DNA from: Veillonella infantium
GTDB taxonomy: Bacteria; Bacillota; Negativicutes; Veillonellales; Veillonellaceae
NCBI RefSeq assembly: GCF_002959895.1
Contig: NZ_PPDD01000009.1
Coordinates: forward strand, 62,001 to 126,000
DNA length: 64,000 nt
Direction: 5' to 3'
A model generated the notes under the pieces. It did no database searches and was not told the origin of the DNA. It saw only the letters and a list, made by a program, of their open reading frames with translations. Positions 1 through 64,000 of the stretch are shown one piece after another. Every line of letters starts with the position of its first letter. Positions within the stretch are counted from its first letter, which is position 1. A program made the position numbers and the translations under genes.

Positions 1-1067
1 TTTCTGCTAAACAAAAACAAGGTATCGACGACTTGCTCGAAAATATCTTGCTCGTAGCAGAAGTTATGGAATTAAAAGCAAACCCTAACCGTAAAGCTTA
101 CGGCGTAGTTATCGAGGCTCAACTTGATAAAGGTCGTGGTGCTGTATGTACCGTATTAGTACAAAAAGGGTCCCTTCGCGTAGGTGACACTGTACTTGCT
201 GGTACTGCTTATGGTAAAGTACGTGCCATGACAAATGAACGCGGCGAAAAGGTAAAAGTAGCTCGTCCTTCTATGCCAGTAGAAATCCTGGGCTTCTCAG
301 AAGTTCCACAAGCTGGTGAAATCATCAATGGTATGGATGATAACGAAGCACGTGCAATCGCAGAAAAACGTATTGCTAAACAACGCGTTCAAGAATTGCA
401 AGCTACTCACAAAGTTACATTGGATGATATCTTCAACCAAATTCAACAAGGTGAGTTAAAAGATCTTAATATCATCATTAAAGCAGACGTTCAAGGCTCT
501 GTAGAAGCATTACGTCAATCCTTGGAAGGTATTAAAAATCCTGAAGTACGTATCGTTATCGTTCATGCTGCAGTAGGTGCTATCAATGAATCCGATATCA
601 TGTTGGCTTCTGCATCTAATGCCATCGTTATGGGCTTCAATGTACGTCCTGATGCTAATGTACGTCGCGCTGCTGAGAATGAAAAAGTTGACCTTCGTAC
701 ATATCGCGTAATCTACGATGCTATTAATGACGTTGAGTCTGCGATGCGTGGTATGTTGGCGCCTCAATTCAAAGAGGTTGTCGTTGGTCGTGCAGAGGTA
801 CGTCAAGTTATTTCTACACCTAAAGCTATCGTTGCCGGTTCTTATGTAACAGAAGGTCGTATTACTAACGATTCTGAAGTACGTTTGATCCGTGATGGTA
901 TTGTTGTATTTGAAGGTAAGGTTGACTCTTTACGTCGATTCAAAGACGAAGTAAAAGAAGTTAAAACATCCTTCGAATGTGGTATCTCCTTAGAAGGTTA
1001 CCGCGATATCAAGGAAGGCGACGTAATTGAAGCGTACTTGATGGAAGAAGTTGCACCTCAAATATAG
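1..1067 (+). CDS. infB: Translation initiation factor IF-2, 3' part (5' end outside window)
   Basis: IF-2 is the GTPase that places initiator fMet-tRNA in the ribosomal P site and promotes subunit joining. Reading from base 3, 354 codons are visible. They begin with SAKQKQGIDDLL, which fits the G5 (SAK) motif at the end of the GTPase domain, and continue through the beta-barrel domain II (YGVVIEAQLDKGRG), domain III (IIKADVQGSVEAL) and the C-terminal fMet-tRNA-binding barrel (FECGISLEGYRDIKEGD). The N-terminal region and G1-G4 lie upstream of the window. The stop is followed at once by the ribosome binding site of rbfA, the usual infB-rbfA order. Codon choice is strongly biased, as expected for an abundant translation factor. 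Confidence 0.97.
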   Translation, partial: SAKQKQGIDDLLENILLVAEVMELKANPNRKAYGVVIEAQLDKGRGAVCTVLVQKGSLRVGDTVLAGTAYGKVRAMTNERGEKVKVARPSMPVEILGFSEVPQAGEIINGMDDNEARAIAEKRIAKQRVQELQATHKVTLDDIFNQIQQGELKDLNIIIKADVQGSVEALRQSLEGIKNPEVRIVIVHAAVGAINESDIMLASASNAIVMGFNVRPDANVRRAAENEKVDLRTYRVIYDAINDVESAMRGMLAPQFKEVVVGRAEVRQVISTPKAIVAGSYVTEGRITNDSEVRLIRDGIVVFEGKVDSLRRFKDEVKEVKTSFECGISLEGYRDIKEGDVIEAYLMEEVAPQI

Positions 1068-1076
1068 GAGGTTTAT

Positions 1077-1433
1077 ATGAGTGACGTTCGTGTCAGAAAA
1101 TTACAAGAATTCATCAAACAAGAGGTAAGTCAAATGTTGATGCGTGGATTGAAAGATCCTCGCATCGGCTTTACTACTATTACCGATGTTCATGTAACCG
1201 GTGATTTACGAGAGGCTACAATTTACGTTTCCTTGTTTGGTTCCGATAAGGAAAAAGAAGATACTCTTATCGCTTTAAAGCATGCAGCAGGCCACATTCG
1301 TACTGAGCTTGGCAAAGTGCTTAAGTTGCGCCATATTCCTTCTATCACATTTGATAAGGATACGTCTTTAGACTATAGCATGCATATTGAATCCCTTTTG
1401 AATGAAATCAAAAAGGACGAAGAAAAAATTTAA
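1077..1433 (+). CDS. rbfA: Ribosome-binding factor A
   Basis: RbfA is a small KH-like protein that binds pre-30S particles and helps mature the 5' end of 16S rRNA, and it is important in the cold. The 118 residues have the family length, with the N-terminal pattern VRKLQEFIKQEVSQML, the GLKDPRIGF segment and the C-terminal part with IPSITFDKDTSLD. The ATG lies 9 bases after the infB stop behind an AGGAGGT site at 1066-1072. It sits between infB and nrnA-truB-ribF, a standard translation and RNA operon order. Nothing unusual is seen. Confidence 0.96.
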   Translation: MSDVRVRKLQEFIKQEVSQMLMRGLKDPRIGFTTITDVHVTGDLREATIYVSLFGSDKEKEDTLIALKHAAGHIRTELGKVLKLRHIPSITFDKDTSLDYSMHIESLLNEIKKDEEKI

Positions 1434-1450
1434 CACAAAGGATAGAGAAC

Positions 1451-2395
1451 ATGAGTAAGATTACTATTAATCAATTACATGTGGCTCTGTGTGAAGCTAA
1501 TTCTATTATGCTAACCGTCCATGTTAGACCTGATGGTGATGCTATCGGGTCCATGGTGGCCTTTTACGAAGCCCTTGTAGGGCAAGGTAAAACTGTATAT
1601 ATGGTAGTGGATGATGTAGTTCCTGAAAAGTACTCATTCTTACGATATACGGACCACATCCATGATGTAGCGTATTTTGAAACAAATCCTGTTGATATTG
1701 ATATGCTAATGGTATTGGATGCTAGCACGTATGAGCGAATTGGCAAAGTAGGTGCACTATGGAGTGCACCTATTTTTAATATAGACCATCATATTTCTAA
1801 TACGGAGTTTGCGGATCATCTATATTTAAAGCCTAATTTTGCTGCTACTGGTGAAATTATTACCTATTTATGTACAAAATGGAATTGGCCTATCACTGAG
1901 TCTATGGGCACTGCATTATATATGGCTATTGCTACAGACTGTGGATTCTTTAAGTTCAGTAATACCACAGCCAATACTTTAGAAATGGCTGCAAAATGTG
2001 TAGCAGCCGGTGCTAGACCTAATGTTATTTCTGAAACGATTGAAGCTGTGTCTGCCAGTCGTCTTGAATTAACAAAACAAGTTATGCAAACTATCGAGTT
2101 TTACAAGAATAACACAGTGGCTACAATCGAGTTGAATCGTGAAGCCATGACAATTCTTGGGGATGATACGGATGGTTTTGTAGATATTATTAGAAACGTC
2201 GATACTGTTGATATAGCTATTTTATTAAAAGCTGAAGCTGATGATAGAACGCGAGTAAGCTTGCGTTCTAAAGGAACCGACGTGAATGCTATAGCTAGTA
2301 ATTTTGGCGGTGGCGGACATATTCGAGCTTCCGGTTGTACCATTAATTTACCATTACAGGAAGCAAAACAAGCTCTTATTGAGGTGATTAAATAA
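1451..2395 (+). CDS. nrnA: DHH-family nanoRNase / pAp phosphatase NrnA
   Basis: NrnA degrades short oligoribonucleotides (nanoRNA) and dephosphorylates 3'-phosphoadenosine 5'-phosphate. The 314 residues match the family. They show the DHH-domain metal motifs HVRPDGDAIGS near residue 24, LDAST near residue 90 and the signature FNIDHHISN near residue 110. The C-terminal DHHA1 domain has the glycine-rich substrate loop FGGGGHIRASG near residue 287. The gene lies between rbfA and truB, the typical Firmicute arrangement, and its stop overlaps the truB start by one base (taATG), suggesting translational coupling. Confidence 0.95.
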   Translation: MSKITINQLHVALCEANSIMLTVHVRPDGDAIGSMVAFYEALVGQGKTVYMVVDDVVPEKYSFLRYTDHIHDVAYFETNPVDIDMLMVLDASTYERIGKVGALWSAPIFNIDHHISNTEFADHLYLKPNFAATGEIITYLCTKWNWPITESMGTALYMAIATDCGFFKFSNTTANTLEMAAKCVAAGARPNVISETIEAVSASRLELTKQVMQTIEFYKNNTVATIELNREAMTILGDDTDGFVDIIRNVDTVDIAILLKAEADDRTRVSLRSKGTDVNAIASNFGGGGHIRASGCTINLPLQEAKQALIEVIK

Positions 2396-3336
2396 TGGAT
2401 GGCGTTTTACCATTTTTAAAACCTCCTGGAATAACAAGCCATGATGCTGTTGCCATTTGTCGCCGCATTTTAAAAGAGAAGCGCATAGGACATAGTGGTA
2501 CTTTAGATCCTATGGCATATGGTGTATTGCCAGTATTTCTTGGTAAGGCTACGCGACTCATTGAATACACTGATGGTTTTGATAAAACCTATGTGGCAGA
2601 ATGTAAATTCGGGACTTTTACAGATACTGAAGATAGTTCAGGTCAACCCGTATTGCCTGATAATGACATAGTATTGCGAGATGGCGTTCTATTAAATGAA
2701 TCGACTCAAAGTTCAGAACTTGCTGATGCTATAGTAAAACCAACTTTTGAAGAATTAGTCAATACATTGAATACGTTCTCTGGAGTTCAAAATCAGAAAC
2801 CATCAAAATATTCCGCTATTAAAGTAAATGGTATTCGTGCTTATGAATATGCCCGTAAAGGTATTCCTGTAGAATTGCCATTACGGAAAATTCATATAAA
2901 AAATATTGAGCTTGTAGCGTATGGCTTTCCATATTTTACAGTTCGTGTAACATGCTCTGGAGGCACTTATATTCGTTCATTATTACGTGATATATGTGTT
3001 TTATTAGGTATACCAGGAACGATGACATCTTTGGCGCGTACTCAAGTAGGGCCCTTTGATATTGGTTCTGCAAAAATGGCTGAGGAACTGATGATTCATG
3101 GTGAAAGCCTATTGTTACCAACGGATACAGCAGTTTCACATCTTTCAAAAGTAACGGTAAATAGTGTACAATTAAAGATGATGGTTCAAGGTAAACAATT
3201 ATCTATTGATAGTGAATTTTCCTATACCGAACCAGATCATTATTATAGAGCCTATGGTCCTAATGGATTCATTGGTATTATGAAACGAACAAACCACACA
3301 TTAAAGGTGGAAAAAAATATTTTTATTGAAGGATAA
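2395..3336 (+). CDS. truB: tRNA pseudouridine-55 synthase
   Basis: TruB converts U55 in the T loop of tRNAs to pseudouridine. In this 313-residue protein the N-terminal GFLPL-like segment reads GVLPFLKPPGITSHDA. The catalytic block is HSGTLDPMAYGVLPV, with the nucleophilic Asp in TLDP near residue 39, followed by GKATRL. Further family blocks are QKPSKYSAIKVNGIRAYEYAR and CSGGTYIRSLLRD. The ATG overlaps the nrnA stop. ribF starts 3 bases after its stop, so nrnA-truB-ribF behaves as one translational unit. Confidence 0.96.
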   Translation: MDGVLPFLKPPGITSHDAVAICRRILKEKRIGHSGTLDPMAYGVLPVFLGKATRLIEYTDGFDKTYVAECKFGTFTDTEDSSGQPVLPDNDIVLRDGVLLNESTQSSELADAIVKPTFEELVNTLNTFSGVQNQKPSKYSAIKVNGIRAYEYARKGIPVELPLRKIHIKNIELVAYGFPYFTVRVTCSGGTYIRSLLRDICVLLGIPGTMTSLARTQVGPFDIGSAKMAEELMIHGESLLLPTDTAVSHLSKVTVNSVQLKMMVQGKQLSIDSEFSYTEPDHYYRAYGPNGFIGIMKRTNHTLKVEKNIFIEG

Positions 3337-3338
3337 GT

Positions 3339-4271
3339 ATGAAGCAATTACATTCGTTTGATGAACTACGTCAAATCAAAGATACAAAAGTATATGCCCT
3401 AGGTACCTTTGACGGCATTCATCGAGGTCATCAACGAGTTATACGGAAGGCTGTTGAAGAAGCTGCACTAGTTAATGGTGTTAGCATTATCATTACCTTT
3501 GAACATCATCCGTTGACAATTCTACATCCAGAACGTGTTCCTAAGAGGGTTATTCAAGAAGAGGTTATGGATACCGTTCTTGATGATTTGAATGTAGATT
3601 ATATTTTGCGATTACCTATGAATGAAGAATTACTTCAAATGAGTGCTGATGAATTTTTAGATGCTCTTTGTACGGATATGAATGTTCAAGCCATCGTAAT
3701 AGGTGAGAATTTTACATTCGGTGCAAAAGGATTAGGTAATCCTACATATATGAAACAAGCATTGGCTGATAAGCATATACAAGTCCTAGTACAGCCTTTA
3801 TTGCCATGTGATGGTCTTAGTACACCTATTTCAAGTACTGAAATCAGAAAAGCGATTCGAGAAGGGCGTTTAGAAGATGCCACTCATTGGCTTGGTCGAC
3901 CATTTCAATTTAAAGGGACTGTTATAAAAGGTGATCAACGAGGTCGTACATTAGGATTTCCTACTTTAAATCTATTACTTCCTAATGAAATGGCTACACC
4001 TCCAGATGGAGTGTATGCTAATCGCGTGTGTATTGATGGCATTTGGTATGATGGGGTAGGTAATATTGGGGATAATCCTACCTTTAAAAATCAGTACCAT
4101 AGATGCGAAGTACATCTGTTTAACTTTGACCAATATATATATGGAAAAGTAGTCCTTGTACAATTTATTTCCTATATTAGAGGAGAAGTTAAATTTAATA
4201 ACTTACAAGATCTTATTGATCAAATGAAGGTGGATGAAGAACAGGCTTTAGCTATTTTGGCTAATGCATAA
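3339..4271 (+). CDS. ribF: Bifunctional riboflavin kinase / FAD synthetase
   Basis: RibF phosphorylates riboflavin to FMN and then adenylylates FMN to FAD. The 310 residues show an N-terminal nucleotidyltransferase domain with ALGTFDGIHRGHQRV near residue 21 and the downstream GENFTFGAKGLG and PISSTEIRKAIREG blocks. The C-terminal riboflavin kinase domain has GDQRGRTLGFPTLNLLL near residue 200 and VYANRV. Length and domain order are normal for the bacterial bifunctional enzyme. The position behind truB is the common Firmicute order. Confidence 0.96.
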   Translation: MKQLHSFDELRQIKDTKVYALGTFDGIHRGHQRVIRKAVEEAALVNGVSIIITFEHHPLTILHPERVPKRVIQEEVMDTVLDDLNVDYILRLPMNEELLQMSADEFLDALCTDMNVQAIVIGENFTFGAKGLGNPTYMKQALADKHIQVLVQPLLPCDGLSTPISSTEIRKAIREGRLEDATHWLGRPFQFKGTVIKGDQRGRTLGFPTLNLLLPNEMATPPDGVYANRVCIDGIWYDGVGNIGDNPTFKNQYHRCEVHLFNFDQYIYGKVVLVQFISYIRGEVKFNNLQDLIDQMKVDEEQALAILANA

Positions 4272-4284
4272 TAAGGGGGTTCTC

Positions 4285-5049
4285 ATGGATATTAAAGAAG
4301 CTCGTAAACAAATAGATAGCATTGATGCTGTATTAGTCGCTGAATTTGAAAAAAGACTATCTTTAATCAAAGAAATTGGTAAATATAAAGATGAACATCA
4401 TTTACCCTTAGTAGATGAAGCGCGTGATGAAAGTATTGTTGCATTGCATACTGCAAATTGCAAAGATAAAACGTTATCACCGTATGTTGAAAATTATATA
4501 AAGACTGTTGTTTCTATGAGCAATGAGTTTTTAAAAGAGCATATGCATAAGCATATTTTTCTCATCGGTATGCCAGGAGCTGGTAAGACTACAGTTGGTA
4601 AAATGTTAGCCAAAGAATTGGGCCGAGACTTTTACGACTTAGATCAAACAATTCAAGATAAAGTAGGGAAATCTGTACAAAATATTTATATTTATGATGG
4701 TAAAGATGCTTTCAGCGAGTATGAATACAGTACAATTAAAGAACTAATTCATAATAAGCCATCTGTTATTGCTACCGGTGGTGGTACTGTTACCTATGAC
4801 AAAACAGTAAAGTTAATGCGCAATAATGGTCTTGTTGTATTTGTTAACCGCGATGTAAATCATATACTAGATGATTTGGATCTTGAAATTCGTCCACTTG
4901 TAAAAGAAAGTATCGAGTATATCTTTAATGTATATGAAGAACGATACCCTTTATACGAAGAAGTGGCTCATATCAAGATTGGCAATGAAGGTAGCATTAC
5001 CGATGCGGTACAAGAAATTATTGAAGCCCTACCTAATACGGAGAAATAA
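4285..5049 (+). CDS. Chorismate mutase (AroQ)-shikimate kinase (AroK) fusion
   Basis: This single 254-residue chain appears to carry two shikimate-pathway enzymes. Residues 1 to about 85 resemble an AroQ-type chorismate mutase, with ARKQIDSIDAVLV, KRLSLIKEIGKYK and VDEARDE, which place the Arg, Lys and Asp/Glu residues typical of that helical active site. Residues about 90-254 are a shikimate kinase, with Walker A GMPGAGKTTVGK, the FYDLD substrate motif, ATGGGTV and the lid arginine in EIRPLV. The ATG at 4285 is chosen because AAGGGGG lies at 4273-4279 and because the upstream in-frame ATG (4264) overlaps ribF and has no such site. The stop overlaps recD2 (taATG). The family assignments are firm for the kinase and good for the mutase; activity of both halves is inferred. 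Confidence 0.88.
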   Translation: MDIKEARKQIDSIDAVLVAEFEKRLSLIKEIGKYKDEHHLPLVDEARDESIVALHTANCKDKTLSPYVENYIKTVVSMSNEFLKEHMHKHIFLIGMPGAGKTTVGKMLAKELGRDFYDLDQTIQDKVGKSVQNIYIYDGKDAFSEYEYSTIKELIHNKPSVIATGGGTVTYDKTVKLMRNNGLVVFVNRDVNHILDDLDLEIRPLVKESIEYIFNVYEERYPLYEEVAHIKIGNEGSITDAVQEIIEALPNTEK

Positions 5050-7202
5050 TGGACGCTATACGAGGATTTGTATACCGAACTATATATGAGAATACACAAC
5101 GTACGTATTGCGTGTTTGTCCTTAAGGATTATAATGAGGAATACATTACTTGTACTGGTAAATTTGAGTCTCCTAAAGAGGGGGAAGATATCGAAGTTCG
5201 CGGCCGTTATGTAGAACATGAAAAATATGGTCGACAATTTGATGCTACTAGTGTAGAGAAGTTAAAACCTGACAATATGGGTGCTGCAAAGACCTACTTA
5301 TTGCACTTAGGGATTAAAGGTTTTGGTGAAAAGTCCGTAGAAAAGGTACTTGATTATTTTGGTATTCGTATATTAGAAATTTTACGACAGGAACGTCCTG
5401 AAGAAATTAAGCATGTTCCTGGTCTTCGAAAAAGTGTTAAGGATGAACTATTTAATACGTTACTTGGTGAAGGTATTTTGTCCGATTTAAATCACTTTTT
5501 TGAAAGTCATCATATTTCATCTAAATGGAGTCGAACGGTATACACTTATTATGGTGTTCAGTCTGTGGCTGTTATTGAAGATAATCCTTATACTTTGTTA
5601 CGTGTTGCACCAGATATGCTCTTTGGTACGGCTGATACACTGGCGGAACATTTAGGTATTACTGGCAGTGACTCTCGCCGTTTAGAGGCTGGTTTAGAAT
5701 GGATTTTACGCAGTTTAGATAATCAAGGTCATACTTGTTTGCCCGTAGATCAACTTATTGGCCGTTTAGATGATCTGTTACAAACTGATGCAGATGATAT
5801 TGCTAACTTTATTGAAGGTCTTTTGGAGCAAGGTGCTTTATATAGTACTTATTATGAAGATATCTTATATATTTACCCTCCAGAAATGTACGTGTCTGAA
5901 GTAGAAAGCGTTCATTATACAAAGGATTTTTTATTAGAGGCAGATCCAATTTCTCTAGATATTCCAAGTTTTATAGAGAAATTTGAAGCAGATAATCACA
6001 TTATATTTGGTGATGCCCAAAAAGAGGCTATACAGCTATCCTTCTTTGAAAAGTTTTCCCTCATAACCGGTGGTCCTGGTACGGGTAAAACGACGATTAT
6101 AAAGGCCCTAGTAAAAGGCTTTCAACTTGGTGGCTTGGGGCGCATTATTCTATGTGCACCTACGGGGCGTGCTGCAAAACGGCTTACTGAGGCGACTGAG
6201 TTTGAAGCAACAACGATACATCGCTTATTAGTGCCTGTTCAGGGCAGTGATTCTTATGATTTTACTAAGAATGAAGATGATCCTTTAGATATAGATGTTA
6301 TTATCATTGATGAAGCATCTATGCTCAATGTACGTTTATTCTATTCGTTAATGGCAGCTATTCCAAAGGAAGCTCATGTTATTATCGTAGGTGACGTTGA
6401 TCAATTGCCACCTATTGGAGCAGGCTTTGTATTAAAAGACTTACTCGATAGTGATTGTGTTCCTTATACACGACTTAATCAGATTTATCGGCAAAGTTCT
6501 GGTAACACTATTGTAGAAAGCGCTTATGCTATTAACCGTGGTGAAATGCCAAAACTTGATAGTCTAAGTGAAGAGTTTTCCTTTATACCTGTTAAGTCTT
6601 ACGATATGATGATGAAAGCTATCATAGATGTATATAAGCGAGAACAGGAGCATATTGAGGATGAGTTAGATATTCAAATTATTTCTCCTATGAGACGTGG
6701 TGAAGCTGGAAGTACACTCATTTCTCAGTATGTACAACAAGCAGTTAATCCTCCAGATAGTTTAAAAGGGGAAGCACGCGTTAATGGAATTACATACCGT
6801 GTAGGGGATAAAGTTATCCAAATCCTCAATGATTATGAGTTAGAAGTCTTCAATGGTGAAATTGGTGTAATTTATGCCATTACACGAACAGACATTTGCA
6901 TCCGATTTATCCATAAAGAGGTTCGTCTACCTATCGACGAAGCACATATGATTATGCCAGCTTATGCTATTACGGTTCATAAGAGCCAAGGTAGCGAGTA
7001 TGGTGTGGTTATCATTCCATTTGTTCCACGTTATGGTGGTATGTTGCAACGTAATTTGTTGTACACTGCTGTTACACGAGCTAAACGGAAGGTAATTATC
7101 GTTGGTACAACGAGCGCTATAGAACGTGCTGTACGTACTGTAAACGGTGATGAACGATATACATTGTTTAAAGAACGACTACAAGGGAGATGTGATTCGT
7201 AA
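5049..7202 (+). CDS. recD2: ATP-dependent DNA helicase RecD2
   Basis: RecD2 is a superfamily 1B 5'-3' helicase acting in DNA repair outside RecBCD. The 717 residues have the long N-terminal region typical of RecD2, with helix-hairpin-helix segments (GIKGFGEKSVEKVL, HVPGLRKSVKDEL). They are followed by Walker A GGPGTGKTTIIKAL near residue 340, Walker B VIIIDEASML near 417, VGDVDQLPPIGAG, and the C-terminal motif YAITVHKSQGSEY with TAVTRAK. The start overlaps the preceding stop, and the stop overlaps the comFC start. No recB or recC neighbour is present, which supports RecD2 over RecD. Confidence 0.95.
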   Translation: MDAIRGFVYRTIYENTQRTYCVFVLKDYNEEYITCTGKFESPKEGEDIEVRGRYVEHEKYGRQFDATSVEKLKPDNMGAAKTYLLHLGIKGFGEKSVEKVLDYFGIRILEILRQERPEEIKHVPGLRKSVKDELFNTLLGEGILSDLNHFFESHHISSKWSRTVYTYYGVQSVAVIEDNPYTLLRVAPDMLFGTADTLAEHLGITGSDSRRLEAGLEWILRSLDNQGHTCLPVDQLIGRLDDLLQTDADDIANFIEGLLEQGALYSTYYEDILYIYPPEMYVSEVESVHYTKDFLLEADPISLDIPSFIEKFEADNHIIFGDAQKEAIQLSFFEKFSLITGGPGTGKTTIIKALVKGFQLGGLGRIILCAPTGRAAKRLTEATEFEATTIHRLLVPVQGSDSYDFTKNEDDPLDIDVIIIDEASMLNVRLFYSLMAAIPKEAHVIIVGDVDQLPPIGAGFVLKDLLDSDCVPYTRLNQIYRQSSGNTIVESAYAINRGEMPKLDSLSEEFSFIPVKSYDMMMKAIIDVYKREQEHIEDELDIQIISPMRRGEAGSTLISQYVQQAVNPPDSLKGEARVNGITYRVGDKVIQILNDYELEVFNGEIGVIYAITRTDICIRFIHKEVRLPIDEAHMIMPAYAITVHKSQGSEYGVVIIPFVPRYGGMLQRNLLYTAVTRAKRKVIIVGTTSAIERAVRTVNGDERYTLFKERLQGRCDS

Positions 7203-7897
7203 TGAGTCTTTGGGATTTCCTATTTCCACCTGTATGTCCTCACTGTGGGGCCTCTGTAGCAACACAAGGGGATTGGTGTAAATCTTGTTTTACTGATCTA
7301 CTGCATATTCGTCATGTGCCAAACAAATTTCTACATTACGTAGAGGATGTATGTGTATTGGCTGAATACCGTGGTGGTTTAAAGTCTATAATTTACGATG
7401 TAAAATTTAACGAAAAAAAGGAGCAGTCCAAAGGGGCTGCTCCTTTTTTAGCATCGTACAACCTTTACATGAAATATGATGAGTTTCATATTGTTAATCG
7501 TAAGTGCCCTGTTATTTATGATTATATTATTCCTGTTCCGTCTAGCGAAAGGAAAAAAGCTAAGAGAGGATATAACCAAGTTGATTTATTTTTTATCAAG
7601 TGGGCTAAATCTCTACAAAATATAGATAATAAATATTTTGCTTGGTTAGACTGTATATACAAATTTGATACTTCTAATGATATGTGGGCGTTAACGAATA
7701 AGGAACGACATCAAAATATTGAGGAGGCCTTTGTCATTGGCGCTAACTATAAAGATATTGAATTAAAGGATAAGACAATACTTATCGTAGATGATATATA
7801 TACTACAGGGGCTACGATTGAAGCCGTCGCAAAGGTCATTAGAGCATATAAACCTAGTAAAATTGATGCTTTAACATTAGCTAGCGGTAGTTTTTAA
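7202..7897 (+). CDS. comFC: ComF-family phosphoribosyltransferase-like protein
   Basis: ComFC is a cytoplasmic protein needed for DNA uptake in naturally transformable bacteria. It combines a zinc finger with a type I phosphoribosyltransferase fold. The 231 residues show four cysteines (C12, C15, C26, C29) in PVCPHC and WCKSC, the segment PVPSSERKKAKRGYNQ, and the PRPP-binding loop TILIVDDIYTTGAT near residue 192. It overlaps the recD2 stop by one base. Codons in the middle (7413-7449) form a complete intrinsic-terminator-like hairpin, listed separately, which is very unusual inside a reading frame. The reading frame is nevertheless intact and of family length. Confidence 0.9.
   Translation: MSLWDFLFPPVCPHCGASVATQGDWCKSCFTDLLHIRHVPNKFLHYVEDVCVLAEYRGGLKSIIYDVKFNEKKEQSKGAAPFLASYNLYMKYDEFHIVNRKCPVIYDYIIPVPSSERKKAKRGYNQVDLFFIKWAKSLQNIDNKYFAWLDCIYKFDTSNDMWALTNKERHQNIEEAFVIGANYKDIELKDKTILIVDDIYTTGATIEAVAKVIRAYKPSKIDALTLASGSF
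7413..7449 (+). terminator. Intrinsic-terminator-like hairpin inside comFC
   Basis: Directly seen: GGAGCAGTCC (7420-7429) pairs with GGGCTGCTCC (7434-7443, one G-U pair) around an AAAG loop. It is preceded by seven A and followed by six T. This is the textbook shape of a rho-independent terminator, yet it lies within comFC codons for EKKEQSKGAAPF. Whether it terminates transcription is not known; attenuation of comFC is an inference. Confidence 0.6.
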
Positions 7898-7907
7898 GTA
7901 TATAAAA

Positions 7908-7933
7908 AAGCGTTCACCTTATGGTGAACGCTT
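7908..7933 (-). terminator. Terminator of the HD-GYP gene
   Basis: AAGCGTTCACC (7908-7918) pairs perfectly with GGTGAACGCTT (7923-7933) around TTAT. On the minus strand the hairpin is followed by a T run, so it ends the HD-GYP transcript. The plus-strand side lacks a T tail, so it may only weakly stop comFC transcription. Confidence 0.8.
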
Positions 7934-7943
7934 AATCATGAGA

Positions 7944-8546
7944 CTAACCAAGAACATCGATAAATGCTTTTACTACATCTGGATCGAAAAGGGAGCCAGA
8001 TGCACTAAAGAGTTCTTCTTTAGCTTTAGCTTTAGTTTTTGCCCAAAATTCAGTAGAAGGATTCACTGTTGTATCGTAATAATCTGCTACAGCGATAATT
8101 CTAGCTCCTAATGGGATATTAGCACCACGTAAATGTTTAGGATAACCAGAGCCATCCCATTTTTCGTGGTGATAACGAATATAAGGCAAGATTTGTTGAC
8201 AACATGGGTAGTTTTCAATCATATTGGCACCACTCGCAGCATGTTGTTTATACTTGGACATTTCTTGCTTGTTAAGATATGGAGATTTTTGAATTAATGC
8301 ATTAGGTACCATTAAAAGCCCTACGTCATGAAGTAAAGCTGCGTGGCGAATTTGCTCAATTTCATTTAATGGTAAACCCATCTTAGCAGCAATACTAACT
8401 GCATAGTTTGAAACTTGGATAGAATGAGTGTATAGATGATAGCTCTTCATTTGTATCATTTGCAAGAGCTGAGCACTAATGGCTTCTAAACTGTCCTTCT
8501 CCAGTTCGTACAACCCTGATGGTTGCATTAATGATAACATAAACAT
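7944..8546 (-). CDS. Stand-alone HD-GYP domain protein with degenerate motifs
   Basis: HD-GYP proteins hydrolyse cyclic di-GMP at a di- or trinuclear metal centre. This 200-residue protein is almost only that domain. It has THSIQVSNYA, the HD pair in AALLHDVGL, YKQHAASG, and the signature HHEKWDGSGYP with IPLGARIIAVADYYD. Two positions deviate: HDIGK-type lysine is replaced by Leu (HDVGL), and the RPYR-like segment after VADxxD is replaced by TTVNPST. It lacks receiver or membrane domains. The start at 8546 is supported by AAGGGG six bases upstream. It may be an active phosphodiesterase with altered specificity or a binding protein; I cannot decide from sequence. Confidence 0.82.
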   Translation of the reverse strand: MFMLSLMQPSGLYELEKDSLEAISAQLLQMIQMKSYHLYTHSIQVSNYAVSIAAKMGLPLNEIEQIRHAALLHDVGLLMVPNALIQKSPYLNKQEMSKYKQHAASGANMIENYPCCQQILPYIRYHHEKWDGSGYPKHLRGANIPLGARIIAVADYYDTTVNPSTEFWAKTKAKAKEELFSASGSLFDPDVVKAFIDVLG

Positions 8547-8730
8547 AATAAACCCCTTTAACTAACATGTAGAACATATGGTACAACCCCTCGTACTTAT
8601 GTTCATATCGTACAACTTTAGGCCGTTCTTATTTAATAGTATACAAATTATACACCATAAATAATGTTTTGTGTATGATACGTATGTTCTGTTATACATG
8701 TTGTATTCATATTTAGCATACTAAAAATAA

Positions 8731-8760
8731 TTGACATTTTAGGAATGCACTAAATATAGT
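8731..8760 (+). promoter_or_regulatory. Possible upstream sigma-A-type promoter
   Basis: TTGACA (8731-8736) and TATAGT (8755-8760) are 18 bases apart. It points toward the structured RNA and could give a longer precursor, or it may be a chance match in AT-rich DNA. Confidence 0.35.
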
Positions 8761-8951
8761 ACCTTGAAATATTAATTTTATAAATATTAAAATAATATGA
8801 AGAATATTTTAGGTTTTCTATTACAATTTTCTATACATCGGAAAAAAGGGGTTGCAAAATTTGTTCTCATTTCAATGAGAAATAAACGTTAATATGTTCG
8901 ATAAAGATAAAAGTTTTGTATATTTTATTAAATTATATGTCTTCGTAAATC

Positions 8952-8980
8952 TAGACATGAATTATGTTATTCTTTATAAT
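8952..8980 (+). promoter_or_regulatory. Promoter of the structured RNA gene
   Basis: TAGACA (8952-8957) and a perfect TATAAT (8975-8980) are separated by 17 bases. The expected start near 8986-8987 coincides with the 5' strand of the closing helix of the RNA, which supports both calls. Confidence 0.75.
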
Positions 8981-8985
8981 ACGTC

Positions 8986-9220
8986 TATACGGGTCTGTGG
9001 TTGAAAGTCGATGCCAGTCGCAGGCAAAACGATCCACATAAGCAACCCAAGGGGTTGTGAGCATGGTGCGGCTTAGGTGTAAGTCCTGCCGGTAAAACCG
9101 AGAGGAGTAGTAGTGGGGAGTCTCGGACTTATGAGCGAACCTTCCAGCAGGCGAGTGTGGGGGCAAAGACCAGGTCAGCCGTATACGGGCACATGAGGCT
9201 TTTCTCATGTGCTTTTTTCT
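8986..9220 (+). ncRNA. Structured non-coding RNA, probable raiA-motif RNA
   Basis: This GC-richer island has its own promoter and terminator and no good reading frame. The ends pair: TATACGG (8986-8992) with CCGTATA (9179-9185). Internal helices include CAACCC/GGGTTG (9043-9048/9052-9057), CCGAGA/TCTCGG (9098-9103/9121-9126) and TAAGTCC/GGACTTA (9080-9086/9125-9131). CATAAG (9037-9042) can pair with CTTATG (9128-9133) as an alternative. The raiA motif is a widespread Firmicute and actinobacterial RNA found near raiA (hpf) and comFC, and this RNA lies between comFC and hpf. Conserved-looking strings such as GTGTAAGTCC and GAGCGAACCTT agree with my memory of that family, but I could not run a covariance model. 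It is not a cobalamin riboswitch, RNase P RNA or tmRNA. Confidence 0.65.
9189..9218 (+). terminator. Terminator of the structured RNA gene
   Basis: GCACATGAG (9189-9197) pairs perfectly with CTCATGTGC (9204-9212) around GCTTTT and is followed by six T, then more T after one C. It follows the closing helix of the RNA by 3 bases. Confidence 0.9.
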
Positions 9221-9372
9221 TTTTATACATCTGTATATTAAAAAATCTATAGAAAACCACTACCTATGGGAAAGTTATTATACATTGATATCATAATTAT
9301 ACAATGAGTGCATAAAAATAAAATGCAAATATAGTGATTTATTGATATCTGAGAATTTTCTATACAAAATTG

Positions 9373-9400
9373 TTGACATAATTATACTAAGTGATATACT
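9373..9400 (+). promoter_or_regulatory. Promoter of the amino acid ABC transporter operon
   Basis: TTGACA (9373-9378) and TATACT (9395-9400) are 16 bases apart, giving a leader of roughly 35 bases before the start at 9443. The 150 bases upstream hold no recognisable riboswitch. Confidence 0.7.
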
Positions 9401-9442
9401 AGTGTAATAAAAATAGTTAGTTTAGTGAACGAGGATGATTTG

Positions 9443-10249
9443 ATGTTAAATAGGAAGTTAAAAAAATTAATCATTGGTGGTTGTATGTTAGTATTGGCTG
9501 GTACTGTAATTGGCGGTTGTGGAACTTCTACACAAACAACTTCTAATAAATTAATCGTTGGTACTAATGCCACATTTGTTCCATTTGAATTTAAAGATGA
9601 AAAAACTCAAGACTATACAGGCTTTGATATTGATCTTATTCGTGCCATCGGTAAGCGTATCAATAAAGATGTAGAGCTTAAGAATGTTGCCTTTGATGCT
9701 CTAATTCCAGCGTTAAATACACATGATATTGATGTAGCAGCATCTGGTATGACTATTACAAAAGCTAGAAGTGAAAAGGTGTTATTCTCTTCTCCATATT
9801 ATGAAAATGCACTTGCTGTAGTATATAAAGATGGTGCCAATATTACATCCCTTGATGATCTTAAAGGTAAAAAGATTGCTGCTCAATTAGGTACAACTGG
9901 TGCTGATTTAGCTCATAAAATTGAAGGTACTACTGTAAAAGAGTTTGACCATAGTAATGAAGCTTTGTTAGAATTACAAAATGGCGGTGCTGATGCAACT
10001 GTAATTGACTTGCCGGTAGCTCAATTTTATAGTACTAAACATCCAGACCAACATATTAAATTTATGGCATATCCAAATACGAAAGAATATTTGGGCTTAG
10101 CAATCAATAAAGACAACAAAGACTTGCAAGAACAAATTAATAAAGCAATCGCCGATATGAAGGCCGATGGTGAATTTAATACATTATATAAAAAATGGTT
10201 TAATGTAGATGCACCAGCTGATATGCCAGTAGTGTTAGAATTTAAATAA
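9443..10249 (+). CDS. Polar amino acid ABC transporter, substrate-binding lipoprotein
   Basis: This is the extracytoplasmic receptor of an amino acid importer. The 268 residues begin with a lipoprotein signal: MLNRKLKKL, a hydrophobic stretch, and a lipobox ending in VIGGC, so the mature Cys would be lipid-modified. The bacterial solute-binding family 3 fold is shown by LIVGTNATFVPFEFKD, GFDIDLIRAIGKR, FDALIPALN and SGMTITKARSEKV, whose Arg typically binds the ligand carboxylate. ATG 9443 is chosen because GAGGA lies at 9431-9435; an upstream GTG at 9425 would disrupt the signal peptide. The exact amino acid cannot be read from sequence; glutamine, basic amino acids or cystine are possible. 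Confidence 0.9.
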   Translation: MLNRKLKKLIIGGCMLVLAGTVIGGCGTSTQTTSNKLIVGTNATFVPFEFKDEKTQDYTGFDIDLIRAIGKRINKDVELKNVAFDALIPALNTHDIDVAASGMTITKARSEKVLFSSPYYENALAVVYKDGANITSLDDLKGKKIAAQLGTTGADLAHKIEGTTVKEFDHSNEALLELQNGGADATVIDLPVAQFYSTKHPDQHIKFMAYPNTKEYLGLAINKDNKDLQEQINKAIADMKADGEFNTLYKKWFNVDAPADMPVVLEFK

Positions 10250-10260
10250 TAGGAGAGATC

Positions 10261-10917
10261 ATGAGTTTTAATTGGGGGTTAATTGCGGATAATTTACCGC
10301 TTTTATTACAAGGTGCACTTGTAACCGTTGAAATTACAGCCATGTCTGTAGGCTGTGGTTTCTTTATCGGTCTATTAGTAGCCATAGCAAATTTATCTAA
10401 ATTTACTGTAGTTAGATTATTAGCAAAATGCTATGTAGATATCATTCGTGGTACACCACTATTGGTACAAATCTTCTTGATTTACTTCGCATTGCCAATG
10501 ATTACTGGACAACGTATTGATCCATTTATTGCTGCTGTTACTGCATGTAGTATTAACTCTGGTGCTTATGTATCTGAAATCTTCCGTGCTGGCATTCAGT
10601 CTATTGATAAAGGTCAAATGGAAGCGGGTCGATCTCTTGGTTTGACTTGGGGCCAAACTATGCGTTATATCATCATGCCGCAAGCTTTCAAAGCAATTAT
10701 TCCACCATTGGGTAATGAGTTTATTGCTATGTTGAAAGACTCCTCATTGGTTTCTGTAATTGGTTTCGAAGAATTGACACGCCGTGGTCAACTAATCATT
10801 GCCAAAACATATGCATCATTTGAAATTTGGGGGACAGTTGCTGTTATCTACCTTATTATGACAGTAACAATTTCACAATTGGTTGGTTACCTTGAAAGGA
10901 AATATAGCATTAAATGA
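10261..10917 (+). CDS. Amino acid ABC transporter permease
   Basis: This 218-residue membrane protein belongs to the HisM/GlnP-type permease family. It opens with [20 protein letters not shown] and has several hydrophobic segments. The cytoplasmic EAA-type loop, which contacts the ATPase, reads [20 protein letters not shown] near residue 120. It lies 11 bases after the receptor gene, and its end overlaps the ATPase start by four bases. With only one permease gene the transporter core would be a homodimer. Substrate is unknown. Confidence 0.93.
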
Positions 10918-11633
10918 TTAAGTTAGAAAATGTACATAAATCCTTTGGTAAAAATGAAGTATTAAAGGGCATAGATTTACATATCGAAAAAGGTCAAGTT
11001 GTAGTTATTATTGGTCCATCAGGTTCTGGTAAAAGTACAGTATTGCGTACTATGAATTACTTAGAAGAGCCTACATCTGGTAAGGTCATTGTAGATGGTA
11101 TGGATCTTTCAGATAAATCTAAACTTAATGAAGTCCGTACGGAAGTAGGAATGGTATTCCAAAACTTTAATCTTTTCCCACACATGACTGTAATGGAAAA
11201 TCTGACCTTAGCACAAACTAAGGTCCGCAAAACATCTAGTGATGAGGCTAAAAAAATTGGTCAAATTTTATTAGATCGAGTAGGTTTGAAAGATAAAGCA
11301 AATGCTTATCCTGACTCTTTATCTGGTGGTCAAAAGCAACGTGTTGCTATAGCTCGTGCTTTAGCAATGAAACCAAAGGTTATGCTCTTTGATGAGCCTA
11401 CCTCTGCATTGGATCCAGAAATGGTTCGCGAAGTTCTGGATGTAATGAAGTCTCTAGCCGAAGAAGGCATGACGATGGTTATTGTTACTCACGAAATGGG
11501 CTTTGCAAAAGAGGTTGCAGACCGAGTATTATTTGTAGATGGTGGATTAATTCTTGAAGATGATACTCCTGAAAAAGTATTTGATGCACCAACAAATGAT
11601 AGAACAAAATTGTTCTTATCGAAAATTTTATAA
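10914..11633 (+). CDS. Amino acid ABC transporter ATP-binding protein (GlnQ/HisP type)
   Basis: This 239-residue ATPase would power the importer encoded upstream. It shows Walker [10 protein letters not shown] near residue 38, the Q loop [13 protein letters not shown], the signature [15 protein letters not shown], Walker [15 protein letters not shown] and the switch His in IVTHEMGF. These are the GlnQ/HisP-type features. The start overlaps the permease end (ATGA). A terminator follows at 11654-11691, so the operon has three genes: receptor, permease, ATPase. Confidence 0.95.
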
Positions 11634-11653
11634 TAATAATTTCTAACATAAAA

Positions 11654-11691
11654 GGAAGTAAATTCTGTTTACAGAGTTTGCTTCCTTTTTT
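11654..11691 (+). terminator. Terminator of the amino acid transporter operon
   Basis: GGAAGTAAATTCTG (11654-11667) pairs with CAGAGTTTGCTTCC (11672-11685), with two G-U pairs, around a TTTA loop, followed by six T. Confidence 0.85.
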
Positions 11692-12158
11692 GACTATTTT
11701 TAAAGTTAACTGAATTTGTACATATTAGATTTTATGATATATGAATCTATTTATATCTATTAATATATTTGATAACTTGATGTCAATTCATTCAATTAGC
11801 CTCTATAAATAAGCCATTCTAGGTATTAATTAATCTATGAAATACGATTATTGCTATAAATATTTGTGATATATAAATATTTTATACATACATATCTTAT
11901 GACAATAATTTTTAATTCATATAATTTTATGATTATAAAATTATGCAATAAATTAATATGCTGTTCGTAAATATTTATAACGTTGATAAATCAATGGTTT
12001 TATGTGATTTTTGTAGGGTGGGATACAAATAAGATATCTTTGTATATTCATTAAAAGTGTTAATATTATTGTTTGATATTTTATACATGCTGTGTTATGA
12101 TACAAGTGTAGTGCAAGACAGTAAGACAATATATATATATTTTTAGGAGGATGTTACC
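11692..12158. other. AT-rich non-coding stretch before the cold-shock gene
   Basis: About 370 bases of very AT-rich DNA without a convincing reading frame or repeat, followed by the cold-shock gene promoter (12073-12101) and a leader of about 50 bases. I see no riboswitch. The stretch may be an upstream activating or curved DNA region, but nothing in it proves this. Confidence 0.5.
12073..12101 (+). promoter_or_regulatory. Promoter of the cold-shock gene
   Basis: TTGATA (12073-12078) and TATGAT (12096-12101) are spaced by 17 bases. The transcript would carry a leader of about 50 bases containing an AT repeat and a strong AGGAGG site (12145-12150). Confidence 0.7.
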
Positions 12159-12356
12159 ATGTTAGGTAAAGTAAAATGGTTTAGCGCAGAAAAAGGTTAT
12201 GGTTTTATTGAACGCGAAGACGGTAGCGATGTATTCGTACATTACTCTGCGATCCAAGACGAAGGTTTCAAATCTTTGACAGAAGGTCAAAATGTAGAGT
12301 TTGATATCGTTGATGGTAACCGTGGCCCTCAAGCTGCTAACGTTGTAAAAGCGTAA
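12159..12356 (+). CDS. Cold-shock protein (CspA family)
   Basis: Csp proteins are small single-domain RNA chaperones that keep mRNA unstructured, often induced by cold. The 65 residues form one cold-shock domain: [16 protein letters not shown] contains RNP1 (KGYGFIE) and VFVHYS contains RNP2. It is monocistronic, with its own promoter, AGGAGG eight bases before the ATG, and a terminator 40 bases after the stop. Codon use is strongly biased (cgt, ggt, gaa), consistent with high expression. Confidence 0.96.
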
Positions 12357-12396
12357 TAACATACCAAAAAATACATAAAAGCAACATATAATAAAA

Positions 12397-12427
12397 CTCT
12401 GATATCGCATGATATCAGAGTTTTTTT
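12397..12427 (+). terminator. Terminator of the cold-shock gene
   Basis: CTCTGATATC (12397-12406) pairs perfectly with GATATCAGAG (12411-12420) around GCAT, preceded by four A and followed by seven T. Confidence 0.92.
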
Positions 12428-12526
12428 GCTATTACTGAAAGTAATATTTATAATTCTACAAAAAATATAAAAATTTTTTGAAAAAAAGAGGAGTTTTATA
12501 TGTGAATGTAGAAATACTAAATATAA

Positions 12527-12568
12527 CACGAGAGATAAGTAAAAAATACTACACACTCGTATCTCGTG
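12527..12568 (+). promoter_or_regulatory. Inverted repeat upstream of hpf
   Basis: CACGAGA (12527-12533) and TCTCGTG (12562-12568) are perfectly complementary and flank 28 bases in which AGT/ACT can extend the helix across an internal loop. It ends 27 bases before the hpf ATG. It could be a leader hairpin or an operator. No clear sigma-A promoter is visible between the csp terminator and hpf. Confidence 0.4.
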
Positions 12569-12595
12569 GATGATTTTTAGAAAGGGTGTTGACTT

Positions 12596-13123
12596 ATGAA
12601 AGTAGCAATCAGAGGTAAAAACATTGAAGTGACAGATGCTTTAAGAGCATACATCGAAAAGAGATTGAGCAAATTAACTCGTTACTTCGATGATGAGTTA
12701 GATGCACAAGCGGTTTTATCCGTTGTAAAAGATAAATCTACTGTTGAACTTACATGCTTCGTTAATAAAATTGTTCTTCGTGGTGTAGAAACAAACGATG
12801 ATATGTATGCTGCTATTGATTTGGTAATAGACAAAATCGTACGTCAAATTCACAAACATAAAACTCGTTTAGCTAAACGCTTTAAAAAACAAGAGGCTTT
12901 CCATCCAGAAGCTTTAGCGGCTCCTGTAGAAGAAGAAGCTATCGAAGTTGTAAAACGCAAACGCTTTGCAGTGCGTCCTATGGATGTAGAAGAAGCTATT
13001 TTACAAATGAATCTTATTGGTCATGACTTCTTTATGTTCTTCAATGCTGAAACAGAAGCAATGAATGTAGTATATCGTAGACATGATGGATTCTATGGCT
13101 TGATCGAGCCAGAATTACAATAA
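12596..13123 (+). CDS. hpf: Ribosome hibernation promoting factor, long form
   Basis: Long HPF dimerises 70S ribosomes into inactive 100S particles when growth slows. The 175 residues have the N-terminal RaiA/HPF domain (about 1-100; KNIEVTDALRAYIEKRLSKL, ACVDLVIDKIVRQIHKHK-like helix) and the C-terminal dimerisation domain (about 115-175; KRFAVRPMDVEEAILQMNL, GHDFFMFFN). The latter marks the long form of Firmicutes. AAAGGGTG lies seven bases before the ATG. hpf stands upstream of secA and prfB, the classic order, with the raiA-like RNA and comFC further upstream. Confidence 0.95.
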   Translation: MKVAIRGKNIEVTDALRAYIEKRLSKLTRYFDDELDAQAVLSVVKDKSTVELTCFVNKIVLRGVETNDDMYAAIDLVIDKIVRQIHKHKTRLAKRFKKQEAFHPEALAAPVEEEAIEVVKRKRFAVRPMDVEEAILQMNLIGHDFFMFFNAETEAMNVVYRRHDGFYGLIEPELQ

Positions 13124-13133
13124 CCTATAATGT

Positions 13134-13184
13134 CGGCTGACAATAATCCTAACTCCTTTCTACTTTTTTAATCAGCCGATTATT
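13134..13184 (+). other. Interlocked inverted repeats in the hpf trailer
   Basis: CGGCTGA (13134-13140) can pair with TCAGCCG (13172-13178), and AATAATC (13142-13148) with GATTATT (13178-13184). The order a-b-a'-b' would form an H-type pseudoknot, with base 13178 shared. It lies just before the hpf terminator. Chance is possible because the second helix is AT-rich. Confidence 0.25.
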
Positions 13185-13189
13185 ATACT

Positions 13190-13226
13190 AAGGTGGATGA
13201 CCATTTTGAGTCATCCACCTTTTTTA
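13190..13226 (+). terminator. Terminator of hpf
   Basis: AGGTGGATGAC (13191-13201) pairs perfectly with GTCATCCACCT (13210-13220) around an eight-base loop, followed by six T. This separates hpf from secA transcription. Confidence 0.92.
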
Positions 13227-13248
13227 TAAAAACCTATAAATAATCGTG

Positions 13249-13293
13249 AAATGCCTTGAATTCTTTGACTATTCAAGGCATTTTCGTTATAAT
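13249..13293 (+). promoter_or_regulatory. secA promoter embedded in a perfect inverted repeat
   Basis: AAATGCCTTGAAT (13249-13261) and ATTCAAGGCATTT (13271-13283) are perfectly complementary. TTGACT (13265-13270) in the loop and TATAAT (13288-13293) form a near-consensus promoter with a 17-base spacer, most of which is the right arm. The repeat may be an operator for a secA regulator or the remains of a second hpf terminator. Confidence 0.7.
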
Positions 13294-13339
13294 AAATTAG
13301 ATAAAATAATGTAAGCTGTCCTATAGAGGAGTGATTTGT

Positions 13340-15775
13340 TTGTTAAGCTTTTTACAAAGGCTATTAGGCAATAATAACGCAAAAGAAATCAAGAAAATGC
13401 GTGCTATTGCTGATCATATTAATGAAATTGAACCGAATTATGTTAAATTAAGTGATGCTAACTTAGTAGCAAAAACCGATGAGTTTAAACGTCGTTTGCA
13501 AAAAGGGGAAACGTTAGACGACATTTTACCAGAAGCATTTGCCGTAGTTCGTGAAGCATCTAAACGCGTGTTAGGTATGCGTCATTTTGATGTACAGTTG
13601 ATTGGTGGTATTTGCCTTCATAGAGGTAATATCGCAGAAATGCGTACTGGTGAAGGTAAAACATTAGTTGCTACATTACCGGTATATCTAAATGCTTTGA
13701 CAGGCAATGGGGTGCATGTTGTTACAGTAAATGATTATTTAGCGACTCGCGATAGCGAACAAATGGGGCGTTTATATAACTTCTTAGGTCTTTCTACAGG
13801 TCTTATTGTAGCGAATCTCGATTTTAACCAACGTAAAGAAGCATATGCATGCGACATTACATATGGTACAAATAATGAGTTCGGTTTTGACTATTTGCGC
13901 GATAACATGGTATCTGATGTATCACAAATGGTACAACGTCCATTGAATTATGCAATTGTCGATGAAGTTGACTCCATCCTTATCGATGAAGCGAGAACTC
14001 CACTAATTATTTCTGGTCCTGGTCAACGTTCCACAGATAATTACTATAAGTTAGCTAAAATTGTTCCTCATCTTGTGAAAGATGAAGATTATACAATTGA
14101 TGAAAAACAAAAAACTATTGCACCTACAGATTCTGGTATTGCTAAAGTCGAAAAAATGCTTGGTGTTGAAAACTTGTATGATGCAGAAAACATTGAGTTA
14201 AATCATCTACTTGGTGCATCTCTTCGTGCATATGCTATGATGCATCGCGATACTGATTATGTAGTTAAAGATGGTGAAGTTGTTATCGTCGATGAATTCA
14301 CAGGTCGTTTGATGTTTGGCCGTCGTTATTCCGATGGTTTACACCAAGCAATCGAAGCTAAAGAAGGCTTGAAGGTAGAACGTGAAAGCCAAACATTAGC
14401 TTCTGTTACATTCCAAAACTATTTCCGTATGTATAAAAAGCTTGCTGGTATGACTGGTACAGCCAAAACAGAGGAAAAAGAGTTTATCGATATTTACGGT
14501 TTGGAAGTATTACCTATTCCTCCAAATAAACCATTGGCTCGTGTAGATTTGCCTGATCAAATCTTTAAATCAAAGGCAGCTAAATATCGTGCCGTAGTAC
14601 GTAATGCTGTAGAACGCCATCAAACTGGTCAACCAATTTTGATTGGTACTACATCTATTACACAATCTGAAGAACTTTCAGATATGTTATTACGTGCAGG
14701 GGTTCCTCATAATGTATTGAATGCTAAACACCATGAAAAAGAGGCGGAAATTGTTGCAAATGCAGGTCAAATGGGTATGGTAACAATTGCTACAAACATG
14801 GCTGGTCGTGGTACTGATATCACACTTGGTGAAGGTGTCCCTGAATTAGGCGGTTTGGCTATCTTAGGTACTGAACGTCATGAAAGTCGCCGTATCGATA
14901 ATCAGTTGCGTGGTCGTGCTGGTCGTCAAGGTGACCCAGGTTCCTCTCAATTCTTCTTATCCTTAGAAGATGATTTAATGCGTATCTTTGGTGCTGATAA
15001 TATTACAGGTATCATGGATAAACTAGGCATGGAAGAGGATGAGCCTATTGAGCATTCTTTGATTACTAAATCTATTGAACGTGCTCAAAAGAAAGTAGAA
15101 GATCATAACTATAATATTCGTAAATATGTTCTTGAGTATGATGATGTTATGAATCAACAACGTGAAGTATTATACGAACAACGTCGTCGTATTTTACGTA
15201 ACGAATCCTTACGTGACACAATCAATGAAATGATTGATAAACTTGTTACTGAATCTGTAGATGCTTATGCAGATGAAAAATTGTATCCAGAAGAATGGGA
15301 TTATGAAGGTCTTTATAAGCATTTAAGTCAATATTTCTTAACAGAAGAGATTATGTCCTCTCAAGATATGGAAGAGTATAGCCGTCAAGAATTGTTAGAA
15401 CGTTTACTTGAAATTGCTCATGCTGAGTATCAAGATCGCGTTGATATGCTTGGTGATGCTATGTTTGGACAACTTGAAAAGGCTATTATGTTGCGCGTTG
15501 TTGATAACAAATGGATGGAACATTTGGATAATATGGATATGTTGCGTGAAGGTATTGGTCTTCGTGCATATGGCCAAAAAAATCCATTGGTGGAATATAA
15601 ATTTGAAGCCTTTGATATGTTCCAAAACATGATTGCTGCAATTCAAGATGAAACAATCATGGCGTTATACAAAATTCGTGCACAATTGATTCAAGAAATT
15701 GAAGAACCAGTTGACCACTTAGAAGGTGCACAACCCCATCATGAAGATGTGTTGGAGCCACAAAACATAGATTAA
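13340..15775 (+). CDS. secA: Preprotein translocase ATPase SecA
   Basis: SecA drives secretory proteins through SecYEG by ATP hydrolysis at the inner membrane. The 811 residues show nucleotide-binding domain 1 ([17 protein letters not shown] near residue 100, [20 protein letters not shown]), the preprotein cross-linking domain, nucleotide-binding domain 2 ([31 protein letters not shown]) and the scaffold and wing domains. I choose TTG 13340 because AGAGGA (13325-13330) lies nine bases before it; a GTG at 13331 directly abuts that site. The C-terminus ends in EPQNID without the cysteine-rich SEC-C zinc motif that many SecAs use to bind SecB or membranes. The gene has its own promoter and terminator. 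Confidence 0.97.
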
Positions 15776-15785
15776 GATTTGTGAA

Positions 15786-15830
15786 TGGCACGTTGCTCAA
15801 GGGGATTTCCTTCTGGGCAACGGCCATTTT
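15786..15830 (+). terminator. Terminator of secA
   Basis: TGGC-AC-GTTGC (15786-15796) pairs with GCAAC-G-GCCA (15817-15826) around about 20 bases, followed by TTTTT. It is less compact than the other terminators here, but it is in the expected place. Confidence 0.7.
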
Positions 15831-15896
15831 TCTATTTTATTAAGGTGATAGTTTATCGATGTAATAAGCTAATAAGTTAAAGGTGGTGAACATAAA

Positions 15897-17004
15897 TTGT
15901 TAGAAGATTTAAAACCGATTATTTCTAATCTAGAAGAACGTATTTATGGAATGAGGGATTCACTTTAACATTGCTCAGAAAGAAGATAGAATCTTTACAT
16001 TAGATGTGCAAATGAGCGATCCTACATTTTGGGATGACTCTGATAAAGCTCGTGAGATTTCTCAAGAAGCCACACAATTAAAGAATGCTGTGGAAAGCTA
16101 TAAACAACTTGTTAGTGATATTGAAGATGCTAATGTAATGCTTGAGATGGCAATAGAAGAAGATGATCGTTCTCTAGAAGGAGAAATAAAGGATTATGTT
16201 CAACAAATAGAAGAAACTGTAGAAAAACAAGAAGTTCTTTTATTGCTTAGTGGTGAATATGATGCTAATAATGCGATTTTAACATTCCATGCTGGTGCAG
16301 GTGGTACAGAAGCTCAAGATTGGTGCTCCATGTTGATTCGAATGTATTTACGTTGGGCTGAAAAAGCAGGATTCTCAATTGAACTGATGGATGAACAACC
16401 AGGTGATGAGGCCGGTACTAAATCTGCTACATTTTTAATTAAAGGTGATAATGCCTTTGGCTATTTAAAATCTGAAAAAGGTGTTCATCGTTTAGTTCGT
16501 ATTTCTCCATTTGATGCTGCTGCACGTCGCCATACATCCTTTGCTGCTGTTGATGTAATGCCAGAAATTGATGATACAGTAGAAATTAATATAGATATGA
16601 AGGATGTACAAGTAGATACATATCGAGCTAGTGGTGCTGGTGGTCAGCATATTAATAAAACAGATTCGGCTGTACGTATGACGCATAGACCAACAGGTAT
16701 CGTAGTACAATGTCAAACTCAACGTTCTCAAATGCAAAATAGGGAACAAGCATTACGCTTATTACGAGCAAAATTATTTGAATTAGAATTAGAAAAACAA
16801 GCAGAACTTAAAGAGAAAATAGGTGGTACATACCAAGCCATTGAATGGGGCAGTCAAATTCGCTCCTACGTATTCCACCCATATAATCTCGTTAAGGATC
16901 ATCGTACAGGGGTTGAAACAGGGAATGTACAATCCGTTATGGATGGTAATTTAGATCAATTTATGGAAGGTTTCTTGAAAAAAGAAGCAAATTTAACAAT
17001 TTAG
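15897..17004 (+). CDS. prfB: Peptide chain release factor 2, expressed by programmed +1 frameshift
   Basis: RF2 ends translation at UGA and UAA. The first frame starts at TTG 15897 (AGGTGG at 15881-15886) and encodes 23 codons (LEDLKPIISNLEERIYGMRDSL after the start), then TAA at 15966-15968. Slipping one base forward continues with NIAQKEDRIFTLD and gives about 368 residues, the normal RF2 length. The long frame shows the RF2 stop-codon motif SPF (VRISPFDAAARRH) and the catalytic GGQ (SGAGGQHINK). The slippage site has an SD-like AGGG nine bases before CTT, as in other bacteria, but the stop is TAA where RF2 genes normally have TGA. A shorter product from GTG 16006 would lack the N-terminal helices and is unlikely. 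Confidence 0.92.
15954..15969 (+). other. RF2 programmed +1 frameshift site with UAA stop
   Basis: The bases read AGG GAT TCA CTT TAA C. AGGG acts as the internal SD, with AGG starting nine bases before the slippery CTT codon, and peptidyl-tRNA-Leu can re-pair on TTT. In known RF2 genes the stop is nearly always TGA, which only RF2 reads. TAA is read by RF1 as well. Confidence 0.85.
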
Positions 17005-17013
17005 GAGATATTT

Positions 17014-17709
17014 ATGAAAAAGTTTTTGCTATTCCTATTAGTGCTGATTATTGCCTTGGCAGCAGCAACTCAATTTTTATTACCTTCTTATATTAATTCT
17101 CGTATTGAAAAACAGCTAAATGATTCGTTAAAACCATCTGCTCAAACTGTAAATGTTGAGGCCCAACCTGGATTTAAACTATTATATGGTGAAGCTGATC
17201 ATGTGTATGGTTCTTTAGATGATGTGAAACTTGGTAAATTGAATTTTGCAAACTTTAAATATGATGCCACACAAATTCTTGTTAATCCAATTTCTTTATT
17301 AGCTAGCCAAGAAATTGATGTTGTCAGTGTAGGTAGCTCCAGTATTGATGGTACTGTTTCTAATGAAGACTTGGCTAAATTCTTAAGCACTCAAGCGGGT
17401 AGCGAAATTCAAGATGTACAAGTAAACATTACCAAAGATAACATAAGCTTAACTGGCAATATGAATGTAGGTATAGTATTTAAGGGCTCTGTTAAATTAG
17501 ATGGTAATTTAGAATTAAAGAATAATACTTTACTATTTTCACCTAAGAAATTCACTATTAATGGTGCTACTATCCCAGGTTTAACATCTAATGTATTAGA
17601 AGCTACTGAAATCTATAACTTCAACAACTTCCCAATTCCTGTAAAAGCAGAAAGCTTGACAGTTGATAATGGTGAAATTCACATTAAAGTTAAACCAGTG
17701 CTCAACTAG
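17014..17709 (+). CDS. LmeA-like (DUF2993) lipid-binding protein
   Basis: The 231 residues start with a hydrophobic N-terminal segment (MKKFLLFLLVLIIALAAATQ) that could be a signal anchor or a signal peptide; no cleavage site is obvious. The rest is a beta-rich domain with the DUF2993 pattern: SLKPSAQTVNVEAQPGF, a region of alternating beta strands, and the C-terminal FNNFPIPVKAESLTVDNGEI. LmeA of mycobacteria binds phospholipids in the periplasm; a lipid or glycolipid role here is inferred. It lies 9 bases behind prfB and 12 bases before the DUF5693 gene, so it is probably cotranscribed with the csaB group. Confidence 0.75.
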   Translation: MKKFLLFLLVLIIALAAATQFLLPSYINSRIEKQLNDSLKPSAQTVNVEAQPGFKLLYGEADHVYGSLDDVKLGKLNFANFKYDATQILVNPISLLASQEIDVVSVGSSSIDGTVSNEDLAKFLSTQAGSEIQDVQVNITKDNISLTGNMNVGIVFKGSVKLDGNLELKNNTLLFSPKKFTINGATIPGLTSNVLEATEIYNFNNFPIPVKAESLTVDNGEIHIKVKPVLN

Positions 17710-17721
17710 AAAGGATTTGTC

Positions 17722-19764
17722 GTGAATCATCGGAACACCCAAAAAAGTAAGTACTCTTGGATTCTTATATTATGTATCATTGTTGGTCTTGTATCCTCTT
17801 TATACTTAGTATTTGAACGCCATCAGATTGAAAAATCTCAAAATCATATTGAAAATATCGTAGATTATGATGCTGTTCTACGAGCAAATGCCTTTGAAAA
17901 GCGAAGCCAACAAGAAGCTTTTGATGCACTTCGCAATGCTGGTGTAACAGCATTTGCTATTTATGATCGTACTTTAGAAAAAGCAAAAGATGCTGGTCAA
18001 GTTAAGGTGTTAACCTCCGAAGAAATGGACTCTGTCCGGGTCAATGGTGCGTCCGTTAAACACGGTGCACTTTATGTAGGCTTAGTATCTGGTAAAGAAG
18101 GCTATTATAAAGAAATTCGCGAGGATTTATATCATCGTATAGGTAAAGATAAGGTAAAAGAACTTAATACTAGTATTGGTCCAGTCCTTGAATTATATGG
18201 TGCCACTGCAGATAGTTATTTACAAATGAACCTTGGTATTTCCAAGTTACAAGCACAAGAAGTTGCTAATCGTGGATTTAATGTTATTGTTCGACCTACA
18301 AATTACAGAAATGTAACGTCTGAAGATCTTCAATATCTATTTAAACGTCTTGAAGGAATTCCACATGTTACTGGTATGATTTTTGCTGGCAAAGAAGCTC
18401 TTGGTGCGCCTAACTTAACTGATGAAACCTTAGAATTATTACATAAAAATCATATTCCTTTAGTTGGTATCGAAGCTGTTAACCAACTTCAATATGAGCC
18501 ACAACAAGGTTTCTTAGAAATGGCTGCTAAAGAGAATTATAGCGTTGGTCGTGTATATACAATTGCTAAGGACGAATTAAAGAAAATTACTCCTGAAGAA
18601 GCCGCACAACGTTTCTATATTAGTGATATTGAACGAAATATTCGTTTCAATTTATTCCCTATGTATGAAACTGGTGTAAATAATGAAACAGTATTACAAA
18701 CTACCATTAACTATATTGGTATGACTACTGAAAAATTATCTACAAAAGGTTATGAATTTGGTCCTGCTGATATTTATCCAGCATATACACCTAATCCATT
18801 GTTAGTAGTTATTACTATGATAGGTGCTATTGCACTTTTCATTTACGTTGGTCAAATGTTAATTCCAATGTGTAAACATAAACAATTGGTAGCATTTTTC
18901 GGTATTTCATTACTATCTATTGTATTATTCATCATTACAAGTGGCACACTGATTACTCAAATTTGGGCATTATCTAGTGCTATTATGGCTCCTGTAGGTG
19001 CTATGATCCGTTTGATGGAAGAATGGCGTCGTTATGATGGGTCTCGTCCATTAGGTGCTATTAAATCAACAGTGTTAGCAGTATTCTATCTCGTTATTGC
19101 TGCACTCTTTGCAGCTATTGGAGGAATGTATATTGCATCTTTACTAGGTAATACAAAATTCTTCATGGAATTTGCTATCTTTAGAGGTGTTAAATTAACA
19201 TTTGTACTTCCAGTTCTATTGGTGATTATCGCTTATTTACAACGTTTCCCATTGTGGAAAGGTCGTATGATTAACTCTAAAGAAGAAGCAAAGAAATTTG
19301 TAGTTGAATTCTTAACAATGGATGTTAAATTCTACGTATTCTTTGTAATGGCTGCTCTTGGTGGCGTGGCATGGGTGTTTGTTGGCCGCAGTGGTCATAC
19401 AGCAGGTGTTCCTGTACCAGGCTTTGAGCTCATGCTTCGTCGTTTCCTTGAAAATACACTGTATGCAAGACCTAGAGAAAAAGAGTTTATTATTGGTCAC
19501 CCTGCATTAATGTTGGCTACTTTTGCATTTTTACGCAAATGGCCTACAGTGATTCATTTCTTATTAACTATAGCGGGTGTTATTGGCATAGCGTCTATGG
19601 TTGAAACATTCTGTCATATTAGAACTCCTGTATTCATGTCTATTATGCGTGGATATGATGGTTTATTAATTGGTGCTCTCTTAGGTTTGCTTCTTATCAT
19701 TGCTGTACGTTTCATGATGTACGTAACACAATGGTTCCAAGCTCGGGAGGTTGACCATGAGTAA
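17722..19764 (+). CDS. DUF5693 family multi-pass membrane protein
   Basis: The 680 residues have an N-terminal anchor (WILILCIIVGLVSSLYLVF near residue 13), a large presumably extracytoplasmic domain to about residue 355, and then a cluster of hydrophobic helices to the C-terminus (LLVVITMIGAIALFIYVG onward). The protein matches my recollection of DUF5693, a family of unknown function found next to csaB. The soluble domain has a barrel-like repeating pattern (NAGVTAFAIYDR, GFNVIVRPTN, HVTGMIFAG, HIPLVGIEA), but I do not assign an enzyme activity. It starts at GTG behind GAAAGGA and overlaps csaB by eight bases. A role in making or moving a pyruvylated cell-wall polymer is inferred from the neighbour only. 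Confidence 0.75.
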   Translation: MNHRNTQKSKYSWILILCIIVGLVSSLYLVFERHQIEKSQNHIENIVDYDAVLRANAFEKRSQQEAFDALRNAGVTAFAIYDRTLEKAKDAGQVKVLTSEEMDSVRVNGASVKHGALYVGLVSGKEGYYKEIREDLYHRIGKDKVKELNTSIGPVLELYGATADSYLQMNLGISKLQAQEVANRGFNVIVRPTNYRNVTSEDLQYLFKRLEGIPHVTGMIFAGKEALGAPNLTDETLELLHKNHIPLVGIEAVNQLQYEPQQGFLEMAAKENYSVGRVYTIAKDELKKITPEEAAQRFYISDIERNIRFNLFPMYETGVNNETVLQTTINYIGMTTEKLSTKGYEFGPADIYPAYTPNPLLVVITMIGAIALFIYVGQMLIPMCKHKQLVAFFGISLLSIVLFIITSGTLITQIWALSSAIMAPVGAMIRLMEEWRRYDGSRPLGAIKSTVLAVFYLVIAALFAAIGGMYIASLLGNTKFFMEFAIFRGVKLTFVLPVLLVIIAYLQRFPLWKGRMINSKEEAKKFVVEFLTMDVKFYVFFVMAALGGVAWVFVGRSGHTAGVPVPGFELMLRRFLENTLYARPREKEFIIGHPALMLATFAFLRKWPTVIHFLLTIAGVIGIASMVETFCHIRTPVFMSIMRGYDGLLIGALLGLLLIIAVRFMMYVTQWFQAREVDHE

Positions 19765-20857
19765 TATTGTTATCTCTGGCTACTATGGTTTTGGTAATGC
19801 TGGTGATGAAGCAATGCTTTGTGCTATTATCGATGCCATTCGCAAAGAGGAAGCAGATGCGCATATTACTGTTATTTCTGGTAATCCTACAGAGACGAGC
19901 AAAAAGCACAATATTCATGCGGTGGGAACCTTTTCTGCATTCGGTATTCTAAAGGCAATTTCAAATTCTGATTTAGTTATCAGTGGTGGAGGCAGCCTGT
20001 TACAAGATGCTACTAGTATTCGTAATACATATTACTACTTAAGTATTATGGCTTTAGCAAAAATGATGGGTAAAAAGGTGATGCTATACTCACAAGGTAT
20101 TGGACCTTTAAATCGCCCTTCCACAAGGAAAGCTGTTAGCTTTGTTTTACGTTTTGTGGATACTATAACGGTTCGTGATTCTATTTCTAAATCTGAATTA
20201 GATTCCTTAGGAATTGAAGATGTTGAGGTTACGGCTGATGCTGTATTAGCTATGCAACCAGCTGATTTGTATATTGGAAAACGCATTCTAGACGGCTATA
20301 CATCAAAGCTACCTATATCCACAGAAGCTCCAAAACGAATCGGAGTAGCTGTTCGTAGTTGGAAAGATGATACAGAATACCGTGAATCACTAGCCAATGT
20401 GTTAAGTCGACTGCAAGAACAGGATAATGTAGAGATTGTATTTATACCTATGTCTCATCCAGAGGATACAAAAGAAGCTAAAATTATTGCTAGTTATATG
20501 CCAAAAGGAGCTATTGTTCTTGAAGGACCATTCTCTACAGAGGAACAAGTATCCTTGTCTGGTAATGTAGACCTTATGATTGGCATACGTCTTCATGCAT
20601 TAGTATTTAGTTCTTTAATGAAGAAACCTGTAATTGGCATTTCCTACGATCCTAAAATCACTAGTTTTTTACATATGATTGGTCAAGAACCAATCGGTAC
20701 AATGACCCATCTTAGAGAAGAGGCTTTATATCAGAGATGTCATAAGCTCTTAAATTCAAGAGAAGAGTACCAAGCATCTTATGATCGTATTGAAGCATTA
20801 CGTGTTAACTCTCAACGGAATGCAGAAATCGCTATTTCATTACTTAAAGATTATTAA
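19757..20857 (+). CDS. csaB: Polysaccharide pyruvyl transferase CsaB
   Basis: CsaB adds pyruvate ketals to cell-wall polysaccharide, creating the ligand for SLH-domain surface proteins in many Firmicutes. The 366 residues show the family start NIVISGYYGFGNAGDEAML, the SGGGSLLQDATS loop, and the C-terminal glycosyltransferase-like part with MIGIRLHALVF and KPVIGISYDPKI. ATG 19757 is chosen because GGGAGG (19745-19750) lies six bases upstream. In Negativicutes SLH domains occur on outer-membrane proteins such as OmpM, so CsaB may act in outer-membrane tethering; the SLH ligand there is thought to be modified peptidoglycan, so this remains inference. Confidence 0.92.
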   Translation: MSNIVISGYYGFGNAGDEAMLCAIIDAIRKEEADAHITVISGNPTETSKKHNIHAVGTFSAFGILKAISNSDLVISGGGSLLQDATSIRNTYYYLSIMALAKMMGKKVMLYSQGIGPLNRPSTRKAVSFVLRFVDTITVRDSISKSELDSLGIEDVEVTADAVLAMQPADLYIGKRILDGYTSKLPISTEAPKRIGVAVRSWKDDTEYRESLANVLSRLQEQDNVEIVFIPMSHPEDTKEAKIIASYMPKGAIVLEGPFSTEEQVSLSGNVDLMIGIRLHALVFSSLMKKPVIGISYDPKITSFLHMIGQEPIGTMTHLREEALYQRCHKLLNSREEYQASYDRIEALRVNSQRNAEIAISLLKDY

Positions 20858-20890
20858 TATATTGGATATGATCCAGAAAGTGAGGTCTCT

Positions 20891-21727
20891 ATGGCTACAT
20901 TAACACAAGATGTTAAACAATTAGTTCAAGAGAAGGCAAAAGCTATTCGCGTTAGTATTGTTCAGTCTGTAACGGCAGCGAAATCCGGTCACCCAGGAGG
21001 TTCTTTATCTATCGCCGATGTGATGGCCTTGTTGTACTATGTAGAAATGAATGTAGATCCAGCAAATCCAAAAGCGCCTAATAGAGATCGTTTTGTCCTT
21101 TCTAAAGGTCATGCTGCACCTGCACTATACGCTACATTAGCTGAAAAAGGCTATTTCCCAAAAGAAGAGCTTTTGAACTTGCGTAAAATTGACCATATGT
21201 TACAAGGTCATCCAGATATGAAACATACACCTGGTGTTGATATGTCTACTGGTTCATTAGGTCAAGGTATTTCTGCGGCTTGTGGTATGGCACTAGCTGG
21301 TAAAATTGATAATGCCGATTATCGAGTGTATTCCATTCTTGGTGATGGTGAACTTGAAGAAGGTCAAGTGTGGGAAGCAGCAATGTTTGCAGGCCATTAT
21401 AAACTCAATAATTTAACTGCTTTTGTTGACTTTAATGGTCTTCAAATTGACGGCGATATTACAAAAGTACTTTCTCCATTGCCAATTCCTGAAAAGTTCA
21501 AAGCTTTTAATTGGAATGTTATTGAAGTAAATGGTCATGATATTGATGAACTTCATAATGCTATTGAAGCTGCTAAAGCTTTCACAGAAGGCCCTACATG
21601 CATCGTAATGCATACTGTAAAAGGTAAGGGCGTTGAAGAAATGGAAGGTCAAGCAGGATGGCATGGTAAAGCACCAAGCGCAGAGCAAGGTGTAGCCTTT
21701 GTTAATGAAATTATGGGGGTACAATAA
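20891..21727 (+). CDS. Transketolase, N-terminal (thiamine diphosphate-binding) subunit
   Basis: Transketolase moves two-carbon units between sugar phosphates in the pentose phosphate pathway. Here it is split, as in many Firmicutes and archaea. This 278-residue subunit has the N-terminal transketolase fold: SGHPGGSLSIADVMALLYY near residue 36, FVLSKGHAAPALYA, DMSTGSLGQGIS, and the thiamine diphosphate motif GDGELEEGQVWEA followed by FVDFNGLQIDG. The stop overlaps the start of the C-terminal subunit (taATG), so equal amounts are expected. Confidence 0.95.
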   Translation: MATLTQDVKQLVQEKAKAIRVSIVQSVTAAKSGHPGGSLSIADVMALLYYVEMNVDPANPKAPNRDRFVLSKGHAAPALYATLAEKGYFPKEELLNLRKIDHMLQGHPDMKHTPGVDMSTGSLGQGISAACGMALAGKIDNADYRVYSILGDGELEEGQVWEAAMFAGHYKLNNLTAFVDFNGLQIDGDITKVLSPLPIPEKFKAFNWNVIEVNGHDIDELHNAIEAAKAFTEGPTCIVMHTVKGKGVEEMEGQAGWHGKAPSAEQGVAFVNEIMGVQ

Positions 21728-22659
21728 TGGGTAAAGCAACACGTGAAGCATATGGTAATGCGTTAGCTCGAATTGGTAAAGAAAATACAAATATTATCGT
21801 ATTAGATGCAGATTTATCTAAATCTACGAAAACTGATACATTTAAAAATGTTTGTCCAGAGCGATTTTTTAATGTAGGTATTGCCGAACAAAACTTGATT
21901 TCTGTGGGGGCAGGACTTGCAGCAGCAGGTAAAATTCCATTTGTCTCTTCTTTTGCAATGTTTGCAACAGGTCGTGCATTTGAACAAATTCGCAATGCTG
22001 TATGTTATCCAAAATTAAATGTAAAAGTTTGTGCTACACATGCAGGGATTACAGTAGGTGAAGATGGTGCTACCCATCAAAGCTTGGAAGATATTTCTTG
22101 TATGCGTACATTACCTAATATGACTGTAGTAGTACCTGCAGATGAACGTGAAGCAGAAGCAGTAGTCGAATGGGCTGCATCTTATGAAGGGCCTGTATAT
22201 GTTCGTTTAGGCCGTGCTGGTGTAGATGATGTAACTGCTGAAGGTTATACATTTAAGCCTGGTAAAGCTACTACTTTAGTAGATGGTTCTGACGTTACTA
22301 TTATCGCTTGCGGCGCATTAGTAGGTCCTGCTGTAGAAGCTGCTAAAGTATTGAGCGAAAGTAATGTATCTGCTCGCGTTATTAATATGGCATCCATTAA
22401 ACCTATTGATGCTGAAGCGATTGTAAAAGCAGCTGTTGAAACAGGTGCTATTGTTACTGCTGAAGAACATAATATCATTGGCGGGCTCGGATCTGCTGTG
22501 TCTGAAGTTGTAGTGGCTAATAAGCCTGTTCCTATGGAATTCGTTGGTGTTCAAGATACATTTGGGGAGAGTGGTACACCAAAAGAATTAATGGCTAAAT
22601 ATGGCTTAACAGCAAAAGACATTGTAGAAGCAGTAAAACGTGTAATCACTCGTAAATAA
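21727..22659 (+). CDS. Transketolase, C-terminal subunit
   Basis: This is the partner of the preceding gene. The 310 residues contain the pyrimidine-binding domain (NIIVLDADLSKSTKT, FFNVGIAEQNLISVGAGLA, FVSSFAMFATGRAFEQIRN, ATHAGITVGEDGATHQSLED) and the C-terminal transketolase domain (GSDVTIIACGALVGPAVEAA, AEEHNIIGGLGSAVSE). The AEQN Glu is the one that activates the cofactor in this family. 1-deoxyxylulose 5-phosphate synthase shares the fold, but the split gene pair and short size favour transketolase. Confidence 0.94.
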   Translation: MGKATREAYGNALARIGKENTNIIVLDADLSKSTKTDTFKNVCPERFFNVGIAEQNLISVGAGLAAAGKIPFVSSFAMFATGRAFEQIRNAVCYPKLNVKVCATHAGITVGEDGATHQSLEDISCMRTLPNMTVVVPADEREAEAVVEWAASYEGPVYVRLGRAGVDDVTAEGYTFKPGKATTLVDGSDVTIIACGALVGPAVEAAKVLSESNVSARVINMASIKPIDAEAIVKAAVETGAIVTAEEHNIIGGLGSAVSEVVVANKPVPMEFVGVQDTFGESGTPKELMAKYGLTAKDIVEAVKRVITRK

Positions 22660-22673
22660 TCAAAGGGGATCCC

Positions 22674-23360
22674 ATGATTGAATTTAAGAATGTTAGTAAA
22701 GTCTATGATAATGGTTCTGTTGCATTAGACGATGTGTGTTTAACTATAAATGACGGCGAATTTGTCCTCATTTGTGGTCATAGCGGTGCAGGGAAATCAA
22801 CTCTATTTAAATTATTAACTCATGAAGTAGTACCTGACACGGGTACTGTTATAGTTGATGATTTTGATGTTACGCGTATGAAGCGTAGTAAAATTCCAAA
22901 ATTACGTAGAAAACTTGGTGTTGTATTCCAAGATTTCCGGTTATTACCGAATAAAACGGTATCAGAAAATATTGCTTTTGCACTTGAAGTAATTGAAGAG
23001 AAACCAAAAGTAATTAAAGAAAAGGTAAGTCATGTACTAGAGCTTGTTGGGTTAACTGACAAGGCAAATGATTTACCAGAGGATCTATCTGGTGGTGAAC
23101 AACAACGTGTTGCTATTGCCCGTGCCATTGTAAATCGACCATCTGTGCTCATTGCTGATGAACCGACTGGTAATCTTGATCCTGATACAAGTAAAGGTAT
23201 TGTAGATTTGTTTAAGCATATCAATAATTTTGGTACAACTGTTATTATGGTTACCCATAATATGGATCTTGTTTCGTATTTAAATAAACGTGTTATTCGT
23301 CTTAAAGATGGTCGCGTTCAAAGTGATAATATGAGAGGTGCTGAAATTAATGAAGCCTAG
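22674..23360 (+). CDS. ftsE: Cell division ATP-binding protein FtsE
   Basis: FtsE is the cytoplasmic ATPase of FtsEX, which controls peptidoglycan hydrolases at the septum. The 228 residues show Walker [15 protein letters not shown], the FtsE-type Q loop [17 protein letters not shown], the signature [19 protein letters not shown], Walker [16 protein letters not shown] and the switch His in MVTHNMD. It lies 14 bases after the transketolase gene, and its end overlaps ftsX by 11 bases. Confidence 0.96.
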
Positions 23361-24237
23361 AACATTGAAATACTTTTTTAAAGAAGCCCTCAAATCTATG
23401 AAGCGTAACGGTCTTATGACGTTAGCATCTATTTCTACAGTGGCTTTATCTCTATTTATGCTTGGTGTATTCCTTTGCGGTGTTATCAATTTGAATAACA
23501 TGGCATCTAGCTTAGAAAACCAAGTTCAATTGAGCATTTACTTAAAAGACGGCTTAACTACTGACCAAATTATGGCTGTAGGTAAGCAAATTAAGGCCAT
23601 ACCAAACCTTAAAAAGCTTGAGTTTGTTAATAAAGAGCAAGCCATGAAGGAATTCAAAGCTCGCCTTGGTGATCAACAACAATTAGTAAATGCCTTAGGT
23701 GATGTAAATCCATTGCCAAATTCTTATGTATTAACATTTGATAATCCTAGTGATGTTAAGGCTACAGCTAAATTAGCTACTACATTCCAAGGTGTTGAAA
23801 GTACACATTATGGTCAAGATATTGTGGAAGAACTCTTCCGTATAACTCAAGTTATCAGAATTGGTGGTATCGTATTAATTGCATTCTTAGCAGCAGCTAC
23901 ATTATTCATCATTTCTAATACAATTCGTTTGACTGTGTTTGCTCGTCGTAAAGAAATTGCCATCATGAAATATGTAGGTGCAACAAATGGCTTTATCCGT
24001 TGGCCATTCTTGATAGAAGGTATGTTATTAGGTTTAGTTGGAGCTATTATTGCCGTTCTTTGTGTAGGTGAATTCTACCATTTCATTACTATGGAAGTTT
24101 CTGAGTCTTTAGCATTCTTCCCATTAGTACCAATGTTCCCATTCTTCTATGATGTGGCTATCTATATTTTAGTTGGCGGTATTATAGTAGGTGCTATTGG
24201 TAGTACAATTTCTTTAAAACAATACATGAAGGTGTAA
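23350..24237 (+). CDS. ftsX: Cell division protein FtsX
   Basis: FtsX is the membrane partner of FtsE. The 295 residues show a first helix (LMTLASISTVALSLFMLGVF near residue 20), an extracytoplasmic domain (about 50-165, VQLSIYLKDGLTTDQI and PLPNSYVL) that contacts hydrolase activators, and three C-terminal helices with the family motif ARRKEIAIMKYVGATNGFIR. ATG 23350 is chosen because AGAGGTG (23334-23340) lies nine bases upstream. The next gene encodes a likely extracytoplasmic partner. Confidence 0.95.
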   Translation: MKPRTLKYFFKEALKSMKRNGLMTLASISTVALSLFMLGVFLCGVINLNNMASSLENQVQLSIYLKDGLTTDQIMAVGKQIKAIPNLKKLEFVNKEQAMKEFKARLGDQQQLVNALGDVNPLPNSYVLTFDNPSDVKATAKLATTFQGVESTHYGQDIVEELFRITQVIRIGGIVLIAFLAAATLFIISNTIRLTVFARRKEIAIMKYVGATNGFIRWPFLIEGMLLGLVGAIIAVLCVGEFYHFITMEVSESLAFFPLVPMFPFFYDVAIYILVGGIIVGAIGSTISLKQYMKV

Positions 24238-24242
24238 TGTTT

Positions 24243-25442
24243 ATGAAATACAACACAATCAAATCTCGTCTTGTGGCAACAATATTAACAGGTATAGTAG
24301 TACTGGGAACACCACTATACATTGTTGCGGAAGATGAGGATTTAACGAATCAATTAGATTCAATTCAACAACAAGTTAATCAACAAAACTCTATTAAAGC
24401 TGATGCTGAAACTGTTATTGTAAGCGTATCTGAACAGTTGCGTCAAATTGAAGAGCAATTGCGTCAAGCTCAACAACAGTTAGAGTCTATTCAACAACAA
24501 CGTGTAGCCGTTGAAAATGATATTACTGTTAATGAAAAGCTACTAGCAGAAGCACAAAAACGTTTAGAAGGACGTGAGTCCGTATTTTATAAGCGTGTAC
24601 GTGATATTTATATCAATGGTCGTCTAAGTTATTTAGATGTTGTTATTGGTTCTAAAGACTTTAGTGATTTTGCAAATCGACTAGAGATTTTAAAACGCAT
24701 TATTGATGCTGACATTAAATTAATCGATGAAATCAAAAAAGAACGTGCTGAAATTGCTGCACGTAAGCAAGCTCTTGAGCAATCTCGAGCTAAATTAGTG
24801 GAGCTTGAAAAGGCGGCAGTAGCTAAACAAGCTGAAATTGAACAAAAGAAGAAAGAACGGGAAGTCGTTCTTCAAAAAGCACAAAATGATCGTGCCACTG
24901 CAATGCAAGCTGTAGAAGAACTCAATGCTTCTTCCGCTCAAATTACTGCACTATTAAAAGCACGTCAAGCGGAACGTGCAGCGGCTCGTGCTGCTGCAGA
25001 AGCGGCGGCCGCAGCAGCAGCTCAACAGTCTGCACCAAGTTACTCTTGGGTGCAAGGTTCTGGTCAACTGGGTTGGCCTGTAAGTGGTGAAATTACTTCA
25101 CCATATGGTTATCGTACACATCCAATTTGGGGAACAACAATTTACCATTCTGGTATAGATATTGGTGTTGATGAAGGTACACCTGTTCATGCTGCTGATG
25201 GTGGTACTGTTGTTTGGTCTGGTTGGATGGGCGGCTATGGTTATGCCGTAGTTATCGACCATGGTAATGGCATGTCTACCCTTTATGGCCATAATTCTGA
25301 GCTTGCTGTCTCTGAAGGACAAGATGTATCTAAAGGTCAAGTTATAGCCTATGCTGGTAGCACTGGTAATAGTACTGGGCCACACGTACATTTTGAAGTT
25401 CGTATAAGTGGGGATCCTGTGGATCCTATGGGATATTTATAA
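24243..25442 (+). CDS. EnvC-like coiled-coil protein with M23 peptidase domain
   Basis: The 399 residues begin with a signal sequence (VATILTGIVVLGTPLYIVA), then a long coiled coil (about 30-255, repeated QQ, LE and RA-rich heptads) and a C-terminal LytM/M23 domain (about 275-399). The catalytic zinc motifs look intact: HSGIDIG supplies His and Asp, and HVHFEV supplies the second pair, so it may be an active endopeptidase and not only an activator like E. coli EnvC. An Ala-rich linker (AARAAAEAAAAAA) joins the parts. ATG 24243 is preferred over 24237 because AAGGTG (24229-24234) then lies eight bases upstream. The position behind ftsEX implies that FtsX regulates it. Confidence 0.9.
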   Translation: MKYNTIKSRLVATILTGIVVLGTPLYIVAEDEDLTNQLDSIQQQVNQQNSIKADAETVIVSVSEQLRQIEEQLRQAQQQLESIQQQRVAVENDITVNEKLLAEAQKRLEGRESVFYKRVRDIYINGRLSYLDVVIGSKDFSDFANRLEILKRIIDADIKLIDEIKKERAEIAARKQALEQSRAKLVELEKAAVAKQAEIEQKKKEREVVLQKAQNDRATAMQAVEELNASSAQITALLKARQAERAAARAAAEAAAAAAAQQSAPSYSWVQGSGQLGWPVSGEITSPYGYRTHPIWGTTIYHSGIDIGVDEGTPVHAADGGTVVWSGWMGGYGYAVVIDHGNGMSTLYGHNSELAVSEGQDVSKGQVIAYAGSTGNSTGPHVHFEVRISGDPVDPMGYL

Positions 25443-25443
25443 T

Positions 25444-26583
25444 ATGAAATTTGATACACGTACGGTGTTATGGAGCCTATTGAAATATATAGGCTCTGGC
25501 ATCGTTATTATGTGGCTCATGTTTTGGTATCTATCTGGTTCATTCTGGGGGTTACCAAGACTATTTGTAGCCTACTATGCTGCGAGTCAAGTCTTTATGA
25601 CACCTATGTCTAAAGCTACCCTTTATGATGGTATGTTAAAAGGTTTGATTGGCTCTTTGGGAGAGCCTCATAGTGTTTATTTAGATGCTGATGAATTTAA
25701 GTCCATGAAAATGCAAACATCTGGTACTTATGCTGGTGTAGGCATGGTTCTTGGGCATGATGATAAAGGTTTATATGCAGTTAGTATTATGGAAGATCAA
25801 CCAGCTTTCAAAGCGGGCATTAAACCTGGAGACCATATTATTGCTATCAATGGTCAATCCACAAGTGATATAACTGTAGAAGATGCATCCTCTCGAATTC
25901 GCGGTGAGGCAGGTACTGTTGTAGCCCTTGATATAGAGCGCAATGGTGAAACATTGCACTTTGATATCACTCGTGAATCCATTGTGTTACCAACTGTTAA
26001 AAGTAAAATGCTTACAAGTACAGTGGGGTACATTCGTATCAGTCAATTCGCTGAAAATACAGCTGATGATTTTGAAACACAGTTTAAAGAATTGCAATCT
26101 CAAGGTATGAAGGAACTAGTATTAGATCTCCGAGATAATCCTGGTGGTTTGTTATCTACAACAGAAAAGATTTCCAACTATATTATGCCTCCAGGTACAC
26201 TAGTAACGGTGCAAAATCGAGCTGGTAAAAAAGATGTTTATAAGTCGAATGGCCCAGAAGTAGCTATGCCATTAGTAGTTCTTGTTAATAAAGGATCTGC
26301 TAGTGCATCTGAAATTATAGCTGGTGCTATTCAAGACCGTAAACTAGGTACTATTTTAGGTACTAATACATATGGTAAAGGTACAGTTCAAACTATTTAC
26401 CCTAGCCTTGATAATGAAGGCGTTAAGGTAACTATTGCTAAGTACCATACACCAAATGATCGTGTTATTGACGGCATTGGTATTAAACCAGATGTAGAGC
26501 TTGATTTACCAAAAGGTGTAAATCCATCTAGTACATTAGATGATATTCAAATTAAAAAGGCATTAGAGTTATTACAGCAATAA
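25444..26583 (+). CDS. C-terminal processing peptidase (S41 family, PDZ domain)
   Basis: Ctp proteases cut extracytoplasmic proteins and often control peptidoglycan hydrolases. The 379 residues have an N-terminal anchor (GIVIMWLMFWYLSG), the PDZ domain (about 95-180; GTYAGVGMVLG, AGIKPGDHIIAINGQS) and the S41 core with LDLRDNPGGLL, the catalytic Ser in NKGSASASEI and the Lys in NTYGKGTVQT. ATG 25444 follows the upstream stop directly; an earlier in-frame start at 25408 would overlap the M23 gene by 35 bases. Grouping with ftsEX and the EnvC-like gene suggests one division-linked module. Confidence 0.93.
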   Translation: MKFDTRTVLWSLLKYIGSGIVIMWLMFWYLSGSFWGLPRLFVAYYAASQVFMTPMSKATLYDGMLKGLIGSLGEPHSVYLDADEFKSMKMQTSGTYAGVGMVLGHDDKGLYAVSIMEDQPAFKAGIKPGDHIIAINGQSTSDITVEDASSRIRGEAGTVVALDIERNGETLHFDITRESIVLPTVKSKMLTSTVGYIRISQFAENTADDFETQFKELQSQGMKELVLDLRDNPGGLLSTTEKISNYIMPPGTLVTVQNRAGKKDVYKSNGPEVAMPLVVLVNKGSASASEIIAGAIQDRKLGTILGTNTYGKGTVQTIYPSLDNEGVKVTIAKYHTPNDRVIDGIGIKPDVELDLPKGVNPSSTLDDIQIKKALELLQQ

Positions 26584-26600
26584 TGCATAGGAGTTAAAAT

Positions 26601-27872
26601 ATGTTTATAGATAGAGCGCGTGTCTTTGTTAAGGCCGGTGATGGTGGGGACGGCATGTCTAGTTTCCGCCGTGAGAAATACGTGCCAAATGGCGGCCCTA
26701 GTGGCGGCGATGGTGGTAAAGGGGCAGACGTTATTTTTAAAGCGGATAAGAATATTAATACTCTTGTAGACTTTAGATATAAACGTCAGTTTAAGGCGCC
26801 TGCTGGTGGTAATGGGGAAAGCTCCAATAAGCATGGTCGCGGTTCTGAGCCACTTATTATCCCAGTTCCGTTGGGCACCGTAATTAAAGAAGAAGAAACG
26901 GGAAAAATTTTCTGTGATCTCGTTAATGATGGTGATACATTTGTTATTGCTAAAGGTGGTCGTGGAGGCCGTGGTAATGCACGTTTCCAAACAAGTGCTA
27001 ACCGTGCACCGACATTTGCAGAGAAAGGTGAACCAGGCGAAGAGTTTTGGTTACAATTAGAATTAAAAGTATTAGCAGATGTAGGTCTATTAGGCTATCC
27101 ATCTGTTGGTAAATCCAGTATATTGCGTAAAGTTTCTAAAGCTCAACCAGAGGTAGCGGCTTATCACTTTACTACATTGACACCTGTACTTGGGGTAGTA
27201 ACAATCTCTGGAGACCGCAGTTTTGTACTAGCTGATATTCCTGGCCTTATTGAAGGTGCTAGCGAAGGTGTTGGTCTCGGACATAACTTCTTGCGTCACG
27301 TAGAAAGGACTAATATTTTAATTCACGTCCTTGATGTATCTGGTATGGAAGGACGCGATCCAAAGATTGATTTTGATGCAATTAATGAAGAGCTTCGTAA
27401 ATATTCTGAAAAATTAGCCAATAAAAAACAGATTGTTGCACTCAATAAGATTGATATGGTCTTTGATGATACAACAATTCCTGATACAAAAAAATATTTT
27501 GAAGATAAAGGCTATGAAGTATTCCTTATCAATGCATTAAGTGGCGAAGGTTTACCAGAACTTATGGAACGAGCATACTACTATGTAGAAAACTTTGAGC
27601 CAGAACCAGAAGCAACTGATGATACAGTAGTATACGAAGCAAAACCAGATGTAGAATTTGTTATTACCCGTGGTGACGATGCTGCATTCTATATTACAGG
27701 TAAACGTATTGAACGTTTAGTAGCAATGACAAATTTAAGTGATGATCAATCTCTTCGAAGATTCCAACGCATTTGGCGCTTTATGGAGCTCGATGCTAAA
27801 TTAAAAGAAAAAGGTTGTAAAGACGGTGATGAAGTTGTGATTGGCGATCAACGCTTTACATTCCAAGAGTAG
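26601..27872 (+). CDS. obgE: GTPase ObgE (CgtA)
   Basis: Obg is an essential GTPase that binds the 50S subunit during assembly and links growth to (p)ppGpp. The 423 residues show the glycine-rich Obg fold (1 to about 158; VFVKAGDGGDGMSSFRREK, GGPSGGDGGKGADV), the G domain (GYPSVGKSSILRKV near residue 166, DIPGLIEGASEGVGLGH, LNKID) and the Obg C-terminal OCT domain (about 345-423; VEFVITRGDDAAFYITGKR). All three parts are of normal length. It precedes yhbY, another ribosome-assembly gene. Confidence 0.97.
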   Translation: MFIDRARVFVKAGDGGDGMSSFRREKYVPNGGPSGGDGGKGADVIFKADKNINTLVDFRYKRQFKAPAGGNGESSNKHGRGSEPLIIPVPLGTVIKEEETGKIFCDLVNDGDTFVIAKGGRGGRGNARFQTSANRAPTFAEKGEPGEEFWLQLELKVLADVGLLGYPSVGKSSILRKVSKAQPEVAAYHFTTLTPVLGVVTISGDRSFVLADIPGLIEGASEGVGLGHNFLRHVERTNILIHVLDVSGMEGRDPKIDFDAINEELRKYSEKLANKKQIVALNKIDMVFDDTTIPDTKKYFEDKGYEVFLINALSGEGLPELMERAYYYVENFEPEPEATDDTVVYEAKPDVEFVITRGDDAAFYITGKRIERLVAMTNLSDDQSLRRFQRIWRFMELDAKLKEKGCKDGDEVVIGDQRFTFQE

Positions 27873-27880
27873 GAGTAATA

Positions 27881-28162
27881 ATGACAGGAAAACAAAAACG
27901 GTATTTACGTTCTTTGGCAGCAACAATGCCACCAGTAGTTCAAATTGGTAAAAATGGTTTAGAAAATAGTGTTATTGATAGTGCTCGCGCAGCCTTAATG
28001 GCTCGTGAATTAATCAAGGTGAAATTACACAACAATAGCCCTGAAGATAAGACGATTTTCCAAGAGTTAGCCGATATGTTAGGTGCTGAATTAGTCCAAG
28101 TCATTGGTTTTAATGGTGTTTTATATAAAGCTAAAAAAGAACCTAAAATTATTCTACCTTAG
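27881..28162 (+). CDS. yhbY: YhbY-family RNA-binding protein (CRM domain)
   Basis: YhbY is a small CRM-domain protein associated with pre-50S particles. The 93 residues cover the family: MTGKQKRYLRSLAATMPPVV, the QIGKNGLENSV loop (GxxG-type RNA contact), ELIKVKLHNNS and VQVIGFNGVLYKAKK. It lies 8 bases after obgE, the usual pairing, and 70 bases before proB. Confidence 0.94.
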   Translation: MTGKQKRYLRSLAATMPPVVQIGKNGLENSVIDSARAALMARELIKVKLHNNSPEDKTIFQELADMLGAELVQVIGFNGVLYKAKKEPKIILP

Positions 28163-28231
28163 TAAATCGTCATATTACTAAATTTTATTAAAGTGGGAAG
28201 TTCATAACCTGTTGGCCTAGGAGGTTAATCT

Positions 28232-29353
28232 ATGCGAAGTGCTATCATCGACGCAAAAAGAATAGTAGTTAAAGTAGGCAGTAGTACGCTATGTTATGCT
28301 AATGGACATTTAAACTTAGAGCGCATAGAAAGATTAGTACGCCAATTATCAGATTTAGCTAATCAAGGTAAAGAGGTTATCCTTGTTTCTTCTGGTGCAA
28401 CGGGAGCTGGCCTTGCCCCTCTAGGATTTAAAGAAAAACCTAGAGACCTTGTTTTGAAACAAGCTGCTGCAGCAGTAGGACAAGGTATCCTCATCCATAT
28501 GTATGAGCGTATGTTTCGTGAATACGGTCGTACAGTAGGTCAAATTCTTTTAACAAAAGAAGATAGTACAGGCCGCCATAGTTATCTAAACTTGCGCAAT
28601 ACACTACATACGTTATTGCAACTCAATGTTATTCCTATTATCAATGAAAATGACGTAGTTGCTATTGAGGAATTTAAAATTGGTGATAATGATACTTTAT
28701 CTGCTACAGTTGCAGGCATTGTAGATGCTGATTTGCTTATCATCTTATCCGATATTGAAGGATTATATACAGCTAATCCAGCAACTCATCCTGATGCAAC
28801 ATTGATAGAAACAGTTTCTGAAATTACAGATGAAACGTATGCTATTGCAGGTGGTGCTGGTTCTAACATGGGTACTGGTGGTATGTATACTAAAATTAAA
28901 GCAGCTCACATGGCGACTAATTCTGGCGTACCTATGGTCATTACTTCTGGTGAAGTAGAGGACTCTGTGCGTCGCGTATGTAAGGGCGAAAATATTGGTA
29001 CCCTATTTGAAGCACATGATGCCGGCTTATCAGGAAAACATCACTGGCTTGCCTTTGGTAAACGATTAAAAGGAGCAATCACTATTGATGATGGTTGTGC
29101 TCGTGCTGTATTAGATAAAGGGGCTAGTATATTACCTGCTGGCATTGTTGATGTGGAAGGTACATTTGGACCTGGTGATACAATTTCTATTTATCATAAT
29201 GGAAAAGAAATTGGACGTGGCCTTATCAACTATAGCGTTGATGATATGAAGGCTATTAAAGGTCATAATACTAACGATATAGCTCACATTTTAGGTATTA
29301 ATACGACTTATGATGAAGCTATACATCGTAATAATCTAGTTTTATTACACTGA
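28232..29353 (+). CDS. proB: Glutamate 5-kinase
   Basis: ProB phosphorylates glutamate in the first step of proline synthesis. The 373 residues show the amino acid kinase domain (VVKVGSSTLCY near residue 11, VSSGATGAG, PIINENDVVA, FGDND-type segment KIGDNDTLSA, GTGGMYTKIKAA) and a C-terminal PUA domain (about 280-373; GAITIDDGCARAVLDKGASI, GLINYSVDDM). The full-length PUA form is the one usually feedback-inhibited by proline. AGGAGGT lies before the ATG. proA follows after 9 bases. Confidence 0.96.
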   Translation: MRSAIIDAKRIVVKVGSSTLCYANGHLNLERIERLVRQLSDLANQGKEVILVSSGATGAGLAPLGFKEKPRDLVLKQAAAAVGQGILIHMYERMFREYGRTVGQILLTKEDSTGRHSYLNLRNTLHTLLQLNVIPIINENDVVAIEEFKIGDNDTLSATVAGIVDADLLIILSDIEGLYTANPATHPDATLIETVSEITDETYAIAGGAGSNMGTGGMYTKIKAAHMATNSGVPMVITSGEVEDSVRRVCKGENIGTLFEAHDAGLSGKHHWLAFGKRLKGAITIDDGCARAVLDKGASILPAGIVDVEGTFGPGDTISIYHNGKEIGRGLINYSVDDMKAIKGHNTNDIAHILGINTTYDEAIHRNNLVLLH

Positions 29354-29362
29354 GGATACTAT

Positions 29363-30622
29363 ATGAACCAGTATGAAGAAATTTGTAAAGATATGGGGCT
29401 AAGAGCTAATGCAGCTGCTTTTGAATTGGCTCAACTTGATCAAGGTACGTTAGATGCTGCATTATTAGCAATCGCTGATGCTGTGGAAGCACAAACTGAT
29501 GAAATTATGGCCGCTAATAAGCAAGATTTAGATAAATCTGGTGACTATCATGTACCTCAAACCATGATTGATCGATTAACATTGACACCTAATCGAATTG
29601 CTCAAATGGCTGAAGGGGTTCGTCAAGTCGGAGCTCTTGAAAGCCCTGTGGGTTCTGTTATGGAAAGGATTACACGTCCTAATGGCTTAACTATAGAAAA
29701 AAGAGCAGTACCTTTTGGTGTTATTGGTATTATTTTTGAAGCTCGTCCAAATGTAACGATTGATGCTGGTGTTCTTTGCTTAAAAACAGGTAATGCTACG
29801 ATTTTACGTGGTGGCAAAGAAGCATTCCATACGAATCAAATCATCGTGTCTATCATGCGTAATACTCTAGAATCTTTGGGCATTAATGGGGATGCTATCC
29901 AATTGGTCGAGGTTCTTGATCGAGATATGGTTGGTGTACTGTTACAACAACGTAAATACATTGATGTCATTATTCCTCGTGGCGGGGCTGGACTCATCCG
30001 CCGTGTTGTAGAGGAAAGTAGTATTCCTGTTATTGAAACAGGTAGTGGTGTATGTCATACGTTTGTAGATGAATATGCTAATCTCGATATGGCATTAGAC
30101 ATTGCTATTAATGCTAAGGTGCAACGTCCATCGGTATGCAACGCTATGGAAACTTTGTTAGTTCATCAAGCAGTAGCTGCTGAATTTCTACCTCGCCTTG
30201 ATAAAGCATTGCAAGAATATGGCGTTCGCATTCATGGTGATGAAGCAGTAGCTCAATATATGAAAAATACAATTCCTTTAACAGAGACGTCCTTTAGCAC
30301 AGAATATAATGATATGGATTTAAATGTACGTATTGTTGATACTCTTGAGGAAGCAATCGATCATGTGAATTTATATTCTACACATCATTCAGAAGCTATA
30401 GTAACAGATGAACCAATGCGTGCAAAAGTATTTATGAACTTAGTAGATTGTTCTACAGTTTATCACAATGCATCAACTCGTTTTACTGATGGTTTTGAAT
30501 TTGGTTTTGGTGCGGAAATTGGTATTAGTACCCAGAAGCTTCACGCTCGTGGACCAATGGGGTTACAAGCTTTAACATCTTATAAATACTTTGTATTTGG
30601 AGAAGGCCAAGTGCGAAAGTGA
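29363..30622 (+). CDS. proA: Gamma-glutamyl phosphate reductase
   Basis: ProA reduces the ProB product to glutamate semialdehyde with NADPH, which cyclises toward proline. The 419 residues have the aldehyde dehydrogenase fold: PFGVIGIIFEARPNVTIDA, TGNATILRGGKEA, VIIPRGGAGLI and the catalytic Cys segment AKVQRPSVCNAMETLLVH near residue 256. The C-terminal TRFTDGFEFGFGAEIGIST completes the family pattern. Its stop overlaps a 49-codon ORF by four bases (GTGA). No proC is present nearby. Confidence 0.96.
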   Translation: MNQYEEICKDMGLRANAAAFELAQLDQGTLDAALLAIADAVEAQTDEIMAANKQDLDKSGDYHVPQTMIDRLTLTPNRIAQMAEGVRQVGALESPVGSVMERITRPNGLTIEKRAVPFGVIGIIFEARPNVTIDAGVLCLKTGNATILRGGKEAFHTNQIIVSIMRNTLESLGINGDAIQLVEVLDRDMVGVLLQQRKYIDVIIPRGGAGLIRRVVEESSIPVIETGSGVCHTFVDEYANLDMALDIAINAKVQRPSVCNAMETLLVHQAVAAEFLPRLDKALQEYGVRIHGDEAVAQYMKNTIPLTETSFSTEYNDMDLNVRIVDTLEEAIDHVNLYSTHHSEAIVTDEPMRAKVFMNLVDCSTVYHNASTRFTDGFEFGFGAEIGISTQKLHARGPMGLQALTSYKYFVFGEGQVRK

Positions 30623-30768
30623 AGACCATATATTACTTAATAAGAGCATACTACAGATATATTCAAACACCAAAAGGTCGATACGAATGGATATCCTATG
30701 GAAAGGCATTGCTCTTGTTTATCGTTATCTGTGTCATTGTCATTAAGGGTGTGGCATTATTATGGTAG
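30619..30768 (+). CDS. Small membrane protein candidate, 49 residues, between proA and nadD
   Basis: This is a short ORF I found by reading the gap. It starts at GTG overlapping the proA stop by four bases and ends seven bases into nadD, so it fills the 139-base gap exactly. The protein starts MKTIYYLIRAYYRYIQTP, has a Tyr- and Arg-rich basic N-terminal half, and ends in one hydrophobic segment (ALLLFIVICVIVIKGVALLW), so it would be an inner-membrane protein with a cytoplasmic N-terminus. An AGAAGG-like site lies 12 bases upstream, which is weak. No function is assigned. Coupled overlaps on both sides favour a real gene. Confidence 0.5.
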   Translation: MKTIYYLIRAYYRYIQTPKGRYEWISYGKALLLFIVICVIVIKGVALLW

Positions 30769-31376
30769 AGAAACGTCGTATAGGAATCATAGGTGGAACA
30801 TTTAATCCTATCCATTTAGGGCATTTAATGATTGCTGAGCTAGCTTGTGAAAGCTTTAACCTTGAAAAGGTTATTTTCGTACCAGCACGGATACCACCTC
30901 ATAAGCAACATGATGTAATAGATAGTCATCATCGATATGCTATGACTGCAGCTGCTGTATCAGATAATCCAAATTTTGAAATTTCTGATGTGGAGATGTG
31001 CCGAGAAGGTCCTTCGTATACGGTTGATACTATTCAACATTTTAAGGTAATATATGGAAAAAATGTTGAATTTTACTTTATAGCTGGTACAGATACGATT
31101 AGGGCGTTACCAACGTGGAAATTTATTGAGGAATTATTAGATGAGGTCCATTTTATTGGCGCTACTAGGCCCGATGGATCCAGTGCCATTGACGAAACAT
31201 TAGACATTTTAGGTCCTAAAGCACGAAAAAAAATACATCTTATGGAGGTTCCTGAGATGAAATTATCTGCTACATATTTACGAGAACGGCTACGTGCTGG
31301 AAAAACTGTTCGGTATATGTTGCCAAAATGTGTGGTGGAGTATATAGAAGAAAACCATATTTATGGGAAGGAATAG
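30762..31376 (+). CDS. nadD: Nicotinate-nucleotide adenylyltransferase
   Basis: NadD makes nicotinate adenine dinucleotide in NAD synthesis. The 204 residues show the nucleotidyltransferase signature RIGIIGGTFNPIHLGHL near residue 6, FVPARIPPHK, FIAGTDTIRALPTWK and the C-terminal LSATYLRERLRAGKTVRYML, equivalent to the ISSTxIR motif. AAGGGTG lies ten bases before the ATG. yqeK follows after three bases, the conserved nadD-yqeK-LCP-rsfS order. Confidence 0.95.
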   Translation: MVEKRRIGIIGGTFNPIHLGHLMIAELACESFNLEKVIFVPARIPPHKQHDVIDSHHRYAMTAAAVSDNPNFEISDVEMCREGPSYTVDTIQHFKVIYGKNVEFYFIAGTDTIRALPTWKFIEELLDEVHFIGATRPDGSSAIDETLDILGPKARKKIHLMEVPEMKLSATYLRERLRAGKTVRYMLPKCVVEYIEENHIYGKE

Positions 31377-31379
31377 AGG

Positions 31380-31949
31380 ATGTTATCATTTGATGAAATA
31401 CAACTTAGAGTGAGTCAATGGTTGAGCAAAAAACGATTTAAGCACACTCTTGGCGTTGTTGAATCGGCTACTCATTTAGCTAAGCTTTATGGTGTTGATG
31501 TTGAAAAGGCTAGATTAGCCGCATTACTACATGATTGCGCTAAAGAATTGACTTTACAGGATATGCAAGATCTTGTGAAAAGTGAATCTTATGATGCTGA
31601 TCAAGAATTATTAAGTAATGGCAATCTTTTACATGGCTTAGCTGGTATGATTCGAGCAAAAAAAGAGTTTTCTATATCTGATGATGAGGTTTTAGAAGCT
31701 ATTCGAGTTCATACGACTGGAAAGGTACATATGTCTAAGCTAGATAAGGTGATATTTTTAGCAGACTATATTGAGCCTAATCGAGATTTTCCCGGTGTGG
31801 ATGAGTTGCGTAACGTTTCAGAACTAGATTTAGATAAGGCTGTATTGCTTGGTTTTGACAATACTATTATTCATCTTATAGAGCAAAATTTATCGATTTA
31901 TCCGTTGACCATTCTTGGTCGTAATGATGTGTTACAATCTTGTAAATAA
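31380..31949 (+). CDS. yqeK: YqeK-family HD hydrolase (probable Ap4A hydrolase)
   Basis: YqeK proteins are HD-domain enzymes shown in Gram-positive species to split diadenosine tetraphosphate symmetrically to ADP. The 189 residues have an N-terminal His (KKRFKHTLGVVESA), the HD pair in AALLHDCAKELT, GNLLHGLAG, IRVHTTG and KVIFLADYIEPNRDFPGV, all typical of YqeK. It sits between nadD and the LCP gene. The activity is inferred from the family. Confidence 0.9.
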   Translation: MLSFDEIQLRVSQWLSKKRFKHTLGVVESATHLAKLYGVDVEKARLAALLHDCAKELTLQDMQDLVKSESYDADQELLSNGNLLHGLAGMIRAKKEFSISDDEVLEAIRVHTTGKVHMSKLDKVIFLADYIEPNRDFPGVDELRNVSELDLDKAVLLGFDNTIIHLIEQNLSIYPLTILGRNDVLQSCK

Positions 31950-31961
31950 TGGAGTTTATAT

Positions 31962-33083
31962 ATGGAAGAACGTGAACGAGCAAGAGCTCGCCGTCGCAGA
32001 AGAAGGCGTCAACAAAAGTCATCTGTTAAATGGCCTAGATTTATAGTAGCTGTTATTGTAGTACTTGCCTTACTTGGTGGTATAGGCTATGGTTTGTATA
32101 CTGGAGTATCTTATGTGTATAGAGCTATTACAGGTACTACTGAGATAACTGATACAGCTGTAGATAATGGAAATAAACAAGATGGTAATACTGTATCTGT
32201 AGAACAAAAAGGGTTAGATAAACCATTATACATTCTCGTTGTCGGTACTGATGATAATAATCCTAGTCAAAGTGATAGTTTATTTTTGTTATCCATTAAT
32301 TTAGATCAAAAAACAATGGATGTTATTGGCATTCCTAGTAATAGTAAAATTGATAATAGAGATCAGACAGATGCAAGTATGCTCAATAGCATCTATGAAA
32401 AAGGTGGTATTGATCTAACAAAGGCTGTCATTGAAGATATGTTCCATATTTCTATACCGTATTATGTTGTAGTTAATCAAAATGCTTTCAAAAAGACTAA
32501 CGATGTATTAGGGAATCAACAAATCTATGTAGAACAAAATATGGAACATGTGGATGCAGAGGGAAATAAAGATATTGATTTACAACGAGGATATCAAACA
32601 TTAGATAGTGATAAGGCTTTATCCTATTTACGGTATTCTGATCCAAAACACGATACATTTACACGTGTACAACGACAAGAAAGATTTTTGAAACTTTGGG
32701 TAGAAGAAGAGCATAATTCATTTTTCTTAACAAATGCATGGCATATTTGGAGAATTTGGGATCATTATGATAGTAATATTTCTACATTAGATGCCATTAA
32801 GCTTGTGTATAATGCTAGCAAAATTAATAAGGAAGAGATTCATTTCTATATTCTTCCTGGTGAAAAAGAGTTAGTTGGCGATATGACATATTGGAAGGTA
32901 AATCCAACGGAAGCACAACGATTAGTAGGCATTACGATGGGAAATCTACCAGCCAATGAAATGACACAATTTGTAACAGCTCCAACTAATAGCACAGCTA
33001 AGGTTGCACCTGAATCAGAACATAATGGCGGTACTATCACAAAGCCATCAGAACCGGGTGATGAGAGTACTAATAAACGTTAA
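31962..33083 (+). CDS. LytR-CpsA-Psr (LCP) family protein with degenerate active-site motifs
   Basis: LCP proteins transfer polymers from lipid carriers to peptidoglycan. The 373 residues start with a strongly basic tail (RERARARRRRRRRQQKS), one helix (FIVAVIVVLALLGGIGYGLY) and the LCP domain (about 85-290: ILVVGTDDNN, SDSLFLLSIN, TRVQRQERFLK), then a Pro/Thr/Ser-rich C-terminus. Several Arg residues that normally hold the pyrophosphate are missing. The usual RSD is QSD, the usual IPRDT is IPSNS, and the second Arg of the RxR pair is Ser (LRYSD). It may bind without transferring, or use altered substrates. The nadD-yqeK-LCP-rsfS context is normal. Confidence 0.85.
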   Translation: MEERERARARRRRRRRQQKSSVKWPRFIVAVIVVLALLGGIGYGLYTGVSYVYRAITGTTEITDTAVDNGNKQDGNTVSVEQKGLDKPLYILVVGTDDNNPSQSDSLFLLSINLDQKTMDVIGIPSNSKIDNRDQTDASMLNSIYEKGGIDLTKAVIEDMFHISIPYYVVVNQNAFKKTNDVLGNQQIYVEQNMEHVDAEGNKDIDLQRGYQTLDSDKALSYLRYSDPKHDTFTRVQRQERFLKLWVEEEHNSFFLTNAWHIWRIWDHYDSNISTLDAIKLVYNASKINKEEIHFYILPGEKELVGDMTYWKVNPTEAQRLVGITMGNLPANEMTQFVTAPTNSTAKVAPESEHNGGTITKPSEPGDESTNKR

Positions 33084-33095
33084 AAGGGGAATAGT

Positions 33096-33458
33096 ATGAA
33101 AAATAAAGAAGAAGTTAAACAAATCGTATTACAATTAGCACAAGCTGCTTTTGATAAAAAAGGCAGAGATATTGAAATTCTCGATTTAGAAGGTGTATCT
33201 ATGTTAGGGGATTACTTCCTAATTGCTAGTGCAAATAATATTAAGCAATCTCAGAGTATTGCTGATGAAATGGAAGATAAAGCAGCAGAATTGGGCATGA
33301 CAGTAAATCATAGAGAAGGTTATCGCGAAGGTGAATGGATTTTACTTGATTTTGGCGATATTATTTGTCATGTCTTTGGTGGTGATGAGCTGCGAGAATT
33401 CTACGGTTTAGAAGAATTATGGAATGATGCAGTTCGAGTTCCATTTGAAGGAGTATAG
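33096..33458 (+). CDS. rsfS: Ribosome silencing factor RsfS
   Basis: RsfS binds ribosomal protein uL14 and blocks subunit joining during starvation. The 120 residues match the family: QLAQAAFDKKGRDIEILDLE, GDYFLIASANNIKQSQSIAD, HREGYREGEWILLDFGDIICHVF and EFYGLEELWNDA. It lies 12 bases after the LCP gene and directly before the S1-domain gene. Confidence 0.95.
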   Translation: MKNKEEVKQIVLQLAQAAFDKKGRDIEILDLEGVSMLGDYFLIASANNIKQSQSIADEMEDKAAELGMTVNHREGYREGEWILLDFGDIICHVFGGDELREFYGLEELWNDAVRVPFEGV

Positions 33459-33459
33459 T

Positions 33460-34368
33460 ATGGCTACAGAATTGTTGGAAAATACAATTGCCACATTAAA
33501 AGTATTGCGTACTAGTGATCAAGGGGCTTTTCTAGATGGTCAAACTGGCAATACAAATGATGATATTTTGCTTCATAAGGATCAACAAACATCTCCTGTT
33601 GCTATTGGTGATGAAGTAGAGGTATTTTTATATCGCGATCCAAAGGGGCGTTTGACTGCTTCTATGCGTTTACCAGCGATGAAGGTAGGCCAAATTGGGT
33701 ATGTTGAAGTAATCAATACTACAAACTTCGGCTGTTTCGTAGAGGTTGGTACTGAGCGTGGTATCTTCATGCCTCACGCAGAGATGCGTGGTCGTCCTCA
33801 AGTGGGCGAAAAAGTTTGGGTTCGACTCTATACAGATAAATCTGGTCGTTTTGCGGTATCTATGGATGTTGATGACGAAATGCGTCGCGCATCTAAGGCT
33901 GCTACAGATGCTAAAGTAGGGCAAGTTGTTAAAGGCGCTATCTATAACTTGACTAGTGATGGGGCATTCTTCATCACTCCTGAACGATGGATTGCCTTTT
34001 TACATCGTTCTGAGATGACTAGAAAATTAAATGTAGGAGAAATGGTTGAAGGTCGAATTACTTTCAAACGTGAAGATGGTCGTGTCAACGTATCGATGCG
34101 TCCTACTAAGGAAAAGGCACTCATTTCTGATGGAGACATTATAATGGAGTACCTTCTTAATCGTGGAGGCAAAATGCCATATAGCGATGAATCTTCTGCG
34201 ATGTTGATTAAAGATAAATTTAATATCAGTAAAGCTGCCTTTAAGCGTGCTTTAGGGCATTTGATGAAAGAGAAGAAAATTGTTCAAGATGATGGTTGGA
34301 CATTGTTAACTGAAACAGGACGTCAATGGACACCTCCTGTTGGTAATGAATCACAAGAAGAGGAATAA
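33460..34368 (+). CDS. CvfB-family S1 RNA-binding protein
   Basis: The 302 residues contain three S1-like OB domains (about 8-65, 70-135 with VGQIGYVEVINTTNFGCFVEVG, and 145-210) and a C-terminal winged helix (about 220-285; YLLNRGGKMPYSDESSAM). This is the layout of CvfB, an RNA-binding regulator of virulence genes in staphylococci; its target here is unknown. ATG 33460 is chosen because GAAGGAG (33447-33453) lies six bases upstream; the upstream in-frame ATG would overlap rsfS. A trkA gene follows five bases later. Confidence 0.88.
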   Translation: MATELLENTIATLKVLRTSDQGAFLDGQTGNTNDDILLHKDQQTSPVAIGDEVEVFLYRDPKGRLTASMRLPAMKVGQIGYVEVINTTNFGCFVEVGTERGIFMPHAEMRGRPQVGEKVWVRLYTDKSGRFAVSMDVDDEMRRASKAATDAKVGQVVKGAIYNLTSDGAFFITPERWIAFLHRSEMTRKLNVGEMVEGRITFKREDGRVNVSMRPTKEKALISDGDIIMEYLLNRGGKMPYSDESSAMLIKDKFNISKAAFKRALGHLMKEKKIVQDDGWTLLTETGRQWTPPVGNESQEEE

Positions 34369-34373
34369 AGGCG

Positions 34374-35714
34374 ATGAAAATTGTCATTGTAGGTGCTGGT
34401 AAGGTTGGCTATTCCTTGGCACAACGATTGATACAAGATAATCATGATGTATATGTAATTGATCGTTCTCCAGAACGTATACAAAATCTTGAAAATACAC
34501 TAGATGTTAGCCTTGTTCAAGGAAATGGCAGTGATATACAATTGCTCAACGAAATCGGTATGGATGATGTAGGAATGTTTATTGCTGTTACCGATTCTGA
34601 TGAAGTAAATATGTTATCTTGTTCTGTAGCTAAAATTACAGGTGTTCCTACAACGATTGCTCGTGTGCGAGATAATACCGTAGCAGAACATATGGATGAT
34701 GAGATGCGTGCTAAATTAGGGGTCGATTTATTTATCAATCCTGAAATGGTTACGGCTCAAGAGCTTTTACAAATTCTAGAGACTCCATCAGCTATTGATG
34801 TAGAAGAATTTGGACAAGGTACTGTACGCCTTATGGAATTTAAGATTACAGATGATATTCCATTAATAGGTCAACCTTTAAAAGAAATTAAATTCCCTGA
34901 AGGTGTTTTACTAGTAGGGGTTTTACGTTATGGTGAAATGATTATTCCCCATGGTGAAAGTATTCTACAAGTTGATGACAGTGTATTCTTCTTAGGCTTA
35001 AAAGAGTCTGTTGAAGAAGTAGAAAATCTTTGGTTCCATAATCACAGTACATTTTATAAACGGGCTGTTATCATTGGGGCCGGTCTATTAGGTAGAAATC
35101 TAACAGTTCTTTTAGAACAAGCTGGATTCTCTGTTAAGGTTATTGAAAAAGATTTTAACCGCTGTGAAAAACTTGCTAATCTTGTAGATAAGTCTATGGT
35201 TATCAATGGAGATGCTACAGACTTTGACCTTTTAGAAGCAGAAGAAATTGCAGATAGTGATGTTATAATTGCTGTTACAGATGATGATAAGCTCAACTTG
35301 CTCGTTGCTCTTGTAGGCAAGCATATGGGCATACCAAAGACAGTTGTGCGCGTAGGTCGACCTGAATACATTATGCTTATGGAACAAGTGGGGATTGATG
35401 TGGTATTCTCGCCACGTTTATTTACAGCGAGTCAAATTTTACGTTTCGTGCGTAGTGGAGAAGGTGTTTTATCTATTTCGACCTTTGAAGGTGGAAAAGC
35501 GGAATCTATAGAGGTTGCCATTACAAGTGAATCACCTGTGGCTGGTAAACAATTAAAGGACATCCGTTTACCAGGGAAGGCGTTAGTTGGTGTAATTTTA
35601 CGTGGAGATGAAGCTATCGTACCACGTGGTAATACTGAAATCTTAGATGGAGATCATATTGTTCTATTTGCGTTACCTGAATCTGTAAGTAAATTACTTA
35701 AATATCTTACCTAG
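34374..35714 (+). CDS. trkA: Trk potassium uptake regulator TrkA
   Basis: TrkA is the cytoplasmic NAD(H)-binding gating ring of the Trk potassium channel. The 446 residues hold two tandem RCK units: a first Rossmann domain (MKIVIVGAGKVGYSLAQRL), a first RCK-C domain (about 140-215), a second Rossmann domain (RAVIIGAGLLGRNLTVLLE near residue 228) and a second RCK-C domain (about 370-446). Both nucleotide loops are intact. trkH follows after 12 bases, so both parts of the uptake system are encoded together. Confidence 0.96.
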   Translation: MKIVIVGAGKVGYSLAQRLIQDNHDVYVIDRSPERIQNLENTLDVSLVQGNGSDIQLLNEIGMDDVGMFIAVTDSDEVNMLSCSVAKITGVPTTIARVRDNTVAEHMDDEMRAKLGVDLFINPEMVTAQELLQILETPSAIDVEEFGQGTVRLMEFKITDDIPLIGQPLKEIKFPEGVLLVGVLRYGEMIIPHGESILQVDDSVFFLGLKESVEEVENLWFHNHSTFYKRAVIIGAGLLGRNLTVLLEQAGFSVKVIEKDFNRCEKLANLVDKSMVINGDATDFDLLEAEEIADSDVIIAVTDDDKLNLLVALVGKHMGIPKTVVRVGRPEYIMLMEQVGIDVVFSPRLFTASQILRFVRSGEGVLSISTFEGGKAESIEVAITSESPVAGKQLKDIRLPGKALVGVILRGDEAIVPRGNTEILDGDHIVLFALPESVSKLLKYLT

Positions 35715-35726
35715 TATGGAGGGACT

Positions 35727-37214
35727 ATGCGCATTCAAATTGTCATGTCCTTAGTGGGGCGATTATTATATATCTTTGGGATTTTTTCATTAATTCCTTT
35801 TATATATAGCATTGTATTTGAAACTGCATATTGGTCGTTTTTGGTTACTACTGGTATTTCATTTGGCTTAGGTGGACTTTTATCTTATTATGGTCATGAA
35901 ACTCAAAGCTTTAGTCTTCGTGATGGGTTTTTAGTTGTATCATCTACATGGATATTAACTATTATCTTAGGTTCCTTACCATTTATTCTTAGTGGTATAT
36001 TAACCAATGTATTTGATGCTCTATTTGAAGCTACATCAGGGATTACAGCAACTGGTGCTACAATTATTAATAGCGTAGATGATTTACCTAAGACATATGT
36101 TTTATGGCGTGGATTAATGCACTGGATTGGTGGGATGGGGATTATTGTCCTTATTTTATCGTTCTTAAAGAACTTAGGTGCAGATGCAGCTCATATGTTT
36201 AATGCAGAAGCATCGGTACCAAAACCTGGTGTTGTTATGCCTCGTATTCAATCAATGGCCAGTAAACTTTGGCGTTTATATGTTGCTTTTACCGCCATTT
36301 GTTTCGTTATGCTATGGGCTGGTGGTATAGAGCCTTTTGATGCATTAAATTATGCATTTTCCATTATTGCTACAGGTGGTTTTGCACCTACATCTGCAGG
36401 TACATTTATTTATGAACAAAGCAACTATATCTGTTTTGTATTTATATTTTTCATGATACTTGCTGGTGGTAATTTTGCAGTATATTATAATGCACTGCAA
36501 AGAGGCATTCGTGTTTTGATTGATGATTTTGAAACACGTATGTATTGGCTAGTTATTTTTATTGGAATTGCTATCATATCAATTTCGATGGCAGTACAAT
36601 CAAATATTAATGATCCAATTCAAATCTTTAGAGATGTTTCCTTTAATTATGTATCGATTCAAACTGGTAGTGGATTTGCTGTAAGCGATTATGATTTATG
36701 GCCAGCCGCTGCACAGATGATGTTATTTATTTCATCATTTTTTGGTGGTTGTAGTGGTTCTACAACAGGGGGCGTAAAAATTATTCGCCTCATTATTCTA
36801 ATTAAGAGCAGCATTATTTATTTAAGAAAATCAATTCATCCTGAAATGGTACAAGTCGTGCGCATTAATGGTAAACCGATGCCTACTAAATGGATACAGA
36901 TGTCACAGCAATTTTTATTTTTATATTTAATGATTTACGTTATATCTGTTTTCCTTATGACTTGTTCTGGAATGTCTACTTATGATGCGATGCAAATTAT
37001 AACAGCTTTTCTTAGTAATGTAGGCATTGGATTTGGTGGTTTTGGGCCTACAGATGCCTTTGGTAGTATGTCTGATAGTGCTAAATGCGTAGCAATGGCA
37101 GACATGTTATTAGGTCGTTTGGAATTATTTACAATTCTTGTTATGCTTCATCCTCAATTCTGGGAAGGGTATTTTATAAAAAAACAATCTGCTAAACGGT
37201 ATCGTATCCTATAG
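35727..37214 (+). CDS. trkH: Trk potassium uptake transmembrane protein TrkH
   Basis: TrkH is the pore subunit for potassium uptake. The 495 residues form about ten hydrophobic helices with four pore-loop repeats. Visible selectivity-filter-like segments are ATSGITATGATI (near residue 103), FSIIATGGFAPTSAGT, YVSIQTGSGFA and FLSNVGIGFGGFGP, each with the key glycine. SGSTTGGVKIIR belongs to the conserved intramembrane loop region. It is paired with trkA directly upstream. Confidence 0.95.
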   Translation: MRIQIVMSLVGRLLYIFGIFSLIPFIYSIVFETAYWSFLVTTGISFGLGGLLSYYGHETQSFSLRDGFLVVSSTWILTIILGSLPFILSGILTNVFDALFEATSGITATGATIINSVDDLPKTYVLWRGLMHWIGGMGIIVLILSFLKNLGADAAHMFNAEASVPKPGVVMPRIQSMASKLWRLYVAFTAICFVMLWAGGIEPFDALNYAFSIIATGGFAPTSAGTFIYEQSNYICFVFIFFMILAGGNFAVYYNALQRGIRVLIDDFETRMYWLVIFIGIAIISISMAVQSNINDPIQIFRDVSFNYVSIQTGSGFAVSDYDLWPAAAQMMLFISSFFGGCSGSTTGGVKIIRLIILIKSSIIYLRKSIHPEMVQVVRINGKPMPTKWIQMSQQFLFLYLMIYVISVFLMTCSGMSTYDAMQIITAFLSNVGIGFGGFGPTDAFGSMSDSAKCVAMADMLLGRLELFTILVMLHPQFWEGYFIKKQSAKRYRIL

Positions 37215-37227
37215 GAGGGCGAATAAT

Positions 37228-37824
37228 ATGAATATTATAAAACGCCCTCTAGGGCTTTATAAAGCAAATTGTTATGTATTAATTAAAGATGGAAAATCTC
37301 TTATTATTGATCCCGGGTTTCATAGTAAGCATATAATTGAAATGGTAGGAGATTCTGAGCCTATAGCAGTATTATTAACACATGGTCATTGTGATCATGT
37401 ATCGGCTCTTGATGAGGTTTGTGAGTATTATAATATTCCTGCTTATTTACATCCTTTGGATCAAGAGTTATTACAACTAATCCGACGTAGACCTAGTGTA
37501 TATAAAAAGAAGATGTACACGAATTGTAAAGATTTAGTGGCCGGTAAATTAGAGGTAGGGCCTTTTAAAATAATCGTACATCATACACCAGGCCATAGTG
37601 CTGGCTCAGTTTGTTTGGAGATTGGTGGACATCTTTTTTCTGGAGATACTTTATTTAAACAAAATGTAGGAAATACCGACAATTATAAGAGTAATCCGGA
37701 TGATTTAATCATTAGTTTGAAGCATATATTAACGTTGTCAAAGGATTTAATTGTCGAACCAGGACATAAAGAATCTACAACATTAAAAGATGAAGAAGAA
37801 TTCATCAAAAATATTGTAGGATAG
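37228..37824 (+). CDS. MBL-fold metallo-hydrolase (glyoxalase II-like)
   Basis: The 198 residues contain the metallo-beta-lactamase fold with LIIDPGFHSKHI, the zinc motif LTHGHCDHVSAL (HxHxDH), HHTPGHSAGSVCLEIG, LFSGDTLF and the late VEPGHKESTTLK. This short form is common in Firmicutes next to varied genes, and its substrate is usually unknown; glyoxalase II or another thioesterase is possible. It is the last gene of the trk group; the tRNA promoter begins right after its stop. Confidence 0.88.
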   Translation: MNIIKRPLGLYKANCYVLIKDGKSLIIDPGFHSKHIIEMVGDSEPIAVLLTHGHCDHVSALDEVCEYYNIPAYLHPLDQELLQLIRRRPSVYKKKMYTNCKDLVAGKLEVGPFKIIVHHTPGHSAGSVCLEIGGHLFSGDTLFKQNVGNTDNYKSNPDDLIISLKHILTLSKDLIVEPGHKESTTLKDEEEFIKNIVG

Positions 37825-37826
37825 TG

Positions 37827-37855
37827 TTGACAAAAGTCCTGATAACCGATATACT
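37827..37855 (+). promoter_or_regulatory. Promoter of the tRNA cluster
   Basis: TTGACA (37827-37832) and TATACT (37850-37855) are 17 bases apart. The first tRNA begins 19 bases after the -10 element. Confidence 0.85.
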
Positions 37856-37874
37856 AAGCAAGTACTTTGGATAC

Positions 37875-37950
37875 GGCCCCGTGGTGTAGCGGTTAACATG
37901 TCGCCCTGTCACGGCGAAGATCGTCAGTTCAAATCTGATCGGGGTCGCCA
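37875..37950 (+). tRNA. tRNA-Asp (GTC)
   Basis: 76 bases with acceptor GGCCCCG/CGGGGTC, discriminator G and encoded CCA. The anticodon stem TCGCC/GGCGA encloses CTGTCAC, giving anticodon GTC. Confidence 0.96.
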
Positions 37951-37955
37951 TTCAT

Positions 37956-38031
<76 letters not shown>

Positions 38032-38038
38032 TGTACAT

Positions 38039-38113
38039 GCGGGAATAGCTCAGCGGTAGAGCACCGCCTTGCCAAGGCGGGGGTCGCGAGTTCGAATCTC
38101 GTTTCCCGCTCCA
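38039..38113 (+). tRNA. tRNA-Gly (GCC)
   Basis: 75 bases with acceptor GCGGGAA/TTCCCGC, anticodon stem CCGCC/GGCGG and encoded CCA. Loop TTGCCAA gives anticodon GCC. Confidence 0.96.
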
Positions 38114-38122
38114 ATTTTATAT

Positions 38123-38197
<75 letters not shown>

Positions 38198-38211
38198 CAA
38201 TCGTTACCCAT

Positions 38212-38300
38212 GCCGGGGTGGCGGAACAGGCAGACGCAACGGACTTAAAATCCGTCGGTTGGAAACAACCGTACCGGTTCGATTCCGGTCCTCGGCACCA
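38212..38300 (+). tRNA. tRNA-Leu (TAA)
   Basis: 89 bases, a class II tRNA with a long variable arm (CGGTTGGAAACAACCG). Acceptor GCCGGGG/CCTCGGC, anticodon stem ACGGA/TCCGT and encoded CCA. Loop CTTAAAA gives anticodon TAA. Confidence 0.96.
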
Positions 38301-38303
38301 ATT

Positions 38304-38330
38304 AAGACTAACTTCGGTTAGTCTTTTTTT
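38304..38330 (+). terminator. Terminator of the tRNA cluster
   Basis: AAGACTAAC (38304-38312) pairs perfectly with GTTAGTCTT (38317-38325) around a TTCG tetraloop, followed by more T. It starts four bases after the last tRNA. Confidence 0.95.
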
Positions 38331-38420
38331 CTTATGTAAGTACAAATTTTAAATGTGTATAATCTAAAATATGAGTGTGAGTTTGTTAATAGAATGGCAT
38401 ATTTCTAAATATGATTCTAT

Positions 38421-38891
38421 ATGTTTAATAAAGTTATGAATAATAAACCAAAATTATTAATTAGTGAATGCTTATGTGGCGTATCCTGTCGTTATGATGG
38501 AAAAGATAATCTTATAGAACAGTTACCACTGTTAAAGGATACTTTTGATCTAGTAACCGTATGTCCAGAAGTATTAGGTGGGCTTACCATACCTCGAGAT
38601 CCTGCGGAACGACAAGGTAAACGTGTATGTACAGCTAATGGAACTGATGTAACCACAGAATTCCATAAAGGAGCTCAAATTGCATTGCATATAGCAATTC
38701 AACAGGGATGTAAGCAGGCTCTAATGAAAGCAAAAAGTCCTAGTTGCGGTTATAAGCGCATTTATGATGGTACCTTTAGTAAAACCCTGAGAGAGGGGCA
38801 CGGATGTACTGTAGAGGCCTTATTAATGAACAATATAGAGGTTTATACGGAAGAAGAAATTGACTTATTAATGGAACAAAAAAAGAGATGA
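38421..38891 (+). CDS. DUF523 domain protein
   Basis: The 156 residues match the DUF523 family of unknown function: ISECLCGVSCRYDGKDN, TVCPEVLGGLTIPRDPAE and the conserved AKSPSCGYKRIYDG. Its conserved Cys residues (CLCG, SCRYDG, CPEV, SPSCG) suggest a metal or cluster site, which is inference. No strong ribosome binding site is visible, so the start may be ATG 38421 or 38436; the latter (MNNKPKLLISECLCG) fits the usual family start better. A TATAAT at 38358-38363 may belong to its promoter, but no good -35 goes with it. Confidence 0.85.
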   Translation: MFNKVMNNKPKLLISECLCGVSCRYDGKDNLIEQLPLLKDTFDLVTVCPEVLGGLTIPRDPAERQGKRVCTANGTDVTTEFHKGAQIALHIAIQQGCKQALMKAKSPSCGYKRIYDGTFSKTLREGHGCTVEALLMNNIEVYTEEEIDLLMEQKKR

Positions 38892-38913
38892 GTTTTTAAT
38901 TCATCTCTTTTTT
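38881..38913 (+). terminator. Terminator of the DUF523 gene
   Basis: AAAAGAGATGA (38881-38891), which includes the stop codon, pairs with TCATCTCTTTT (38901-38911) around nine bases, followed by T. Confidence 0.85.
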
Positions 38914-38950
38914 CGTGTTAGTGAAACCTAAACTACATTATACTAACATA

Positions 38951-38987
38951 ATAAAAATGCTTTTATATTACTAGAAATGTTAAAAGC
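38951..38987 (-). terminator. Probable terminator of the phosphoethanolamine transferase gene
   Basis: On the minus strand GCTTTTA and TAAAAGC (plus positions 38981-38987 and 38959-38965) form a seven-base stem right after the stop codon and are followed by ATTTTTAT. Confidence 0.6.
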
Positions 38988-40820
38988 TTATTTTCCTGCG
39001 TTTACAGGATCATTAGTTAATGGTTGTTCCCCTAGTAAAGTAGTTAGGTTATGTAAATTGAATCTATACTTACCATTACTAAAGTCTCTTGTTACATCAT
39101 ACCGTTGATTAGGTGCGTGCATAAGACCAATCAATGTGTCATATAGTAAATCATTTGTAAAGTATTGATGTTCGTGTTTAGAGAGTTCTTCTGCTGTTTG
39201 AGGATACTCAGCACGATAGTGAGGGGATAAATATATCCAGAATGGAATATGTGTCATAACAAAGTCGAATGTATCTGGATTGTGAGACTTATCTAAGCTT
39301 TCACCGTGATCGGAGAAGTATACCATAGCTTGTAAATTCAATTTATCTTTACCATAGGTGTAAATTTGTTGTAATAACCAGTCTGTATATAACTGACTAT
39401 TGGCATATGCTTCTTGGCCGTCAGGATACGGACCTTGTTTCCATTTACTAAATTCATGAGGGTAACGGTCATTGTAATAAATATGACTACCCATAATATG
39501 AATAACGATAAAGTTATTTTTACTTGGATCAACAGACTGTAGTAAAGGTAAGAGTGATTCATCATAGCGATCAGAGAAAGCATAGGATTCATGTGACCAT
39601 TTAGTGGTATCTGCTGTTTTTGCCATTAATGAAATAGCTGTATCATATTCGCCAAATACACCTTGGTTACTAAACCAAGAAGTAGTATATCCTGCTTTTT
39701 TAGCAACATCTAAAATATTCGCAGAATCAAGGAACGGTTTATCGTCATATTGATTTCGTTCAGATAGAGCACGCTCTAAAGTTGGTACTGTTTGTACATA
39801 AGAGGAATAGGCGTTGTCAAAGAATACAAAATCTTTATTGTCTGCACGCATTTTTCCTTGCCATGGGGTATCATCATAAGGGAAGTTCGGATTATATACC
39901 TTCATATAATCACGAGAACTAGATTCACCGATAACTAATATGATAGTTCCTGGTGTTTTATTCGCAGAGGTTTCCTTTGTATCCAAATTGAAGGAATCGA
40001 ATACTAAATGATGGTTATCATTATATTGTTGCATTTGTTTTACATAGTCGCCAGCTGCAATCCAGTTTGCTACAATACATGTTTTCGGGAATAAGAAGAA
40101 TGGTACGTATACTAAGAATGCTACTATGGATACAATGAGCAATGTGGAGCGCATAGGTCGTGTAGTATTTAAGTTTACTACTGCTTTCATTCCTAGATTA
40201 GACCAGTAGAGTAGATAGGTCCATATTACAAGGCCAATACCGACAGCGATAAGACCAGGAATACCAGCAGCATTTTTTAAGAAACCAAATGCTTCTTCAG
40301 GATTTGTCATGTATACTGCTAGTAAACTAGCTGGCGTTAAACAATGCCATGTAGTTAGATAGTATCCTATTTGTAAGAATGGGATAAGGCTCAATATCAT
40401 GGTAATAATTGCCATGATTAATGATGTAGTTTTATGGAGACGATTCGTTTGGTTCAGTAAAAATTGAATCCCCGATAAACCCATAAAGATTAATAAGCCA
40501 AATAAAAAGTCATTAGCAAATTCATAAAAATATAAAGGTTTTACATAGGACCAGTGGAAGAGAAGTGGGAATGTAAGGGCCCAAAGAATACCGACTAAGC
40601 CATATCCTAAAAATGGTCTATGAAAAACGGTACATCCCATAAAATATTGAAATAAAAAAGTACCTACAATTGTTGGTACTGCTAAAATCGTTATATCTTC
40701 AACATCTAGACCTAGTGTAATAGGTTCATAGATGAAAAATAGAGCTATATATAAAGCAATACCAATGATACCAAAGCGAAAGATGGGGTTTCTCCCAATT
40801 TGCTTTAAACTAGATGACAT
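38988..40820 (-). CDS. Phosphoethanolamine transferase-like membrane sulfatase-fold enzyme
   Basis: The 610 residues resemble EptA/CptA-type enzymes that add phosphoethanolamine to lipid A or LPS core on the outer face of the inner membrane. The N-terminal half has several helices (FGIIGIALYIALFFIY, LLIFMGLSGIQFLL, GLIAVGIGLVIWTYLLYW). The C-terminal half is an alkaline-phosphatase-superfamily domain with LVIGESSSRDYMKVYN (nucleophile in GES), QTVPTLERALS, VIHIMGSHIYY and VYFSDHGESLD. EptA has Thr at the nucleophile; here it is Ser, as in some relatives. ATG 40820 is chosen because AGAGGGG lies eight bases upstream; an upstream extension would be hydrophobic leader DNA. Its single-gene, opposite orientation sets it apart. 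Confidence 0.82.
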   Translation of the reverse strand: MSSSLKQIGRNPIFRFGIIGIALYIALFFIYEPITLGLDVEDITILAVPTIVGTFLFQYFMGCTVFHRPFLGYGLVGILWALTFPLLFHWSYVKPLYFYEFANDFLFGLLIFMGLSGIQFLLNQTNRLHKTTSLIMAIITMILSLIPFLQIGYYLTTWHCLTPASLLAVYMTNPEEAFGFLKNAAGIPGLIAVGIGLVIWTYLLYWSNLGMKAVVNLNTTRPMRSTLLIVSIVAFLVYVPFFLFPKTCIVANWIAAGDYVKQMQQYNDNHHLVFDSFNLDTKETSANKTPGTIILVIGESSSRDYMKVYNPNFPYDDTPWQGKMRADNKDFVFFDNAYSSYVQTVPTLERALSERNQYDDKPFLDSANILDVAKKAGYTTSWFSNQGVFGEYDTAISLMAKTADTTKWSHESYAFSDRYDESLLPLLQSVDPSKNNFIVIHIMGSHIYYNDRYPHEFSKWKQGPYPDGQEAYANSQLYTDWLLQQIYTYGKDKLNLQAMVYFSDHGESLDKSHNPDTFDFVMTHIPFWIYLSPHYRAEYPQTAEELSKHEHQYFTNDLLYDTLIGLMHAPNQRYDVTRDFSNGKYRFNLHNLTTLLGEQPLTNDPVNAGK

Positions 40821-40920
40821 AATAAATCCCCTCTTGAAGGAATACACAATAAATTTTTTTCTATAATATATAATAATTACTATAATAAAGATAGCAGATG
40901 ACTGTAAAAAAAACAATTAT

Positions 40921-40950
40921 TTGAAAGTACTACTATAAATGCTTTATAAT
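40921..40950 (+). promoter_or_regulatory. Promoter of the scpA operon
   Basis: TTGAAA (40921-40926) and a perfect TATAAT (40945-40950) are 18 bases apart, giving a short leader before scpA. The divergent phosphoethanolamine transferase promoter must lie within the same 166-base gap. Confidence 0.6.
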
Positions 40951-40986
40951 TATATGGTTAAGTATATTTTCTAAGGATTGGGGTTT

Positions 40987-41712
40987 ATGGGAGATTATAA
41001 TTATAAGTTGGATGTCTTTGAAGGTCCTTTGGACTTGCTTTTACATCTTATTGAAAAACATAAAATAGAAATCACCGATATTCCTATCGTTGAAATTACG
41101 AGTCAATACTTGGAATATTTAGATAATTGGAATCACTTTGATATTCATTATAGTAGTGAGTTTCTTGTAATGGCTTCTACTTTGTTACAGATTAAATCGC
41201 GTATGCTATTACCTAAAGCTGAACCTGAGCCAGAGGATGCTGAAGATCCACGTGATGAATTGGTAGCTAAATTAGTAGAGTTTAAAAAAATCAAAGATTT
41301 TACAGCTATACTGATGGAACGTACGGCTGTATCCGCCAATATATTTAGTAGACCTGAAGAAACAAGCGTACTTGGGTTAGATAATGTATATAATTTAGAA
41401 CTTTCCCGATTATATGAGATTTTTTATCAGACTATAAAACGCGCTAAGGAATTACCTGAAGAGGAGCCTATTCGCGAGGTCAAGGTTGAAAAAGACAGTT
41501 ATAGTCTAGAGGATATGATTTTGTCTTTATCTAGTCGAGTACGACGTGGTGAAAGTTTATATTTTAGAGAGTTATTAATAGCAATTGAAACAAAAAGTGG
41601 TATGGTAACAATCTTTATGGCTGTTTTAGAATTATTGAAGCAACAAGTTATGGAAATGCGCTATGAAGAGGATGATATTATATTCACTGCACCCTTAGAA
41701 GGTACCGTATAG
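40987..41712 (+). CDS. scpA: Segregation and condensation protein A
   Basis: ScpA is the kleisin that joins the SMC heads in chromosome condensation. The 241 residues show the N-terminal YKLDVFEGPLDLLLHLIEKHK, IPIVEITSQYLEYL and SEFLVMASTLLQIKSRMLLP, an acidic linker, and the C-terminal winged helix (SLYFRELLIAIETKSGMVTI, FLAVLEL-like IFMAVLELLKQ). ATG 40987 begins MGDYNYKLDVFEG, matching the family start; the TTG nine bases earlier is less likely. scpB follows after 12 bases. Confidence 0.95.
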   Translation: MGDYNYKLDVFEGPLDLLLHLIEKHKIEITDIPIVEITSQYLEYLDNWNHFDIHYSSEFLVMASTLLQIKSRMLLPKAEPEPEDAEDPRDELVAKLVEFKKIKDFTAILMERTAVSANIFSRPEETSVLGLDNVYNLELSRLYEIFYQTIKRAKELPEEEPIREVKVEKDSYSLEDMILSLSSRVRRGESLYFRELLIAIETKSGMVTIFMAVLELLKQQVMEMRYEEDDIIFTAPLEGTV

Positions 41713-41724
41713 AAAGGGGGCTAT

Positions 41725-42234
41725 ATGAGCTTACCAACAATGCATTTAGAGGCCGTGTTGTTCTCAGCGGCAAAACCTATATCAATAGAAATGCTTGAAG
41801 AAGTATTTGAACTTTCAAAAGAGGAAGTACAAGATTATATAGATACATTACAACGGGAACTAGAAGAGCAAAATCGCGGCATCCGTTTGAGAGTATCTGG
41901 AGCAGGTATTGAGTTAGTTAGTGCCATGGACAGTGCTGACTATGTAGGTCATATCCGTAAGAGAGAAGATAAATTATCTAATGCAGCGATGGAAACATTA
42001 GCTGTCATAGCCTATAAACAACCTATAACTAAAGCTGAAATTGAAGAAATCCGCGGTGTAAATAGTGATAAGATTATTAAACAATTACTCACTCGATCTC
42101 TTATTGCGGAACTAGGTCATAAAGATACTGTAGGAAGACCTATTCTTTACGGAACAACTGACGAGTTTTTAAGGAGTGCTGGCGTAGAATCTATTGAAGC
42201 TTTACATCAAGAAGTTTCAGAAACAGAAGGATAA
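41725..42234 (+). CDS. scpB: Segregation and condensation protein B
   Basis: ScpB dimers bind ScpA in the SMC-ScpAB complex. The 169 residues form two winged helices: LEAVLFSAAKPISIEMLEEV, and the later ALET-type core AAMETLAVIAYKQPITKAEIEEIRGVN and GRPILYGTTDEFL. AAAGGGGG precedes the ATG. The stop is followed at once by rluB, whose ATG begins two bases later. Confidence 0.95.
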   Translation: MSLPTMHLEAVLFSAAKPISIEMLEEVFELSKEEVQDYIDTLQRELEEQNRGIRLRVSGAGIELVSAMDSADYVGHIRKREDKLSNAAMETLAVIAYKQPITKAEIEEIRGVNSDKIIKQLLTRSLIAELGHKDTVGRPILYGTTDEFLRSAGVESIEALHQEVSETEG

Positions 42235-42235
42235 T

Positions 42236-42964
42236 ATGGAACGATTACAAAAATTTATTGCTAGTTGTGGTGTAGCATCACGACGCAAGGCAGAAGAATT
42301 GATTACAGAAGGAAAAGTTCAGGTTAATGGTCGTAGAGTCACTGAATTAGGTGTGAAAATTGATCCTCAAAAGGATAAAGTTAAGGTTAATGGTCAATTA
42401 TTAGCCCAAGAGAAACTAGTTTATTACTTGTTAAATAAACCAAAGGGAGTTATTACATCTGTGTCCGACCCTCAAGGTCGTGAAACTGTTTTAGATTATA
42501 TTAAAAATGAATCAAAACGAATCTATCCAATAGGTCGCCTTGACTTATATACAGAAGGGTTATTGTTGTTGACCAATGATGGTGAGTTGGCTCAAAACTT
42601 AACTCATCCGTCTAAGGGCGTAGAAAAAACATATGAAGTACGTATTAAGGGCCGTGTTCGTGATGAAGATTTACAGGTTATTGCCAATGGTGTAGCACTG
42701 GAAGATGGTATAACAGCTCCTGCAACAATTGTAGATCTCGGTTTTGATGATCATAATGGTGTTCATGAAGTAGAAATTACAATCCATGAAGGTCGTAATC
42801 GCCAAGTTCGTCGTATGTTTGAACACTTTGGGTACCGTATTCATAACTTAAAACGAATTGCATATGCTGGGCTTACCTTAGGTGGTGTTAAACGTGGTGG
42901 TTCTCGTCAGCTTACAATTCGTGAAGTAAAAGCCCTAAAAGCGTTAGGAGCAGGTAAGAAATGA
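42236..42964 (+). CDS. rluB: 23S rRNA pseudouridine synthase (RluB family)
   Basis: RluB-family enzymes make pseudouridine in helix 89 of 23S rRNA near the peptidyl-transferase centre. The 242 residues have an S4 RNA-binding domain (MERLQKFIASCGVASRRKAE) and the RsuA-type catalytic domain with PIGRLDLYTEGLLLLTNDGE (catalytic Asp in GRLD near residue 102) and EGRNRQVRRMFEHFGY. ATG 42236 is chosen because AGAAGG (42225-42230) lies five bases upstream. The exact target uridine is inferred from the scpAB-rluB context of Firmicutes. Confidence 0.92.
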   Translation: MERLQKFIASCGVASRRKAEELITEGKVQVNGRRVTELGVKIDPQKDKVKVNGQLLAQEKLVYYLLNKPKGVITSVSDPQGRETVLDYIKNESKRIYPIGRLDLYTEGLLLLTNDGELAQNLTHPSKGVEKTYEVRIKGRVRDEDLQVIANGVALEDGITAPATIVDLGFDDHNGVHEVEITIHEGRNRQVRRMFEHFGYRIHNLKRIAYAGLTLGGVKRGGSRQLTIREVKALKALGAGKK

Positions 42965-44208
42965 AACAAATTGTAGTCATTGGCGGTGGTGCAGCAGGTC
43001 TTATGGGAGCTGTTATAGCTGGTCGTGAAGGGGCACGTGTCATCTTACTAGAAAAAATGAATATGGTTGGTAAGAAGATGGGCATTACTGGTAAAGGTCG
43101 CTGTAATATTACAAATAGTGCAGATATGGCCGAGTTCATTAAAAATACGCCTGGTAATGGTAAGTTCCTATATGGCGCTTATGAACGCTTTAGTAATGAA
43201 GACTTGCTTGAATTATTACATAGTTGGGGCTTAAAAACTAAAGTTGAACGAGGAGGACGTGTATTCCCAGAATCTGATTCTGCTTTAGAAGTACGCAATA
43301 TATTTATGAAAATCCTTAAAAAGTATAAAGTGCAAGTTCATTTAAATGAACCTGTTATATCTATTACTGTTGAGGCTGGTCGTGTTGTAGGGGTTACAAC
43401 AGATAAGGAACAATATGCTTGTGATGCCGCTATCATTTGTACAGGTGGTGCCTCTTATCCGTTAACTGGTTCTACTGGTGATGGATATGCTTTAGCTAAA
43501 AAAGTTGGTCATACCATTACAGATATAAGACCATCATTGGTACCAATTGTAACAGAGGAATCTTGGGTAAAAGATATTATGGGGCTTAGTCTTCGTAATG
43601 TTGAGGTATCCGTTATTTCTAAAAATAAGGTACAAGCAAAACAATTTGGGGAAATGATGTTTACTCATTTCGGCCTTACGGGTCCTACAATCTTGTCTTT
43701 AAGTCATACAGTAGGCAAATTGTTACGTAAGAAAAATCCACAAATCACTATTGAAATAAATCTCAAGCCTGCATTAACTGCAGAAGTTTTAGACAAACGC
43801 TTACAGAAGGATTTTGATTTATATTCAAAAAAACAATTAGCTAATGGTATGAAAGATTTATTGCCGGTAAATCTCATTCCTATTGTTATTAAGCTTGCTG
43901 AATTAGATCCAAGCAAACCAATTAATCAAATTACAAAAGAAGAACGTATGCGTTTATGTCATGTATTACAACATATGACATTAGCTGTAAAGGAGTTACG
44001 CCCTGTAGCAGAAGCAATTGTTACAGCCGGTGGTATTTCGTTAAAAGAGTTTAGTCCCAAAACCATGGAATCTAAATTGGTGAAAGGCTTATATGGTGCT
44101 GGTGAGGTTCTGGATATTGATGCCTTCACGGGCGGCTATAATTTACAAGCCGCTTTTTCTACTGGTTATGTGGCGGCTATGCATGCTGTACATGGTGATG
44201 AAGAATAG
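42961..44208 (+). CDS. BaiN/YhiN-type FAD-dependent oxidoreductase (HI0933 family)
   Basis: The 415 residues bind FAD through IVVIGGGAAGLMGAVIAGREGA at the N-terminus and carry the family blocks MGITGKGRCNITNSA, AAIICTGGASYPLTGSTGDGY, FTHFGLTGPTILSLS and the C-terminal AGEVLDIDAFTGGYNLQAAFSTG. The family is widespread and of mostly unknown reaction; some members reduce bile-acid intermediates or take part in tRNA-like flavoenzyme chemistry. The start overlaps the rluB stop, and cmk follows after eight bases. This is a conserved cluster in Firmicutes. Confidence 0.9.
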   Translation: MKQIVVIGGGAAGLMGAVIAGREGARVILLEKMNMVGKKMGITGKGRCNITNSADMAEFIKNTPGNGKFLYGAYERFSNEDLLELLHSWGLKTKVERGGRVFPESDSALEVRNIFMKILKKYKVQVHLNEPVISITVEAGRVVGVTTDKEQYACDAAIICTGGASYPLTGSTGDGYALAKKVGHTITDIRPSLVPIVTEESWVKDIMGLSLRNVEVSVISKNKVQAKQFGEMMFTHFGLTGPTILSLSHTVGKLLRKKNPQITIEINLKPALTAEVLDKRLQKDFDLYSKKQLANGMKDLLPVNLIPIVIKLAELDPSKPINQITKEERMRLCHVLQHMTLAVKELRPVAEAIVTAGGISLKEFSPKTMESKLVKGLYGAGEVLDIDAFTGGYNLQAAFSTGYVAAMHAVHGDEE

Positions 44209-44216
44209 AGGTTATT

Positions 44217-44891
44217 ATGAATACAAAAAAAATTGCCATTGCTATTGATGGTCCTGCAGGGGCTGGTAAAAGTAGTATTTCAAAAGTAGTGGCCAATGAA
44301 TTGGGTTATTTATATATCGATACAGGCGCTATGTATCGAGGTGTAACATGGGCGGTTCTCGATAGCCATGTTGATGTGAAAAATCAAAAAGATGTAGAAT
44401 CATTGCTCCCTTCATTAGATTTAACATTAGAGCCTACTGCAAATGCTTGTAAAGTATTTGTAAAAGGTCAAGACGTGACAGATCTAATTCGACAACAACA
44501 AATCAATGAGAATGTATCAACTATTGCCTCTTATAAAGGTGTTCGTGAATACTTAGTTGAACGACAACAAGCTATGGCTGCTGTTGGTGGTGTTATTTTA
44601 GATGGTCGCGATATAGGTTCTGTTGTACTACCAAAGGCTGAGTTGAAGATATATTTAACAGCATCTGTAGATGCACGAGCAAAACGTAGATGGCTTGAAG
44701 TTCAAGGTACTTCTAATGAACAATCATTAGAAGATATCAAAAATAATGTTGAAAGTCGCGATGAAATGGATAAAAATCGCGATGAATCTCCACTGGTGTG
44801 CGTTGAGGATGCTATTGTTGTTGATTCTAGTAACATGACGTTTGATGAAACAGTGGAACATATATTACATCTAGTACAGGAGCGAATCTAA
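44217..44891 (+). CDS. cmk: Cytidylate kinase
   Basis: Cmk phosphorylates CMP and dCMP to diphosphates. The 224 residues have the P-loop IAIDGPAGAGKSSISKVVA, YIDTGAMYRGVTW, the GRDIGSVVLPKAELKIYLTAS block and the nucleoside-binding RDEMDKNRDESPL. It stands before plsC and ispH-S1, the same order as in many clostridia. Confidence 0.96.
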   Translation: MNTKKIAIAIDGPAGAGKSSISKVVANELGYLYIDTGAMYRGVTWAVLDSHVDVKNQKDVESLLPSLDLTLEPTANACKVFVKGQDVTDLIRQQQINENVSTIASYKGVREYLVERQQAMAAVGGVILDGRDIGSVVLPKAELKIYLTASVDARAKRRWLEVQGTSNEQSLEDIKNNVESRDEMDKNRDESPLVCVEDAIVVDSSNMTFDETVEHILHLVQERI

Positions 44892-44892
44892 G

Positions 44893-45513
44893 ATGAATAA
44901 ATTTTCTACATGGCTTTGGCGTACTGCCTTTTGGTTGCGCTATAAAGTCGGCTATGGACTAAAGGTATATGGGCGTGATAATTTTCCTATGGAAGGTCCC
45001 GTTATTGTTGTACCCAATCATTTAAGTAACAATGATCCACCTATCTGCGGCTATGCATTACCTAGACATGTACATTTCATGGCGAAACAGGAGTTATTTG
45101 TGAATCCCATTTCTCGATTTTTCTGTACATGGCTTGGTGCGTTTCCACTAAATCGCGGTGCTATCGACAAGGTAGCTATACGTCATGCATTAGGATTATT
45201 GAAAGACAATAAGGTGCTAGGGATATTTGCTGAAGGAAACCGTCAAAAGAGCGGTAAGCTTGGAAGATTTCATGATGGCGCAGCATCAATTGCATTGCGT
45301 ACAGGCATTGGTATAACACCAGTTGCTATTATTGGATCTCATAATATGAAGAAAAATCAAGTGGCTTGTATTATTGGTAAACAAGTTCCTGTAAATAAAG
45401 CTAAACCAACACCTGAAGCAATCAAAGAGGTTAATGACCGCGTTAAAGGTGAAATTCAACGCATGATAGATTCGTATCATGAAAATCGTATAGAGGAGAC
45501 TTTATGGAAATAA
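44893..45513 (+). CDS. plsC: 1-acyl-sn-glycerol-3-phosphate acyltransferase
   Basis: PlsC adds the second acyl chain to make phosphatidic acid at the inner membrane. The 206 residues show the acyltransferase motifs NHLSNNDPP (HxxxxD near residue 43), GAFPLNRG and FAEGNRQKSG (EGxR). A short hydrophobic N-terminal part (WLWRTAFWL) may help it associate with the membrane. It starts one base after the cmk stop and overlaps ispH-S1 by 10 bases. plsY and gpsA lie about 3 kb downstream, so most of the phospholipid entry steps are in this region. Confidence 0.93.
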   Translation: MNKFSTWLWRTAFWLRYKVGYGLKVYGRDNFPMEGPVIVVPNHLSNNDPPICGYALPRHVHFMAKQELFVNPISRFFCTWLGAFPLNRGAIDKVAIRHALGLLKDNKVLGIFAEGNRQKSGKLGRFHDGAASIALRTGIGITPVAIIGSHNMKKNQVACIIGKQVPVNKAKPTPEAIKEVNDRVKGEIQRMIDSYHENRIEETLWK

Positions 45514-47402
45514 TTTTGGCTGAAAATCATGGCTTTTGTTATGGTGTTAAGCGAGCCGTTGAAATGGCTAATGAAGCTGCAGATGGTAAGGGTAAAAGTT
45601 ATACATTAGGTCCTATCATTCATAATCCTCAAGTTGTAGGTCGCCTTGAAAGTAAAGGTGTAAGTCCTATTCAAGAGGTAGCAGATATTGACGAAGGGAC
45701 AATGATTATTCGATCTCATGGTGTAGGCCCTGCTATTTATGCAGAAGCTGAAGAAAAGGGATTACATATTTTAGATGCTACATGTCCTCATGTAAAAAAA
45801 GCGCAACAAGATGCTAAGTCTGTCATAGAAGATGGAATGACTTTGGTGATTTTGGGCGAAAAAAACCATCCTGAGGTAAAAAGTATCAATTTATGGGCAA
45901 ATAACAAAGGAATAATCATCGAAGATGAAGAATCCGCCCAAAAACTACAAATTGTGGAAAAAATGGGTGTTGTTGTACAAACAACCTTTTCACAATTCAA
46001 ATTTAACAGTATAATAGAGATATTAGAGAAAAAATCTAAGAATCTTAAGGTTTTCAAAACGATATGCAATGCAACGCAAGAACGACAGAACTCTGCCGTT
46101 GACTTAGCACGTAATGTAGATCTTATGATAGTGATAGGCGGTAAGAATAGCGGAAACACAAACCGATTGGCAGAGGTTTGTCGTGACGTTGGATGTACAA
46201 CTTATCACATTGAAACTTCTACTGAATTACAACTGGAATGGTTTAACCGAGTACAGACGGTAGGAGTTACAGCAGGAGCATCGACTCCCGACTGGATTAT
46301 TAAGGAGGTCATTGAGACAATGAAAGATTTTGCAGAATTATTAGCAGCAGAAGGTCAAGAAGAATTTAAGAAAGGGAACGTTGTAGAAGGTACAGTAGTT
46401 CAAGTTGAAGATGAACGCGCTTATGTATCTTTTGGCTACAAAACTGAAGCCATTTTGAACAGAACTGAAATTTCTTATCCAGCACCAGAATCTGCCAAAG
46501 ATGTGTTGAAAAATGGTGATGAAATTAAAGCAGTTATCATGAACCACATCAAAGAAGATAATCCTATTTATCTTTCCATGACTCGCTTGGCTAAAGATGA
46601 AGATTGGCAATATGTTATCGAAGCACAAGAAAAAGATGAAGCTATCGTATGTAAAGGTATTGATGCTATCCCAGCAGGTTTGGTAGTAACAGTTAAATCC
46701 CTTCGTGGTTTCATTCCATTGTCCCAAGGTGATGTTCATTTCGTAAAATCCTTGGACAACTTGGTTGGTACAGAATTCGAAGCTAAAGTACTTGAAATCG
46801 AAGAAAAGAAAAACCGTTTGGTTCTTTCCCGTCGTGCAGTATTGGAAGTAGAACGTCAAGCTAAATTAGCTGAAGCATTGAAAAACATCAACGTTGGCGA
46901 CAACTATAAAGGTATTGTTCGTAAAATCATGCCTTATGGTGCTTTCGTAGATATCGGTGGTATTGAAGGTTTACTTCACATTTCCGACATTTCTTGGCAA
47001 AAAATCAAAAAAGTGGAAGATGTTCTTTCCGTTGGTCAAGAAATCGAAGTTAAATTACAATCCTTCGACGCTGAAAGCAACAAATTATCCTTGTCCTTAA
47101 AAGCTTTGACTAAGAGCCCATGGGACGTAGCTGAAGAAACATTGCATGTTGGCGATGTTATTAACGGCAAAGTTGTTCGTTTGGTAGCTTACGGTGCATT
47201 CGTAGCTGTTAACGACGACATTCAAGGTTTACTTCACATTTCTCAAATTACAAAACAACGTAATGCGAAAGTTGAAGATTACTTAAACCGCGGTCAAGAA
47301 GTAGAAGTTAAAATCATTTCTCTAAACAAAGACGAAAAGAAATTGGGTTTGGCTTTAACTGAATTGATGGAAGCAAAAGAAACTGCAGAAGACGCTGAAT
47401 AA
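45504..47402 (+). CDS. ispH: IspH (HMBPP reductase)-ribosomal protein S1 fusion
   Basis: The 632 residues join two unrelated proteins. Residues 1 to about 275 are IspH, the 4Fe-4S enzyme that makes IPP and DMAPP in the MEP isoprenoid pathway, with cluster cysteines in NHGFCYGVKRA, DATCPHVKKA and TICNATQER, KNHPEV, and TAGASTPDWII. Residues about 290-632 carry four S1 RNA-binding repeats (GNVVEGTVVQV, ..., GIVRKIMPYGAFVDIGG, GKVVRLVAYGAFVAV). This fusion is known from clostridia and Negativicutes. From about 46320 on, codon use becomes strongly biased (tcc, ttg, cgt, aaa) as in a ribosomal gene, and an internal SD plus ATG at 46302-46322 could give a free S1. AGAGGAG precedes the main start. 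Confidence 0.95.
   Translation: MEIILAENHGFCYGVKRAVEMANEAADGKGKSYTLGPIIHNPQVVGRLESKGVSPIQEVADIDEGTMIIRSHGVGPAIYAEAEEKGLHILDATCPHVKKAQQDAKSVIEDGMTLVILGEKNHPEVKSINLWANNKGIIIEDEESAQKLQIVEKMGVVVQTTFSQFKFNSIIEILEKKSKNLKVFKTICNATQERQNSAVDLARNVDLMIVIGGKNSGNTNRLAEVCRDVGCTTYHIETSTELQLEWFNRVQTVGVTAGASTPDWIIKEVIETMKDFAELLAAEGQEEFKKGNVVEGTVVQVEDERAYVSFGYKTEAILNRTEISYPAPESAKDVLKNGDEIKAVIMNHIKEDNPIYLSMTRLAKDEDWQYVIEAQEKDEAIVCKGIDAIPAGLVVTVKSLRGFIPLSQGDVHFVKSLDNLVGTEFEAKVLEIEEKKNRLVLSRRAVLEVERQAKLAEALKNINVGDNYKGIVRKIMPYGAFVDIGGIEGLLHISDISWQKIKKVEDVLSVGQEIEVKLQSFDAESNKLSLSLKALTKSPWDVAEETLHVGDVINGKVVRLVAYGAFVAVNDDIQGLLHISQITKQRNAKVEDYLNRGQEVEVKIISLNKDEKKLGLALTELMEAKETAEDAE
45988..46016 (+). promoter_or_regulatory. 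Possible internal promoter within ispH
   Basis: TTTTCA (45988-45993) and a perfect TATAAT (46011-46016) are 17 bases apart. A second, weaker pair is TTGACT (46099-46104) and TATGAT (46124-46129) with a 19-base spacer. Either could raise S1 over IspH levels. Both lie in coding sequence and may be chance. Confidence 0.35.
46302..46322 (+). promoter_or_regulatory. Internal ribosome binding site and ATG for a free S1 protein
   Basis: AAGGAGGT (46302-46309) is a perfect anti-16S match, and an in-frame ATG follows at 46320 after 10 bases. Translation from it would give a 360-residue protein starting MKDFAELLAAEGQEEF and containing all four S1 repeats. The 5' codons AAG GAG GTC encode KEV of the IspH end. 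Confidence 0.6.
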
Positions 47403-47415
47403 TTCATTGTCTAAT

Positions 47416-47450
47416 AAAAGGCTAACCAAGGTTTCCTTGGTTAGCCTTTT
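47416..47450 (+). terminator. Terminator of the scpA-to-ispH-S1 gene group
   Basis: AAAAGGCTAACCAAG (47416-47430) pairs perfectly with CTTGGTTAGCCTTTT (47436-47450) around GTTTC, followed by T. Confidence 0.95.
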
Positions 47451-47479
47451 TGCGTACTTTACGTAGAATATGATAAAAT
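47450..47479 (+). promoter_or_regulatory. Promoter of der
   Basis: TTGCGT (47450-47455) and TAAAAT (47474-47479) are 18 bases apart, with an extended -10 TGA in front. The -35 element overlaps the T tail of the terminator. Confidence 0.5.
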
Positions 47480-47515
47480 ATAGTAATGTATTAGATTAGA
47501 TAATGAGGTGAAACC

Positions 47516-48850
47516 ATGGCAAAACCATTAGTGGCTGTTGTAGGTCGTCCAAATGTAGGGAAATCTACACTTTTTAATGCCATTGTTAATAAACGAATCT
47601 CTATTGTTGAAGATATTCCTGGTGTAACACGGGATCGTATTTACTTTGACGCAGAGTGGTTAAATCGTGAATTTACAATGATAGATACAGGTGGTATCGA
47701 ATTCATAACAGATAATAGTCATGTTATTCCTAAGATGATGCGTTTACAAGCTGAATTAGCAATTGAAGAAGCGGATGTAATTTTATTTGTTGTTGATGGT
47801 AAACAAGGAATTGTTCCTGCCGATGAAGAAGTTGCAAATATATTACGTGCTAGCGGTAAACCTGTAGTTTTAGTTGTTAATAAAATTGACAGTGTCAATC
47901 AAGAACCTAATATTTATGAATTCTATAATCTTGGCTTAGGTGATCCAATTGGTATTTCTGCTAAGAATTTAATGAATTTAGGTGACTTGCTAGACGATAC
48001 GGTTAAACATTTCCCTCCAGTTGGTACAAATGTTGATGATGAAGATACTATTCACGTAGCGGTTATTGGCCGTCCTAATGTAGGTAAATCTTCTTTGACT
48101 AATGCATTATTAGGGCAAGACCGCGTAATCGTATCTGATGTAGCAGGCACAACACGTGATTCCATCGATACATATTGGACCCATGGAGATCAAAAATTTG
48201 TCCTTATCGATACTGCAGGCATGCGACGTAAATCTAAAATCGAAGAAGCTGTTGAACGATATAGTATTGTGCGTTCTTTACGCTCCGTAGACCGTTCGGA
48301 TATTGTTGTTCTTGTACTTGATGCTCAAGATGGTGTTACAGAACAAGATAAGAAAATTGCTGGTTATGCCTATGAAGCAGGCAAGGGTGTAATTATTGTT
48401 GTAAACAAATGGGATCTTGTTGAAAAAGATGATAAAACAACTCTGCGCTTTACTGAAGATATTTATGATGAATTAGGGTTCTTACAGTTTGCGCCGATTT
48501 TATTTGCATCTGCATTGACTAAGCAACGTATTCATCGCTTAGCTGATATGTTGAAATTCGTTTCTGAACAACAGTATCGCCGTGTATCTACAGGTACATT
48601 AAATCAATTATTGCAAGATGCTCAAACAGTAAATCCGGTCCCATCTCGTAATGGCAGAATTCCAAAGATTTACTATATGACACAAGCAAGTGTTAAACCA
48701 CCTACATTTATTTTGTTTGTAAATGAACCAGAGTTAATTCACTTCTCGTATATGCGTTTCTTGGAAAATAGATTACGTGAGTCCTTTGGCTTTGAAGGAA
48801 CACCAATTCGTTTAGTGTTGCGTGGTAAGAAACGGGATGATGAAGACTAA
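47516..48850 (+). CDS. der: GTPase Der (EngA)
   Basis: Der is an essential GTPase of 50S assembly with two G domains in tandem. The 444 residues show the first G domain (VVGRPNVGKSTLFNAIV near residue 8, DTGGIE, VNKID), the second (VIGRPNVGKSSLTNALL near residue 182, DTAGMRRKSKI, VNKWD) and the C-terminal KH-like domain (about 350-444; GRIPKIYYMTQASVKPPTFILF). plsY overlaps its stop by one base (taATG). Confidence 0.97.
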   Translation: MAKPLVAVVGRPNVGKSTLFNAIVNKRISIVEDIPGVTRDRIYFDAEWLNREFTMIDTGGIEFITDNSHVIPKMMRLQAELAIEEADVILFVVDGKQGIVPADEEVANILRASGKPVVLVVNKIDSVNQEPNIYEFYNLGLGDPIGISAKNLMNLGDLLDDTVKHFPPVGTNVDDEDTIHVAVIGRPNVGKSSLTNALLGQDRVIVSDVAGTTRDSIDTYWTHGDQKFVLIDTAGMRRKSKIEEAVERYSIVRSLRSVDRSDIVVLVLDAQDGVTEQDKKIAGYAYEAGKGVIIVVNKWDLVEKDDKTTLRFTEDIYDELGFLQFAPILFASALTKQRIHRLADMLKFVSEQQYRRVSTGTLNQLLQDAQTVNPVPSRNGRIPKIYYMTQASVKPPTFILFVNEPELIHFSYMRFLENRLRESFGFEGTPIRLVLRGKKRDDED

Positions 48851-49446
48851 TGGATATTATGGTTATCGTATATGCTATATTGGCATATCTTATTGGTTCA
48901 ATTCCTAGTGGTTTAATTATTGGTAAAACCTTCTTTAATACAGATGTCCGCCAATATGGTTCTAAAAATATAGGTGCCACTAACACATATCGCGTTATAG
49001 GTCTCAAAGCTGCATTACCTGTATTTCTCTGTGATGCCTTAAAAGGCGCGGCTGGGGTAGTATTATTATCCTCTTATGGACCTATGTATATGATCTTAGG
49101 TGGTATTCTTGCTATGATGGGCCATAACTGGTCTATATTCTTAGGCTTTAAAGGTGGTCGTGGCGTAGCTACAGGACTAGGTGTATTAATTGCTTTGTCA
49201 CCATTAGTTGCTTTGATTGCCTTCTTGGTATGGGGCGTTATTGTCTATTTCACTAAGCTCGTATCACTAGGATCAATTATAGCTGCCGCTTTGGTACCAA
49301 TCTTAATGTATTTTACAGGCGAATCTTATTGGTTCGTTGGCTTTGGCGCTTTGGCTGCTTTATTTGTCATTGTTCGCCATTGGGATAATATCAAACGTTT
49401 ACTTGCAGGTAATGAGTTAAAAGTAGAACGTATCAAAAAGGATTAA
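48850..49446 (+). CDS. plsY: Acyl-phosphate:glycerol-3-phosphate acyltransferase
   Basis: PlsY is a membrane enzyme that acylates glycerol 3-phosphate from acyl-phosphate, the first phospholipid step. The 198 residues form several helices and the conserved loops IPSGLIIGKTFFNTDVRQYG and GSKNIGATNTYRVIG, GHNWSIFLGFKGGRGVATGLG and VIVRHWDNIKRLLAG. The following gpsA supplies glycerol 3-phosphate, so the pair is functionally linked. Confidence 0.96.
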   Translation: MDIMVIVYAILAYLIGSIPSGLIIGKTFFNTDVRQYGSKNIGATNTYRVIGLKAALPVFLCDALKGAAGVVLLSSYGPMYMILGGILAMMGHNWSIFLGFKGGRGVATGLGVLIALSPLVALIAFLVWGVIVYFTKLVSLGSIIAAALVPILMYFTGESYWFVGFGALAALFVIVRHWDNIKRLLAGNELKVERIKKD

Positions 49447-49449
49447 TAT

Positions 49450-50448
49450 ATGAATGTTGTTGTTGTCGGCTCTGGTAGCTGGGGTACTGCTCTTGCTATT
49501 AAATCCGTATTAGCTGGAAATACCACAACTTTATATTGTCGTCGCCCAGAATTTGCAGATCAATTAGCTAAAGATTTGGAGAATAAAGAGTATTTACCTG
49601 GCGTAACATTACCAAATGAATTAGTATATAGTTCAGATCTTGCTACCTGTATTAAAGGGGCTGATATCATTCTCATGGTTACGCCATCTGTACATGTACG
49701 TACTAGTTTAGAGTCTATTAGACCATATGCTCATAAAGAACAATCGTATATACTTTGTTCAAAAGGTGTAGAGCGTACTACTGGCAAATTGCTGACTACA
49801 GTTATGAGAGAGGTTCTAGGAACAGTTGGATGTAATCTCGCTGTTTTATCTGGTCCAAACCATGCGGAAGAAATTGGACGAGATTTACCGGCTGCATCTG
49901 TTTTAAGTACAGAAGATCTTGATGTGGCCACGATGTTACAGAAAGCATTATGTAGTCAAAACTTTAGAATTTATGCAAATACCGATATTACTGGTGTTGA
50001 GTTAGCGGGGGCTACAAAGAATATTATTGCTCTCGCTGCTGGTATTGTAGACGGTCTAAAGTTAGGGGATAACTGTAAAGCATTGCTCTTAACACGTGGG
50101 TTGCATGAGATGACTCGTTTTGGTGTAGCCTTAGGTGCTCAAAAAGAAACCTATGCCGGCCTAGCTGGTATGGGAGATTTGATTGCCACATGTATGAGTC
50201 CCCATGGTCGCAACCGGGCAGCTGGACAACAATTAGCAGATGGAAATACGATGGACTATATTATTAATCATACGAATATGGTTGTAGAAGGTTTCTTTGC
50301 TACTGACATTATTTATAAAATGGCTTGTGAACATCATATTGAAATGCCAATAACAAAGGCTTTATATGAAGTTTTATATGAAGAAAAATCTCCTGCTTTG
50401 GCATTAGCAGAATTGATGGGACGAGATATTAAAATTGAAGTATCATAA
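49450..50448 (+). CDS. gpsA: Glycerol-3-phosphate dehydrogenase [NAD(P)+]
   Basis: GpsA reduces dihydroxyacetone phosphate to glycerol 3-phosphate for phospholipids. The 332 residues show the nucleotide loop VVVGSGSWGTALA, the SGPNHAEEIGRDLPAAS block, the catalytic Lys segment ATKNIIALAAGIVDGLKLGDN and the GMGDLIATCMSPHGRNR block. It follows plsY directly after three bases. Confidence 0.96.
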   Translation: MNVVVVGSGSWGTALAIKSVLAGNTTTLYCRRPEFADQLAKDLENKEYLPGVTLPNELVYSSDLATCIKGADIILMVTPSVHVRTSLESIRPYAHKEQSYILCSKGVERTTGKLLTTVMREVLGTVGCNLAVLSGPNHAEEIGRDLPAASVLSTEDLDVATMLQKALCSQNFRIYANTDITGVELAGATKNIIALAAGIVDGLKLGDNCKALLLTRGLHEMTRFGVALGAQKETYAGLAGMGDLIATCMSPHGRNRAAGQQLADGNTMDYIINHTNMVVEGFFATDIIYKMACEHHIEMPITKALYEVLYEEKSPALALAELMGRDIKIEVS

Positions 50449-50515
50449 ATAAAAGATACTTTTAATTTGGTTATTTATATACTATAATTAATGAGTATAA
50501 TCTTGTGAGGGTTGT

Positions 50516-51067
50516 ATGCGAATTATTGGCGGAACTGCAAAGGGACATACTATAAAAGCACCTAAAGGGGTAGATACTAGACCTACACTTGATCGTGTTC
50601 GTGAAAGTGTGTTTAATGTATTATCTAATAGAGGTATATTTGGTACTCATGTATTAGATATATTTTCAGGTACAGGTGCAGTAGCTATTGAAGCCTTAAG
50701 TCGTGGTGCAGCACATGCAGTAGCGGTAGACTTTAAAACAGGAAAATTGATTTTGGAGAATGCCAAACATTGTCATGTGGAAGATCGGTTAGAAATCATT
50801 CCGAGGAAACTTTCACAATTAAAAAATTATATAATGGGACGACAGTTCGATTATATTTTTTCTGATCCACCATATGAAAATGGATTTATACAAGAAACCA
50901 TAGATATGGTTGTAGACTGTGATTTATTAAAGCCTGAAGGTGTTTTATTACTAGAGCACCATAAGGACGAGGCATTTACCTTGCCTGAATCATGGAAATG
51001 TATAAAAGAACAGAAATTTGGTTATACGATGGTTTCCTATTTTGTAAACACTGCTGAAAGGAGCTAA
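50516..51067 (+). CDS. rsmD: 16S rRNA (guanine-966-N2) methyltransferase RsmD
   Basis: RsmD methylates G966 of 16S rRNA in the assembled 30S head. The 183 residues show the RsmD start MRIIGGTAKGHTIKAPKG, TRPTLDRVRESVFNVL, the SAM-binding VLDIFSGTGAVAIEALSRGA and the catalytic FSDPPYENG. coaD follows after four bases, the usual rsmD-coaD pairing. TATAAT at 50496-50501 may belong to a promoter, but I see no good -35. Confidence 0.95.
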   Translation: MRIIGGTAKGHTIKAPKGVDTRPTLDRVRESVFNVLSNRGIFGTHVLDIFSGTGAVAIEALSRGAAHAVAVDFKTGKLILENAKHCHVEDRLEIIPRKLSQLKNYIMGRQFDYIFSDPPYENGFIQETIDMVVDCDLLKPEGVLLLEHHKDEAFTLPESWKCIKEQKFGYTMVSYFVNTAERS

Positions 51068-51071
51068 ACCT

Positions 51072-51563
51072 GTGCGTATAGGTGTGTGTCCGGGTAGTTT
51101 TGACCCAGTAACAAATGGACATGTTGATATTTTTGAACGAGGCAGTCGATTAGTTGATAAATTAATCATTGCTGTCAGCTCTAACCCAAATAAAAATTCC
51201 TTATTTACCATGGAAGAACGGGTTGAGATGATTCAAAATTCTGTCAAACATATTCCTAATGTTGAAATTGATTGTACAGGTGGTCTACTTAACCAGTATG
51301 TTAAATCTAAGAATGCCACTATAATCATTCGAGGATTGCGAGCTTTAAGTGACTTTGAATATGAATTTCAACGTGCGTTGTTTGCAAAATATTTGGATGA
51401 TGATATTGAAACTGTATTTATTATGACAAATAATAAATACTCTTTCGTCAGCTCCACAGGTATTCGTGAACTTGCAAAATTTGGCGGTAAGCTAGATGGT
51501 TTAGTTCCGGATGATGTTAAGGAAAAACTTGAAGAACGCTTTAATACGGTCCATAATAAATAG
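51072..51563 (+). CDS. coaD: Phosphopantetheine adenylyltransferase
   Basis: CoaD makes dephospho-CoA, the step before the last in CoA synthesis. The 163 residues have GVCPGSFDPVTNGHVDIFER, IIIRGLRALSDFEYEFQ and the C-terminal YSFVSSTGIRELAKFGG, all of normal length. It starts with GTG behind AAAGGAG in the rsmD end. The earlier step enzyme CoaBC is encoded at 56004, about 4.4 kb downstream. Confidence 0.96.
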   Translation: MRIGVCPGSFDPVTNGHVDIFERGSRLVDKLIIAVSSNPNKNSLFTMEERVEMIQNSVKHIPNVEIDCTGGLLNQYVKSKNATIIIRGLRALSDFEYEFQRALFAKYLDDDIETVFIMTNNKYSFVSSTGIRELAKFGGKLDGLVPDDVKEKLEERFNTVHNK

Positions 51564-51574
51564 GGGTGAAATGT

Positions 51575-52042
51575 ATGAAAACAGAAAAATTATTAGAAGA
51601 TTTAGAGGTTCTTATTGAATCTAGCAGCCGTATTCCTATGACTACAAAACGTATGGTTGAGGAAGACGAAATTATGCGTATTATTGATTCTATTCAAGAG
51701 TCTTTACCATTGGAACTTGAAGAGTCTCGTCGTATTGTAGCAGATAAAGATAAAGTACTAGCTGATGCTCAACGTCAAGCTGAAACTTTGATTGATCAAG
51801 CTAAAGACTACATTGCTAAATTAACTGCTGAAAGTGAACTAGTTAAACAAGCTCAAGAACAAGCTAATCAAATTATCAATGCAGCTAACCAATCCTCTGA
51901 GGAATTGAAATCCAGCTCCATTCAATATGCTGGTGATGTTCTTAAATATGTGGAAAACAATTTAGAAAAAACATTGGAAAGCTTACGTCAAAATCGTGAA
52001 AGTTTGAAACAAACTGAACAACGTACAGAAGAAAACCAATAA
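51575..52042 (+). CDS. Coiled-coil protein of unknown function after coaD
   Basis: The 155 residues are mostly helical and charged. The first part (LEDLEVLIESSSRIPMTTK and VEEDEIMRIIDSIQESLP) resembles the start of small coiled-coil proteins that often follow coaD in Negativicutes and clostridia; the rest is a continuous coiled coil (about 55-155) rich in Glu, Gln and Ala, with no membrane segment. ATG 51575 is chosen because AGGGGTG (51562-51568) lies six bases upstream. I do not know its function. A DivIVA-like or ATP-synthase-b-like scaffold role is only a guess. Confidence 0.8.
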   Translation: MKTEKLLEDLEVLIESSSRIPMTTKRMVEEDEIMRIIDSIQESLPLELEESRRIVADKDKVLADAQRQAETLIDQAKDYIAKLTAESELVKQAQEQANQIINAANQSSEELKSSSIQYAGDVLKYVENNLEKTLESLRQNRESLKQTEQRTEENQ

Positions 52043-52051
52043 TATTATAAG

Positions 52052-52086
52052 AAAAGAAGCGAAGGATTTCCTTCGCTTCTTTTTTA
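52052..52086 (+). terminator. Bidirectional terminator
   Basis: GAAGCGAAGG (52056-52065) pairs perfectly with CCTTCGCTTC (52070-52079) around ATTT. It is preceded by A and followed by T on both strands, so it can end both the coiled-coil gene and the convergent rqcH gene. Confidence 0.93.
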
Positions 52087-53799
52087 TTCATTATAATTAT
52101 CAGGTTTTTTAGGCTCAACGATCATTGTTTGATGAGTGCTAAAAATAACAAAACCAAGTGGAGACCCAGGTGGCTTTTTTATATTTTTGATGTATGTATA
52201 ATCTACAGGTACTTTGCTGGTTTTACGTGCCTTACTAAAGTAGGCTGCGTATTGAGCGACTTTAGATAGAATCATATCATCAGGCTCTACATTAAGTCTT
52301 AATATGAGATGGGAACCTTGAATATCTTGTGTATGGAACCAAATATCTGTTGGTTTGGCAAATCGATGAGTCAAATATTCATTTTGTTGATTGTTACGGC
52401 CAATAAATATTTCACCTTCATCGATGGTTAAATGAATGTAATTTGATTTACCTAATTTATATGATAATGGCTTCTTCGATTTTTTAATAATGCCTGCATC
52501 CATACATTCTTTACGAATTTCTTCTAAGCTTTCACGGGTAGTGGCTAATGAAATACTATATAAAATTGATTTGAGATATTCAAGTTTTGTAGTACTAGCA
52601 TTAAGTTGATATTCACCACTGACCATACGATTTTTTAATTTAGTATAGAGCTTATAATACCATTGACCGTTTTCTACAATTGTAAGATTTGGCTTTAGAG
52701 GAATTGTTAATAATTCTCCATCTTCAGAAAGAAGATTTGGTAATTGGATAGAAGGTTCATATTGAACTTGTAAGTGAGCATTAATCATTAAGATATCACC
52801 ATATAGTTTATATGTATCCATTTTATTGGTGTCATCTAATTCATCTTTAATCTTTTGATGACGAACTTCTTCTTTTTTTATGGCTGCTGTTAAGATCTTT
52901 TCTAGTTCTTTATCTGCAGTGTGAATGGATTTTGTATTATGAATCGATTCTTCTAAGGCTTCTGAAATCGTACTATATTCTTTAAGGACTTTATAATTTT
53001 GTAGGATAAAAGTGGCATGTGCTTTTTTATTATTATCATTAATTAAAGTAAGCAAACCATTACTTTCATTGAGCTTAATTTTTAACTCATATAACGCCTT
53101 AGCTAAGGCATCAACTTGCGTGGGAATTAAGTCACTTATGATTTCATTACCACTAAGATCTGAAGTCAATAATACTTCATCCAATAAAGGTTTACCAAAA
53201 CCGTTAAAGATGGCACGTATAGATTGTTGTACAGTGCCATCACCGAAGGAGGTAAGTAAATTTTTGATTTCATTATAATCAAAATCCATTAAACTCACAC
53301 GATTAGCATTAGGTGGTAATTCATAGTGTAGTTTAGGACTTATAGAACGTTCACGATTCATTAAAGGCGATACATGAATTAATGATTCTAGAATAACTCC
53401 ATCTTGAACAAAGATACAGTTTGAATACTTGCCCATTAGTTCCACATATATAAATGTACTCGTAATAGAACCATCCATTTCAAGCTTATCCGTTTGGATA
53501 CACATGATTCGATCACCATTGATTTGTTCAACCTTTACAATACGGCTACCCTCAATATGTTTACGAAGAAACATACATAGTGAACTAGGTTCCTTTGGTA
53601 AATCTTGAAGAGGTTTGCTGAGATACATTGCGGGGGTTGCACCAACAGTGATGACTAGGCTTTGATCTTCGTTAAGTGCACGAATTTTAAATAGTAATGT
53701 AGTTTTATCTATTTGATATAATTTTTGTATTTGACCTGTTTGTAATCGCTCATTTAGTTCTTTAGCGAGAACAGACATGGTAAGTCCGTCTAAATTCAT
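52084..53799 (-). CDS. rqcH: RqcH (Rqc2/NFACT family) ribosome quality control protein
   Basis: RqcH binds stalled 50S-nascent-chain complexes and adds alanine tails to mark the chain for degradation. The 571 residues have the NFACT-N domain (MNLDGLTMSVLAKELNERL, with the conserved Asp-Arg pair in NGDRIMCIQ near residue 99), a middle helix-hairpin and coiled-coil region, and the C-terminal NFACT-R domain (PTDIWFHTQDIQGSHLILRL, KKPPGSPLGFVIF). It is alone and convergent to the coiled-coil gene. Older annotations call this family fibronectin-binding proteins; the ribosome role is the better supported one. Confidence 0.94.
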   Translation of the reverse strand: MNLDGLTMSVLAKELNERLQTGQIQKLYQIDKTTLLFKIRALNEDQSLVITVGATPAMYLSKPLQDLPKEPSSLCMFLRKHIEGSRIVKVEQINGDRIMCIQTDKLEMDGSITSTFIYVELMGKYSNCIFVQDGVILESLIHVSPLMNRERSISPKLHYELPPNANRVSLMDFDYNEIKNLLTSFGDGTVQQSIRAIFNGFGKPLLDEVLLTSDLSGNEIISDLIPTQVDALAKALYELKIKLNESNGLLTLINDNNKKAHATFILQNYKVLKEYSTISEALEESIHNTKSIHTADKELEKILTAAIKKEEVRHQKIKDELDDTNKMDTYKLYGDILMINAHLQVQYEPSIQLPNLLSEDGELLTIPLKPNLTIVENGQWYYKLYTKLKNRMVSGEYQLNASTTKLEYLKSILYSISLATTRESLEEIRKECMDAGIIKKSKKPLSYKLGKSNYIHLTIDEGEIFIGRNNQQNEYLTHRFAKPTDIWFHTQDIQGSHLILRLNVEPDDMILSKVAQYAAYFSKARKTSKVPVDYTYIKNIKKPPGSPLGFVIFSTHQTMIVEPKKPDNYNE

Positions 53800-53926
53800 A
53801 GTACTCCTTTCAATTCTATTTAGAAGTATAGTTTAGTATAACATAATGTACATATAATTCTTAGTATTTAAACACGGAATGTATAATTCGTGGTACAATA
53901 ATAAAAACTGCTAAGGAGGATATCAT

Positions 53927-54808
53927 ATGAAAAGTATGACCGGTTTTGGTTCTGGTACCGCAACCAAAGATGGCATTACCTGTACGGTAGAAATTAAGAC
54001 TGTAAATGCACGATTTTTGGATTTATTTATACGTAGTCCAAAGCAAATAAACCCTTTTGAAAGTATTATTCGTGGATTAGTACAAGATCGGATTACTCGT
54101 GGTAAAGTTGAAGTATCTGTTTCTATTCAGGATGCAGGGGAAAGACCTAAAACTTTTACAATAAATAGTGTATTGAGAAAGCAGATACAAGAATTGCTTG
54201 TTCAAGAAGAGTTTTATGATGACCCTAAAAAAGTGCCTTTACAAGCGGTCAATTCCATTTCTAATGAATGGATACAACAACAAGATACTCCGATTGCAGA
54301 AGATGTGCTTTCAGAAATAGTACAAGAATCTACAAACCAAGCACTAGATGCCTTAATAACAATGCGTACTGTAGAAGGTAAACATATTGAACAAGATTTA
54401 TTGTCTCGTATCACTACTTTAGAAAATATAATCAAGAGTATTGATGAGAATAAGGCCGGCGCTGTAGATGCGTATCGTGAGCATATAAAGGGAAAAATTC
54501 AAGAATATTTAGTGTCTTTAGAGGCAAGTATCAGTGAAGATCGTTTTTTGCAAGAAATTGCTTTATTGGCTGATAAGACTGATATTACGGAAGAGATTGT
54601 CCGATTTACCTCACATGTGGTACAATTAAAAAACACACTTGTAGATGAGAATTCCATCGGTCGTAAGGTGGATTTTATTTTGCAAGAAATGAATCGTGAA
54701 GTGAATACAATTGGTTCCAAAGCTATGGATTCAAGTATTACAGAGTTTGTGGTTCAGCTAAAATGTGAGTTAGAGAAAATTAGAGAACAAGTACAGAATG
54801 TAGAGTAA
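53927..54808 (+). CDS. yicC: YicC/YloC-family endoribonuclease
   Basis: YicC-family proteins are endoribonucleases. The 293 residues show MKSMTGFGSGTATKDGITCT, KTVNARFLDLFIRSPK, ITRGKVEVSV and the C-terminal GRKVDFILQEMNREVNTIGSKA, all hallmarks of the family. AAGGAGGAT precedes the ATG. It begins the yicC-remA-gmk-rpoZ-coaBC group, a very conserved Firmicute order. Confidence 0.94.
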   Translation: MKSMTGFGSGTATKDGITCTVEIKTVNARFLDLFIRSPKQINPFESIIRGLVQDRITRGKVEVSVSIQDAGERPKTFTINSVLRKQIQELLVQEEFYDDPKKVPLQAVNSISNEWIQQQDTPIAEDVLSEIVQESTNQALDALITMRTVEGKHIEQDLLSRITTLENIIKSIDENKAGAVDAYREHIKGKIQEYLVSLEASISEDRFLQEIALLADKTDITEEIVRFTSHVVQLKNTLVDENSIGRKVDFILQEMNREVNTIGSKAMDSSITEFVVQLKCELEKIREQVQNVE

Positions 54809-54822
54809 TAGGAGGTCCATAA

Positions 54823-55092
54823 ATGAGTATTCAGTTATTGAATATAGGCTTTGGTAATATGGTATCTGCTAACCGTGTTATGGCTATTATTAGTCCCGAA
54901 TCTGCACCGATAAAACGTATGGTTCAAGATGCGCGTGACAAGGGCCTACTCATTGATGCTACATATGGTCGTAAGACTCGTGCTGTATTAGTTATGGATA
55001 GTGGTCAAATTGTATTATCTGCAATTCAACCAGAAACCGTAGCACATCGACTTGTGCAATATGATGTAGACGAAGATACAGTAGAATCATAG
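54823..55092 (+). CDS. remA: RemA-like regulator (DUF370)
   Basis: RemA of Bacillus is a DNA-binding regulator of biofilm matrix and osmoprotection genes. The 89 residues match the DUF370 family: [55 protein letters not shown] and [13 protein letters not shown]. It lies between yicC and gmk, its usual place. Its targets in this organism are unknown, and the symbol is transferred from Bacillus by family and position. Confidence 0.9.
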
Positions 55093-55100
55093 GAGTACAT

Positions 55101-55730
55101 ATGTCAGACAGAGGATTATTAATCGTTATATCCGGGCCATCTGGCGCAGGTAAAGGTACGATTTGTGCGAATATTCGAAAAGAAATGCCTAATTTAGTAT
55201 ATTCTGTTTCAATGACCACACGGGCACCTCGTGTTGGTGAAGTAGAAGGGGTTAATTACTTCTTTCGCTCGAAACAAGAATTTGAAACTCTATTAAGTGA
55301 AGATGCATTTTTAGAATATGCAAAAGTATATGATAATTACTACGGTACACCGAAGCAACATGTAATAGATTTATTGGATGATGGTAAAAGTGTACTGTTA
55401 GAAATTGATATTCAAGGTGCTATGCAAGTTAAAGAACGTTTTAGTGATGCTGTATTTATTTATATAGTACCACCGTCATTAACTGAGTTATCTGAGCGAT
55501 TACATAATCGCGGTACAGATGCGAAAGAAGTTATTGATAAACGGTTGTCATTAGCCTGTTCTGAATTGGCATTAGCCCATCGATATGACTATATAGTTGT
55601 AAATGATGATCTCGGAGAGGCATCTGAGAAGGTTGCATCTATCTTACGAGCTGAATCCTGTAAGATTAGTCGCAATAAAGAGCAAATTCAATTTATTTAT
55701 AAACAGTATCAAGAGTCTAAGGAGAAGTGA
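55101..55730 (+). CDS. gmk: Guanylate kinase
   Basis: Gmk phosphorylates GMP to GDP. The 209 residues show the P-loop VISGPSGAGKGTICANI near residue 8, YSVSMTTRAPRVGEVEGVNYFF for GMP binding, and LLEIDIQGAMQVKE. It starts nine bases after the remA stop, and rpoZ follows after four. Confidence 0.96.
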   Translation: MSDRGLLIVISGPSGAGKGTICANIRKEMPNLVYSVSMTTRAPRVGEVEGVNYFFRSKQEFETLLSEDAFLEYAKVYDNYYGTPKQHVIDLLDDGKSVLLEIDIQGAMQVKERFSDAVFIYIVPPSLTELSERLHNRGTDAKEVIDKRLSLACSELALAHRYDYIVVNDDLGEASEKVASILRAESCKISRNKEQIQFIYKQYQESKEK

Positions 55731-55734
55731 TAGT

Positions 55735-55950
55735 ATGATGGTAAAACCTCCATTGAAAAAATTGGAAAATCAAGTAGATAGTAAATATACTTTGGTAACA
55801 TTGGCAGCTAAACGTGCTCGTGAACTAACAGATGGCGAACCATGCTTAGCTGAATCTACACATGCAACTGACAAGCCTGTTTCCTTGGCATTCTATGAAA
55901 TTGCCGAAGGTGAAGTGACTTATAAACGCACTAAAGAAGGCATTAAATAA
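55735..55950 (+). CDS. rpoZ: RNA polymerase omega subunit
   Basis: Omega helps assemble RNA polymerase around beta-prime. The 71 residues match the family: LENQVDSKYTLVTLAAKRARELTD (split over the binding helices) and KPVSLAFYEIAEGEVTYKR. ATG 55735 is chosen because GGAGAAG (55721-55727) lies about seven bases upstream; a longer in-frame reading would overlap gmk. A hairpin follows the stop. Confidence 0.93.
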   Translation: MMVKPPLKKLENQVDSKYTLVTLAAKRARELTDGEPCLAESTHATDKPVSLAFYEIAEGEVTYKRTKEGIK

Positions 55951-55958
55951 GAAAAACG

Positions 55959-55989
55959 ATTCCTTGTATCATTGATACAAGGAATTTTT
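55959..55989 (+). terminator. Hairpin between rpoZ and coaBC, weak terminator or attenuator
   Basis: ATTCCTTGTATC (55959-55970) pairs perfectly with GATACAAGGAAT (55974-55985) around three bases and is followed by four more T. The T tail is short and runs into the coaBC ribosome binding site, so read-through is likely. Confidence 0.55.
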
Positions 55990-56003
55990 AAAAGGAGAAG
56001 AAA

Positions 56004-57197
56004 ATGCGAGGAAAACATATCATTGTCGCTGTATCTGCAGGTATTGCTGCGTATAAGGCAATTGAAGTAGTTAGCAGACTTCGTAAAAAAGGTGCTGAAG
56101 TGAAGGTGGTTATGACTCAAAACTCCACTCATATAGCTTCACCTCTTACATTTGGTGAAATTAGTGGACATCCTGTAGCTATCGACATGTTTGAACAAGT
56201 ACATCAATGGGATGTGGAGCATATTGCATTAGCTACATGGGCAGATGCATATGTGGTTGTTCCAGCTACGGCAAATGTAATTGGTAAAATATATGCCGGT
56301 ATTGCAGATGATATGCTAACAACAACAATAATGGCTACTAAGGCTCCAAAATATCTTTGTCCTGCTATGAATACAGAAATGTATAACAATCCGATTACTC
56401 AACATAATTTGGAAGGTTTACGTTCTCTTGGCTATCATATTATGGAACCTGCTGAAGGATGGCTTGCTTGTGGGGTTACCGGTATGGGGCGTCTACCAGA
56501 GCCCGAAGCCATTGTAGATTGGCTTGAATCACAGATGTGCAAATCTAATGAGCTTGAAGGTACTACAGTACTTGTTACAGCAGGTGGTACGCAAGAAAAT
56601 ATCGATCCTGTTCGTTATATTGGTAATCGGTCTAGTGGAAAGATGGGGTATGCTATTGCTGAGCAAGCAGCCCGGATGGGGGCTAACGTTATTTTGGTCA
56701 GTGCACCCACATCTTTAGCCGTACCTAGTGGAGTAGATTTTGTTCCTGTTGACTCTGCTTTATCTATGCAAAATGCTGTTGAATCTCGATATGGCGAGGT
56801 AGATGTGGTTATCATGGCGGCAGCAGTATCTGATTTTAGAGTCCTTCACAAGGCAGAACAAAAAATAAAGAAAATGGAGTCCATGACATTAGAACTTGTT
56901 AAAAATCCAGATATACTACAAGGTCTAGGTGCTAAAAAGAATCATCAAATTCTTGTAGGTTTTGCAGCAGAAACTGAGCATGTTATTAAATACGGTCAAG
57001 ATAAGGTTACTAGAAAAAATTTAGATATGCTCGTAGCAAACGATGTTAGTAAATCTAATGCAGGCTTTAATGTAGATACAAATGAAGGATACTTCTTATA
57101 TCCTCATAAAGATCCAAAAGAAATGCCGAATATGAAAAAATCTGAATTGGCCCATAATATTATGAAAGAAGTTGTGGAATTAGTAAAAAATAAATAA
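56004..57197 (+). CDS. coaBC: Bifunctional phosphopantothenoylcysteine decarboxylase / synthetase
   Basis: CoaBC joins cysteine to phosphopantothenate and decarboxylates the product in CoA synthesis. The 397 residues have the N-terminal flavoprotein CoaC (about 1-180; VAVSAGIAAYKAIEVV, VVPATANVIGKIYAGIADDML, AMNTEMY, the active Cys in LACGVTGMGRLPEPE) and the C-terminal CoaB (about 188-397; VTAGGTQENIDPVRYIGNRS, SAPTSL, IMAAAVSDFR). Both parts look complete. Confidence 0.96.
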   Translation: MRGKHIIVAVSAGIAAYKAIEVVSRLRKKGAEVKVVMTQNSTHIASPLTFGEISGHPVAIDMFEQVHQWDVEHIALATWADAYVVVPATANVIGKIYAGIADDMLTTTIMATKAPKYLCPAMNTEMYNNPITQHNLEGLRSLGYHIMEPAEGWLACGVTGMGRLPEPEAIVDWLESQMCKSNELEGTTVLVTAGGTQENIDPVRYIGNRSSGKMGYAIAEQAARMGANVILVSAPTSLAVPSGVDFVPVDSALSMQNAVESRYGEVDVVIMAAAVSDFRVLHKAEQKIKKMESMTLELVKNPDILQGLGAKKNHQILVGFAAETEHVIKYGQDKVTRKNLDMLVANDVSKSNAGFNVDTNEGYFLYPHKDPKEMPNMKKSELAHNIMKEVVELVKNK

Positions 57198-57261
57198 CAC
57201 CATACATGAGAGAATCTTATGTTTGTAGTTTGTAATTGATAGAAAGATATGTAATAATGAC

Positions 57262-57290
57262 TTGCTTTATCAATGTAAATACACTATAAT
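57262..57290 (+). promoter_or_regulatory. Promoter of the metK leader
   Basis: TTGCTT (57262-57267) and a perfect TATAAT (57285-57290) are 17 bases apart. Transcription would start near 57297, just before the riboswitch. Confidence 0.75.
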
Positions 57291-57300
57291 ATTTCTGTAA

Positions 57301-57399
57301 CTCATCAAGAGTAGTGGAGGGATAGGCCCTATGAAGCTACAGCAACCATTCCAAGAGGAAAAGGTGCTAATTCCTATGACAAATGTCGTTAGATGGGAG
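57301..57399 (+). promoter_or_regulatory. SAM-I riboswitch (S-box) aptamer
   Basis: The core contains the S-box conserved strings AGTGGAGGGA, GGCCCTATGAAGC, GCAACC and AAGGTGCTAATTCC. The P1 helix is CTCATC (57301-57306) with GATGGG (57393-57398). S-boxes turn off methionine and SAM genes when SAM is high; here the target is metK, with a terminator right after the aptamer. Confidence 0.95.
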
Positions 57400-57400
57400 G

Positions 57401-57431
57401 GTCTCTCATGAGTACATGAGAGGCTTTTTTT
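57401..57431 (+). terminator. Riboswitch-controlled terminator before metK
   Basis: GTCTCTCATG (57401-57410) pairs with CATGAGAGGC (57415-57424) around AGTA, followed by seven T. Its 5' arm is close to the P1 3' strand, as needed for an alternative antiterminator. Confidence 0.92.
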
Positions 57432-57448
57432 CGTATTAGGAGGATAAA

Positions 57449-58639
57449 ATGGCTGAAAAACATATGTTTTTTACTTCTGAATCTGTTACTGAAGGCCATC
57501 CAGATAAAATAGCTGACCAAATTTCTGATGCTGTTTTGGATGCGATTATTGAAAAAGATCCAACTGCTCGTGTAGCTTGTGAAACTTTAGTTACTACTGG
57601 TTTAGTTCATGTAGTAGGCGAAATTTCTACAAACACATATGTGGATATTCCTCGCATCGTACGTGATACTGTTCGAGAAATTGGTTATACACGTGCTAAA
57701 TTTGGCTTTGACTGCGACACTTGTGGTGTTCTAGTTTCTATTGATGAACAATCTGCTGATATTGCTATGGGCGTTGATGAAGCTCTTGAATCTAAAGATG
57801 GTAATGGTGAAGCACTTGATAAAATCGGTGCTGGTGACCAAGGTATGATGTTTGGTTATGCATCTAATGAAACACCTGAACTAATGCCTATGCCTATTTC
57901 TTTGGCTCATCGTTTATCCCGTCGTCTTACAGAAGTTCGTAAAGATGGCACTTTAACATATCTTCGTCCAGATGGTAAAACTCAAGTGACTGTTGAATAT
58001 GTTGATGGTAAACCAAAACGTATTGATACAATTGTTATCTCTACACAACATAGCCCTGAAGTTACGCAAGAACAAATTAAAGCTGATTTAAAACGCTTTG
58101 TTATCGATGCAGCATTGCCTGCTGAATTTGTTGATGAAAATACAAAATATTTCATTAACCCAACTGGCCGTTTCGTAATCGGTGGTCCTCATGGTGATGC
58201 TGGCTTGACTGGCCGCAAAATCATCGTAGATACTTACGGCGGTATGGCTCGTCATGGTGGCGGTGCTTTCTCTGGTAAGGATCCATCTAAGGTTGACCGC
58301 TCTGCAGCATATGCAGCTCGTTATGTAGCTAAAAATGTTGTAGCAGCAGGCCTTGCTGATAAGTGTGAAGTACAAGTTGCTTACGCAATCGGCGTTGCTC
58401 ATCCTGTATCTATCTTAGTTGATACTTTTGGTACAGGTCATGTTGAGGAAACTAAAATTCAAGAACTCGTTAAGAAACATTTCGACCTTCGCCCAGCAGG
58501 TATTATTGAAATGCTTGATTTGTTAAAACCTCATTATCGCAAAACTGCAGCATATGGTCACTTTGGTAGAACTGATGTAGATTTACCTTGGGAGCGTACT
58601 GACAAAGCAGCAATTTTAAAAGCTGAAGCTGGCTTATAA
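57449..58639 (+). CDS. metK: S-adenosylmethionine synthetase
   Basis: MetK makes S-adenosylmethionine from methionine and ATP. The 396 residues show [20 protein letters not shown], the ATP-binding [13 protein letters not shown] near residue 130, the phosphate loop [16 protein letters not shown] near residue 270 and [15 protein letters not shown] lies before the ATG. Regulation by the SAM-I riboswitch gives product feedback. Confidence 0.97.
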
Positions 58640-58642
58640 TAC

Positions 58643-58677
58643 AAAAGGTCTTAGTAGAATTTCTACTGAGACCTTTT
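58643..58677 (+). terminator. Terminator of metK
   Basis: AAAAGGTCTTAGTAG (58643-58657) pairs with CTACTGAGACCTTTT (58663-58677), with one G-U pair. The T run is only four, so some transcription may continue into priA. Confidence 0.8.
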
Positions 58678-58701
58678 ATAGTAAATGAAAGGATATAATG
58701 T

Positions 58702-60885
58702 ATGCGTGTCGCACAAGTTATTATTAATAGACCGGCCAAACAACTTCATAAACCATTGAGCTATTTAATGCCTGAAAAGTTTGGTAATGTCTTACCTGGT
58801 ACACGCGTACTTATTCCTTTAGGCAATAGTCGCGAAGAGGGAATTCTGATTGGCTATGAAGATTTAAACGAGCCCCCTGAGTTCACATTGCGAAATATTG
58901 TTCAAGTATTAGACAATGAACCTTGGTTCACACCTGAAATGATGGATACTGCTCGTCGTTTAAATGAATATTATTTATTCTCTTATGGCGATGCATTGCG
59001 TTTATTTACTGTTAATAAAACTCTAAAATCTTATGAGGCGCCTAAGGAAGAATGGCTTGTGGTTACACCTGCTTTCACGGTAGAACAATTTAGTGAACGA
59101 AAAAAGAAACAACGAGAGTTGGCAAAATATTTACTTGAAGTAGGGGGCGCATCAAAAGCTTTATTATTAGCTAAAGGCTTTTCACGTATGGTCATTAAAC
59201 AAGTTAGTGAAGCTAAGGGGATTACTATTGAATCTAGATTTAAAGCGACAAAGACTACCTTTGATGAACTGTTTACAGCAGAAGTCAATATACCACTAAC
59301 TGATGCACAACAAGCCGTGTATGAACCGATACAAGAAGCGATGAACACACATCACCATAAAACCTTTTTGTTACATGGTGTAACGGGTAGCGGAAAAACT
59401 CAACTATATTTAAAAGCTACAGCAAAATGCATTAGTCAAGATAAGACTGCTATTATTTTGGTTCCAGAAATTATTTTGACAGATCAGATAGTGCGTCGTT
59501 TTGTAGAAACCTTTGGAGATGAAGTTGTAGTATTTCATAGTAAATTAACAGTTCAACAACGCAATAATAACTGGGAGCGTTTACGTCGCAAGGATAGTCA
59601 TATTATCATTGGTGCACGATCAGCAGTATTTGCTCCAGCTGAGGATATTGGACTTATCGTAGTAGATGAAGAGCATGATACTTCTTATAAGCAAGAGGAC
59701 ATGGTTCGTTACCATGCTAGAAATGTTGCATTATGGCGTGGGGAAGCACATGGTTGTCCTGTAATACTAGGTTCTGCAACACCATCTGTAACCTCCTATT
59801 ACAAAGCTAAGCAAGGGGAGTATCATTTGCTTGAATTACCACATCGTATTTTTGAACAACCAATGCCAAAAGTAACTATTGTGGACATGAAGGAAGAAAT
59901 TCTTCATGGCAACTATTCTGTTTTTTCTGATGCTATGAGTAGCTTAATTCAAAAAACATTGAATGAACATAACCAAATGATTATTCTATTGAACAGACGT
60001 GGTTATAGTACCTTTGTAATGTGTCGCGATTGCGGGGAAACTATTATGTGTCCTCATTGTGATGTAGCTATGGTGTATCACCAAGCAGGTGAAGAATTAC
60101 GGTGCCATTACTGTGAACATCATGAACCAATTCCTACGGTCTGTCCAAAGTGTAATAGTCAACGCATTAAATTCTTTGGATCAGGTACACAAAAGGTGGA
60201 GGAAGAGTTGCGACGTCATTTTAAGTCGGCTCGTATTGCCCGCCTTGATCAAGACGTAACTAAAAACAAACAATTAGCAGAAGATATTTTACATGATTTT
60301 GGGACTCATAAATATGACATCTTACTGGGAACACAAATGGTGTCAAAAGGTCATGACTTTAAAGATGTAACAGCTGTCGGTATTTTAACGGCTGATTCAG
60401 TTTTAAATATTCCTGTATATTCCGCATCTGAAAGAACTTTTGATTTACTTACACAGACATCTGGCAGGGCTGGTCGTGGTGATAAACCAGGCAGTGTAGT
60501 AATACAAACATATAATCCTTTAAATTATGCTATAATAAAGAGTAAGGCTCATGATTATGTAGGCTTTTACAACGAAGAAATTCGAAATCGTAAAGCATTA
60601 GGATATCCTCCGTTTAGAGAGATGATTCACATGGTAGTGCGTCATCAAAATATGGAGACCTTAGAGGCCATAGCTAATCGTATTGTAAGCGATTTAGAGG
60701 TCCATAAAGGTGATACAGATATTCTCATTAATGGACCTTATGAAGCAAATATCAAAAAAGTACGGGATATGTATCGTTTAGCGATTATGATTCGAGGTAC
60801 TGACTTATCAAATTTAAAAGAATATATATATAATTCATGGATCTTCACACAAGAAGGACTTTTGATTGATGTAGATCCTGTTTAG
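58702..60885 (+). CDS. priA: Primosomal protein N' (replication restart helicase PriA)
   Basis: PriA loads the replisome at stalled forks. The 727 residues have the N-terminal DNA-binding domain (QVIINRPAKQLHKPLSY), the helicase core with GVTGSGKTQLYLKA near residue 224 and VVDEEHDTSYKQED, and the zinc-binding cysteines between motifs (CRDCG, CPHCD, CHYCEHH, CPKCN). The C-terminal LLTQTSGRAGRGDKPG is helicase motif VI. It heads the priA-def-fmt-DUF116-rsmB group. Confidence 0.96.
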   Translation: MRVAQVIINRPAKQLHKPLSYLMPEKFGNVLPGTRVLIPLGNSREEGILIGYEDLNEPPEFTLRNIVQVLDNEPWFTPEMMDTARRLNEYYLFSYGDALRLFTVNKTLKSYEAPKEEWLVVTPAFTVEQFSERKKKQRELAKYLLEVGGASKALLLAKGFSRMVIKQVSEAKGITIESRFKATKTTFDELFTAEVNIPLTDAQQAVYEPIQEAMNTHHHKTFLLHGVTGSGKTQLYLKATAKCISQDKTAIILVPEIILTDQIVRRFVETFGDEVVVFHSKLTVQQRNNNWERLRRKDSHIIIGARSAVFAPAEDIGLIVVDEEHDTSYKQEDMVRYHARNVALWRGEAHGCPVILGSATPSVTSYYKAKQGEYHLLELPHRIFEQPMPKVTIVDMKEEILHGNYSVFSDAMSSLIQKTLNEHNQMIILLNRRGYSTFVMCRDCGETIMCPHCDVAMVYHQAGEELRCHYCEHHEPIPTVCPKCNSQRIKFFGSGTQKVEEELRRHFKSARIARLDQDVTKNKQLAEDILHDFGTHKYDILLGTQMVSKGHDFKDVTAVGILTADSVLNIPVYSASERTFDLLTQTSGRAGRGDKPGSVVIQTYNPLNYAIIKSKAHDYVGFYNEEIRNRKALGYPPFREMIHMVVRHQNMETLEAIANRIVSDLEVHKGDTDILINGPYEANIKKVRDMYRLAIMIRGTDLSNLKEYIYNSWIFTQEGLLIDVDPV

Positions 60886-60898
60886 TATAGGAGTATAA

Positions 60899-61387
60899 AT
60901 GGCAGTATTAGATGTTGTGAAAGCAGGTCACCCCGTTTTAAAACAAATTGCGGAACCTGTAGAACATGTTAATAAAAAACTTAGAGCCCTTATCGATGAT
61001 ATGGCGGAAACAATGTATGAGACTGATGGCGTTGGACTTGCTGCACCTCAAGTAGCGGTGTCAAAACGAATTATCGTCGTAGATGATCATGCCGGTAGTG
61101 GTCTCATTGCATTAATTAATCCTGAAATTACGCATGCTGAGGGATCTCAAGTGGGACCAGAGGGTTGTTTAAGTGTACCAGGGTATTTTGGCGATGTGGA
61201 AAGATTCGATAAAATTACCGTTAAAGGTATAGACCCTCATAATAAAAAGGTAACAATTAAAGCTGAAGGATTTTTAGCGCGTATTTTTCAACATGAGATT
61301 GATCATTTAGAAGGTCATTTGTTTATTGAAAAAGCAACTAACTTACGATTGATTACTGATCACCCAGAGGAGAAAGAAATTGTATAA
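60899..61387 (+). CDS. def: Peptide deformylase
   Basis: Def removes the formyl group from nascent proteins with a ferrous or zinc centre. The 162 residues have all three motifs: GVGLAAPQV, EGCLSVPG (metal Cys) and QHEIDHLEG (metal His pair and catalytic Glu). It precedes fmt, whose product adds the formyl group, and overlaps it by eight bases. Confidence 0.97.
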   Translation: MAVLDVVKAGHPVLKQIAEPVEHVNKKLRALIDDMAETMYETDGVGLAAPQVAVSKRIIVVDDHAGSGLIALINPEITHAEGSQVGPEGCLSVPGYFGDVERFDKITVKGIDPHNKKVTIKAEGFLARIFQHEIDHLEGHLFIEKATNLRLITDHPEEKEIV

Positions 61388-62390
61388 TCAAAAACAATTG
61401 CGTGTCGTATTTATGGGGACGCCTGATTTTTCTGTTCCTACTTTGGAAGCATTAATAAAGGCTGGTCACTCTATTGTTGGTGTATACTGTCAGCCAGATA
61501 AACAAAAAGGTCGCGGTAAACAAGTTCAAATGCCACCTGTAAAAGTGGCAGCTTTAAATCATAATTTACCTGTATTCCAACCGGTAACATTACGTGATGA
61601 ACAAGTACAAGCAGAACTAGAAGCTCTAAATCCCGACGTAGTAGTGGTTATTGCATACGGTAAAATTTTACCGCCATGGCTTATTCGTTTACCACAATAT
61701 GGATGTATTAACGTACATGCATCTATTTTACCTAAGTATAGAGGTGCTGCACCAATTCATTATGCCATATTAAATGGTGATACTAAGACAGGTGTTACAA
61801 TTATGCATATGGATGATGGCCTTGATACAGGCGATATTATTGATATCGTGGAGACTGATATTTTGTGTGGTGAAACAACAGGGCAACTATTTGAACGTAT
61901 GGCATTACTAGGTGGCGAAACTATTGTTCCAGTATTAACTCGTTGGGTTAATGGAGAAATTGTGGCTACGCCACAAGATGATACAATGGCTACACATACT
62001 GCTAAGATTACAAAGGAAATGGGGCATATAGACTGGTCTAAGTCAGCCCATGAAATTGTCAATCTTATTAGAGGTCTTAATCCAGCTCCTGGATGTTATA
62101 CGTATCTCGATAGAAAACGTTTAAAAGTATGGTCTGGTGAAGTGGTCCCAAGTGATACGACTCACTGTTTGATAGATGTCCATGGTAAACATGTACCAAT
62201 TGCTATATCAGCCACAACTGTGCCTGGTACAATCGTATCTAAAATAGCCGGTTTAGGTGTATTTTGTGGTGATGGAAATATAATTCTATTAACAGAAGTC
62301 CAACCAGAAAATAAAAAACGTATTTCTGCAATTGATTTTATTAATGGACATCAGATAAAGGAAGGTATCGTTTTTGGAGACTCAATATAA
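61380..62390 (+). CDS. fmt: Methionyl-tRNA formyltransferase
   Basis: Fmt formylates initiator Met-tRNA from 10-formyl-THF. The 336 residues show VVFMGTPDFSVPTLEALI, the catalytic block NVHASILPKYRGAAPI with SxLPxxRGxxPI, and MHMDDGLDTGD, then the C-terminal tRNA-binding domain. The TTG start at 61380 is chosen because AGAGGAG (61366-61372) lies seven bases upstream and the first residues up to MGTPDF are then complete. It overlaps def at the 5' end and the DUF116 gene by 17 bases at the 3' end. Confidence 0.95.
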   Translation: MYNQKQLRVVFMGTPDFSVPTLEALIKAGHSIVGVYCQPDKQKGRGKQVQMPPVKVAALNHNLPVFQPVTLRDEQVQAELEALNPDVVVVIAYGKILPPWLIRLPQYGCINVHASILPKYRGAAPIHYAILNGDTKTGVTIMHMDDGLDTGDIIDIVETDILCGETTGQLFERMALLGGETIVPVLTRWVNGEIVATPQDDTMATHTAKITKEMGHIDWSKSAHEIVNLIRGLNPAPGCYTYLDRKRLKVWSGEVVPSDTTHCLIDVHGKHVPIAISATTVPGTIVSKIAGLGVFCGDGNIILLTEVQPENKKRISAIDFINGHQIKEGIVFGDSI

Positions 62391-63156
62391 GCAGTACGAA
62401 ACGTATCCGTTATACCTGATATTATCATCAATTACATGTGCCATAATTACTGTAATTATGGGATTTCTAATGTATATATTAGAGCCTGGACTTTCACAAT
62501 TACATCCTGTTGCACCCATAATAAGTACAGTGATTTTTTCGGTATGCATTTGTGTTATATGGTTATTGTGCGCATCCTTGATTATTGCTAGTTTCGGTAT
62601 ACTACGGTTACATCCTATTGTTTTAAGGCTTGCTAACCAGTTTATATATGGACTGTTTCCAGTGTCCCTATTGATTGGTAAAGTGAGAGGGGTTACTAAG
62701 GATCAATTGCGTCAGTCTATGATTGACTTGATTAATCATCTAGTGATGCTTGATATGTATACAGTTGATCCAGAACGTATATTGTTATTGACACCTCATT
62801 GTTTACAGGAAAGTTCATGTGTTCATAAGGTTACACATGATGTATACAATTGTAAACAATGTGGTAGATGCCAAGTTGGAAGTTTATTGCAAATTGCTAA
62901 AGAGTATGGCTGTCAATTTATAGTGGTAACAGGTGGTACATTAGCGCGAATGAAGGTAAAAGAAGCACGACCAAAGGCTATTGTAGCTATTGCTTGTGAA
63001 CGTGATTTAGCAAGTGGTATGGCTGATGTATTTCCGATACCTGTCATTGGCGTTTTAAATGAAAGACCTAATGGACCTTGTTGCAATACTACAGTAGATC
63101 CTGAACGTGTTCGAGCAGCAGTTGAACAATTAATTGGTAGGAAAAACGATGACTGA
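62374..63156 (+). CDS. DUF116 family membrane protein with cysteine-rich domain
   Basis: The 260 residues have two hydrophobic segments (LSSITCAIITVIMGFLMYIL and ISTVIFSVCICVIWLLCASL, about 17-75) and a cytoplasmic-looking domain with cysteines in PHCLQESSC, YNCKQCGRC and AIACERD and GPCCNTT, a pattern that could bind metal or an iron-sulfur cluster. It matches the DUF116 family, which is of unknown function and often lies between fmt and rsmB in clostridia and Negativicutes. It starts at TTG behind AAGGAAGG. The position implies a link to translation or RNA modification, but this is only context. Confidence 0.85.
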   Translation: METQYKQYETYPLYLILSSITCAIITVIMGFLMYILEPGLSQLHPVAPIISTVIFSVCICVIWLLCASLIIASFGILRLHPIVLRLANQFIYGLFPVSLLIGKVRGVTKDQLRQSMIDLINHLVMLDMYTVDPERILLLTPHCLQESSCVHKVTHDVYNCKQCGRCQVGSLLQIAKEYGCQFIVVTGGTLARMKVKEARPKAIVAIACERDLASGMADVFPIPVIGVLNERPNGPCCNTTVDPERVRAAVEQLIGRKNDD

Positions 63157-64000
63157 AGTTAAAACGAATCAACAACTAAATATTCGATTGCTCGCAGTGA
63201 AAGCTTTGAGTGATATTAATCGTAATGGTGCTTATGCCAATATCAAGTTACAAGAGTATTTACAAAAATATCATTTATCCGATTTAGATCGAAGATTTTT
63301 CACGGAGTTGGTCTATGGTGTCATCCGTAGAAAAAATTATTTAGATGCCATTATTGTTCATTTTGCCAAAAGACCATTAAAGAAATTATCATCCATGGTT
63401 GTAGAAATTCTTAGACTTGGCATTTATCAAATTATCTATATGGATAAAGTCCCTGAAAGCGCAGCGGTCAATGAATCTGTAAAATTGGCAAAAAAGTTAA
63501 CTAGAGGATTATCTGGCTTTGTAAATGCCGTATTACGTTCAGTATTACGTGAAAGTGATAGTATTTCTATTGGTGAACTTGCCAAGTCTGAGGCTGAAGA
63601 AATTTCTTTCATTTATAATCAACCTTTATGGTTAGTTAATTTATGGATAAATGAAATGGGGAAGGATAAGACTATAGATCTTTGTGCTTGGTTTAATGAA
63701 CAACCTCGTTTGACAGCACGTATAAATACTGTAAAAGTATCTATTGAGGATTGTTTAAAAGAACTACGAGATTTAGGTTGGACTGTTGAACAGGACAATG
63801 ATATTCCAGAAGTAGTTTATATTGATGCACATCAAGGGCACTTGGAAAAAGCAAAACCTGTTATGGAAGGTCATATTACCTTTATGGATAAAGCCTCTAT
63901 GCTCGTTGCTCATGTAGTTGATCCTAAGCCAGGCGAGCGCATATTAGATTGTTGTGCTGCACCAGGTGGTAAGTCTATGCATATGGCAAGTCTCATGAAT
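63149..64000 (+). CDS. rsmB: 16S rRNA m5C967 methyltransferase RsmB, 5' part (3' end outside window)
   Basis: RsmB (Sun/Fmu) methylates C967 of 16S rRNA. The frame opens at ATG 63149, overlapping the DUF116 stop by eight bases, and runs open to the window edge, giving 284 codons. The N-terminal NusB-like RNA-binding domain has VKALSDINRNGAYANIKLQ, RFFTELVYGVIRRKNYLD and ESAAVNESVKLAK. Then comes the SAM-binding motif ILDCCAAPGGKSMHMA near residue 270. The catalytic cysteines lie beyond the window. Confidence 0.94.
   Translation, partial: MTEVKTNQQLNIRLLAVKALSDINRNGAYANIKLQEYLQKYHLSDLDRRFFTELVYGVIRRKNYLDAIIVHFAKRPLKKLSSMVVEILRLGIYQIIYMDKVPESAAVNESVKLAKKLTRGLSGFVNAVLRSVLRESDSISIGELAKSEAEEISFIYNQPLWLVNLWINEMGKDKTIDLCAWFNEQPRLTARINTVKVSIEDCLKELRDLGWTVEQDNDIPEVVYIDAHQGHLEKAKPVMEGHITFMDKASMLVAHVVDPKPGERILDCCAAPGGKSMHMASLMN

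Follow-up and report, generated by a model that had tools for sequence, protein, structure and literature searches.

What does the raiA RNA do in bacteria that have neither GGDEF enzymes nor Spo0A? The question is raised by a 64,000-nucleotide stretch of Veillonella infantium DNA (contig NZ_PPDD01000009.1; hereafter the window), in which a first-pass annotation had placed an independent structured RNA gene of ~230 nt, probably raiA RNA, at 8986-9220 on the plus strand. The raiA family and its fold have been published, including cryo-EM structures (PMC11751092, PMC12286853), and ModT of C. difficile is described as an abundant, trans-acting RNA with a growth-transition phenotype and DMS evidence for protein contact (PMC11706538). 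Deletion of modT raises c-di-GMP and lowers sporulation (PMC11706538). The description of these RNAs as functionally unknown, given in the first-pass annotation, is therefore partly outdated with regard to ModT, which is trans-acting and abundant, whereas it still holds for the biochemical activity. The family, fold, trans action, abundance and phenotypes being already published, what is new here is the host context of the RNA, the covariation of pk-2 in this order and a short form of the RNA in Clostridia.

Identity and copy number of the RNA gene

A covariance scan of the whole window (cmscan against Rfam 15) matched RF03072 (raiA) with 198 bits (E 7.7e-51) over the complete model (1-209 of 209), which is ~100 bits above the curated cut-off (gathering score 101.3 bits). 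Together with the promoter and terminator described below, this match bears out the proposed independent RNA gene and its family assignment: the segment is a genuine raiA/ModT RNA gene and an ordinary full-length family member (Table 1). The window's genome contains one copy, and exactly one match above the cut-off was identified in 59 of the 60 genomes searched from its own genus, family and order (window's included). The RNA was not found in G054, the sole miss, a genome that is 75% complete.

Table 1. Coordinates of the raiA RNA, its structural elements and the neighbouring features in the window
Feature	Position	Strand	Details
comFC-like gene	7202-7897	+	Pribosyltran and DZR_2; TIGR00201 below its cut-off
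HD-GYP-like protein, divergent from RNA	7944-8546	-	PF13487 (HD_5 domain), 126.5 bits
Predicted RNA promoter	8952-8980	+	-35 TAGACA 8952-8957, 17-nt spacer, -10 TATAAT 8975-8980; 11/12 match
raiA (ModT) RNA, RF03072, full length	8984-9187	+	cmscan 198 bits; fold covariation over 57 sequences
P1, 5' strand	8986-9002	+	P1a 8986-8992, P1b 8995-8997, P1c 8998-9002; partner 9168-9185
GAAA (20-23, structure-paper numbering)	9003-9006	+	5' part of discontinuous GNRA-like turn with A183 (9166)
P3	9007-9033	+	P3a 9007-9010/9030-9033, P3b 9013-9015/9023-9025, A-rich loop 9026-9029; 100% of cells paired
P3 loop, pk-1 5' half	9016-9022	+	7 bp with 9067-9073; 96.4% paired (56 distinct rows)
P4, 5' strand CCAC	9034-9037	+	Partner GUGG 9157-9160; invariant
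A57/A58 (structure-paper numbering)	9040-9041	+	Unpaired adenosines; letters present
P5 hairpin, variable	9043-9057	+	Both-side changes in 6/6 pairs
pk-2 5' half UG	9064-9065	+	Partner CA 9164-9165; 98.2% paired
pk-1 3' half UGCGGCU	9067-9073	+	
P6-P7-P8 domain	9085-9151	+	P6 9085-9089/9147-9151, P7 9090-9100, P8 9104-9144; absent from mini-raiA
Predicted intrinsic terminator	9187-9220	+	Hairpin 9187-9214 and U-run; hairpin z -6.6
Separate predicted transporter-operon promoter	9373-9400	+	TTGACA-16-TATACT; 11/12 match
Polar amino-acid ABC transporter	9443-11633	+	Solute-binding protein, permease, ATPase
Small cold-shock-type protein gene	12159-12356	+	ORF; csp query matches same place in relatives
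Long-form hibernation-promoting factor (hpf, raiA protein)	12596-13123	+	PF02482 and PF16321

Fold, pseudoknots and covariation

The closing helix that had been proposed for both ends is real and corresponds to P1, whereas the minimum-free-energy fold of the single sequence (8987-9187) is unexceptional (z -1.1; 24 of 200 shuffles are equally stable). This rules out the folding energy as a proof of structure, and it is thus comparison that identifies a structured RNA. The published helices, pk-1 and pk-2 were drawn on aligned full-length sequences, 57 of 74 being used after near-duplicates had been dropped by eye; the helix placement is our own, taken from the text of the structure paper, and the 3' half of one locus (L097, genome G302) was entered as gaps in the covariation count. 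In these 57 sequences, 96.2% of the cells in the published fold are paired, compared to 84.1% in shuffles and 33-43% when the fold is slid along the alignment. Two-sided changes occur in 417 cells versus 121 in shuffles, the covariation score is 0.364 versus 0.145, and none of 500 shuffles reaches any of these measures. P1, P3, P4, P5, P6, P7 and P8 have 81-100% of their cells paired, and most of the variable helices contain two-sided changes; P4 never varies and consequently provides no evidence either way.

The outer position of pk-1 is unpaired in 11 rows, and one genome of the same genus carries a compensatory change from U-G to A-U. The two base pairs of pk-2, which sits one nucleotide before pk-1, change from G-C to A-U in 12 sequences and from U-A to C-G in three, a covariation that appears to be newly described for this order. 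Numbering from 8984 reproduces the C. acetobutylicum structure numbering, save a one-nucleotide offset in the pk-loop, and all unpaired adenosines of the structure paper are A in the window. A22, A44, A45, A57 and A58 are invariant in the 57 sequences and A183 is nearly so; position 21, which is the N in the GNRA turn, varies, as do 43 and 46. An E-loop in P8 is reported for 20% of raiA sequences, and the letters AGUA/GAA, which may form one, are present.

The first-pass annotation had also proposed a competing pairing to GGACTTATG and suggested a check for covariation. A helix between CATAAG (9037-9042) and CTTATG (9128-9133) is possible, but over the whole family 59.7% of cells are paired in this arrangement, compared to 59.3% in shuffles, and no covariation was detected. 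The alternative would furthermore bury A57 and A58, which are extruded into the minor groove of pk-1 in the solved C. acetobutylicum raiA structure. The competing pairing around GGACTTATG was rejected as no better than shuffles, and we take the complementarity to be a coincidence.

Promoter, terminator and predicted transcript

The RNA promoter is conserved, with at least nine of 12 positions matching in 57 of 59 order-wide loci compared to 20% of shuffles. All 28 loci of the window's family (f1) have both a conserved promoter and a terminator after the RNA. The terminator is also present in 13 of 16 loci of family f4 and in 0.7% of shuffles; none was found in the 15 loci of families f2 and f3, where the 3' end of the RNA must form otherwise. 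The predicted promoter and terminator delimit a transcript from ~8987 to ~9217, in agreement with the proposed length of ~230 nt, and the promoter, strong terminator and separate transcription unit of the first-pass annotation are all supported. Promoter and terminator support the reading of the RNA as a separate transcript, contrary to its cis-regulatory label in Rfam, and the one terminator right after P1 probably yields one isoform here.

T-box leaders scored over threshold downstream of the RNA in four of the nine scanned f2/f3 loci (15 available). They start ~10-55 nt after the RNA (L004, 1272-1487; L061, 9003-9213; L059, 8969-9177; L065, 9285-9491), and no terminator was detected where one was looked for between the RNA and the T-box leader in two families.

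Genomic neighbourhood

The gene order in the window is recD2, comFC, the HD-GYP-like gene (minus strand), raiA RNA, solute-binding protein, permease, ATPase, a putative cold-shock gene (csp), hpf and a putative secA, the names csp and secA being assigned from sequence. comFC, the usual upstream neighbour, and raiA/hpf, the usual downstream one, are thus both present and not adjacent to the RNA. The first-pass annotation correctly placed the RNA between them but did not list the intervening HD-GYP-like and cold-shock genes. Its proposal that the transporter had been inserted is doubtful, as a family-3 solute-binding gene also lies 3' of the RNA in distant families (Pfam-confirmed for two, G084 and G281). 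Periplasmic-binding-protein genes are described in a review as a usual downstream neighbour of raiA (PMC11477304).

Within f1 (28 genomes, window included), the HD-GYP-like gene is located upstream of the RNA in 27 genomes and the solute-binding gene downstream, likewise in 27. In 23 of the genomes hpf lies 2.8-6.1 kb 3' of the RNA; in four of the five misses the contig or stretch ends first. One genome (G004) has lost the comFC/HD-GYP side. All four f3 genomes keep comFC and the HD-GYP-like gene and contain a cysE/cysS-type operon downstream, and cysS follows the RNA in most f2 loci, with gene names putatively assigned from sequence. The neighbours in f4 are unrelated, and in family f14 comFC, raiA RNA and hpf are directly adjacent in two of three sampled genomes. 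In this comparison the RNA moves as a unit, and its neighbours do not define it.

A mobile origin was rejected: no phage match was obtained, and the two 'plasmid' hits come from records 2.6 and 11.8 Mb in size, at 74-78% identity. In one genome (G046), an RNase P RNA gene (rnpB) is located ~100 nt upstream of the raiA RNA (L014, 1055-1398). The window also contains a SAM riboswitch (RF00162, 81 bits; 57299-57399) and a cluster of five tRNA genes (37875-38297).

The HD-GYP-like neighbour

The HD-GYP-like neighbour of the RNA is the single HD_5 protein of the window's genome. The closest solved relative is 5z7c, a 3'3'-cGAMP phosphodiesterase, and the protein is 93-100% identical within the genus (loci compared). 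The motif LHD[VLI]GL was identified in 22 of 22 distinct neighbours, with leucine in place of the lysine of HDIGK, the motif of typical HD-GYP members. The genome that encodes this sole HD-GYP-like protein has no GGDEF or EAL domains. The HD phosphatase from a V. parvula transposon screen was considered as a counterpart and rejected, since it is YqeK in the obg cluster (PMC7549365).

Retention of raiA RNA without GGDEF enzymes or Spo0A

GGDEF domains (PF00990) are encoded in 13 of the 60 order genomes and in none of the 14 genomes of the genus, EAL domains in 11 of 60, and the Spo0A C-terminal domain was detected in 0 of 60. The raiA RNA is present in all 47 GGDEF-less genomes of the order, and the sole raiA-less genome has 24 GGDEF matches. 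In a phylum sample of 249 genomes (at least 90% complete), for which stricter raiA filters make all raiA counts lower bounds, the RNA was identified in at least 24 genomes (17 over the cut-off), comprising at least five of 16 GGDEF-less and at least 19 of 233 GGDEF-bearing genomes. The five GGDEF-less genomes belong to two lineages, the second being f14 (three of three sampled), and are therefore to be read as retention rather than as a statistical association.

As the RNA is retained without GGDEF and without Spo0A, neither c-di-GMP nor sporulation can be an obligatory output of it. The presence of the RNA in many non-spore-formers has been noted before (PMC11706538); its retention without GGDEF enzymes appears, on genome comparison, to be new. 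Proteins outside PF00990 may supply c-di-GMP in this lineage.

A short raiA variant in one order of Clostridia

Of the 24 matches in the phylum sample, seven stay below the cut-off (42-59 bits) although they cover both ends of the model. A pattern scan of named genomes identified 13 loci of this short form, which we term mini-raiA, in Thermosediminibacter, Tepidanaerobacter, Fervidicola, Thermovorax and MAGs; the order is Thermosediminibacterales for the one name that was looked up. Among the 22 genomes of the order of G093 (Clostridia), 19 contain an RF03072 match at E ≤0.001, none reaches the Rfam cut-off and none contains full-length raiA. A model built from 15 mini-raiA sequences recovers the same 19 genomes, largely by construction, because the sequences are from that order.

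Mini-raiA is 110-121 nt long (loci L105-L124) and keeps P1b/c, GAAA 20-23, P3a, P3b, A44, A45 and the GG of 190-191, with an adenosine at the A183 position in 15 of 15 sequences. It is devoid of CCACGUAA, UUAGAAGUAAG, P6-P8 and GGGGGCAA and has little left of the pk-loop and J4-1c; of the fold, the P1-P3 half alone is kept. We do not claim pk-1 for mini-raiA, as the best complement averages 5.8 bp versus 5.3 bp in shuffles (means, 15 sequences); a GCCG/CGGC element recurs. A -10-like TATAAT is located immediately upstream of most copies, and all 20 loci (15 distinct RNAs) have a treble-clef zinc-finger gene that starts 36-40 nt 3' of the RNA. In L103 this gene is found 34 nt downstream of full-length raiA, which argues that mini-raiA descends from raiA by internal loss. 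Mini-raiA could instead be a leader of the zinc-finger gene. We tentatively consider, at somewhat less than even chances, that the conserved raiA function is carried by the P1-P3 core, independent of c-di-GMP and sporulation, and that mini-raiA replaced the full-length RNA in this order. Mini-raiA appears to be new: no earlier report was found in the literature searched, and Soares et al. 2024 (PNAS), known via citing papers, may describe a short variant.

Proposed function and alternative explanations

The locus shares with ModT/raiA of C. difficile and C. acetobutylicum (PDB 9CXF, 9ELY) the full-length match, P1-P8, the 7-bp pk-1 and 2-bp pk-2 separated by a single G, the conserved unpaired adenosines, a housekeeping-type promoter and a nearby comFC. 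In contrast, its host lineage lacks GGDEF enzymes and Spo0A, one terminator stands right after P1, the HD-GYP-like gene separates comFC from the RNA, and hpf is 3.4 kb off, behind the transporter and cold-shock genes. Like 6S, SRP and tmRNA-type housekeeping RNAs, a comparison made in PMC11706538, the RNA is single copy, free-standing, order-wide and equipped with a strong promoter, although its fold is unrelated.

A free-standing, trans-acting raiA/ModT RNA with a general role in leaving exponential growth is the explanation that we favour and regard as reasonably probable. A ~230-nt RNA would start at a strong housekeeping-type promoter as a transcription unit of its own, end at the intrinsic terminator and fold into a compact P1-P8 structure with two pseudoknots. 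It would most likely act in trans as a stable, abundant, protein-binding RNA and help the cell to leave exponential growth on time. The clostridial effects on c-di-GMP and sporulation would be downstream consequences, because the present lineage keeps the RNA without GGDEF enzymes and Spo0A. We infer expression here, protein binding and a core role that is general rather than tied to c-di-GMP; a role specific to the neighbouring genes in this lineage may exist. ModT in clostridia peaks in exponential growth (PMC11706538), and the stationary-phase northern blot suggested in the first-pass annotation may therefore address the wrong phase. A periodontitis metatranscriptome based on Rfam 12.2 (PMC7160235) does not mention raiA in the part covered and hence offers no expression evidence, and, judged by titles and abstract openings, no relevant paper was found that links Veillonella to HD-GYP, a diguanylate cyclase or noncoding RNA, or that deals with raiA in these hosts.

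The Rfam type label ('Cis-reg; riboswitch'), the ornate, conserved fold and the solute-binding gene downstream in the family and in some distant families would fit a cis-acting riboswitch or leader controlling the amino-acid transporter. We consider this highly improbable: the RNA is terminated before the next gene throughout the family, a separate promoter-like site stands ~40 nt upstream of the transporter ATG, so that no cis expression platform is needed, and other genes follow the RNA in f2, f3 and f4. An aptamer joined to the expression platform of the next gene, as in riboswitches, was not found, and complementation in trans is reported in C. difficile (PMC11706538). A regulator dedicated to c-di-GMP, acting on or with the divergent HD-GYP-like protein, would be consistent with the raised c-di-GMP of the modT mutant and with the position of the genome's only HD-GYP-like gene beside the RNA in nearly all f1 and all four f3 genomes. 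It is improbable given that GGDEF is absent from 14 of 14 genus and 47 of 60 order genomes and EAL from 49 of 60, that the HD_5 protein of f4 is encoded away from the RNA, and that the lysine of the usual HDIGK motif is replaced by leucine in all 22 distinct neighbours.

Somewhat less improbable, albeit still unlikely, is a ribozyme or RNA-processing cofactor acting on tRNA, 5S or other RNAs. The rigidity and high conservation of the fold, in which some unpaired positions never change, the raised tRNA and 5S levels of the modT mutant (PMC11706538) and the view of the cryo-EM authors that a ribozyme is possible (PMC11751092) all point in this direction, as does rnpB upstream of the RNA, which is confined to one genome. 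However, no cleavage is reported in the parts of the raiA/ModT papers covered, and mini-raiA has persisted order-wide despite the loss of most conserved joining regions, a pattern that suits a binding core no less than a large active site.

Among bacterial RNAs whose biochemical activity has yet to be found, raiA/ModT is one of the most conserved, and its persistence in a lineage with no detectable GGDEF enzyme or Spo0A uncouples its basic role from c-di-GMP and sporulation, the two outputs that have been studied. Working genetics in Veillonella parvula (PMC7549365), which to judge by gene order is probably close to the present genome, make the question of this basic role directly testable, and for structural studies and pull-downs mini-raiA would offer a minimal version made by nature.
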